Source: Chloroflexota bacterium
Lineage (GTDB): Bacteria; Chloroflexota; Dehalococcoidia; Lucifugimonadales; Australimonadaceae
Length of the DNA stretch: 38,464 bases
NCBI GenBank assembly: GCA_009838965.1
Contig: VXQP01000095.1
Coordinates: 1 to 38,464, forward strand
Reading direction: 5' to 3'
The position numbers and the translations under genes were made by a program. The notes under the pieces were generated by a model. It did not search any database and was not told where the DNA came from. It was given only the letters and a program-made list of their open reading frames with translations. Positions 1 to 38,464 of the stretch are shown here, one piece after another. The stretch's first letter is position 1. Each line of letters opens with the position of its first letter.

Positions 1-70
1 CCCCCATCCTAACCTTCCCCCATCGAGAGGGAAGGGACCAAGCGAGGTTCCTGCCTGCGCAGGAACGACG
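1..70. repeat. Interspersed palindromic repeats R1 and R2
   Basis: Bases 1-40 carry repeat R1, whose core CCTTCCC...GGGAAGG folds back on itself. Bases 48-67 carry R2, a perfect 8-bp stem GTTCCTGC/GCAGGAAC with a 4-base loop. R1 recurs at 1832 and 4254; R2 recurs at 1799, 8481, 8597, 9241 and 14131. They look like REP or degenerate MITE-type elements. The copies were found by eye. Confidence 0.75.
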
Positions 71-105
71 GAGCGGAGCGGCGCAGCGCGCCCCCGGAGG
101 ATGAC

Positions 106-1728
106 GTGGCCAGGGTCCTTGTAGCCGACCCCATCGACGAACTCGGCGTCGCGCGTCTGAAGGCCGCCGGGCATCACGTCGACGTCCGGAAGGGTCTCAG
201 CGAGGACGAGCTGTGCGCCATGGTCGGCGACTACGAAGCGATGGTCGTCCGCAGCGAGACGAAGGTGACCGAGCGCATCATCGAGCACGCGACGAAGATG
301 CTCGGCATCGGGCGCGCGGGCGTCGGCGTCGACAACATCGACGTGGACGCCGCCACGCAGCACGGCATCGCGGTCGTCAACTCGCCGACGGGCAACACCA
401 TCGCCGCAGCCGAGCACGCGTTCGCGCTCATGATCTCGCTTGCCCGCAACATCCCGCAGGCGGACGCCTCGATGCGCCGCAGCGAGTGGACGCGCTCCCG
501 CTTCATGGGCATCGAGCTGCGCGGCAAGACGCTCGGCATCATCGGGCTCGGACGCGTAGGCTCCGAGGTCGCTCACCGGGCGCGCGCTTTCCAGATGCAC
601 GTCATCGCGTACGACCCGTACGTCTCGATGGAGCGGGTGCGCAGCCTCGGCGTCGAGTCTGTCTCGATGGAGTGGCTGCTGCGCGAGTCCGACTTCATCA
701 GCATCCACACGCCGCTCACCTCCGGCACGAAGAGCCTCATCGGTGAGCCGGAGTTCGCGCTGCTCAAGCCCGGCGTCCGCATCGTGAATGCGGCTCGCGG
801 CGGCCTCGTGGACGAGCGCCTGCTGCAGAAAGGGCTCACCGAGGGCAGCATCGGCGGTGCGGCGCTGGACGTGTTCCCGGTCGAGCCGCCACAGGACCTG
901 CCCCTGCGCGAAGAGCAGCGTTCGGTGCTCACGCCCCACCTCGGCGCGTCCACGGAGGAGGCGCAGGTGGAGGTGGCGCTGGAGGTCGTCGACCAGCTGC
1001 TCTCCGTCCTGAGCGGGGGAGCGGCGCAGTACACCATCAACATGCCGTTCGTTCCGCAGGAGGTCATGGAGGCGCTCGGCCCCTACCTGCCCGTCGCGAC
1101 CGCGATGGGACGCCTCGCCATTCAGCTCGCGGACGGCCAGCTGGAGACCGTCGCGGTCCGCGTCGCCGGTGAGATAGCGCACCACGACATCGAGATCCTC
1201 GCGTCGGCGGCGCTGGTGGGCGTGCTCAGCGTCGCCACCGACATGCGGATCAACCTCGTGAACGCGCAGGCGATGGCCCAGGAGCGCGGCATCAGGATCG
1301 TCGAGGAGAAGGACCCCGAAGGCGGCGAGCAGTACCTGAACCTCGTGGGCGTCGAAGTGCGCTCCACCGGCGGGACGGTGTACACCGCAGGAACGTCGGT
1401 ACACGGCACGGTGCACCTGAACCGCCTCAACGACTTCACCCTCGACATGGAGCCGAGCGCGCCCTACATGCTCTTCACGACGCATACGGACCAGCCGGGC
1501 ATGATCGGCAAGGTCGGGACGATAGCGGGCGAGCATGACGCGAACATCTCCTTCATGGAGGTAGGGCGCGCGGCACCGCGCGGCGCGGCCACGATGATCG
1601 TGGGGTTCGACGACCCGGTGACGGACGAGATGCTCAGGGATATCAGGGCTATCGAGGGCATGACCACGGCCCGGCTCGTGACGTACGAGACCTCGGAGCC
1701 GGTGCAGCCTCGTCTGCGGGGGACGTAG
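106..1728 (+). CDS. serA: D-3-phosphoglycerate dehydrogenase
   Basis: Oxidises 3-phosphoglycerate to 3-phosphohydroxypyruvate with NAD, the first step of serine synthesis in the cytoplasm. The 540 residues fit the long bacterial type. In order they show an N-terminal substrate half, an NAD-binding Rossmann segment with GIIGLGRVG near residue 145, the catalytic Arg in ARGGLVDE near 230, the catalytic His in TPHLGAST near 280, an intervening (ASB) domain at about 320-450, and a C-terminal ACT domain beginning near YMLFTTHTDQPGMIGK that normally senses serine. The GTG start at 106 was chosen because GGAGG lies 5 bases upstream; the ATG at 101 is out of frame. The gene stands alone, flanked on both sides by repeats. 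Confidence 0.95.
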   Translation: MARVLVADPIDELGVARLKAAGHHVDVRKGLSEDELCAMVGDYEAMVVRSETKVTERIIEHATKMLGIGRAGVGVDNIDVDAATQHGIAVVNSPTGNTIAAAEHAFALMISLARNIPQADASMRRSEWTRSRFMGIELRGKTLGIIGLGRVGSEVAHRARAFQMHVIAYDPYVSMERVRSLGVESVSMEWLLRESDFISIHTPLTSGTKSLIGEPEFALLKPGVRIVNAARGGLVDERLLQKGLTEGSIGGAALDVFPVEPPQDLPLREEQRSVLTPHLGASTEEAQVEVALEVVDQLLSVLSGGAAQYTINMPFVPQEVMEALGPYLPVATAMGRLAIQLADGQLETVAVRVAGEIAHHDIEILASAALVGVLSVATDMRINLVNAQAMAQERGIRIVEEKDPEGGEQYLNLVGVEVRSTGGTVYTAGTSVHGTVHLNRLNDFTLDMEPSAPYMLFTTHTDQPGMIGKVGTIAGEHDANISFMEVGRAAPRGAATMIVGFDDPVTDEMLRDIRAIEGMTTARLVTYETSEPVQPRLRGT

Positions 1729-1741
1729 GGGGCTGCGAGGG

Positions 1742-1868
1742 CCCTCACCCGCCGCGCAAGCGCTCGACCTCTCCCAGGAGGAGAGGTGGGCTGCGAGCTT
1801 CCTGCCTGCGCAGGAACGACGGGGGCACTCACCCCCATCCTAGCCTTCCCCCATCGAGAGGGAAGGGA
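1742..1868. repeat. Intergenic cluster of repeats R3, R2 and R1
   Basis: Three different palindromic repeats follow serA. R3 (1742-1790) begins CCCTCACCCGCCGCG and contains the stem CCTCTCC/GGAGAGG. R2 (1799-1815) and R1 (1832-1868) follow. R3 recurs near 8424, 14040, 19938 and 25529. Through their hairpins they may help end serA transcription, but no T-tract follows them. Confidence 0.7.
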
Positions 1869-1881
1869 TCAGAGGGCGTTC

Positions 1882-1910
1882 TTGTCCGTGGTCTGGGCGC
1901 GTGCTACGAT
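1882..1910 (+). promoter_or_regulatory. Possible sigma70-type promoter of the nuoE-like operon
   Basis: TTGTCC (1882-1887) and TACGAT (1905-1910) are separated by 17 bases and match the -35 and -10 consensus at 4 of 6 positions each. They lie just downstream of repeat R1 and 44 bases before the NuoE-like start. This is a by-eye match only. Confidence 0.35.
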
Positions 1911-1953
1911 GCGACACACCGTTCGTTAGGAATTTCACGAACAGACGCTGTCC

Positions 1954-2487
1954 ATGACGACGACATCCAGACCGCATGGCGCTCCCGATAACGCATCCTC
2001 CGGCTCCCTGCGCGAGCGTGCGCGCCGGGCGATAGGGGAACAGCCCTCGCCCACGGTCACCATGCTCTCGTCGCTGCTCGCCGCTCAGGATGAGCTGGGC
2101 TACCTCCCGTACGAGGCCGTCGACGAGGTCTCGCTGTGCACCGGTTCCAGCGTCAACGAGGTCTGGGCCGTTGCGTCGTTCTACCCCAACTTCCGGTTCA
2201 CGCCCCCGGCGCGGCACTCGGTCGAGATCTGCTGGGGGCCGACGTGCCACGTTCTCGGGGCGCAGCCCATCCTGCAGGGCCTCGTGAGCCACCTCGGCCT
2301 GGAAGGGGAGGGCGACACGGAGGACGGCAGCATCTCGCTGAAGTACAACACCTGCTTGGGCGTCTGCCCGCACGCTCCGGCGATGAGCTTCGACCACGAA
2401 CTGGCCGGACGCATGTCGCTCGACGAGGCGGTGAGCCGCGTCGAGCGCATCCGGGCGGCCGACAGCGCAGGGGAGCAGCAGGCGTGA
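1954..2487 (+). CDS. NuoE-like 24-kDa [2Fe-2S] subunit
   Basis: A thioredoxin-fold [2Fe-2S] subunit of a NADH-linked redox complex. It probably passes electrons between the flavin subunit and other centres. The 177 residues show an N-terminal helical region (about 20-80) and then the four cluster ligands, C93 and C98 in ICWGPTC and C134 and C138 in CLGVC, in the usual C-x4-C and C-x3-C spacing. The stop overlaps the start of the NuoF-like gene (GTGA), so the two are translationally coupled. No membrane-arm nuo genes are nearby, so it probably serves a soluble NuoEF-containing enzyme, such as the diaphorase unit of a formate-dehydrogenase-like or bifurcating complex, rather than complex I. Confidence 0.9.
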   Translation: MTTTSRPHGAPDNASSGSLRERARRAIGEQPSPTVTMLSSLLAAQDELGYLPYEAVDEVSLCTGSSVNEVWAVASFYPNFRFTPPARHSVEICWGPTCHVLGAQPILQGLVSHLGLEGEGDTEDGSISLKYNTCLGVCPHAPAMSFDHELAGRMSLDEAVSRVERIRAADSAGEQQA

Positions 2488-4265
2488 CGGAGGCGTACGA
2501 GGCCCTTGCGAAGCGCGCCGCGGCGCGCTGGGACGAGCTGCACGCCAGGCCGTGGGTACGCGTCGGCACGGGTCTCATGGGCGAGGCGGTGGGCGCGCTC
2601 GAAGTGCTTTCGGCGCTGCGGGAAGCCATCGAACGAGCGGGCGTCGAAGCGACCATCTCCGAGGTCGGAACGACCGGCCTCTGCTATGCGGAACCGATCG
2701 TGGACGTCCACGTGCCGGACGGCCCGCGCGTGCGCTACGGGAACGTTCGCCCCGAGCAGGTCGAGACCATCGTGCAGCGGCACGTCGTTGGCGGCGAGCC
2801 GGTGACCGACCTTGCGCTCGCCAGCGTCGACTCGAACGTGCCGGGCGTCCCCCGATTCGAGCAACTGCCGATGATGCAGGGGCAGATACGCGTCGCGCTG
2901 CGCAATGCGGGCGAGATAGACCCGACCGACATCGACCAGTACGTCGCGCGCGGCGGCTTCTCCGGGCTGGACAAGGCGCTGTCGTCGCTCACGACGGAGC
3001 AGACGCTCGACGAGATCAAGAACTCCGGCCTGCGCGGTCGCGGCGGCGCGGCGTTCCCCACCGGCGTGAAGTGGGGGTTCCTCGCAGGCAACCCCGCTCC
3101 GCAGAAGTACATCCTCTGCAACTGCGAGGAGGGCGACCCCGGCGCGTTCAACGACAAGACGATCCTGGAGTCGGACCCGTTCACTCTGATCGAGGGCTGC
3201 ATCATCGCGGGCTACGCCACCGGCGCGAGCAACGGCATCGTCTTCATCCGCCACGGGCACGACTCGCCGATAGACCGGACGCGCGCCGCGATACAGGCGT
3301 GTTACGACAACGGCGTGCTCGGGGAAAGCGTCCTCGGCAAGGAGTTCTCGTTCGACATGGAGGTCTCGCTCGTCGGCGAGTCGTACGTTGCGGGCGAGGA
3401 GACGGCGCTGATGGAAGCGGTAGAGGGCAAGCGCTCCATGCCGCGTTTCCGCCCCCCGTTCCCGGCGGCCTACGGTGTGTGGGGGAAGCCGTCCAACATC
3501 AACAACATCAAGACGCTGAGCTACGCGCCGGAGATCGTGCGTCGCGGCGCGGAGTGGTTCGCGGGCATCGGCACGGAGAAGAGCACGGGCACGGCCATCG
3601 CCTGCCTCTCCGGCGACATACGCTACCCCGGCCTCGTCGAGGCGCCGTTCGGCCTGACGGTCCGCGACGTCATCGAGGGGATGGGCGGCGGCGAACCGAC
3701 CGGCAAGGCGCTGAAGTTCCTGCAGACCGGCGGCCCGCTCGGCGGCGTGCTGCCCGCCGAGCAGTTCGACATGGTGCTGGACTTCGACGAGATGGTCGCG
3801 GCGGGCGCGATGTTCGGCTCCGGCGGACTCATCGTCTGCAACGAGGAGCGCTCGGTCGTCGACCTCACGCGCACGCTCGTTGCGTTCGACCAGATGGAGT
3901 CGTGCGGCAAGTGCTTCCCGTGCAGGCTCGGCATGAGCCACATACTCGAGATACTGGAGCGCATCGCGGCAGGGAAGGGGCGCAGCAGCGACATGGAACT
4001 CATGGAGCGCGTCGGCGTGAACATGCGCGGGGGGTCGCTCTGTGGCCACGGCCAGCTGGGCTACAACCCCGTGGCGAGCGCGGTGCGCTTCTTCGGGGGC
4101 GAGTTCGAGACGCAGTTGGAGGAGGGCGCGGGAGCCCTCGCCTCGTTCGTGGGGCCGAAGTCCACGCGGCGCGGTGCGCAGATGTCGGGCGACACGCCGA
4201 CGGCGTCGGTAAAGCCGGACTTCGTGATGCACATCGAGGCTGTGGGGACTTCGCCCCCATCCTAA
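2484..4265 (+). CDS. NuoF-like NADH-binding flavoprotein subunit
   Basis: The FMN and NAD(H)-binding subunit of a NuoEFG-type enzyme, 593 residues from a GTG that overlaps the nuoE-like stop by 4 bases. Residues 1-110 resemble the extra thioredoxin-like domain of HydB/HndC-type NuoF proteins but keep only one Cys (C67 in GLCYAEP), so that [2Fe-2S] site looks lost. The core follows: glycine-rich GLRGRGGAAFPTGVKWGF near 182-199 for nucleotide binding, CNCEEGDPGAFNDK for FMN, and the [4Fe-4S] ligands C474, C477, C480 (ESCGKCFPC) and C520 (GSLCGHG). The C-terminal ferredoxin domain of HydB is missing. The last codons and the TAA stop lie inside interspersed repeat R1, so the tail after about residue 565 may be acquired. 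Confidence 0.92.
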   Translation: MTEAYEALAKRAAARWDELHARPWVRVGTGLMGEAVGALEVLSALREAIERAGVEATISEVGTTGLCYAEPIVDVHVPDGPRVRYGNVRPEQVETIVQRHVVGGEPVTDLALASVDSNVPGVPRFEQLPMMQGQIRVALRNAGEIDPTDIDQYVARGGFSGLDKALSSLTTEQTLDEIKNSGLRGRGGAAFPTGVKWGFLAGNPAPQKYILCNCEEGDPGAFNDKTILESDPFTLIEGCIIAGYATGASNGIVFIRHGHDSPIDRTRAAIQACYDNGVLGESVLGKEFSFDMEVSLVGESYVAGEETALMEAVEGKRSMPRFRPPFPAAYGVWGKPSNINNIKTLSYAPEIVRRGAEWFAGIGTEKSTGTAIACLSGDIRYPGLVEAPFGLTVRDVIEGMGGGEPTGKALKFLQTGGPLGGVLPAEQFDMVLDFDEMVAAGAMFGSGGLIVCNEERSVVDLTRTLVAFDQMESCGKCFPCRLGMSHILEILERIAAGKGRSSDMELMERVGVNMRGGSLCGHGQLGYNPVASAVRFFGGEFETQLEEGAGALASFVGPKSTRRGAQMSGDTPTASVKPDFVMHIEAVGTSPPS

Positions 4266-4290
4266 CCTTCCCCCATCGAGGGGGAAGGGA
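4254..4290. repeat. Repeat R1 overlapping the nuoF-like stop codon
   Basis: Third copy of R1. Its first bases encode the last residues of the NuoF-like protein, and the TAA within the repeat (4263-4265) ends the gene. The CCTTCCC...GGGAAGG hairpin then sits in the gap before the next gene. Confidence 0.75.
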
Positions 4291-4343
4291 CCCGAAGAGG
4301 GGAAGAACCGGATAGAGGGAACAGGGACCGAACCAGGCAGGAC

Positions 4344-7160
4344 ATGGCAGACGAGATCACGATCACGATAGACGGGCAGGAGGTCACGACGACCCCTGGC
4401 ACGATGGTGGTGCAGGCGGCGAACGACGCCGGCATCTACATCCCGTACCTCTGCTATCACCCCGGCATGAAGCCGTACGGCGCGTGCCGCATGTGCGTCG
4501 TCGAGATTGAGGGACAGCGGGGCACGCCCGCATCCTGCACGCTGCCGGTGCGCGACGGCATGGTCGTCAACACGAAGGGCGGCGATGCCGTGCAGGTGCG
4601 GAACACGACGCTCGACCTGCTGCTGTCGGAGCACCCGCACGGATGTCTTACATGCCATCGGATAGACCTCTGCGGCCCGCAGGACATCTGCCTCCGGCAC
4701 GTCGACGTGGTCGACCGGTGCGTGACCTGCCCGAAGAACGAGCGCTGCGAGCTGAAGGACACGACGCGCTTCCACACGCAGGAGCTCGTGTCGCCGCTCA
4801 CGTACCAGTACCGCAACCTGCAGGTGGAGACGAAGGACCCGTTCTACGACCGCGACTACAACCTCTGCATCGTGTGCGCGCGCTGCACGCGGGCGTGCGA
4901 CGAACTGCGGGGCGACGTTGCGATAGGCATGACGGAGCGCGCGGGGCAGGTGCTCGTCGGCACGGTCATGGGCGACTCGCTCCTCGAGTCCGGCTGCGAG
5001 TTCTGCGGCGCCTGCATCGACGTCTGCCCGGTGGGCGCGCTCACCGAGACCGCCTACAAGTGGGAGCGCCCCGCGCGGGTCGAGCAGTCGGTCTGCGCCG
5101 AGTGCCCCGTGGGCTGCACGATGACGTACGAGGTCAACCACTGGGAGCGGGTTGTGCGCGCGGTGCCGGAGCTGAACGCCCCGTCGAACATGGGACAGGC
5201 GTGCTTCAAGGGCAAGTTTGGGTTCGAGTACGTCAACGACAAGCGCCGCATCCGGAAGCCGCTGGTGCGCCGGGACGGCGAGCTGCAGGAGGCCTCGTGG
5301 GACGAGGCCATAGCCGCCGCTGCCGAGGGCTTGGCGCAGCACAGGGGTCCCGCGTTCGCGCTGATGGCGAACCCGCGCAACACGAACGAGGAGCTCTACG
5401 CGGCGCAGAAGTTCGCCCGTGCCGCGATGGGCTCGAACGCCGTCGACGTGGCATCGAACGACCGCCCCGGCATCGTCGAGGGCCTGCAGGACACGTTCGG
5501 CTACTTCGCCGGAACGATGACCACGTGGGAGCTCGCAGACTCCGCCGCCGTGATGGTCGTGAGTGCAAACCTTACTGAAGAACAGAACGTCGTCGGTGTG
5601 CCGATCAAGCGCGCCGTCCGCGCCGGTACGCAGCAGCTCATCGTCATCGATTCACGCGAGGTCGAACTCACGCGCTACGCGTCGCTGTGGCTGAGGCCGT
5701 ACCCCGGCACCGACTCCGTGCTGCTCGGCGGCATGCTGCGCTGCATCGTCGACAACGGGCTGGCGGACATGGAGTTTGTCAACGAACGCGCAGAGGGCTG
5801 GGACGAACTGGTGGCCTGCCTCGAACCGTTCACGCTGGACGCGGTCGCCGCGGAGACCGGCGTGAACGCGGCAAGCATCGAGCAGGCGGCGCGCATCTAC
5901 GCAGAGGCGGCGTCGGCGGCGCTGCTGTTCGGCGGCGACAGCTCGATCGGCGGCACGCGCCGCACGCTCTCGCGGATGGTGGCTGCGCTCGCCGTCGCGA
6001 CGGGGAACGTCGGCAGGCACGGCGCGGGCGTCATGCCGCTGTACCAGGGCGCGAACGCGCAGGGCGCCTTCGACATGGGGGCCTGGGCCGCATCGCTGCC
6101 GGGCCACAACCTGCTGGACGACGCAAGCGCACGCGAGGCTTTCGGCAAGCTCTGGGGCGTTCCCATTCCGGACGAGCGCAACCCGGGCAACCGCAGCATC
6201 TTCACGCGGGCGCGCGATGGCAGCATCAAGGCGATGGTGATGCTGGGCGACCACGTCCACTACGAGGACGGCACGCTCGGCGACGTGATGGGCGGACTCG
6301 ATGCGCTCGAGTTCCTGGTGGCGACGAGCGCGTTCCCGTCCGCGATAACGGAGCGGGCGCACGTCGTCTTCCCCGCCGAGGTGTGGGCCGAGAAGACGGG
6401 CACGTACACCAACATCGAGCGCCGCGTGCAGCCGCTCCGCAAGGTGGCGAAGAACAAGCGCGTCGATTCGCGCAGCGACCTCGACGTGCTCTGCGCGCTC
6501 GCCGCCGCGATGGGCGCGCAGGGGTTCTCGTGGGACGGCCCGGCGCAGGTGCTCGACGAGATAGCGCGGGTCGTACCGGAGTACGCCGGCATCTCGTGGG
6601 AGCGGCTGATGCGGGAGCGGCTGGACATCGTGACGACCCCCAGCGACGAGCCGCAGCCGACGCAGGTGATGTACACGGGCAACGTGCTGACCGGCCTGAA
6701 GTGGCCATGCGCGTCCGAGGACGGGGAGTTGTTCGTCGACCGGTTCCGCCACGGCAAGGCGCGGCTGCAGCCGGTCGCGTGGCACCCGCGTCCCGAGGTC
6801 GACCCGCAGTTCCCGCTCATGCTGGCGCACGGGCGGGTGCTGCTGGAGCTGGGCCGCAAGCCTAACGTGACGGTGGTTGGCAAGCGCAACCGCGTCGAGC
6901 GGGAGGAGCGCTTCGTGCTCAACCCCGTAGACGCCGCTGCCGCCAAACTCGGCGAGGGCGATCCGGCATCGGTGACGACGGCCGACGGCGCCGAGCGGCG
7001 GGGCGTGGTCGCGCTCTTGGACGCCGTGCCCGCGGGCGTGGTGTCGCTGACGACGCTGTTCGGCGAGTTGGCGGTCGAGGTCGACGCGTCGGACCGCCCC
7101 GACCCCATGAACCACATCGCGCGGCTGAACGCCGCGCCGGCCCGTATCACGCCCGTATAG
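4344..7160 (+). CDS. NuoG / formate dehydrogenase alpha-like molybdopterin oxidoreductase
   Basis: A 938-residue iron-sulfur protein of the FdhA/NuoG type. Visible in order are a [2Fe-2S] domain (C37, C48, C51, C65), a His-Cys box (H97, C101, C104, C110), two ferredoxin-type [4Fe-4S] motifs (C175, C178, C181, C185; C218, C221, C224, C228), the molybdopterin-family [4Fe-4S] motif (C251, C254, C258, C287), then the long molybdopterin-binding region and a C-terminal dinucleotide-binding domain near 790-930. In formate dehydrogenases the catalytic Sec or Cys lies just after the NxVD segment. Here that stretch (residues 366-380, VDVASNDRPGIVEG) has no Cys and no in-frame UGA, so formate oxidation is doubtful. 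It is probably the large subunit of a soluble complex with the two preceding proteins. Confidence 0.85.
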   Translation: MADEITITIDGQEVTTTPGTMVVQAANDAGIYIPYLCYHPGMKPYGACRMCVVEIEGQRGTPASCTLPVRDGMVVNTKGGDAVQVRNTTLDLLLSEHPHGCLTCHRIDLCGPQDICLRHVDVVDRCVTCPKNERCELKDTTRFHTQELVSPLTYQYRNLQVETKDPFYDRDYNLCIVCARCTRACDELRGDVAIGMTERAGQVLVGTVMGDSLLESGCEFCGACIDVCPVGALTETAYKWERPARVEQSVCAECPVGCTMTYEVNHWERVVRAVPELNAPSNMGQACFKGKFGFEYVNDKRRIRKPLVRRDGELQEASWDEAIAAAAEGLAQHRGPAFALMANPRNTNEELYAAQKFARAAMGSNAVDVASNDRPGIVEGLQDTFGYFAGTMTTWELADSAAVMVVSANLTEEQNVVGVPIKRAVRAGTQQLIVIDSREVELTRYASLWLRPYPGTDSVLLGGMLRCIVDNGLADMEFVNERAEGWDELVACLEPFTLDAVAAETGVNAASIEQAARIYAEAASAALLFGGDSSIGGTRRTLSRMVAALAVATGNVGRHGAGVMPLYQGANAQGAFDMGAWAASLPGHNLLDDASAREAFGKLWGVPIPDERNPGNRSIFTRARDGSIKAMVMLGDHVHYEDGTLGDVMGGLDALEFLVATSAFPSAITERAHVVFPAEVWAEKTGTYTNIERRVQPLRKVAKNKRVDSRSDLDVLCALAAAMGAQGFSWDGPAQVLDEIARVVPEYAGISWERLMRERLDIVTTPSDEPQPTQVMYTGNVLTGLKWPCASEDGELFVDRFRHGKARLQPVAWHPRPEVDPQFPLMLAHGRVLLELGRKPNVTVVGKRNRVEREERFVLNPVDAAAAKLGEGDPASVTTADGAERRGVVALLDAVPAGVVSLTTLFGELAVEVDASDRPDPMNHIARLNAAPARITPV

Positions 7161-7180
7161 CCGCAGTTAGTGGGAGGAAC

Positions 7181-7930
7181 ATGACGCAAGCGCAGGACCG
7201 TCTGGCGAATCTGCCGCGTGCATACGTGGCGAAGAAGCAGGAAGTGGCGGAAGACCTCTTCCTGATGTGGCTCCGTCCCGATGAGCCGTTCCGCTTCAAG
7301 CCCGGCCAGTACATCACGATAGGGACGGGCGGGATCGAGCGGCCATATTCGATAGCCTCCGCGCCGTACGAGTCCCTCATCGAGCTCTTCATCGAGTACG
7401 TGCTGCCGGAGTATGGCGGGAAGCTCACGCCGTTGCTCTGGAACCTGCACGTGGGGGACTCGGTCTCCATGCGACCGCGCGCCAAGGGGCTGTTCGTCTT
7501 CCAGCCGCAATTCCACCACCACCTCATGCTGGGCACCGTGACGGGCGTCGCGCCGTACGTCAGCATGATCCGCCAGGCGCTGAAGGACAACATCCGCGGC
7601 CACCACTTCTACGTCATGGAGGGTGCCAGTCACCAGGACGAGTTCGTCTACGACTCGGAGCTCCAGCGGCTCGCCGAGCGGCTGCCGGAACTGGTCACGT
7701 TCGTGACAACGGTGAGCCGCCCGCAAGCCGAGCGCAACCGCAGCTGGAACGGCCCCACCGGCAGAGTGAACACGCTCGTCGAGGAGTACATGCAGCGGTG
7801 GAGCTTGCCGAAGGAGGACACCGCCATCTACCTCTGCGGCAACCCCGGCATGATCGAGGACGTGAAGGAGCGCCTCGCCGGTCAGGAGTGGCACCTCTAC
7901 GAGGAGCGCTTCTGGAAGGAAGACGAGTAA
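7181..7930 (+). CDS. Ferredoxin--NADP reductase-like flavoprotein
   Basis: A 249-residue FAD- and NAD(P)-binding reductase that moves electrons between a pyridine nucleotide and a one-electron carrier such as ferredoxin. The FAD motif RPYSIASAP lies at 54-62. The NAD(P)-binding turn is GTVTGVAPYVSMIR near 118-131. The C-terminal YLCGNPGMIEDVKERL near 218-233 is typical of the family. It starts 20 bases after the FdhA-like gene with GGGAGG just upstream, so it is probably the fourth gene of the same operon and a redox partner of the NuoEFG-like complex. The partner is inferred from position only. Confidence 0.85.
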   Translation: MTQAQDRLANLPRAYVAKKQEVAEDLFLMWLRPDEPFRFKPGQYITIGTGGIERPYSIASAPYESLIELFIEYVLPEYGGKLTPLLWNLHVGDSVSMRPRAKGLFVFQPQFHHHLMLGTVTGVAPYVSMIRQALKDNIRGHHFYVMEGASHQDEFVYDSELQRLAERLPELVTFVTTVSRPQAERNRSWNGPTGRVNTLVEEYMQRWSLPKEDTAIYLCGNPGMIEDVKERLAGQEWHLYEERFWKEDE

Positions 7931-7963
7931 ACTGCGGGCGCAGCCGCCTGAAAAGGAGCCGTC

Positions 7964-8413
7964 ATGGAAGTCAAGGAACTCGGTCACGTCGTCCTGTTCG
8001 TCGCGGACGTCGAACGCTCGCGACACTTCTATACGGACGTCCTCGGCTTCAGCGAGATACGGCGCGAGGGCCAGCGTCCGAACACGGCCATGTACTCGAC
8101 GGGGCGTACGCATCACGAGTTGTACCTGATGCAGGTGGGCGAGGACGCGCAGCCCGTTCAGCAGGGGAAGCGGCTGGGCCTCTACCACATCGGCATCAAG
8201 ATCGGGACGACGGACGAGGAGCTGCAGGACGCGCTCGCCGAGCTGCAGGAGGCCGGGGTTCGCGTCGTTGGGCACAACGACCACGGCCACACCCACAGCC
8301 TCTACATCCTCGATCCGGACGGCAACGAGATCGAGCTGTACATCGACGTGCAGCCGGAGACGTGGCGCGAGGAGTTCGCGCGCGAGGTGCCGCTTCGGCC
8401 CGCGCTGCGGTAG
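7964..8413 (+). CDS. VOC-superfamily (glyoxalase/extradiol dioxygenase fold) protein
   Basis: A 149-residue protein made of two beta-alpha-beta-beta-beta units, the fold of glyoxalases and catechol extradiol dioxygenases. Likely metal ligands are H8 in ELGHVVLFV, H75 in YHIGIKI and E124 in EIELYID, placed as in CatE-type dioxygenases. The line LYILDPDGNEIELYID is the usual C-terminal signature. The substrate cannot be read from the sequence. An AAGGAG ribosome site precedes the ATG. It lies 33 bases after the reductase gene, so it may be co-transcribed, but no functional link is evident. Confidence 0.8.
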   Translation: MEVKELGHVVLFVADVERSRHFYTDVLGFSEIRREGQRPNTAMYSTGRTHHELYLMQVGEDAQPVQQGKRLGLYHIGIKIGTTDEELQDALAELQEAGVRVVGHNDHGHTHSLYILDPDGNEIELYIDVQPETWREEFAREVPLRPALR

Positions 8414-8421
8414 GGGTGATC

Positions 8422-8661
8422 CTCACCCGCCGCGCTGTCGCGCGTCGACCTCTCCCAGAGGGCGAGGTGAAGGGGGTGGGGTTCCTGCCTGCACAGGAAC
8501 GTCAGGTGGTTCGACAGGCTCACCATGAGCGGGCGAATCACCGAGAGATTTCTCGGCTCCGCTGCGCTTCGCTCGAAATGACAACAAGGGGGCGAGGTCC
8601 CTGCCTGCGCAGGAACGACGAACTCCCTCCCATCCCATCCTGTACATCCTGTCCATCGATG
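8422..8661. repeat. Intergenic block of at least four repeat families
   Basis: The 300-base gap before mutS is almost entirely repeats. It holds R3 (about 8422-8470), R2 (8481-8500), a segment GTTCGACAGGCTCACC (from 8509), a half copy of the 23851 MITE-like element (8541-8584, GAGAGATTTCTCGGCTCCGC to AAATGACAA), a second R2 (8597-8617), and a short direct repeat CATCCTGT/ACATCCTGT (from about 8636). No gene is visible here. Confidence 0.7.
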
Positions 8662-8715
8662 TTCGAATGCCAGCCCCGCATTCCGTTTGTCGGGTTGGCT
8701 GACTAGAATCCCTCT

Positions 8716-11325
8716 GTGGCCAGCCCCGTCCGCAAGCAGTACCTGGAGATAAAGTCGCGCTACCCGGATGCGTTGCTCCTGTACCGCATGGGCGACTTCT
8801 ACGAGACGTTCGACGAGGACGCCCGGCTCGCCGCGCGGGACCTCGAGATAGTCCTCACGCAGCGCGACATGGGGCAGGGCGAGGTCGTTCCCCTCGCGGG
8901 CATCCCGTACCACGCGCTCGACAGCTACCTCGCGAAGCTCGTGCGCAAGGGTCACCGCGTCGCCATCGCGGAGCAGACGAGCGAACCGGACGGCAGGACG
9001 CTCGTGAGCAGGGACGTCGTCCGCGTCGTCACTCCCGGCACCGTCATCGAGCCGGGGATGCTGGACTCCGGCGCGAACAACTATCTCGTTGCCGTGGCGC
9101 CGGGCGGCGTACAGTCCGGCATCGCGTTCGTGGACATCACCACCGGCGAGTTCGCGGTGGCGCAACTGCCCTCCGGCGCAGTGCCGCAGGAGATCGCCCG
9201 GCTCGCTCCTTCAGAACTGCTTCTTGCTGAGGGGGGCGAGGTTCCTGCCTTCGCAGGAATGACGGAAGGGGCAGGAATGACGGAGACCCACGTGACGCGC
9301 GTGAACGGGGCGAGCTTCGCGCCGAACGCCGCGCGGCGGCGGGTGCTCGACCACTTCGGCGTACGCTCGCTCGACGCGTTCGGCTGCGAGGGGCTGGAGT
9401 TCGCGACCGCCGCCGCGGCGGTCGTGCTGGACTACGTGGGCAGCACGCACATGGCCGCGCTGCCCCTGCTGACCGGCCTGCGGACGTACTCGACCGACGC
9501 CTTCATGGCGCTCGACCCGCAGACGCGGCGGAACCTCGAACTGTTCGAGGGAGGCCGCTGGGGCGCGAAGGGACAGTCGCTCCTGAGCGTGCTCGACAAC
9601 ACGCAGACGCCGATGGGAGCGCGGCTGCTCCGGCGGTGGGTCGGTCAGCCGCTGCTCGACATCGACGCGCTCGAACGCCGCCTCGACGCCGTTGCGTGGC
9701 TGCACGCTTCGGACGTTCGGCGCCAGCGGATACGGGCAGAGCTGGCCGAGGTGTCGGACCTGGAGCGCGCGGTGCAGCGTATCGGCACGGGCGTCGCGTT
9801 CCCGCGTGAATTGGTGGGGCTGCGGCGCTCGCTGGAGCGCGTGCCGGCGCTGCTTGCGCTGCTGGAGGAAGCAGGGGACGATCTGGCGTGGCTCACGTCG
9901 GAGTTGGACCCGTGCGCGGGCGCGGTGGAGCGCATCAAGGCGACCATCGTTGATGACCCGCAGGGCGACGTGGGGCAGGGGAGGGTCGTTCGCGAGGGCT
10001 ACTCCGAGGAGATGGACGAGGTGCGGATGGCCGCGCAGGATGCGCGCTCCTACATCGCGGGATTGGAGCGGAAGGAGCGCGAGCGCACCGGCATCCCCAA
10101 CCTCAAGGTCGGCTACAACAAGGTGTTCGGCTACTACCTGGAGGTCTCCAACGCCCACAGCGCGAGCGTGCCGGACGACTACGTCCGCCGCCAGACGCTC
10201 GTGAACGCGGAGCGCTTCTATACGCAGGAGCTGAAGGAGCACGAGAACCGCGTGCTCAGCGCGGGCGACCGCCTGCAGGAGCTGGAGACGGCTATCTACA
10301 AGCAGGTCTGCCGCGAGGTTGCGTCGCACGCTTCGGAGATACTCGCGACCGCCGCCGCACTCGCGACGCTCGATGCGCTGTTGTCGCTGGCCGAGTCCGC
10401 GGTGCGCTACGGCTACGTGCGGCCCGTGCTCGACGAGAGCGAGCGGCTCGTGTTGCGCGACGCCCGCCACCCCGTTGTGGAGCGCTTCCTGCCCAGCGGG
10501 GCGTTCGTCCCGAACGACACCGACCTCTCCACGGACGAGAATCAGTTGGTGATCCTCACGGGCCCGAACATGGCGGGGAAGTCCACCTACCTGAGGCAGG
10601 TAGCGGTTGCGGTGCTGATGGCGCAGATCGGCTCGTTCGTGCCCGCGGCGGAGGCGCACGTCGGGCTGGTCGACCGCATCTTCACCCGCGTCGGCCTGCA
10701 GGACGACCTGGCATCGGGGCAGTCCACGTTCATGGTCGAGATGGTCGAGACCGCCGCGATACTCCACCACGCGACCCGGCGGTCGCTCGTGATCCTGGAC
10801 GAGATAGGCCGGGGCACGTCGACGTTCGACGGCCTTTCCATCGCGCAGGCGGTGGCCGAGCACATCCACGACGCTTCCCGCCTCGGCTGCCGGACGCTGT
10901 TCGCGACGCACTACCACGAATTGACGACGCTGGCCGACCGTCTGCCGCGCGTCCGCAACCTGAGCGTTGCCGTCTCCGACCGCGACGGCGAGGTGGTCTT
11001 CCTGCACCGCATCGTTCACGGCGGCGCGGACAGGAGTTACGGTGTGCACGTGGCGCAACTCGCGGGCCTGCCGAGACCGCTCATCTCGCGGGCGAAGGAG
11101 CTGCTTGCGGAGCACGAAGGCATGCCCGCGCCGGGCCGCCGCGCTCGAGGGAAGCGTCCGCTGCCGGGCGCGCCGCCCCAGAGCGCGATGGCGCTATTCG
11201 GCGGCGTCTCACCGGAGGCGTCGCGCATCCTCGCTGAACTGCGTGAGCTGGACCTGGACGACCTCACGCCGCGCCAGGCGCTCGACAAGCTTGCGGAACT
11301 GCGGGAGCAGGCTGGAGAGGAGTGA
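8716..11325 (+). CDS. mutS: DNA mismatch repair protein MutS
   Basis: Recognises base mismatches and small loops and starts mismatch repair. The 869 residues carry the mismatch-reading F-x-E motif in MGDFYETF near residue 31, the connector, lever and clamp regions, the Walker A motif GPNMAGKST near 616 and Walker B LVILDEIGRGTST near 691, and a C-terminal helix-turn-helix and dimerisation tail. Start GTG at 8716: a TAGAAT -10-like box ends 6 bases upstream, so the mRNA could be nearly leaderless. Residues of about 175-190 (EVPAFAGMTEGAGMTE) are encoded by a copy of intergenic repeat R2 inserted in frame in the linker between the mismatch-binding and connector domains. All catalytic motifs are intact. 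Confidence 0.96.
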   Translation: MASPVRKQYLEIKSRYPDALLLYRMGDFYETFDEDARLAARDLEIVLTQRDMGQGEVVPLAGIPYHALDSYLAKLVRKGHRVAIAEQTSEPDGRTLVSRDVVRVVTPGTVIEPGMLDSGANNYLVAVAPGGVQSGIAFVDITTGEFAVAQLPSGAVPQEIARLAPSELLLAEGGEVPAFAGMTEGAGMTETHVTRVNGASFAPNAARRRVLDHFGVRSLDAFGCEGLEFATAAAAVVLDYVGSTHMAALPLLTGLRTYSTDAFMALDPQTRRNLELFEGGRWGAKGQSLLSVLDNTQTPMGARLLRRWVGQPLLDIDALERRLDAVAWLHASDVRRQRIRAELAEVSDLERAVQRIGTGVAFPRELVGLRRSLERVPALLALLEEAGDDLAWLTSELDPCAGAVERIKATIVDDPQGDVGQGRVVREGYSEEMDEVRMAAQDARSYIAGLERKERERTGIPNLKVGYNKVFGYYLEVSNAHSASVPDDYVRRQTLVNAERFYTQELKEHENRVLSAGDRLQELETAIYKQVCREVASHASEILATAAALATLDALLSLAESAVRYGYVRPVLDESERLVLRDARHPVVERFLPSGAFVPNDTDLSTDENQLVILTGPNMAGKSTYLRQVAVAVLMAQIGSFVPAAEAHVGLVDRIFTRVGLQDDLASGQSTFMVEMVETAAILHHATRRSLVILDEIGRGTSTFDGLSIAQAVAEHIHDASRLGCRTLFATHYHELTTLADRLPRVRNLSVAVSDRDGEVVFLHRIVHGGADRSYGVHVAQLAGLPRPLISRAKELLAEHEGMPAPGRRARGKRPLPGAPPQSAMALFGGVSPEASRILAELRELDLDDLTPRQALDKLAELREQAGEE
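9241..9280. repeat. R2 repeat inside the mutS reading frame
   Basis: GTTCCTGCCTTCGCAGGAAT at 9241-9260 is the R2 palindrome with small changes, followed by GACGG as in the intergenic copies and a second partial GCAGGAATGACGG. It is read through in frame in mutS. Confidence 0.75.
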
Positions 11326-12290
11326 CGTGGACGCGCTCGTGTTCGTGAGACGACAACAGCCTTGCCAGATCAGTTACTGACTGCGGCAAGACTGCGCTAT
11401 TCCCGTCGCCCTACTCGCTATAGACGTGAGAGATTATACCGTTTGAAAGTCGTATATATTCGGTCGCTTCATGCTTCCCCGAACAGGAATAATTCGACTT
11501 CATCTACGGTAGCATGCCGGGAGTCGCATTCACAGAGGGCTTCTGTGCACAGGACAGCATGGAGAAGGTCCAGACCGCCCTCGTCTGCCTGACTCTCCTG
11601 CAGGAGCCCAAGCAGCGTGTAGACTCCATCATGCTCTATCACACCGGAATCATCTTCAGTTTCCCACACAAGCTTCATGTCAAGCACCTCGATCCCAAGA
11701 TACATCACTCCTATATGCCGTGTCAATGCGCTCACGATATACAGGGTTGGCATAGCGTGCAACACGTAGCCTTATCACGCTCTCTGAATCCAGGCAGCGC
11801 TCTCCTGTTTCTTCCGTAACACTTATCGCGCATACGATGCGCTACAGGGGTTTTACTCCTGCATGATGCGCAAGTGCCTACGTTTGCAGGCTGCTGATAT
11901 CTGGATATATATACACTATCCTCGCATCAACCGCAGAGGCCTTTAGTGCAATGAAACTTCCGTGCCTGCATCGCCGTATCTGACGATATGTCTCCCTGTT
12001 CCGGGCATTGTCTGTCTTCAATAACTACCGGCTTTGCGGTATGATTTTGTGACATCAGATCTGTCGACTTCATGCGTCCCGCCCTTGCCCGGCACGACAG
12101 ACGCGCCGCTCCGGACATGTAGATAGTTGTATCATTAGAGAAGCGGTCGCAAGCACGTTCATGCCTCCGGCGAACGAGCGTTCCTGTGATGGTACGTGAG
12201 CGCCTGTGCCATACCTCTCAGCACAGGCAAAAATCAGGATGAGTATCGCTGTCACCGGGGCTGACGCGCTGGGCGATAACGGAGGGAGAC
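11326..12290. other. Less GC-rich, gene-poor interval
   Basis: About 965 bases between mutS and the next recognisable gene have clearly more A and T than the surroundings, with runs such as GATATATATACAC near 11900. One minus-strand gene can be argued (11469-11753). Small inverted repeats occur at 11828-11842 (GCGCAT/ATGCGC) and 12202-12228 (GCCTGTGC/GCACAGGC, 11-base loop). Nothing else is recognised. The composition suggests acquired or decaying DNA. Confidence 0.5.
11469..11753 (-). CDS. Hypothetical protein, orphan in a less GC-rich island
   Basis: A 94-residue open frame that I do not recognise. It starts at the ATG at 11753 (a GTG at 11765 would add four residues). It reads like protein rather than noise: an N-terminal hydrophobic stretch (TLYIVSALTRHIGVMYLG), an acidic middle (WETEDDSGVIEHDG) and a C-terminal segment rich in Leu, Cys and acidic residues ending in VELFLFGEA. 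Third codon positions are far less G/C biased than in mutS or the genes downstream, which points to foreign origin. No partner gene is adjacent. It could also be a fragment of a larger lost gene. Confidence 0.4.
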   Translation of the reverse strand: MPTLYIVSALTRHIGVMYLGIEVLDMKLVWETEDDSGVIEHDGVYTLLGLLQESQADEGGLDLLHAVLCTEALCECDSRHATVDEVELFLFGEA

Positions 12291-12792
12291 ATGAATCGAG
12301 ACGGCGTCCTGGGGAGGGTTCGAGGCGGCGTCGCCGGAGCTGGCGCGACTGGGGCGGGGACTGTTCGACGAGACGGGGCTGGTGATGCTGGGGACGATAC
12401 GCAGGGACGGCTCCCCGCGCGTCAGCCCCGTGGAGTTCTTCATCTTCGCGGGCGAACTCTACCTCGGCATGATCTGGCAGTCTTACAAGGCGCAGGACCT
12501 GCAGCGCGATCCCCGGTGCATGGTGATGAGCACGGTGCACGACCGGATGCTGAAGGACGGCGAGTTCAAGATCGCGGGCATCGCAGCCGAGGTCACGGAC
12601 GAGGCGGAGCGGCAGGCATGGTCTGCGGCGCTCCTCGAGCACATGGGTTTCTCGCCGGAAAACGGCGGCGAACCGTACCATCTGTTTAAGATCGGTATCC
12701 TCACCGCCTCGTTCGCGAAGGTCGAGAACGCCGACTGGTTCCGGCTCTCCTGGCGCGCCGGAGATCAAGCGGGACTTGCGCATGGCGGCTAG
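12291..12792 (+). CDS. Pyridoxamine 5'-phosphate oxidase-fold protein, apparent frameshift at the start
   Basis: A split-barrel flavin- or F420-binding protein of the PNPOx-like superfamily, shown by GLVMLGTIRRDGSPRVSPVE, the usual first two strands, then LYLGMIWQSYKAQDLQRDPR. The intact frame from the ATG at 12382 (136 residues) lacks the first helix. That helix (WGGFEAASPELARLGRG then LFDETG) is encoded in the same frame back to 12295, where it meets an in-frame TGA (12292-12294) that overlaps an ATG at 12291 preceded by GGAGGGAG. Removing one A near 12294 would give ATG-ATC-GAG and a protein of about 166 residues. This is either a base-call error, a real start-codon mutation, or an unusual start. 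The substrate is unknown. Confidence 0.7.
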
Positions 12793-12833
12793 AATAGGCC
12801 TTATTGAGACGTGAGCAGCGCGGGAGGTACGCG

Positions 12834-13622
12834 ATGGCGTCAGAGTCGAAGGCCAATGGCAAGGCGGAGATGGGCCTCGCCGAGCGGTTCGCGCTGCATC
12901 CGGAGACGGACGAGCCGGAGGAGTTCCTCGGCGGGCCGTACAACCTCTCGGTGTGGAAGCCGAAGGACGCCGAGCACCGCCAGTTCCAGGAGAACGCGCC
13001 GAGGGCGGGTGAGCCGATGCCGGACTTCACGCTGCCCGTGCTGGACGGCGGCGAACTGACGCTGTCGTCGCTGCGCGGCAAGCCGGTGATGATCGAGTTC
13101 GGCTCCGTCACCTGACCGCCATGCGTGGCGGAGTCTCCGTCCATGGAAGACCTTGCGAGCAGGTATGCGGACGACGCGCACTTCCTGTTCATCTACACGC
13201 GGGAGGCACATCCCGGAGAGTATTACCCGCCCATCCACTACTACGAGCAGAAGGTGCTGCACGCGCGCTCGTTCAGGGAGCGGCTGGGTATAGGGCGCAC
13301 CATCCTCGTGGACTCGGTACAGGGGAAGGTGCACCGGGTGTTCGGGGGCGTGTCGAATATGTCGTGGATCGTCGACCACACGGGGCGCATCGCCTACCGG
13401 GCGGCGTGGACGGTGGCGGACGACATCGAGCGCGCACTCCAAGAGGTGCTGCGAGCTCGGATGCTGAAGCGCGAGGGGCAGTCCGCGGTGGTGTTCTACC
13501 GGGAGATCGTGGGCCTGCGTACGATGCGCGAAGGGCCGCCGGACGGGCTGCCCCGGTACATGGGCGGCGAGGTCGCCGCGCGGCAGTTCGAGGCAGCCCG
13601 CCGCAAGACCGAGCGGGCGTAG
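12834..13622 (+). CDS. Deiodinase-like thioredoxin-fold selenoprotein (UGA at 13113 read as Sec94)
   Basis: The frame is open from 12834 (GGGAGG 6 bases upstream) to 13622 apart from one TGA at 13113-13115. Read as selenocysteine it gives 262 residues. Residues 62-93 (MPDFTLPVLDGGELTLSSL, then VMIEFGSVT) are the start of a thioredoxin/peroxiredoxin fold, and the UGA falls exactly at the active site: G-S-V-T-U94-P-P-C97. Iodothyronine deiodinases have FGSCTUPPF at this place. The sequence after the UGA continues that family's pattern (FLFIYTREAHP matches the deiodinase I-Y-x-E-E-A-H-P), followed by VDHTGRIAYRAAW. Pro-Pro-Cys makes a U-x-x-C redox pair. The likely role is a selenol-dependent reductase or peroxidase; deiodination itself is not implied. 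An FmdB-type gene follows 10 bases later. Confidence 0.88.
13116..13145 (+). promoter_or_regulatory. Candidate bacterial SECIS hairpin of the deiodinase-like gene
   Basis: Just after the UGA, bases 13124-13126 and 13127-13132 pair with 13143-13145 and 13136-13141 (one bulged C at 13142). This gives about nine base pairs closed by the 3-base loop GUC at 13133-13135. The loop starts 17 bases after the UGA and begins with G, as expected for a SelB-binding bacterial SECIS. A competing hairpin CCGCC/GGCGG (13116-13120 with 13127-13131) is possible. Paired by eye. Confidence 0.65.
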
Positions 13623-13632
13623 GGGCTGGTAC

Positions 13633-14019
13633 ATGCCGATCTACGAGTTCAGGTGCAACGCGTGCGGCGCGAAGTCGTCGGCCTTCTTCCGGGCGATGCG
13701 TTCGGATGCGGCGGCGGCGTGCGGCCGCTGCGGGAGCGCCGATACGCGGCGGCTCTTCTCCACGTTCAAGGTCCGGATGCCGCGTCCCGGCCCTGACCAG
13801 CTCAACAAGGCAGAGCTGCTGGACGGCGTCGACTACACCAACCCCGCCTCGATGGCGAACTTCTTCCGCAAGATGGGGAGCGCCTTCGACGACGAGCCGA
13901 ACGAGCACATGGACGAGATCGTGGGGCGGCTCGACCACGGCGAGCCGGTCTACAAGGCGCTGGACCTGGACATGGGCGGTCACGCCGGCCACTCACACGG
14001 GCCGGCTTCGGACGAGTAG
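13633..14019 (+). CDS. FmdB-family zinc ribbon protein
   Basis: A 128-residue protein beginning MPIYEFRCNACGAKSSAFFR, the standard FmdB/CxxC_CxxC_SSSS zinc ribbon, with the second pair in CGRCGSADTRRLFSTFKV. The four Cys should bind one zinc ion. The family is often called a regulatory protein but its function is poorly known. The C-terminal half (NKAELLDGVDYTNPASMANFFRKMG) is longer than usual and ends in a His-rich tail (GGHAGHSHG). It starts 10 bases after the deiodinase-like selenoprotein and is probably in its operon. Confidence 0.8.
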   Translation: MPIYEFRCNACGAKSSAFFRAMRSDAAAACGRCGSADTRRLFSTFKVRMPRPGPDQLNKAELLDGVDYTNPASMANFFRKMGSAFDDEPNEHMDEIVGRLDHGEPVYKALDLDMGGHAGHSHGPASDE

Positions 14020-14039
14020 GGCGCTTCGCTGCGCCTCTA

Positions 14040-14153
14040 ACCCTCACCCGCCGCGACAAGCGCGTCGACCTCTCCCAGGGGGCGAGGTGGGGGAAGGGCG
14101 CCCACAAGGGACGCCCCTACACCAAGCGAGGTCCTGCCTCCGCAGGAACGACG
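14040..14153. repeat. Repeats R3 and R2 downstream of the FmdB gene
   Basis: R3 (14040-14092, CCCTCACCCGCCGCGACAAG...) is followed by AAGGGACGCCCCTAC and then an R2 variant (14131-14153, GTCCTGCCTCCGCAGGAACG). No gene lies in this gap. Confidence 0.7.
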
Positions 14154-14177
14154 AAGTCCTGGGACGTAGGAGAAAGC

Positions 14178-14207
14178 AGAGAGGGGCAGGATATCCTGCC
14201 CCTCTCT
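14178..14207. terminator. 30-bp perfect palindrome between converging genes
   Basis: Each half is AGAGAGGGGCAGGAT and its exact complement; the centre is between 14192 and 14193. It lies between the FmdB gene (plus) and the amidohydrolase gene (minus), 25 bases beyond the latter's stop, and would serve both directions as a terminator hairpin. No long T-tract follows on either strand, so a protein-binding site is also possible. Confidence 0.6.
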
Positions 14208-14232
14208 CGTTCCGGGCGTTGCCGGGTTTCGC

Positions 14233-15273
14233 CTAGTCGGGGACGTTGGCGAACGCGGGGAAGACCTTCAGCGGGTTCTTGTTGACAATGGTGAGCTTGT
14301 CCTCCTCCGACAGCGAGGGCAGGTAGTCGATAACCGGGAGCAGGTTGTCGGAAGTGAGGCCGACGCCCGTGTGGGACGGGTGGTCGCTCTCCTGCCGGAC
14401 GTTGCGCCCTGAGCCGGGGGCCTCGGTGCCGAACGCCATGTTGGCGACGCCCCACTGCTTGATGGCGAGCTCCAGGTAGTCGATGTCGTAGGTGCAGGTG
14501 TCGAAGAAGAGGTTGTCGCCTTCCCAGTTGCCCCGGTGGCGGGAGGAGGCGATGAACCGGTCCAGCGCTCCGCCGGCGTGGGCGATGCAGATGCGGAGGC
14601 CGGGGAACTTCGTGAAGATGTCGCTGTAGGCGAGGATGCGGGTCGCGAGGAACGTCTCGACGACGAAGCCGACCTGGTAGTTGCCGGGGATGTGCCCGAT
14701 GCGGGGGTCCAGGCAGTTCGTGCCGTGGATGAACACGGGGACGTTCCACTCCTGGCACTTCTCGTAGACGGGGTACCAGTAGGGCTCGTGCATGCCGGGG
14801 GAGTTGTGGCGGCCGTCAGGGTCCGGGCTGAGGTAGGTGCCCACGAAGCCGTACTCCTTGACCGTCTTTTCGAACTCCGGGAGGGCGTTGCTCAGGTCCG
14901 GGGCTTCGGCGATCTGCGGCAGCATGGATGCACCCAGGTAGCGCGTGGGGAAGTTGTCGACCTGCTTCTTGATGGTGTCGTTGGTGAACTCGCACCACGG
15001 GCCGTACAGATTGCGCGGCATCCAGCCCATCATCGTGAAGGGCCGGGGACCGATGACCTGGACGTCGATGTTGCGCTCGTCCATGTACTCGGTGTGCATG
15101 GTGTTCGTGCGCATGAACGCTTCGTCGCTGAACTCGCCCGACCCGGAGCCTGTCGCTCGCAGCGGGCTTTCACCGACATGGCCGGAGGAGAATCCCCCGA
15201 CGATCCAAGTGCGCACCGAGTTGGGCGCCGATACGTGGCCATGGACATCGAAAACCTTCGTGCCTTTGAACAT
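14233..15273 (-). CDS. Amidohydrolase 2 family metal-dependent hydrolase/decarboxylase
   Basis: A 346-residue TIM-barrel enzyme of the amidohydrolase-related (ACMSD-like) family. The N-terminal metal motif is D-V-H-G-H (residues 9-13). A second expected ligand is in VPVFIHGTN and a third in CIAHAGGALDRFI. The family holds hydrolases and non-oxidative decarboxylases of aromatic acids. The substrate here is not evident, but the next upstream gene on the same strand is a Gfo/Idh dehydrogenase, a common pairing in ring- or sugar-acid catabolism. GGAGGAGG lies just before the ATG. Palindromic TATCGATA sites lie about 150 bases upstream. Confidence 0.85.
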   Translation of the reverse strand: MFKGTKVFDVHGHVSAPNSVRTWIVGGFSSGHVGESPLRATGSGSGEFSDEAFMRTNTMHTEYMDERNIDVQVIGPRPFTMMGWMPRNLYGPWCEFTNDTIKKQVDNFPTRYLGASMLPQIAEAPDLSNALPEFEKTVKEYGFVGTYLSPDPDGRHNSPGMHEPYWYPVYEKCQEWNVPVFIHGTNCLDPRIGHIPGNYQVGFVVETFLATRILAYSDIFTKFPGLRICIAHAGGALDRFIASSRHRGNWEGDNLFFDTCTYDIDYLELAIKQWGVANMAFGTEAPGSGRNVRQESDHPSHTGVGLTSDNLLPVIDYLPSLSEEDKLTIVNKNPLKVFPAFANVPD

Positions 15274-15405
15274 GTCCTCCTCCTGATACCCGCTGCGAGA
15301 GCGGCTGTGTTAGTGAGACGCACAGCGGCTGGAAGTTCCCCCTCGTCTGCGTCGCGCCGTTACGTCGCGCGGAGGGTAGTCCTTCCAGCCGCTGGTTGCA
15401 ACCTT

Positions 15406-15449
15406 TGTATCGCTAGCGCTGTATCGATACATGGAGTTATCGATACAGC
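15406..15449. promoter_or_regulatory. Clustered TATCGATA palindromes, probable operator
   Basis: TGTATCGATACA (15420-15431) is a perfect palindrome. A second TATCGATA lies at 15438-15445, 16 bases further on, and a half site TGTATCG at 15406. The two full sites also form a 12-bp perfect inverted repeat GCTGTATCGATA/TATCGATACAGC with an 8-base loop. The cluster lies between the Gfo/Idh gene and the amidohydrolase gene, in the latter's upstream region. A dimeric repressor site or an attenuator hairpin would both fit. Confidence 0.5.
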
Positions 15450-15459
15450 ATGATACTGG

Positions 15460-16740
15460 TCATGCCACGAGCACACCTGCCTCCGAGGGGAGTTGGTCGA
15501 ATATCTTGGCGTTGGCGTACTGCGGGTGCACGGGCACCTGGTGTTGCAGCTCGATCATTCGGCCGGTCTTCCCGGACTCGATGACCGCGAGTGTCGCCTC
15601 CAGGGTTGCCATCCCCCACTCCGGTGTGTGGTAGACCGGCGCGCCGTTGACGACCGCGTCGTACAGCTCCTTGAGCTCGGCGCGGCGGTTCATCGCCCAT
15701 CCGGACGGCGGCTTCAGGTCGATCGTGTGGTGGCCCTCGTTGTCGTAGATGGTGATGCCGTAGGCCGAGCGGGTGATGTCGCCTCGCTCGCAGGAGACGA
15801 CCACGAAGCCCGGCTCGGCGGGCACCCAGGGCTCGCCGCCGGGGTCGCGGTTCTGCCCCTCGCGCTTGAACACCTCGACCTCGCGCTCGCCGCCGATGCG
15901 TATCGCCTGCTTGTCGGACTCCTCGTCGCGGGTGCCGGTGATCATGCCGTCGCGCACGAGGATGCGCTCCGCCTCGTCGTAACGCTGGCGGTCGTGCCCC
16001 CACGGGACGAGCTGCGCGCCCATGAAGTAGCCGTGCGCGTTGTGGATGATGGTGGAGACGGCGCCGTTCTCGAACTCGAACAGCGCGGAGTAGTAGCCGG
16101 GGATGGGGCGCTCCGGCATCCACTGGCCGACGACGCCGCGGACGTTCTTGACCATGCCGCCGCCGAGCAGTCGGACGGTGTCGATCTGGTGCGGGCCCTG
16201 CCGGTAGACGAGTCCGCCGCCCTGCGCGAGGTCCAACTCCTCCGAGACGCGGGGGCGGAGCAGCCAGTCGGTGTAGGCCATGAAGTTGATGGCCTTGACC
16301 GCGCCGAGCTGGCCGGACTCGATGATGCTGTACATCTTGCGGAAGGGCGGGATGAACGAGCGCGTGTGGCCGGCGATGAGCACGTTGCCGGTGCGCTTCG
16401 CGGCGTCGCACATCGCCTGCGCCTCTTCGAGGTTGAGCGCCATCGGCTTCTCGACGACGACGTGCTTGCCGTGCTCGAGCGCGTAGATGGTCATGGGCGC
16501 GTGGAACCTGTTCGGGGTCGAGATCCAAACGGCCTCGACGTCATCGTCCTCGCACAGCTCCTCGATGCTTGCGTAAGCCTTCGCCTCGTAGCGGGCCTGG
16601 AAGCGCTCCCGCGTGAGCGGGTTGATGTCGGCCCCGGCGATGAGGTCGATCTCCTCCATCTGCTCGAAGGCGGGGAGCATCTCCGTGCCGCCCACACCGA
16701 TGCCTGCCATAGCCACGCCGAGTGTTCGCTTTGTGGTCAT
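15460..16740 (-). CDS. Gfo/Idh/MocA family NAD(P)-dependent oxidoreductase
   Basis: A 426-residue dehydrogenase. The N-terminal Rossmann fold shows AMAGIGVGGTEMLPAF, and the family's catalytic Lys is in VVVEKPMAL (E97-K98-P99), after WISTPNRFH. The C-terminal half is the usual alpha/beta substrate domain. Family members oxidise or reduce sugars, inositols, dihydrodiols or related alcohols. The substrate is not identifiable here. It lies about 190 bases upstream of the amidohydrolase on the same strand and may belong to the same catabolic unit, although the operator-like palindromes between them suggest separate control. Confidence 0.88.
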   Translation of the reverse strand: MTTKRTLGVAMAGIGVGGTEMLPAFEQMEEIDLIAGADINPLTRERFQARYEAKAYASIEELCEDDDVEAVWISTPNRFHAPMTIYALEHGKHVVVEKPMALNLEEAQAMCDAAKRTGNVLIAGHTRSFIPPFRKMYSIIESGQLGAVKAINFMAYTDWLLRPRVSEELDLAQGGGLVYRQGPHQIDTVRLLGGGMVKNVRGVVGQWMPERPIPGYYSALFEFENGAVSTIIHNAHGYFMGAQLVPWGHDRQRYDEAERILVRDGMITGTRDEESDKQAIRIGGEREVEVFKREGQNRDPGGEPWVPAEPGFVVVSCERGDITRSAYGITIYDNEGHHTIDLKPPSGWAMNRRAELKELYDAVVNGAPVYHTPEWGMATLEATLAVIESGKTGRMIELQHQVPVHPQYANAKIFDQLPSEAGVLVA

Positions 16741-16841
16741 ATCGCTCTCCTTGCGCCAGCGTTAGTGTTCCCGCCCCTCTGCATCCCCCGGGCGAGACTA
16801 TCCGGCAGTGTTATACACCCGCGCGCGCAAGAGCGCCACGC

Positions 16842-18149
16842 CTATCCCTCCCGCTCCGCCAACTCCTCGTGCAGCAGGTCCTCGGCGTAGCGGAGCAGCG
16901 TCTGCTCGCGGTCGTCGGGCGTGGCCTTCGACTGGAAGTAACGGCGCAGGGCGTCGAGCGGCTCGATGCGCTCGGCGTCCTCCCACGGCAGCCGGGTCCG
17001 GCGCTCGCGCTCGACGCGGCGCTCGATGCCCGCGACGTAGAACGCGGAGGCGAGCGCCGCGCGCACGTCGGCCTCCCGGAACGCGGGCTCCTGCTCGGCA
17101 CGCATCTCGATCCGCAGGCGGACGATGGAGCGCGCCAGCTCCTCCTCCGGCTGTGCTGATATGGCCTGCACCGCCGCCTCGGTGGGGTTCTCCATCGGCC
17201 CCGTCGCGACGCGTATCGTGAGCATGGGGCGGGCAGGGGTCGGCACGAACCCGTAGCCGGTGAGGCGCTCGCCCTGCGGACGGACGGGATCGATGTCGGC
17301 GACGACGAAGCCCTTGTCTTCGCGCTCCTCGCTGAAGTCCACACGCTCGATGCTGCCCGCGTAGACGACCGGCGGATGCTCCGTGAGCACCTGGTGCTTG
17401 TGGATGTTGCCGAGTGCGACGTAGTCGAACTGGGGGATGGCGACGGTGCCGAGGCTGAGCACGTGGTCGTTTCCCAGCATCATCGACTGCTCCGAGGCGG
17501 TCTTCGCTCCGGCGATGTTGACGTGGGCGCAGAGCACGGCGGGGACGGCGGGGTCGAGCCTGTCGACCTCCTCCTGCAGGTGCATGACGAGACGCGACTC
17601 AACGTCCTGCTTGATCTGCTCCAGCGTCTGGCCGCGCGTCTCCTCCCGGTTCATGAACTGGCCGATGCGTATCCACGGCAGCGCGACGACCTGCACGTCT
17701 CCGGCGTTGGTGGCGATGCGGTGGGTGTCGAGCGTCTGCCCGACGGTGACGTTGGCGACGCTGAGCGTGGGGAATATCTCGAGCGCAGTGGCGCGGTTGG
17801 CGACGTGCGGCAGGTCGTGGTTGCCGATAGTGAGGAACGTGGGGATGCCTGCCGCGGAGAGGCGCGCGATGCGCCGCGCGAACTCGCGTTGGTGGGTCTG
17901 GGTGGGGTTGCGCGCCTTGTAGGCGTCGCCCGCGAAGAGGACGAGGTCGACGCCGCCATCGATGGCGTAGTCGACGGCGTAGTCCATCGCGGCGAGGAAG
18001 TCGAGGAGGCGCGTGTTGACGCCGAGGTACTCCGCGCGGTCCACGTCCGGCGCGAACCAGTCCGGCAGCGCGTCGAGGTCGGCCTGGGAGGCGGGGCGTC
18101 CGTAAGACTCGACGCCGACGTGGATGTCGGAGAGGTGCAGGAGGCGCAT
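16842..18149 (-). CDS. SbcD/Mre11-like DNA repair metallophosphoesterase
   Basis: A 435-residue two-metal phosphoesterase of the Mre11/SbcD type that probably trims DNA ends. Motifs in order are D8-I-H10 in HLSDIHVG, the GDAYKA motif (usually GDxxD), GNHDLPH, CAHVNIAGA and GNIHKHQ. The capping domain follows, with a long charged C-terminal tail (EELARSIVRLRIEM, then ERERRTRLPWEDAER). The start at 18149 was chosen because MRLLHLSDIH is the typical N terminus; the frame is open upstream without homology. No SbcC/Rad50 ATPase gene is visible next to it, which is unusual. The aspartyl protease gene ends 5 bases upstream. Confidence 0.82.
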   Translation of the reverse strand: MRLLHLSDIHVGVESYGRPASQADLDALPDWFAPDVDRAEYLGVNTRLLDFLAAMDYAVDYAIDGGVDLVLFAGDAYKARNPTQTHQREFARRIARLSAAGIPTFLTIGNHDLPHVANRATALEIFPTLSVANVTVGQTLDTHRIATNAGDVQVVALPWIRIGQFMNREETRGQTLEQIKQDVESRLVMHLQEEVDRLDPAVPAVLCAHVNIAGAKTASEQSMMLGNDHVLSLGTVAIPQFDYVALGNIHKHQVLTEHPPVVYAGSIERVDFSEEREDKGFVVADIDPVRPQGERLTGYGFVPTPARPMLTIRVATGPMENPTEAAVQAISAQPEEELARSIVRLRIEMRAEQEPAFREADVRAALASAFYVAGIERRVERERRTRLPWEDAERIEPLDALRRYFQSKATPDDREQTLLRYAEDLLHEELAEREG

Positions 18150-18154
18150 AGGGG

Positions 18155-18505
18155 TCAGTATTCGATCGCGGTGCGAGGTTCGAGACGTTCGGCGACGGGG
18201 TCGACCTTGAAGCCGAGAGTCTCCAGTGTCGTCACGCCGATGAGCGGGACGCCTGCTTCCTCGGCGAGGGTGACGAGGATGGGGCTCCTGACGCCTTCCA
18301 TCTCCGCGTTCGCGAGTGCCAGCGGCCTGACAGTTACACGACCGTCGGCCAGTTCGACTTCCACCTGCCGCACGATCTCCAAGCCGAGCCGTTGTCCGAG
18401 CGCCATGGGAATCTTCGTGAAGGTGGCGCCGGTGTCGACGAGGCACCGGAGGGTGTCCGAGGCGGACGACCCTGAGAGACTGAGGTCTGCGTAGGTTGCA
18501 CCCAT
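18155..18505 (-). CDS. Retropepsin-like (clan AA) aspartyl protease family protein
   Basis: A 116-residue single-domain protein with the active-site motif CLVDTGATFT (D24-T25-G26), followed by IPMALGQRLGLE and ILVTLAEEAGVPLIGVTTLETLGF, the two strand-helix halves of bacterial clan AA proteases. These small proteins act as dimers, so each subunit would supply one Asp. The role is unknown. It sits between glyS and the SbcD-like gene with very short gaps (9 and 5 bases), so the three are probably co-transcribed. Confidence 0.8.
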   Translation of the reverse strand: MGATYADLSLSGSSASDTLRCLVDTGATFTKIPMALGQRLGLEIVRQVEVELADGRVTVRPLALANAEMEGVRSPILVTLAEEAGVPLIGVTTLETLGFKVDPVAERLEPRTAIEY

Positions 18506-18514
18506 GCGTCTATC

Positions 18515-19855
<1,341 letters not shown>

Positions 19856-19937
19856 CGGTCATCTCCTGGGTTGCGCGCAGAGGGTTCAAGGCGCGCCCGT
19901 CAAGTATAGCGGACAGCTCCTGTCGGACGGTTGGGCG

Positions 19938-19965
19938 CCCTCACCCGCCGCGCAGGCGCGGCGGG
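19938..19965. repeat. Partial repeat R3 between glyS and the MFS gene
   Basis: CCCTCACCCGCCGCGCAGG continues into GCGCGGCGGGG, the left part of R3, which folds on itself (CCGCCGCG/CGCGGCGG). A TATAGT -10-like box follows at 19985-19990, 33 bases before the MFS start. Confidence 0.6.
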
Positions 19966-20022
19966 GCTGCGTGGAACGCGGTGGTATAGTGGCCTCATTC
20001 CCGTCCCCCGAGCGGAGGAGCG

Positions 20023-21240
20023 ATGAGCCCGGTTGTCCGTGGGCTGACGATGCTCTACCTGACCACGATCCTGCTCGGGTTCGCGCACGGGATGCTACCG
20101 CCGATCATCCCGGTGCTGGAAGACACGTTCGGTGTGTCCGGGGGGATGGCGGCGCAGGTCGTCACGGCGTTCACGATGGGCAGGCTGATAGGTCAGCCGC
20201 TCGGCGGAACGCTGATAGACAAGTTCGGCACCCGCCCGGCTGTTCTCGGGGGGCCGGTGGTCATCGGTATCTCGGTATCGGTGGGCATAGTGACGCAGTG
20301 GTTCTGGCCGCTGCTCGTCGGACTGTTCATCGCGGGGGCGGCGGACAGCATGTGGATGCTGGGGCGCGAAGTCGCGGGTGTGGACCTGGTGAAGCCGAAC
20401 CAGCGCGGGCGGCTGATGAGCGGTTTCATGGGTTTCCACGGCGTGGGGATGGGCCTCGGCGCGTGGCTGGGCGGCACCGTGGGGGAAGAGATGGGCATCC
20501 GCGCCGTGTTCGCCATCTACACGGGCATCGCGGCGTTCGTCTTCCTCGTCAGCGTGCTTATCCCCAGCGCGGAGCGTCCCCCGGCCGCTCCCGAGGTAGC
20601 GGCCCCGACGGGAGGCAGCCGGTTGGAGCGCCTGCGCAACCTCTACCTGCAGATCGACCCGCGGCTCAGGACGACGTACCTCGTGCTGGTGTTCGCCACG
20701 GCGAGCATGATGCTCTACCGCATGGCGTACCAGGCCATCCTTCCGCTCCGCATGGACGAGATCGGCCTGGACCCCAGCGACATCGGCACGCTCTTCCTCG
20801 TCGTCTCTTTCGGCTCGCTGGTGATGATCGTGCCGGCGGGGTTCGTCGTGGACAAGATAGGGCGGAAATGGGCAACGGTGCCGAGCACTGCGATACCGGG
20901 CATCGCGTTCCTGCTCATCCCGTTCACGGGCGATTTCGGCCCGCTCATCGCGATAGCCGTGCTCATGGGCTTCGCGAACGGACTGTCGCTCGGGTCGGTC
21001 GCCACGTCCACGTATGACGTGGCACCCGACGCGGTGCGCGCTCGGCTGCAGGCGGCGCGGCGGACGGTTGCCGAGGTGGGCGCCATCACGGGGCCGCTGC
21101 TTGGCGGCTTCCTCGCCGTGCAGTTCGGAGCAGGCATAGCGTTCTTCGTGTACGCACCGGTGCTGCTCATCGCGGGGGCGCTGCTCATGTTCGTCGCGCG
21201 CGAAACCCTGGTGAAACGTCCCGCGACCGCGGCGGCGTAG
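20023..21240 (+). CDS. MFS transporter
   Basis: A 405-residue membrane protein with about 12 hydrophobic segments. The MFS cytoplasmic loop signature appears as GRLIGQPLGGTLIDKFGTRP near residues 50-70 and again in the second half as DKIGRKW. The TM6-TM7 loop (SAERPPAAPEVAAPTGGSRL) is soluble and proline-rich. It resembles drug or metabolite exporters of the DHA type, but the substrate cannot be told. CGGAGGAG precedes the ATG. It is followed 12 bases later by a second, different MFS gene, so they are probably co-transcribed. Confidence 0.88.
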   Translation: MSPVVRGLTMLYLTTILLGFAHGMLPPIIPVLEDTFGVSGGMAAQVVTAFTMGRLIGQPLGGTLIDKFGTRPAVLGGPVVIGISVSVGIVTQWFWPLLVGLFIAGAADSMWMLGREVAGVDLVKPNQRGRLMSGFMGFHGVGMGLGAWLGGTVGEEMGIRAVFAIYTGIAAFVFLVSVLIPSAERPPAAPEVAAPTGGSRLERLRNLYLQIDPRLRTTYLVLVFATASMMLYRMAYQAILPLRMDEIGLDPSDIGTLFLVVSFGSLVMIVPAGFVVDKIGRKWATVPSTAIPGIAFLLIPFTGDFGPLIAIAVLMGFANGLSLGSVATSTYDVAPDAVRARLQAARRTVAEVGAITGPLLGGFLAVQFGAGIAFFVYAPVLLIAGALLMFVARETLVKRPATAAA

Positions 21241-21252
21241 GTCCGGGCGCCT

Positions 21253-22503
21253 GTGTTCAGAGGCATCGCGCAGCGTACGCCGTTCTACTACGGATGGGTC
21301 GTCGCCGGCGCGGTGCTGATGACGATGACGATCAGCGGGGCGGTCGCCGCGCCGATGTTCAGCGTGTTCATCCCCCGGTGGACGGAGGAGTTCGGCTGGT
21401 CGCGCACGGCTATCTCCGGCGCGTTCAGCTTCGGAACGGTCGCTGCAGCATTGGCCGGGCCGCTGGTCGGCCGGGCGCTAGACAGGTACGGCGGGCGGTT
21501 GGTGATGGGAGGCGGCGGGCTGCTCATGGCGGCGTCCGTTGCGGGACTGGGGTTCGTCGGGAGCCTTGTCGGTCTCTACGCAGCGCTCGTGGCGGGGCGC
21601 ACGGCGTTGATGAGCATCCAGAACCTGGGCGGGCATACCGTCATCGCCAACTGGTTCGTGCGCCGCCGGGCGTTCGCGACGGCGGTTGCGGTGAACGGGA
21701 GCCGCCTGGGCCTGGGGCTGTGGCCGCTGCTCGGCGCGGCGCTCATCGCATTGATGGGCTGGCGGGAGGCGCTGTGGATGGTCGGCGCGCTGATGGCGTT
21801 GCTGTCGCTCTTCCCGCTCGTCGCCATCGTCTCGCGGCAGCCGGAGGACGTGGGACTCCATCCGGATGGCCGTCCGCCGCTGTCCATCCAGGAGGACCAT
21901 TCGCGGCAGGCGCGTACGGAGCATGAGTGGCGTCCGCGGGAGGCAGTAAGGACGCAGGCGTTCTGGCTGCTGCTGTTCGCGCACATGGGCGCGATGGTGG
22001 CGGGAGGCGGCTACGGTCTGCATCGCATACCGCTCTTCCTCGACCGTGGTCTCGCGGAGGGGTTGGTGGGGCCCGTGCTGATGTTCCACGCGGTGGGCAT
22101 GCTCGTCGGCGGGTTCGTTGCCGCATGGTTCATGGGGCGCACGTCGTATCGCATCGTTATCGCGGGGTGCATGGCGGGGGCGTCGGCTGCGATGGCCGCT
22201 GCGGGGTTCATCCCTCCGGGCGTCCCGATGGCCGTTTTCACGTTCGCGGAATCGATGGTTTTCGGCGGCGTTTTCGCGATGTTGCCCGTCGTTTACGCCG
22301 AATATTTCGGGCGTGACTCGCTTGGAACGATACGAGGTATCGCGCACCCGGCGGTGGTGGCGTCGAACGCGGTCGGGCCGGTCTTCGCGGGATACGTGTT
22401 CGAAACGTCGGGGGCGTACACGATGGCGCTCGTCACCTTCAGCGTCGTGCTGGGAGTGGGGGCGGTCAGCGCGCTGCTGGCGCGCCGCCCTGTTCTGCGA
22501 TGA
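21253..22503 (+). CDS. MFS transporter, oxalate/formate or monocarboxylate antiporter-like
   Basis: A 416-residue protein with about 12 membrane spans. The N terminus TPFYYGWVVAGAVLMTMT and FIPRWTEEFGWSRTAISGAF is typical of the OFA/monocarboxylate branch of MFS, as is the loop DRYGGRLVMGGG. A soluble central loop (RQPEDVGLHPDGRPPLSIQE) separates the halves. GTG start at 21253, 12 bases after the preceding MFS stop. It probably imports or exchanges a small organic acid. The substrate is not determined. Confidence 0.85.
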   Translation: MFRGIAQRTPFYYGWVVAGAVLMTMTISGAVAAPMFSVFIPRWTEEFGWSRTAISGAFSFGTVAAALAGPLVGRALDRYGGRLVMGGGGLLMAASVAGLGFVGSLVGLYAALVAGRTALMSIQNLGGHTVIANWFVRRRAFATAVAVNGSRLGLGLWPLLGAALIALMGWREALWMVGALMALLSLFPLVAIVSRQPEDVGLHPDGRPPLSIQEDHSRQARTEHEWRPREAVRTQAFWLLLFAHMGAMVAGGGYGLHRIPLFLDRGLAEGLVGPVLMFHAVGMLVGGFVAAWFMGRTSYRIVIAGCMAGASAAMAAAGFIPPGVPMAVFTFAESMVFGGVFAMLPVVYAEYFGRDSLGTIRGIAHPAVVASNAVGPVFAGYVFETSGAYTMALVTFSVVLGVGAVSALLARRPVLR

Positions 22504-22571
22504 GCAAGCCCCCTGTAAGTGACGATTCCGTCAGCGGGTATCGCAACCAAGTATCAGTTAGAAGTACCTTA

Positions 22572-22601
22572 TTGACACTCAGGCGTGAGAGGATCGACAA
22601 T
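22572..22601 (+). promoter_or_regulatory. Probable sigma70-type promoter of the His/Cys-rich gene
   Basis: A perfect TTGACA at 22572-22577 and GACAAT at 22596-22601 (4 of 6), with an 18-base spacer, lie 49 bases before the start at 22651. This is the best -35 box noticed in the window. Confidence 0.55.
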
Positions 22602-22650
22602 TCTCGTAGACCCGCGGCCGATCCGGGAACGAAGCACCCAGGGGGGTAAG

Positions 22651-22914
22651 ATGACCACTCACGTTCACGAGCATGACCACAGCGAAGCGGCCGACCACTG
22701 CCACGAGCATGAAGGCGAGCACTGTCACAACCATGGCGACGTGCACTGCCACGAGCACGGCGCAGGCCACTGCCACATCCACGGCGACGAGGCCTGCGTG
22801 GCCCTCGGCGGGAGCGAGCAGTTCGACGAGCACGGCGCCGAGCACTGCCACGAGCATGGCGAGGAGCACTGCGCGGACGCGGACGATCCGCACCACGCAC
22901 CCCACGCAGCGTAG
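22651..22914 (+). CDS. His/Cys octarepeat protein, probable metal-binding
   Basis: An 87-residue protein with 24 His and 7 Cys by my count, no signal peptide and no membrane span. Its core is a tandem eight-residue unit of the form H-C-H-x-H-G-x-x (HCHEHEGE, HCHNHGDV, HCHEHGAG, HCHIHGDE). A short spacer (ACVALGGSEQFDE) is followed by one more unit and a His-rich tail. Such composition suits binding of zinc, copper or nickel in the cytoplasm, as storage or buffer. I know no named family for it. GGGGGG and a strong promoter precede the ATG. The Sec-containing rhodanese starts 97 bases downstream. Confidence 0.75.
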   Translation: MTTHVHEHDHSEAADHCHEHEGEHCHNHGDVHCHEHGAGHCHIHGDEACVALGGSEQFDEHGAEHCHEHGEEHCADADDPHHAPHAA

Positions 22915-23011
22915 GTTGCCATTCCGAGCGAAGCGGGCGGTCTCCGGCTGCCCCGGCCTCACGCTTGCCCCGTGCGCGCCTGCCTCGTAACCTTCCGCGC
23001 GGAGGTGGGCG

Positions 23012-23833
23012 ATGGCTGACTACCCACGGAACGACCTGCTCGTCGAGACCGACTGGCTCGCCGAGCACCTGACGGACCCGAACGTACGCGTCATCGAGAT
23101 GGCGGAGGACGGCAGCGGCTTCGAGGCCGGGCACATCCCCGGCGCGGCGCTCTCGCCGACGTGGCAGGTCAAGGGCTCGGAGCACAAGCGGCTCGTCGCG
23201 CCGCCGGATGAGGCGAAGGCGTGGTTCGAGTCCGTAGGCGTTGGCGACGACACGCTCGTCGTGGGGTACGACCGCTTCCGCAGCCGTGACGCGTCACGCC
23301 TCTGGTGGGTGCTGAACTACTACGGCCACACGAACGTCCGAGTCCTGAACGGCGGATGGACGAAGTGGACCGCAGAGGGGCGCGATGTCGAGACCGGCCC
23401 GTCGCAGGTCGCCGGCGGCGGTGTGACGTTCACCCCCCAACCCAACCATGCCGTTGAATCGACCGTGGAGAAGCTCAAGGCGGCCATCGGCGCCGGCGAT
23501 ACCGTCATCTGGGACGTGCGAACAGAAGCCGAGTACACGGGCGAGAACTCGCGCGGCAACGCGCGGGTAGGGCACGTGCCCGGCGCGGCGTTCCTGGAGT
23601 GGGTGAACCTCGTGGAGGAGGACGACACGTTCAAGTCCGCAGAGGAGATCGAGGAGATAGCGCGCGGTCTCGGCATCACGCCGGAGAAGACGGTCCACAT
23701 CTACTGACAGGGCGGGGTGCGTGCGTCGCACGCCATGGTCGCCCTCAAGCTCATCGGCCACGAGTCCGTCTGCATGTACGACGGCTCGATGGGCGAATGG
23801 GCGAACCGCGACGACACCCCGCTGGAGGTGTAG
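23012..23833 (+). CDS. Rhodanese-type sulfurtransferase with catalytic selenocysteine (UGA at 23705, Sec232)
   Basis: A two-domain thiosulfate sulfurtransferase-like protein. The frame starts at 23012 (GGAGG 6 bases upstream) and is open to 23833 except for TGA at 23705-23707. The N-terminal domain (about 10-125) has the usual inactive YDRFRSRDASRLWW loop. The C-terminal domain starts near 150 and has WDVRTEAEYTG and GHVPGA. The catalytic loop of this family is C-Q-G-G-V-R; here it is V-H-I-Y-U232-Q-G-G-V-R, with UGA precisely at the sulfur-accepting Cys. After it ASHAMVALKLIGHESVCMYD and GSMGEWANR complete the domain. Read as Sec it is 273 residues, normal for the family. The selenium residue would carry the transferred sulfur (or selenium). 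A SECIS-like hairpin follows. Confidence 0.88.
23708..23734 (+). promoter_or_regulatory. Candidate bacterial SECIS hairpin of the rhodanese gene
   Basis: GTGCG (23717-23721) pairs perfectly with CGCAC (23727-23731) around the loop UGCGU, and GGC (23711-23713) pairs with GCC (23732-23734) with GGG bulged. A register-shifted alternative, GCGTG/CACGC (23719-23723 with 23729-23733), has loop CGUCG starting 16 bases after the UGA. Both loops have G in the second position, as in known bacterial SECIS elements. Paired by eye. Confidence 0.6.
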
Positions 23834-23850
23834 GAGCGCATCGGGGCTCG

Positions 23851-23995
23851 TTGTCATGTTGAGCGGAGCTGAAGGCGCAGCCTGAAGCGCAGTCGAAACA
23901 TCTCTCGGGGAGAACGTTGCATACGTCGGGGCGCCCCCGAGAGATTTCTCGACTCCGCCATCGGCGATAGCCGACGGCTCCGCTCGGAATGACAA
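23851..23995. mobile_element. MITE-like element with terminal inverted repeats
   Basis: The 145-base gap element starts TTGTCATGTTGAGCG and ends CGCTCGGAATGACAA, imperfect inverted repeats of each other. Inside, GTCGAAACATCTCTCGGG pairs with CCCGAGAGATTTCTCGAC with two mismatches, so it could form a long hairpin. It encodes nothing. A half copy is at 8541-8584. It fills the space between the converging rhodanese and SIMPL genes. Confidence 0.65.
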
Positions 23996-23998
23996 GTC

Positions 23999-24802
23999 TC
24001 ACTCGATGGCGAACACGGCCTGCACGCGCACGCTCACCTCGAGCTCGCCGCCGAAGAATTGCGTCGGGGGGCCTGCTGAGTCTGACATCGCTACCGCGAA
24101 CCGCGCCTCGGCGACGAACTCGTTGAAGCTGCCCTCGGATATCGAGACGAGCGGCCCGCGAACGACCTCGAGCTGCTCGGCGTAGAGGTCTGCCTTCGCC
24201 AGCGCATCCTCGATGGCCAGGATGCGCGCCTCCTCCTCCAGTGCAGTCGTGTCCTCTATCCGGAATTCGACGCTCTGAACGCGCGTGAGGTCGCCGCCCG
24301 CGGTCACCGCGCGGTCCACGACGTCGCCGGTGGCGTTCAGGTCGCGCAGCGTGACGCTGAGCGTGTTCGTCACCTGGAAGCCGAGCAACTGCTGCTGCCC
24401 GTCGCGCACGTACTCGTAGCGCGGGTGAATGGAGAAGCGCGCCGTCCGGATGTCGTCCTCGGCGACTCCTGCTGAGCGCAGCTCCTCGACGATGGCCGCG
24501 AGGGCGCGCGCGGCGTCGTCCCGTGCCTCGCTTACGCTGTCGCGCAGCGCCTCGACGCCCAGCGAGATGACCGCGATGTCCGGCTCGCCGGAGACGGTGC
24601 CGACCCCGGCTGCATGGATGCCGCTGTTCGTGTCGTAGACGATCGTGCTGCTATTGCTGCGCAGGTCGGTCGCCGCGGGGCCATCGCCGTTCGCGTCGCC
24701 GTTGCCGTTGCCGGAGCATGCAACCAATGCGGCCGCCATCGCCAGCGCCGCGCTCAGCAGCAGGAAGGCCTTTCTGGCTCCGGATGTCGTGAGGGTGGTC
24801 AT
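23999..24802 (-). CDS. SIMPL-domain (DUF541) lipoprotein
   Basis: A 267-residue secreted protein. The N terminus has a signal peptide with a lipobox, AAALVAC with Cys at 29, followed by a Gly/Asn/Asp linker (GNGNGDANGDG). The SIMPL domain spans about 60-265: VGTVSGEPDIAVISLGVEA, then EELRSAGVAEDDIRTARFSI and the central FQVTNTLSVTLRDL. The family function is uncertain; members sit in the envelope and have been linked to stress and to signalling pathways in other organisms. It faces away from lepB, with which it shares a 146-base upstream region. Confidence 0.88.
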   Translation of the reverse strand: MTTLTTSGARKAFLLLSAALAMAAALVACSGNGNGDANGDGPAATDLRSNSSTIVYDTNSGIHAAGVGTVSGEPDIAVISLGVEALRDSVSEARDDAARALAAIVEELRSAGVAEDDIRTARFSIHPRYEYVRDGQQQLLGFQVTNTLSVTLRDLNATGDVVDRAVTAGGDLTRVQSVEFRIEDTTALEEEARILAIEDALAKADLYAEQLEVVRGPLVSISEGSFNEFVAEARFAVAMSDSAGPPTQFFGGELEVSVRVQAVFAIE

Positions 24803-24948
24803 GTGTTCTCCTGTTCCGCCGGTGGTCTGCAGCGGGGTCTCGTTAAGGATAACGTTCCGAACCGTGGCGCGGTTCCCGCGGCGATGCCCCCGTGCGGCAG
24901 TCCCGTATACTGAAGAGTACGCGCCGGGCCGCGCGTTCGTTCCCTGTC

Positions 24949-25521
24949 ATGCGCTCTATCCTCCGCGAAACCATCCAGACCATCGCGCTTGCGGCGTTCT
25001 TCATCCTGCTGCTGCAGGGCGGTGTGCAGAACTACCGGGTGGAAGGCCCCAGCATGCAGCCCCTCCTGGAGAACCAGGACGGGGTGTTCGTCAACAAGCT
25101 CGCCTACGAGACAGTCGATGCGGAGCACGTAGCCCGCTGGATCCCGGGGCTGGGCGCGGCGCCGGGCGAGGTGTGGCACCCGTTCGGCGAGCCGGAATAC
25201 GGCGACGTGGTCGTCTTCCGCTGGCCGAGGGACGAGCGGCAGTACTTCGTGAAACGCATCATCGGCAAGCCCGGCGACGCCATCGAGATCGAGCGCGGCG
25301 AGATCTACCGCAACGGCGAACCGCTTGCCGAGCCGTACCTGGAGCACACGTCCGGCGAGACGATCATCGAGCGCGTCGTGCCGGAGGGCCACTACTACGT
25401 GCTGGGCGACAACCGCGCGCAGAGCGACGACTCGCGCCGGTGGGGATTCGTGCCGGCCGAGAACATCGTGGGCGAGCTGTGGTTCGGCTACTGGCCGCTG
25501 GAGCGTTTCGGCTTCTTCTAG
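24949..25521 (+). CDS. lepB: Signal peptidase I
   Basis: Cleaves signal peptides from exported proteins at the outer face of the membrane. The 190 residues have one N-terminal membrane anchor (TIALAAFFILLLQ, about 11-23), the catalytic Ser35 in VEGPSMQPLL, the general-base Lys102 in QYFVKRIIGKPGD, and the family boxes GDVVVFRWP and YYVLGDNRAQSDDSRRWGFV. Start ATG 24949 is placed directly before the anchor; the frame upstream adds 19 non-conserved residues. A TATACT box at 24906-24911 may be its -10. Confidence 0.94.
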   Translation: MRSILRETIQTIALAAFFILLLQGGVQNYRVEGPSMQPLLENQDGVFVNKLAYETVDAEHVARWIPGLGAAPGEVWHPFGEPEYGDVVVFRWPRDERQYFVKRIIGKPGDAIEIERGEIYRNGEPLAEPYLEHTSGETIIERVVPEGHYYVLGDNRAQSDDSRRWGFVPAENIVGELWFGYWPLERFGFF

Positions 25522-25528
25522 CGGTCAA

Positions 25529-25580
25529 CCCTCACCCGCCACCGGTCGGTGGCGCCCTCTCCCCCCGTGGGAGAGGTGGG
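25529..25580. repeat. Repeat R3 variant after lepB
   Basis: CCCTCACCCGCCACCGG begins an R3 copy with two hairpins, GCCACC/GGTGGC and CTCTCCC/GGGAGAG. It lies between the lepB stop and the tRNA gene and may act as a terminator for lepB. Confidence 0.6.
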
Positions 25581-25614
25581 ATGCGGCGGTGGTTTGCGGT
25601 AGCCTGTTAGAGAT

Positions 25615-25689
25615 GCCCCCGTAGCTCAATGGTAGAGCGCCGGGCTTTTAACCCGGGCGTTGCAGGTTCGAGCCCTGTCGGGGGTACCA
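25615..25689 (+). tRNA. tRNA-Lys (anticodon TTT)
   Basis: All arms fold. The acceptor stem is GCCCCCG (25615-25621) with CGGGGGT (25679-25685), the D arm GCTC/GAGC, the anticodon stem CCGGG/CCCGG with loop CTTTTAA, and the T arm GCAGG/CCTGT with loop TTCGAGC. The anticodon TTT is at 25647-25649. The discriminator is A and the CCA end is encoded (25687-25689). It reads AAA and AAG lysine codons. Confidence 0.95.
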
Positions 25690-25733
25690 GAAGACACTTT
25701 CTTACTCGTAAGGAAGTTGGCTTGGAGAACGCC

Positions 25734-27305
25734 ATGGCTAAGCCTCGGATCGCCGTATTCTCGGGCCCCACGTCGACGATAGCGAACGCTCCCACTCTCG
25801 TTACATCCCGCAAGGCCAGGCTACCGGGCGACAGGCCGCTGGAGGGCCGGTACGATCATCTGGTGGCGCAGACGCTCTACGAGCCTGTGACCGTGCGCGT
25901 GCGCAAGTACTCGGCGCACCCCCTGGAGGCGGATGCGAAGCAGCTCTACGTCGATGACGGCAGGGAGTACTACGAGGTTGAGCTGCGCCCCGAAGACGGA
26001 CCGTACCTGCTTCCCTACATGGGGCGTCGCGCTGACGGGACGCAGCACGGCGTTCCATTTGAAGAAGCCGACCTCTATGACCCGGCGCTGGCCTACGGAG
26101 GGCGGCAGTTCTTCTACCCCGACGCCTCGCGGATATTCGAGGAGATCGACCGTACCGTGTCCGGCCGTGACGATTATGGTGAGGGCAGCATCCTGGACCG
26201 CATGGCCGACTACACCTTCGTGCGTGCGCTCCCGCCTGGCGGCTATACGCAGCAGGGTGAAGTCTCCGGTGTTGACTACTTCCCCTACAAGCCGTTCGCC
26301 GTATCGCATCAGCCGCCGCCGGGAGCGTTGGCCCGTGTGACCAACGCCGTCCGGGAGACCCTTTCGCCGGGCGGGTACGCGGGTGCCATCTGGCTCGAAG
26401 GCAGCCCCACGGTGGAGGAGACGCTGTACTGGCTGAGCATCGTGGCCGGCACCGATCTGCCTGTCGTCGGCCTGGCAGCGCAGCGGCCGCATGGGCAGCT
26501 AGCGAATGATGGCGATCGAAACATCGTGGACGCGGTCAGCTACATCGTCTCGGGGCTCGGGCAGGGCATGGGCGCCGTCGGGATCCTTGACCAGCAGATC
26601 TTCGCAGCGCGTGAGCTGAAGAAGGGAGATGCTCGCCCCGGCGGGTACAAGGCGACGGGCGGCCACGGAGGCGTGCTGGGCACCATCGGCCCGCCGGTGA
26701 CGTTGTGGTACGCCCCAACCTACAAGCGGGGGGCCGGCTCCGATGTCCGGCTGGACCTCGTCTCCGAGGTGCACGAGACAGAGGCCGGTCTTATCCACGT
26801 CAGGGACGGGGATGGAGCCCTGCTGCCGACGGCGATACCGTACGTCCACATCGTCAAGTCCGGGGGCTACATGTCCGTCGACTCCTCAGGCAACCCCGAC
26901 GCGGAAGTGGACATCATCGCGAGGATCGAGAAGAGCGTCTCCGACAGGCGCAGCGCCGACTCGCTCGTCCCGAAGCTGCACGGTTTCGTCATGGAAGGTC
27001 TCAACCCGTACGGCGTCGGGACCGAATCGCAGATGAGGGCCCTAAGGCTCGCTGCGTTTCATGGCATTCCCACTGTGACGGTGGGACGCGCCGACCCGGG
27101 CGGGCGAGTGCCGCAGCGGCCGGGCGACGTCTTCGTGCAGGGCTCGAACCTCGATGCGAACAAGGCCCGCCTCCTGCTGATGGCTTCGCTGCTGAAGTTG
27201 GGTCCGCTGCCGCTCGCAAAGGACCCGCGCAACCCGACCTCCAGGGAGCGGAGCGCGACGCTTGCGAAGGTCGAGCAATACCAGGCCATCTTCGAAACGC
27301 ACTGA
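25734..27305 (+). CDS. Asparaginase/glutaminase-like protein with altered active site
   Basis: A 523-residue cytoplasmic protein, longer than the usual 330-residue asparaginases because of about 200 extra N-terminal residues. The family pattern is clear: AIWLEGSPTVEETLYWLS at 218-235 corresponds to the HGTDTxEET segment, then PVVGLAAQRPHGQLANDG and NIVDAV match the family's MRP...SADGPxNxxDAV, and AARELKK (291-297) holds the conserved Lys region. The C terminus ends in GSNLDANKARLLLMASLLK. The catalytic Thr-Asp pair of HGTDT is replaced by Ser224-Pro225 (EGSPT), so hydrolysis of asparagine is uncertain. Start ATG 25734, 44 bases after the tRNA; a TTG at 25722 is an alternative. Confidence 0.75.
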   Translation: MAKPRIAVFSGPTSTIANAPTLVTSRKARLPGDRPLEGRYDHLVAQTLYEPVTVRVRKYSAHPLEADAKQLYVDDGREYYEVELRPEDGPYLLPYMGRRADGTQHGVPFEEADLYDPALAYGGRQFFYPDASRIFEEIDRTVSGRDDYGEGSILDRMADYTFVRALPPGGYTQQGEVSGVDYFPYKPFAVSHQPPPGALARVTNAVRETLSPGGYAGAIWLEGSPTVEETLYWLSIVAGTDLPVVGLAAQRPHGQLANDGDRNIVDAVSYIVSGLGQGMGAVGILDQQIFAARELKKGDARPGGYKATGGHGGVLGTIGPPVTLWYAPTYKRGAGSDVRLDLVSEVHETEAGLIHVRDGDGALLPTAIPYVHIVKSGGYMSVDSSGNPDAEVDIIARIEKSVSDRRSADSLVPKLHGFVMEGLNPYGVGTESQMRALRLAAFHGIPTVTVGRADPGGRVPQRPGDVFVQGSNLDANKARLLLMASLLKLGPLPLAKDPRNPTSRERSATLAKVEQYQAIFETH

Positions 27306-27318
27306 GGGCGGGCGACTG

Positions 27319-28248
27319 CTACTCGGCAGGCAGGGGTCGGGCCTGGCGGCCGGGGCCGCCGGCGCCCTCGCGCACGTCCTTTGCCGACGCCTCGTCGACG
27401 CCCCTGGGCCAGCGGCGCTTGAGCGGGTCGCTGACCGAGAAGGTGAAGCTGCCCACGCCCTCTAAGCCCATCTCGATGGTGTCGCCGTCCTGCATCGCGC
27501 CGAGTCCCTGGTGGTTGGTACCCATGAAGAGCACGTCGCCGGGGCTGATCTCCTCGATAGCCGCCACGAACTCGATCGACTCGGCGATGGAGTGGGCGAG
27601 GTCGTCGGTGTTGTAGTTGACGCGCAACTCGCCGTCGACGCTCAAGGTGACCTGCAGCTTCCCCGGGTCCGCGATCTCGTCCTTCGTCACTATGCAGGGA
27701 CCGAGGGGGCAGAAGGTGGGGTGCGACTTGTGCTCCGCGACGGGCAGGGTGTTGGGCACCCGCCCCCCGCCGGGCGCCGGCATCCGCGCCGAGACGTCCA
27801 CACCCGCCGTGTAGCCGAAGACGTGGTCCATGGCCTCCGAAGCAGGGATGTCCTTGCCGCCCTTGCCGAAGACCAGCACGAGCTCGGCCTCGTGGTGAAA
27901 GATGTTGGCGTCTATGTCAGGGAGGACCACGGTGCCGCCCGGGTCCAGGACGGCGTGGAGGCTCTTGGTGAAGCCCCACATCGGCGAAGGCTCCCGTGCG
28001 CCGAATTCGCGGTAGTTGCCGCCCATGCAGAGGATCTTGCCGGGGCGCACCGGCGCCTGCAGTTGCGCGCCGGCGACCGGCGTTCCCTCGGCCGCGCGGG
28101 TCTCGAGTCGGGCCTTCAGGTCGTCGTAGTTGGTGACCAGATGGACCATCGCGGCCTGGCCGCCGCCGGGGCAGAGGTCACCGATGTCGATAACGCCCGC
28201 ATCGGTCAGGATGCCCGGCTGGTTGTCGTTGTACATCACGAACTTCAT
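27319..28248 (-). CDS. Fumarylacetoacetate hydrolase (FAH) family protein
   Basis: A 309-residue protein of the FAH superfamily (hydrolases, decarboxylases and hydratases of 2-oxo acids, often in aromatic ring breakdown). Family signatures are ILCMGGNYREF near 90-100, the metal-binding FHHEAELVLVFGKGG (E-x-E near 135) and VFGYTAGVDVSAR, and a later metal Asp region near PGDVLFMGTNHQGLG. The tail after about 285 (PRGVDEASAKDVREGAG) is non-conserved. The start at 28248 has a perfect AAGGAGG upstream. The gene converges on the asparaginase-like gene, with only 13 bases between stops and no terminator visible. Confidence 0.88.
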   Translation of the reverse strand: MKFVMYNDNQPGILTDAGVIDIGDLCPGGGQAAMVHLVTNYDDLKARLETRAAEGTPVAGAQLQAPVRPGKILCMGGNYREFGAREPSPMWGFTKSLHAVLDPGGTVVLPDIDANIFHHEAELVLVFGKGGKDIPASEAMDHVFGYTAGVDVSARMPAPGGGRVPNTLPVAEHKSHPTFCPLGPCIVTKDEIADPGKLQVTLSVDGELRVNYNTDDLAHSIAESIEFVAAIEEISPGDVLFMGTNHQGLGAMQDGDTIEMGLEGVGSFTFSVSDPLKRRWPRGVDEASAKDVREGAGGPGRQARPLPAE

Positions 28249-28359
28249 CGATTCCTCCTTGTTCCGTTCGGTGCGGCATCCCTGCATGATGCCACGGAGC
28301 ATCACCACGCAGGTTGATGGATTGTACAGAGTGGGTGGGCGTTGTGTGTCGGTAAGCCG

Positions 28360-28863
28360 TCACTCCGCCGGGATCGACAACCCCTCGACGAACTCCAGAC
28401 CCGGCAGTTTCTCCAGCTCCCGGGGCGCCATCTTCAGCTTGCCGGACCGGCTGCCCGCTCCAAGGATGATGTAGTCCATCTCCAGCAGGCGCACGTCGGC
28501 GTAGACCGGCAACCCCTCCGGCAGCGCCAGTGCCGTAACCCCGCCGATCATCATCCCCGTCACTTCACGGGTCTGCTCCGCCGATGCGAACGACGCCCGC
28601 GACACTCCCATCAGCCCGCGCACCCGCTTGTTCACGTCCAGCCGGTCGCACGCCCGCACGATCCCCGCGCAATACGCCGCCGGTCCCCGCTTGCCGGCAA
28701 CGACGATCGTATTGGCGGAATGGGGCAGGTCGTACCCGTACTGTTCGCAGAAGTCCGCGGTGTCGGAGTACTGCGGGTCGATCTCGATCCACTCCCACCC
28801 CGCGATGCCCAACGCGTCCAGCGCCGCCCGCACTCGCCCTTCGATCTCTTCAGGTGTACTCAT
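28360..28863 (-). CDS. YbaK/EbsC (prolyl-tRNA editing) family protein
   Basis: A 167-residue single-domain protein of the YbaK/aminoacyl-tRNA deacylase fold, which hydrolyses mischarged tRNAs such as Cys- or Ala-tRNA-Pro. The signatures are ANTIVVAGKRGPAAYCAGIV in the middle, then RLDVNKRVRGLMGVSRASFA, MMIGGVTALALPEGLPVY and the closing LLEMDYIILGAGSRSGKLKM. Which tRNA it edits is not determined. It is transcribed away from the hopanoid genes and shares a 100-base upstream region with hpnH. Confidence 0.85.
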   Translation of the reverse strand: MSTPEEIEGRVRAALDALGIAGWEWIEIDPQYSDTADFCEQYGYDLPHSANTIVVAGKRGPAAYCAGIVRACDRLDVNKRVRGLMGVSRASFASAEQTREVTGMMIGGVTALALPEGLPVYADVRLLEMDYIILGAGSRSGKLKMAPRELEKLPGLEFVEGLSIPAE

Positions 28864-28963
28864 GGTGTTGTCTCTCCTGGCGATTCTACAATCGCGGCGC
28901 ACAGCCCCAAGGGAGTGGTCTGGTAGACTCTCCCACAACCGGACTGTAGGGAGCGCAACCGCA

Positions 28964-29986
28964 ATGGGAGTGCCTGCCTCACAGGCGTGGACAGTAGCAT
29001 CCCACGTGATCAAGCAACGTCTGGCGGGACGCGAACGCTATCCGCTCGTGCTCATGCTGGAGCCGCTGCTGCGCTGCAACCTCGCGTGCGCGGGGTGCGG
29101 GAAGATCCAGTACCCGCCCCACGTGCTCAAACGCGCTCTGACCGTCGAGCAGTGCCTTGCTGCAGTCGAGGAGTGCGGCGCCCCCATCGTCAGCATCCCC
29201 GGCGGCGAGCCGCTGCTCTATCCCCACATCGGTGAACTGGTGGAGGAGCTGACGCGCCGCAAGAAGTACGTGTACCTCTGCACCAATGCGCTGCTGCTCA
29301 AGGAGAAGCTGGAGCAGAACGTCTTCACTCCCTCGAAGCGCCTCAGCTTCAGCGTCCACATGGACGGCCTGCGCGAGGAGCACGACGCTTCCGTCTGCCG
29401 CGACGGGGTGTACGACATCGCCGTCGATGCGATACGGGAAGCCGTCCGGCGTGGGTTCCGTGTCACCACCAACACGACGCTGTTCAACACGTCCGAGCCG
29501 ATGCGCGTCCGCGACTTCTTCGACGCGATGATGGACCTGGACGTCGAGGGCATGATGGTGTCGCCGGGGTACAGCTACGAGAAAGCCCCGGACCAGGAGT
29601 CGTTCCTGGAGCGCGAACGGACGCAGGAGCTCTTCTCCAACATCCTCACGGGAAGGAAGAAGCGCTGGCGGTTCAACCAGTCGCCGCTGTTCCTCCAGTT
29701 CCTCATGGGCAAGCGCGATTTCGAATGCACACCGTGGGGCAACCCGCTCTACACGATCTTCGGATGGCAGCGCCCCTGCTACCTGCTGCAGGACGGTTAC
29801 GCCGCCACTTTCCGGGAGCTGATGGACGAGACGCCCTGGGAAGAGTACGGGCGGCAGAGCGGCAACCCGCACTGCCAGGACTGCATGGTGCACTCCGGCT
29901 ACGAACCTACCGCCGTCCATGCGACGTTCACTACGTGGCGCGGTCTGCGCGACTCCGCCGTCGCCACAATCACCGGCAAGCTGTGA
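28964..29986 (+). CDS. hpnH: Adenosylhopane synthase, radical SAM protein HpnH
   Basis: Joins adenosine from S-adenosylmethionine to diploptene, making adenosylhopane, the first step towards side-chain extended hopanoids. The 340 residues show the radical-SAM cluster ligands in LRCNLACAGCGK (C38, C42, C45), the SAM-binding GGEPLL near 90, and the HpnH-typical segments VYLCTNALLLKEKL, RLSFSVHMDGLREEHD and VEGMMVSPGYSYEKAPDQ, plus the C-terminal region with FECTPWGNPLYT, YLLQDGYA and NPHCQDCMVHSGYEPT. Start ATG at 28964; the frame upstream has no homology. It leads a run of four plus-strand genes ending with the squalene-hopene cyclase gene. Confidence 0.93.
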   Translation: MGVPASQAWTVASHVIKQRLAGRERYPLVLMLEPLLRCNLACAGCGKIQYPPHVLKRALTVEQCLAAVEECGAPIVSIPGGEPLLYPHIGELVEELTRRKKYVYLCTNALLLKEKLEQNVFTPSKRLSFSVHMDGLREEHDASVCRDGVYDIAVDAIREAVRRGFRVTTNTTLFNTSEPMRVRDFFDAMMDLDVEGMMVSPGYSYEKAPDQESFLERERTQELFSNILTGRKKRWRFNQSPLFLQFLMGKRDFECTPWGNPLYTIFGWQRPCYLLQDGYAATFRELMDETPWEEYGRQSGNPHCQDCMVHSGYEPTAVHATFTTWRGLRDSAVATITGKL

Positions 29987-30045
29987 GCCATGTTCGAGCA
30001 CGAGACAGAGCGACCGGTGCTGCACACCAGGGAGACGCTGACGGC

Positions 30046-30321
30046 GTGGCCGGACTCGTCGAGCGCGCCTTCCAGTATCGCGGCGACGTGACTGTGCACA
30101 CCGACGACGGCGGCACTGTGACGGGCTATCTCTTCAACCGGGATACGCGTGCAAGCGAACCGTTCGTCCAGCTGTTCGAGACGCAGACCGGACGCGAGGT
30201 ATCGGTCCCGTACCGCAGCATCGCCGACGTGCTCTTCACCGGGCGTGATGCCGCTGCCGCGGCGGACCAGCGTTTCGAGGCCCTGCAGACCCGTTCGGGA
30301 ACGGAACGCCATGGAGACTGA
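30046..30321 (+). CDS. Small unknown protein between hpnH and hpnG-like genes
   Basis: A 91-residue frame from a GTG (AGGGAG lies 11 bases upstream). It reads VAGLVERAFQYRGDVTVHTD and then GTVTGYLFNRD, followed by FETQTGREVSVPYRSIADVLF, suggesting a small beta-barrel (possibly Sm- or SH3-like) with a short C-terminal helix. I know no named family. The end overlaps the start of the hpnG-like gene by 11 bases. An ATG at 29990, 3 bases after the hpnH stop, opens a different frame (MFEHETERPVLHTRETL) that would join smoothly to this one after a single-base shift near 30040, so the gene may be longer with a sequencing or real frameshift. Position implies a hopanoid-linked role. Confidence 0.6.
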   Translation: MAGLVERAFQYRGDVTVHTDDGGTVTGYLFNRDTRASEPFVQLFETQTGREVSVPYRSIADVLFTGRDAAAAADQRFEALQTRSGTERHGD

Positions 30322-31009
30322 GACCACGCCGGCCCCGCTCCTGACCATCGCCCCCACCCAGCGGGAGTTGGGAGGGCTGGGCTACGGCGATGCCCGCACG
30401 CGTACAAGCCTCGTGGGTATCGGACGCGTCGCGGGAGAGCAGGTCGCAGCTCTCCTGGACGCCGCGCCGTGCCGGCTGCTGGTCTCGCTGGGATACGCAG
30501 GCGCGCTCGATCCCCACCTCCATCCCGGCGACCTCGTTGTGGCGAACGCCTACCTCCACGGAGCAAGCGCACCGGTCCCCGGCGCTCTCCACACGACCCG
30601 TGCAGCGATGCTGCTGCGGCAGGCCGGCATCTCCGCCCTCGAAGGGCCGGTGCTGACCGTGGACGAACCGCTCCTCTCGCCCCGGGCCAAGCGCAGAGCG
30701 TTCTACGGCAGCGGTGCGCTGGTGGTCGACATGGAAGGACGCTGGATCGCGGAAGAGGCAACATCGAGAGGCGTCCCGCTCATCGGCATCCGCGCAGTGC
30801 TCGACGAGGCCCACTATCCGCTGCCTTCCTTCATCGCGACCATCGTCGCGGATGCCGGGCGGCGGGAGTGGGCTCACGCCGTGCGGGCGCTGTCGCACCC
30901 TTCAGCGGCCAGGAGCTTCCTTCCGCTGGCGTTGAAGTCGCGGGGAGCGTCGCGCGCCTTGCAGACGGCCGTGCAGAGCATCCTTCCGGAGCTCGCTCGT
31001 CAGCTCTGA
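30311..31009 (+). CDS. hpnG: Hopanoid-associated nucleoside phosphorylase, HpnG-like
   Basis: A 232-residue member of the purine nucleoside phosphorylase/MTA-SAH nucleosidase fold. In hopanoid clusters HpnG removes adenine from adenosylhopane, leaving phosphoribosylhopane. Visible features are LLVSLGYAGALDPHLHPGDLVVAN (about 57-80), the usual beta strand and phosphate loop region, and VVDMEGRWIAEEA with D140-M141-E142, which matches the family's ribose-binding VxDMExxA. Sequence identity to characterised HpnG was not tested; the call rests on fold motifs plus position between hpnH and shc. Confidence 0.78.
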   Translation: METETTPAPLLTIAPTQRELGGLGYGDARTRTSLVGIGRVAGEQVAALLDAAPCRLLVSLGYAGALDPHLHPGDLVVANAYLHGASAPVPGALHTTRAAMLLRQAGISALEGPVLTVDEPLLSPRAKRRAFYGSGALVVDMEGRWIAEEATSRGVPLIGIRAVLDEAHYPLPSFIATIVADAGRREWAHAVRALSHPSAARSFLPLALKSRGASRALQTAVQSILPELARQL

Positions 31010-31018
31010 GCCGGACCG

Positions 31019-33016
31019 ATGCCGAACCTGGTCGAACAAGGCATGAAGAGCCGCCTCCGCAAAGCGATGAAGCGGACGCAGGACTACTTCTTCCGTACGC
31101 AGCACGAGGACGGCTACTGGTGGGGGGAGCTGGAGTCCAACCCGACCATGGAGGCGGAGTACATCATGCTCACGCACTTCATGGGGTCGGACGAGGGCGA
31201 CCGCATCCCCCGCGTCGCGGAAGACATCCGGCGCAGGCAGTCCGAAGACGGCTCCTGGCGTATGTACTACGGCGCGCCGGGAGACCTGAGCACGTCCATC
31301 GAGTGCTACTTCGCGCTCAAACTCGCCGGCGACCCCACCGATGCTCCCCACATGGCGCGGGCGCGCGCCTTCATCCTGGCGCAGGGCGGGGTGCCCCGGG
31401 CGCGCGTATTCACCAAGATATGGCTCGCCCTCTTCGGTCAGTGGGACTGGAAGGGAACGCCGGCCATGCCTCCGGACATGATGCTGCTGCCGAAGTGGGC
31501 GCCCTTCAACATCTACCGCTTCGCGAGCTGGGCGCGCGCGACCATCGTGCCGATGACCATCATCCTCACGCTTCATCCCACGCGGCCGCCGCGCGAGAGC
31601 GCATGGGTCATGGAGCTCTATCCGGAAGGCCCCGTCACGTTCACGCTGTCGCGCTGGAGGGCGAAGCCCTTCTCCCTCAAGGGAGGATTCCTGCTCCTGG
31701 ACAAGGCGCTCCGCGTCTACTGCAATCTGCCGTTCGTCCCCAGGCGGGAGCGGGCGCTCAAGGCCGCCGTCGACTGGATCGTCAGCCACCAGGAGGCCGA
31801 CGGTTCGTGGGGAGGCATACAACCGCCCTGGGTCTACTCGCTCATCGCACTGAGCACCCTAGGGTACCGGCTGGACCACCCGGTCGTCGCGAAGGGGCTG
31901 GAGGGCTTCAGGCAGCACTGGAGCCTCCCATCGGAAGATGGCCGGGCGCTCAGGGTGCAAGCGTGTCTCTCGCCCGCGTGGGATACGTGCCTGGCGATGC
32001 GCGGACTCCTCGACTCAGGCGTTCCGCCCGATCATCCCGCCGTCCGGCGCGCCGCGGCCTGGCTCATCCGCGAGGAGATACGGGTCAAAGGCGACTGGGC
32101 CGTCTACCGGCCTCATCTCGAACCCAGCGGATGGGCGTTCGAGTTCGACAACGTCCACTATCCGGACATCGACGACTCAGCCATCATCGTGACCGACCTC
32201 GCGCTCGCGCGGATGAACGACGACGCAGGCGAACGGGCTAGGGCGGCATCCGTCGACCGTGCTGTCGCGTGGCTGACGGGCATGCAGGGTTCGGGTGGGG
32301 GATGGGCCGCGTTCGACTGGAACAACGAGTCCCGCGAGCTGGCGGAGATCCCGTTCGCCGACTTCGGCGAGCTCCTGGACCCGCCCAGTGTGGACGTCAC
32401 CGCGCACGTGCTGGAGATGTACGGGATGCTGGGGTACGGGATGGACCATCCGCCCGTACGTCGGGGTCTGGCATACATATGGGACCAGCAGGAGCACGAC
32501 GGCGCGTGGTTTGGACGCTGGGGCGTGAACTACGTCTACGGCACCGGTGCGGTGCTGCCCGCTCTGCAAGCGCTGGGGGTGGACATGACGCAGCCCCGCG
32601 TGCGCCGTGCGGTCGAATGGCTCCTCGCGCACCAGAACCCGGACGGCGGATGGGGAGAGACCTGCGTCAGCTACCCGGACCCGTCGCTGCGCGGGCAGGG
32701 CGAGAGCACGCCCTCGCAGACGTCATGGGCGCTCATCGCGCTCATCGCGGCGGGTGAAGCGCTCAGCGAGCCCGTCCGGAGAGGCGTCGAGTTCCTCCTT
32801 CAGCGCCAGCAGGACGACGGAACGTGGGACGAGCCGCAGTTCACGGGGTGCGGCTTCCCCGGCTACGGTCCTGGCAACCAGCCCGAGAGGTACGAACCGC
32901 TCGACGACCCGAACTCGCAGGGGCCCGAACTGAGTGCTGCGTTCATGATCAACTACCACCTGTATCGCAACTACTTCCCGCTCTGGGCGCTGGGGCGGTA
33001 CGCGCAGGCGCTTTAG
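31019..33016 (+). CDS. shc: Squalene-hopene cyclase
   Basis: Cyclises squalene to hopene/hopanol on the cytoplasmic membrane. The 665 residues fit the family. The catalytic acid motif, usually D-x-D-D-T-A, is D383-I-D385-D386-S-A here. Repeated QW-type motifs are seen, such as RRQSEDGSWRMYY, QEADGSWGG, GSGGGWAAFDW, QEHDGAWFGRWG, NPDGGWGE and QQDDGTWDE. The C-terminal segment GCGFPGYGPGNQPERY is like the usual TGFPG region, and FMINYHLYRNYFPLWALGRY ends the protein as in other cyclases. It lies 9 bases after the hpnG-like gene. No squalene synthase (hpnCDE) lies in the window. Confidence 0.95.
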   Translation: MPNLVEQGMKSRLRKAMKRTQDYFFRTQHEDGYWWGELESNPTMEAEYIMLTHFMGSDEGDRIPRVAEDIRRRQSEDGSWRMYYGAPGDLSTSIECYFALKLAGDPTDAPHMARARAFILAQGGVPRARVFTKIWLALFGQWDWKGTPAMPPDMMLLPKWAPFNIYRFASWARATIVPMTIILTLHPTRPPRESAWVMELYPEGPVTFTLSRWRAKPFSLKGGFLLLDKALRVYCNLPFVPRRERALKAAVDWIVSHQEADGSWGGIQPPWVYSLIALSTLGYRLDHPVVAKGLEGFRQHWSLPSEDGRALRVQACLSPAWDTCLAMRGLLDSGVPPDHPAVRRAAAWLIREEIRVKGDWAVYRPHLEPSGWAFEFDNVHYPDIDDSAIIVTDLALARMNDDAGERARAASVDRAVAWLTGMQGSGGGWAAFDWNNESRELAEIPFADFGELLDPPSVDVTAHVLEMYGMLGYGMDHPPVRRGLAYIWDQQEHDGAWFGRWGVNYVYGTGAVLPALQALGVDMTQPRVRRAVEWLLAHQNPDGGWGETCVSYPDPSLRGQGESTPSQTSWALIALIAAGEALSEPVRRGVEFLLQRQQDDGTWDEPQFTGCGFPGYGPGNQPERYEPLDDPNSQGPELSAAFMINYHLYRNYFPLWALGRYAQAL

Positions 33017-33164
33017 CCGACCCGCTCAGGCCGGACCGGCCGGCATCGCCTGCGCGACTGCGGGCCGAACTCAGCAGCGGCTCCACTTGGAGCCATGCCA
33101 CCTGCAGGCCGAGAACACCGAAAAACGTCATCGTAACGTAATCACTTTCTGTCTGAAAGTCACC

Positions 33165-33420
33165 CTAACTTCATCTCGAAAGGCGTATGTTGAAGTGCAC
33201 CGGCCCGCACACGGGCAGCCCTGTATGGGGCGGCTGCGGCGGGACGATGAGTGAGCGCTACCCCTGCGCCCCGCTGGCTGGCGGAGTACCTGCCGCGGGG
33301 ATCGAGGCTTCGTGGGGAAGCACAGGGGACTGGGGCTCTCCCCACGGGGGACCTCCTGGGCATGAGGCAAAACTGCCCACCTATTGAGCCGTCCCGTTCG
33401 GCCGCACCGGTGCCACACAG
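33165..33420 (+). ncRNA. Candidate structured RNA region, class unknown
   Basis: A GC-rich, non-coding-looking gap with several hairpins: CCCG/CGGG with loop CACA, GCAGCC/GGCTGC, CCCCGC/GCGGGG enclosing GGCGG/CCTGCC with loop AGTA, CGTGGGG/CCCCACG enclosed in GAGG/CCTC, and TGGGCA/TGCCCA. I could not match it to SRP RNA, RNase P, tmRNA, 6S or a riboswitch. The orientation is not established; plus strand is assumed. A further short hairpin (ACTTTC/GAAAGT) lies at 33144-33160. Confidence 0.35.
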
Positions 33421-33465
33421 TTAGTGGCGGCGGTGGGCTTCGGTGGGACCCGTCAGGGGGTTGAG

Positions 33466-33564
33466 TTGCTGGACCTATTGCTCACAGCGCTGGCAGGTAT
33501 CGTGCTAGGGGCATTGCTGCTTGTCGGCGGCCTCATCATACACGCACGACGTCGACAGCCTTGA
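33466..33564 (+). CDS. Possible small single-span membrane protein
   Basis: A 32-residue frame from TTG with AGGGGG five bases upstream: LLDLLLTALAGIVLGALLLV continues into GGLII and a positively charged end HARRRQP, a clear membrane span with a basic cytoplasmic tail. A GTG at 33424 would lengthen it to 46 residues. It ends 8 bases before the stop of the minus-strand gene at 33573. No family can be named; chance is not excluded at this size. Confidence 0.35.
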   Translation: MLDLLLTALAGIVLGALLLVGGLIIHARRRQP

Positions 33565-33572
33565 AGCCGTTG

Positions 33573-33803
33573 CTAGTACCTGAAGTAGTACACGAACCAC
33601 CGGGCGGACTCCGGGCCGTAGGCGCCCGCTTCTGCTACGCACCCCGCACGCAGCGCCTCCGTTTCCCCTGCGCGTTGGGCCTCAGTCTTGGTGGGGCGCT
33701 CCGCCAGGATCCGCCAGTCCGTCAGGTTCGGGTGGGCTGTCTCCCATTCCTTGCGCCGCGTCCCGGGGTCTGTGGTGATTCCGACTCTACACGCCATATA
33801 CAT
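33573..33803 (-). CDS. Small conserved-looking protein, GIY-YIG-like
   Basis: A 76-residue protein. The start YMACRVGITTDPGTRRKEWE resembles the second half of a GIY-YIG nuclease core (YVGxTxxxxxRxxEH), and the aromatic end RWFVYYFRY, preceded by ILAERPTKTEAQRAGETEA, has the look of a compact alpha/beta domain. The catalytic Glu and first GIY strand of true GIY-YIG nucleases are not obvious, so a nuclease call would be premature. It stands alone on the minus strand between the structured region and the kinase gene. Confidence 0.6.
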   Translation of the reverse strand: MYMACRVGITTDPGTRRKEWETAHPNLTDWRILAERPTKTEAQRAGETEALRAGCVAEAGAYGPESARWFVYYFRY

Positions 33804-33889
33804 CGCCTCTGTGCTGACGGGAGCATATCGTCTTGGCGATGACAGAGGTGTGACTTTCCTACTTGTTTCGATTACGGTATGGTGACGTT

Positions 33890-36259
33890 ATGGACGAGCA
33901 AGACCGGGAGATAGCAGAGCTGCGAGAGCGGCTATCCAGGCTGAGCGAGGCCGGCCTCCGCATCACCGAAGACCTCGATTTCAACTCCGTTCTGCAGGGA
34001 GTGCTCGACGCCGCACGCTCGCTCACCGGCGCCCGCTATGGCGTCATCGTCCTGCACGACGAAGCAGGGAACGCCGAGGACTCCCTCTCGTCGGGAATGA
34101 CCAGGGACGAAGCGGAAAGGGTATGGGCGCTCCCGGAGTCTCCGAAGCACTTCGAGTACCTGAGCAGGATCCCCGGCCCCATAAGGGTCCCCGACCTGCT
34201 TGGCCACATCAGGTCGCTGGGCCTTCCGGAGATGCGGTTCCCGCTGGACCTGAGCGAAAAGGTCTCCTTCCTGGCGTCCCCCGTCCTGCATAGGGGCGAA
34301 CGCGTTGGCAGCATCTACCTCGCCGAGAAGGAGCGCGGGCAGGAGTTCACCCGGGAGGATGAGGAGACCCTTGTCCTGTTCGCCTCACAGGCCGCCATGG
34401 CCATCGCCAACGCACGAAGGCACAGGGAGGAGCGCCGCGCCAGGGCCGACCTCGAGACCCTGGTCGATACCTCCCCGGTCGGCGTCGTCGTCTTCGACAG
34501 CGTGACAGGACTTCCGAAATCCTTCAACCGGGAGGCCCGGAGGATCGTGGACAGCCTGCGAAACTCCGACCAGACTCCCGAGCAACTGCTGGAGGTGTTG
34601 ACGTTCACGCGCGCCGACGGACGCGAGGTCTCCCTGAGAGAGTTCCCGATAGCGGAGCTGCTCAGGATCGATGAGACGGTCCGGGCCGAGGAGATCGTCA
34701 TGCGCGTCGCTGACGGCAGAAGCGTCACAGTGCTGCTCAACGCAACGCCCATCCGCTCCGATGACGGTACAGTCGAGTCGATGGTCGTCACGCTTCAGGA
34801 CATGGCCGACGTCGAGGAGATGGAGCGGATGCGCGCCGAGTTCCTGGCGATGGTCAGCCACGAGCTGCGGACTCCGCTCACCTCCATCAGAGGGGCGGCG
34901 ACGACGATACTGGACACCTCGACGGAACTTGACCCCACTGAGGCGCGCCAGCTCATGCGGATCATCGTCGATCAGGCCGACAACATGCGCGACCTTATCG
35001 GCGATCTGCTCGACGTAGCGCGCATCGAGACAGGCTCCCTGTCGGTCAGCCCCGAGCCGGTTGAGGTGGCTGTGCTGGTGGACCGGGCCAGAAACACCTT
35101 CGTCAACGGGGGAGGCAGAAACCTCCTCGACATCGGCCTCGGAACGGGGCTGCCTCTCGTCATGGCGGACAGGCGCCGCGTCGTCCAGGTCATCGGCAAT
35201 CTCCTCTCGAACGCCTCCAGGCGCTCGCCGGAATCGTCCGTGATCAAGGTGAGCGCAGCATGGGAAGGGGGCCACGTGGTTTTATCCGTGGTGGACGGGG
35301 GGAGCGGTATAACGGCCGAGCGGCTGCCGTACCTGTTTCGCAAGTTCTCAAGGAACGAGGCCGAGGAACAGGCAGGCGACACCGGCCTTGGCCTCGCCAT
35401 CTGCAAGGGGATAGTAGAGGCCCACGGAGGGCGCATCTGGGCGGAGAGCGACGGACCGGGGCTTGGCGCCCGGTTCACATTCACCCTCCCCGTGGCCGAA
35501 GAAGCCGTACGCGAGCGCCCCTGGTCCGCCCCACCCTCACGGTCGGAGGCAGGCGTGGGTGAGCACGTCCTCGTCGTGGACGACGACCCACACACCCTCA
35601 CGTACGTTCGGGGCGTGCTTGTGGAGGCGGGCTACAACCCGATAGTGTCCGCCGACCCCGTAGAGGCCCTTGCTCTGATAAGAGAGAACGGGGCCCACCT
35701 CGTCCTGCTCGACCTCATGCTGCCGGGCTTCGACGGGATCGAGCTGCTGAAAGACATCCTCAGTATCGCCGACGTCCCGGTGATCTTCCTCTCCGCCTAT
35801 GGCAAGGACCGCGTGATCGCCCAGGCCTTCGATGCCGGGGCGACCGACTACATCGTCAAGCCCTTCTCGCCGACCGAACTCGTGGCCAGGGTCAGGGCGG
35901 CCCTTCGAAGGCAGAGCGAACGCTATCGGGACGCCCCGCCGGAACCCTACGTGTTCGGCGAGCTGACCATCGATTACGCCGAACGCCTCGTGACCCTGGC
36001 GGGCCGTCCTGTGCGGCTGACAGCCACGGAGTACGGTCTGCTCTACCAACTCTCTGCCAGCGCGGGGCGGGTACTGACGCACGACCAGTTGCTGCGAAGG
36101 GTCTGGCGATCCGAGAAACCCGGCGACATGCGGACGCTCCGGACGCACGTAAGGAGGCTCCGCCACAAGCTGGGAGAGGACGGCAGCGACCCCACCTACA
36201 TCTTCGCCGAGCCTCGGGTCGGCTACCGTATGCCTAGGGCGGATAACCAGGCCTGCTAG
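33890..36259 (+). CDS. GAF-PAS sensor histidine kinase fused to a DNA-binding response regulator
   Basis: A 789-residue soluble protein with a whole two-component pathway in one chain. Domains: short coiled coil (about 1-25), GAF (25-175), PAS-like (185-300), dimerisation/phosphoacceptor with H324 in MVSHELRTPLTSIRG, ATPase with NLLSNA, VVDGGSGI and GLGLAICKGIVEAHGG (about 420-540), a linker, then a receiver with LVVDDDP and D608 in LLDLMLPGFDG and Lys in IVKPFSP (about 560-675), and an OmpR-type winged helix (about 690-785) with TATEYGLLYQLS and LRTHVRRLRHKLG. No membrane span, so the signal is likely cytoplasmic, perhaps a small ligand or redox state at GAF/PAS. The ATG at 33890 was preferred over the TTG at 33863. 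Its stop overlaps the convergent kinase gene's stop by 4 bases. Confidence 0.88.
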   Translation: MDEQDREIAELRERLSRLSEAGLRITEDLDFNSVLQGVLDAARSLTGARYGVIVLHDEAGNAEDSLSSGMTRDEAERVWALPESPKHFEYLSRIPGPIRVPDLLGHIRSLGLPEMRFPLDLSEKVSFLASPVLHRGERVGSIYLAEKERGQEFTREDEETLVLFASQAAMAIANARRHREERRARADLETLVDTSPVGVVVFDSVTGLPKSFNREARRIVDSLRNSDQTPEQLLEVLTFTRADGREVSLREFPIAELLRIDETVRAEEIVMRVADGRSVTVLLNATPIRSDDGTVESMVVTLQDMADVEEMERMRAEFLAMVSHELRTPLTSIRGAATTILDTSTELDPTEARQLMRIIVDQADNMRDLIGDLLDVARIETGSLSVSPEPVEVAVLVDRARNTFVNGGGRNLLDIGLGTGLPLVMADRRRVVQVIGNLLSNASRRSPESSVIKVSAAWEGGHVVLSVVDGGSGITAERLPYLFRKFSRNEAEEQAGDTGLGLAICKGIVEAHGGRIWAESDGPGLGARFTFTLPVAEEAVRERPWSAPPSRSEAGVGEHVLVVDDDPHTLTYVRGVLVEAGYNPIVSADPVEALALIRENGAHLVLLDLMLPGFDGIELLKDILSIADVPVIFLSAYGKDRVIAQAFDAGATDYIVKPFSPTELVARVRAALRRQSERYRDAPPEPYVFGELTIDYAERLVTLAGRPVRLTATEYGLLYQLSASAGRVLTHDQLLRRVWRSEKPGDMRTLRTHVRRLRHKLGEDGSDPTYIFAEPRVGYRMPRADNQAC

Positions 36260-37659
36260 CTCAACGGAAGACGGATAGTCACGGTAGCGCCCCGTCCGGG
36301 CCCATCGCTCGCCACGGCGACCGTGCCCCCGTGCGCTTCGACGATGGCCCGCGTGATGGCTAACCCCAGTCCGGTGCCGCCAACCCCGCGGCTGCGCGAC
36401 TGGTCGGTGCGGTAGAAGCGGTCGAAGACATGGGGAAGGTCCGCGGCGTCGATGCCGATGCCGTCGTCTGCGATCGAGATGGCAAGCGTATCGCCGCTCT
36501 CCGGTTCTGCCCTGAGCACGATGGTCCCGCCGGGATCAGCGCAACGGATGGCGTTGCTTACCACGTTCCCCAGCGCCTGGCTCATCCGCATCCGGTCGAA
36601 GCGCGTCTCCGGCAGGTCGCCGGGCGTCTCCAGCGACAGTGAGACCTGCCGGGCATCGGCCTGTGGCTGCCAGCGCTCCGCCTCCGCGGCGAGCAGTCCA
36701 TGGATGGAACCTGCTTCGAGCGTGAGCCGCAACTCGCCGTGGTCCGTCTCCGCCAGCCAGCTAAGGTCCGTCACGAGGCCGCGCAGGCGCTCCACTTCCT
36801 GGATGATGTGGCCGGACGCGCTCTCGCCACTCTGGAGCCCGTCGCGCAACCCTGCCGCCTCCAGTTGGATCACGCTCAACGGTGTGTTCAGTTCATGAGA
36901 GACGTCGTTTATCAGCCGCCTGCGGAGTTCACGCTGCGTCTCCAGAGCTGCGGTCATCCTGTTGAACGCCCCGCTCATCTTCCCCAATTCGTCCGAGGAC
37001 GTGACCGGCAGCCGGGCCGTATCCCCCTGGGCGATCGCCTCGGTCGCCTCCGTCAATGCCGTCACGGGCGCCGTGATCCGCCTGGACAACCAGGCGGCCA
37101 GCAGTATGGCGATACCCATCGTCAGCGCCCCGCCGATCAGGATGATGTACAGGAGCGTGTTGAGGAACCCGTGTGATTCGGTCGACAGGAACTCACGGTT
37201 CACATCAACATACGCGTGGCCTACGGGCTGGTTCGTGGCGAGATCGAACACCGTTTCGCGGCGCCCTGCCAGGTCGGGCGCGGCGGCTCCGGGCAGCAGC
37301 AGGGACAGGTTGTCGTTCACGACGCGTCCGTCTGCGCCGACGACGACGACCCGTATCCGGTCCTGGTGGAAGAGCTCTGACGATTCGCCCTCGCCTCCTC
37401 CATGCTCCTCGCTCTCCCTGGCTCCCTCGTAAACGTAACCCGCCTCGGATAGCGCTCTGTCCACCGTTCCCCAGCCGCCGGCGGCGGTGTACTCCCGGCT
37501 CAGGTCACGGGCCAGTTGCGCCGCCTCGTCGTTGCCTATCCGGTCTACGAACACGTCCAGGCGGGACTGGGTCGCGTAGTAACCCACGCCCACGCTGATC
37601 AGTACGGTGAGGACGACGATGAGGACGGTTGCGCCCATGATGCGCCAGCGCAGTGACAT
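36256..37659 (-). CDS. Membrane sensor histidine kinase, BaeS-like
   Basis: A 467-residue kinase with two membrane spans (about 8-28 and 168-191) around an extracytoplasmic sensor of about 140 residues, then HAMP (about 190-245), phosphoacceptor H255 in NDVSHELNTPLSVIQLEA, and an ATPase domain with SNAIRCADPGG, ADDGIGID and GGTGLGLAITRAIVEAHGG. It phosphorylates the regulator encoded just upstream. The ATG at 37659 shares a base with the regulator's stop (TGATG), so translation is coupled; a GTG at 37662 is an alternative start. The sensor region includes an acidic Gly/Glu-rich stretch (SEEHGGGEGESSE). The signal is unknown; envelope stress or metal is common for such kinases. Confidence 0.9.
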   Translation of the reverse strand: MSLRWRIMGATVLIVVLTVLISVGVGYYATQSRLDVFVDRIGNDEAAQLARDLSREYTAAGGWGTVDRALSEAGYVYEGARESEEHGGGEGESSELFHQDRIRVVVVGADGRVVNDNLSLLLPGAAAPDLAGRRETVFDLATNQPVGHAYVDVNREFLSTESHGFLNTLLYIILIGGALTMGIAILLAAWLSRRITAPVTALTEATEAIAQGDTARLPVTSSDELGKMSGAFNRMTAALETQRELRRRLINDVSHELNTPLSVIQLEAAGLRDGLQSGESASGHIIQEVERLRGLVTDLSWLAETDHGELRLTLEAGSIHGLLAAEAERWQPQADARQVSLSLETPGDLPETRFDRMRMSQALGNVVSNAIRCADPGGTIVLRAEPESGDTLAISIADDGIGIDAADLPHVFDRFYRTDQSRSRGVGGTGLGLAITRAIVEAHGGTVAVASDGPGRGATVTIRLPLS

Positions 37660-38336
37660 CACGCCTCCTCCGTCACGAACCGGTAGCCCCCGCCGTAGAC
37701 GGTCTGGATCGGCTGTCTGCCGTCCCGGTTGATCTGCTTCCGCAGGCGGGCGACCTGGCTGTCGATGGCACGGTCGAATCCCTCGAACTCGTCGTTGAAG
37801 GCCAGCGAGATCAGCTGGTCGCGGGTGAGCAGCTGGTTGGGATGGCGCATGAACGTCGACAGCAGGGCAGTCTGCCCCTGGCTCAGCGTCACGGGCTCCT
37901 CGTCGACCGTCACGACGCCGGTGGTCTCGTTCAGGGTGATGTTGCCGCGCGTCAGCACCTGCTGAACCTTCCCCTTGACACGGCGGAGCACCGCCTCGGC
38001 TCGTGCGATGACCTCGTCGGGATCGAAGGGCTTGACGATGTAGTCGTCAGCGCCGCTGTCCAGTCCGGTGATGCGTTCGACGGGGGCCTCCCTGGCCGTC
38101 AGCATGATGATCGGGACGTCCGACTCCCGGCGCAGGACCCTGCACAGCTCCACGCCGTCGAGACGGGGAAGCATCAGGTCGAGGATGATCAGGTCAGGGG
38201 CGAGGTCGCGGGCCAACTCGAGGCCGGATAGACCGTCGTGGGTGACCTCGGCGGAGAACCCGGCGCGCTCGAAGTACACCTTGACCCAGTTCGCGATCCT
38301 CGTATCGTCTTCGACGATCAGTACGGTGCCGCTCAT
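37659..38336 (-). CDS. OmpR-family response regulator
   Basis: A 225-residue transcription regulator. The receiver has VLIVEDD at the start, phospho-acceptor D53 in ILDLMLPRLDG, the switch Thr in IIMLTARE and K102 in YIVKPFDPDEV. The winged-helix DNA-binding domain covers about 130-225 with TLSQGQTALLSTFMRHPNQLLTR split by the usual helix turns and VARLRKQINRDG, ending IQTVYGGGYRFV. Start at 38336 because MSGTVLIVEDD is the natural N terminus and AAGGA lies 8 bases upstream; the frame extends further but without homology. It is the first gene of the pair with the BaeS-like kinase. Confidence 0.92.
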   Translation of the reverse strand: MSGTVLIVEDDTRIANWVKVYFERAGFSAEVTHDGLSGLELARDLAPDLIILDLMLPRLDGVELCRVLRRESDVPIIMLTAREAPVERITGLDSGADDYIVKPFDPDEVIARAEAVLRRVKGKVQQVLTRGNITLNETTGVVTVDEEPVTLSQGQTALLSTFMRHPNQLLTRDQLISLAFNDEFEGFDRAIDSQVARLRKQINRDGRQPIQTVYGGGYRFVTEEA

Positions 38337-38443
38337 CGCTGGTCCTTCGGAGTCACGTTGGACGCGGCGCCCGAAAAAACAACCCACGCCGCCGACCGGG
38401 GTAAACCAGGAGCGCGGGTTTATAGCCCAAACAGCCACCCCAA

Positions 38444-38464
38444 CCCCCCCCCCCCCCCCCCCCC
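38444..38464. other. 21-base poly-C run at the window end
   Basis: The window stops in 21 consecutive C. No comparable run occurs elsewhere. It is most likely a contig-end or library-tailing artefact rather than biology, so the promoter region of the regulator gene may be incomplete. Confidence 0.6.

Follow-up and report, generated by a model that had tools for sequence, protein, structure and literature searches.

Selenocysteine-containing sulfurtransferases of the COG2897 (SseA) type were reported in 2005 from the Sargasso Sea as three sequences with predicted SECIS elements (Zhang, Fomenko, Gladyshev; PMC1088965). Further members are on record as eight Sec sequences under cd01449 in GOS (PMC2398784), as the COG2897 selenoprotein entry MQG53192.1 in a 2022 review (PMC9312934) and as "Rhodanese-like form 4, UxxG" in the catalogue of a 2026 review (PMC13188914). 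Thus, a Sec rhodanese is not new in kind, the family having been known since 2005. What has been published consists of metagenomic fragments or of lines in catalogues, whereas the gene considered here, which lies in a 38,464-nucleotide stretch of a Chloroflexota genome (the window), can be placed in the context of its genome, that genome's selenocysteine machinery and its distribution among relatives. It shares with the published sequences the COG type, the replacement of Cys by Sec, the UxxG motif and a bacterial SECIS directly downstream. With two rhodanese domains, Sec at the C-terminal catalytic position and UQGG as its form of UxxG, it fits the Sec COG2897 family, to which it can be assigned by predicted architecture and motif. 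Other rhodanese-domain selenoproteins, namely NF041203 (rhodanese_LYCAU, rhodanese-related (seleno)protein) and Rhodanese-like forms 1–3 and 5, belong to different subfamilies distinguished by CxU, UxxS or a fusion; membership of NF041203 was rejected, since the window protein, at 37.6 bits, falls short of the model's cut-off of 115. What is added here is the Dehalococcoidia/SAR202-type Chloroflexota lineage, the order-wide spread, the repeated Sec/Cys exchange and a SECIS that covaries. A literature search found no paper joining selenoproteins with SAR202 and, judged by title, none on such a gene among the three found that pair selenocysteine with mercaptopyruvate sulfurtransferase.

Under the standard code, the open reading frame on the forward strand spans 23012–23707 and is closed by a TGA at 23705–23707. 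If this TGA is read as Sec, the frame (23012–23833) yields a two-domain rhodanese, i.e., a thiosulfate (or mercaptopyruvate) sulfurtransferase, of 273 residues that stops at a TAG (23831–23833), with Sec232 set within VHIY-U-QGGVRASHAMV. The initial annotation had proposed that UGA replaces the catalytic Cys of the C-terminal rhodanese loop (UQGGVR), and the TGA was confirmed at precisely that column. It was also right that the residues past the UGA complete the domain up to the TAG, though they number 41 (QGGVRASH...GHESVCMYDGSMGEWANRDDTPLEV, codons 23708–23830) rather than 42. A GGAGG just 5' of the ATG is a likely ribosome-binding site. The Pfam rhodanese profile PF00581 matches in two stretches (112 bits); the N-terminal domain is without Cys, and C254, conserved in the close family only, is the sole Cys of the protein, which matches no second locus in this genome. 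Taking together the lines of sequence evidence set out below, we put the probability that this gene encodes a selenoprotein rhodanese at about 0.95.

An AlphaFold2 model with Cys put in place of Sec has a mean pLDDT of 96.4, and its closest solved folds are thiosulfate sulfurtransferases—Mycobacterium tuberculosis CysA2/CysA3 (3hwi, 3aay), Thermus thermophilus rhodanese (1uar) and Azotobacter vinelandii RhdA (1e0c)—with TM scores of 0.87–0.90 and 29–36 % identity. All have the same tandem rhodanese fold but use Cys where the window protein has Sec; in 1uar and 3hwi, moreover, the loop is C-R-I-A/G-E-R as against UQGGVR. In RhdA, the catalytic Cys is the only one (PMC9369223). In the explanation favored here, the gene is that of a genuine selenoprotein: the UGA is decoded by SelB, Sec-tRNA and the downstream hairpin to give a tandem-domain rhodanese of the COG2897/SseA type in which Sec serves as the catalytic chalcogen. 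By the most likely mechanism, the Sec232 selenolate in the UQGGVR loop would attack a donor of sulfane sulfur (thiosulfate, polysulfide, glutathione persulfide or 3-mercaptopyruvate). The sulfur, carried as a selenenyl-sulfide (Enz-Se-S-), would then be passed on to a thiol outside the protein or to another acceptor. Since the family conserves no second Cys, release of the sulfur would probably be intermolecular. The loop of E. coli-type mercaptopyruvate sulfurtransferases is CGSGVT, from which UQGGVR differs, and the window protein reaches only 123.2 bits against the NCBI cut-off of 250 for the SseA equivalog NF008557, on which membership was rejected; in view of both observations, 3-mercaptopyruvate is only one of the candidate donors. 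We infer that the Sec232 enzyme most likely carries sulfane sulfur by way of an Enz-Se-S- intermediate, between a putative donor and a putative acceptor, and the selenosulfide chemistry suggested in the initial annotation is thus a reasonable proposal. Sulfurtransferase chemistry as such appears probable, the functional diversity of rhodanese homologues counting against it.

Less probable, but with several observations in its favor, is the reading that the protein is chiefly a redox or selenium-handling enzyme instead of a sulfane-sulfur transferase, which might reduce peroxide or polysulfide or deliver selenium to SelD in a perselenide-like form. The prevailing view is that selenoproteins are mostly redox enzymes (PMC9312934), and this genome makes selenophosphate by means of SelD. 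Rhodanese, including Azotobacter RhdA, binds selenium 1:1 as a perselenide, and a role for it in making selenophosphate has been proposed (PMC9369223); because of this binding, the selenium-handling variant is kept open, and the suggestion of the initial annotation that the Sec rhodanese could handle selenium itself is possible, though no more than that. This reading is at odds with the lack of a conserved resolving Cys (C254 having the narrow distribution noted above), with a neighborhood of transporters, a SIMPL protein and a signal peptidase devoid of sel genes, and with the ordinary rhodanese loop that is conserved in the Cys homologues. More doubtful still is the notion of a selenium-dependent carrier with a chemistry unseen in Cys rhodaneses, serving the cell as its principal tandem-domain rhodanese in this chloroflexote order—e.g., a catalytic selenenyl-sulfide/perselenide carrier that connects the metabolism of selenium with that of sulfane sulfur, or else an enzyme reducing polysulfide or peroxide.

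Upstream of the Sec rhodanese lie genes for MFS transporters, and those that follow it downstream encode SIMPL and the signal peptidase. Across the nine neighborhoods examined, this order is common to G003, G005, G008 and G013 only and is absent from the five other genomes, and no functional link to the Sec rhodanese emerged from it. Also upstream, at 22585–22914 (+), lies a small protein extremely rich in His, along with Cys, Asp and Glu (HEHDHSEAADHCHEHEGEHCHNHGD...), which has no Pfam or NCBIfam match and is perhaps metal-binding; it recurs ahead of the rhodanese gene in G003 and G005 and was not seen in G008 or G013. Elsewhere in the window, 12804–13622 (+) presents a second selenoprotein, a deiodinase/AhpC-TSA-like protein with U-P-P-C (Sec104), whose TGA (13113–13115) is directly followed by the start of a 6-bp hairpin; one TGA is likewise found in its close relatives of the genus, family and order. 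Adjoining hopanoid genes for an HpnH radical SAM protein, an HpnG-like phosphorylase and a squalene-hopene cyclase occupy 28628–33016 (+).

Of 59 genomes searched for homologues, 55 gave a match. In each of the 14 same-family relatives among these, the best match (41–93 % identity) contains a single in-frame TGA, with the similarity carrying on beyond it; many order-level homologues also have the TGA, while others have Cys there. The named relatives that carry homologues are Dehalococcoidia/Chloroflexi metagenome bins; L098, which comes from a SAR202 bin, has the Cys form. At the 47 loci read directly, the catalytic column is TGA or TGC/TGT, and it is invariantly Sec or Cys in 42 aligned proteins. 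The Cys homologues for which the initial annotation had advised a search do exist, with their Cys in the same column as the TGA; homologues ending at this position, which would have spoken against Sec, did not turn up, as the homologues run on past it and have either TGA or a Cys codon in that column. A quickly built tree with 58 Sec and 25 Cys proteins (83 in all) implies at least eight changes of state; since it is rooted at the midpoint and many of its deep forks are open, no direction is claimed for the exchange. Two Sec forms from groundwater Chloroflexi, L095 and L109 (near 5660–5700), sit in a region of the tree where the other proteins have Cys; they read UQTGQRSS, and the sequence following it lacks the usual SECIS helix. 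Within the genus, differences at codon positions 1/2/3 amount to 5.5/3.8/21.3 % after the TGA and 10.2/8.7/31.0 % in the alignment before it; judged from this pattern, the codons past the TGA are under strong purifying selection.

The initial annotation had further noted a hairpin with a G in its loop after the UGA, and one with the loop GUC (23725–23727), G first, is found at 23718–23734 (+), pairing 23718–23724 with 23728–23734 at a UGA-to-loop spacing of 17 nt. Its outermost pair fails in this genome, and single-sequence folding (z of -1.0 to -1.5) does not distinguish it from shuffles. The evidence for it comes from comparison: in a gap-free alignment of 36 sequences, 93.7 % of the cells of the seven-pair helix are paired, and four pairs are altered on both sides, in 16 such cells. 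Columns 15–29, for example, are CG in 25 sequences, GC in 10 and AU in 1, and columns 19–25 are GC in 34 and UA in 2. The covariation score was matched by 0 of 500 shuffles, and the pairing is lost when the partner is slid. The six inner pairs are complete in 57 of the 63 Sec genes and in 0 of the 31 Cys genes, although the sequences are related and these counts are not independent events. Among the Sec genes, the helix is one pair short in L088, L097 and L103 and more pairs short in L074, L095 and L109. The codon usage agrees: the codons for Arg-Ala-Ala/Ser-His are CGTGCG(G/T)CGCAC in 54 of 56 Sec genes, and in the 12 Cys genes with the same residues they are all different. A bacterial SECIS is expected to be a stem-loop that directly follows the UGA and whose small apical loop contains a guanosine (PMC1088965); as every Sec gene has a GGC or GTC loop, that guanosine is present throughout. 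As far as sequence comparison can speak, the support for this SECIS is decisive.

The genome also encodes the full apparatus expected of a bacterium that makes selenoproteins: a tRNA-Sec with anticodon UCA (G000:C63:24247-24340, 69.9 bits), SelB (on G000:C19, 339 bits), SelA (on G000:C28, 523.8 bits) and SelD (L068, G000:C46:37313-38233, 386.5 bits). The SelD gene contains an in-frame TGA of its own, so that this selenophosphate synthetase, too, is probably a selenoprotein. Together with the in-frame UGA aligned to a conserved Cys/Sec column, the SECIS with its loop guanosine directly after that UGA and the selection beyond it, this apparatus bears out the central proposal of the initial annotation, i.e., Sec for the catalytic Cys in a COG2897 rhodanese, and makes it nearly certain that UGA 23705–23707 codes for Sec. 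A reading of the TGA as Cys or Trp instead, whether by an altered genetic code or by a suppressor tRNA, would accord with the Cys of homologues in that column; it is nonetheless highly improbable, as the hairpin is specific to the TGA forms, the tRNA-Sec, SelA, SelB and SelD are canonical, and 7 of 18 other window genes stop at TGA, which indicates that the code is unchanged and TGA not reassigned. A sequencing error or true stop, which would make the gene a truncated rhodanese or pseudogene as the standard-code ending at the TGA might suggest, has a negligible chance and was rejected, being refuted by the identical TGA in independent assemblies of many species and contradicted by the purifying selection beyond it, the covarying SECIS and the complete Sec machinery.

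These observations have a practical consequence in that standard-code annotation truncates the gene at its active site, losing both the catalytic residue and everything that follows it in the domain. More generally, a rhodanese with Sec in its active site makes one ask why a cell should bear the cost of selenium in order to carry sulfane sulfur. The spread of the gene across the order, combined with the repeated exchange of Sec and Cys, provides natural matched pairs in which the benefit of selenium can be put to the test.
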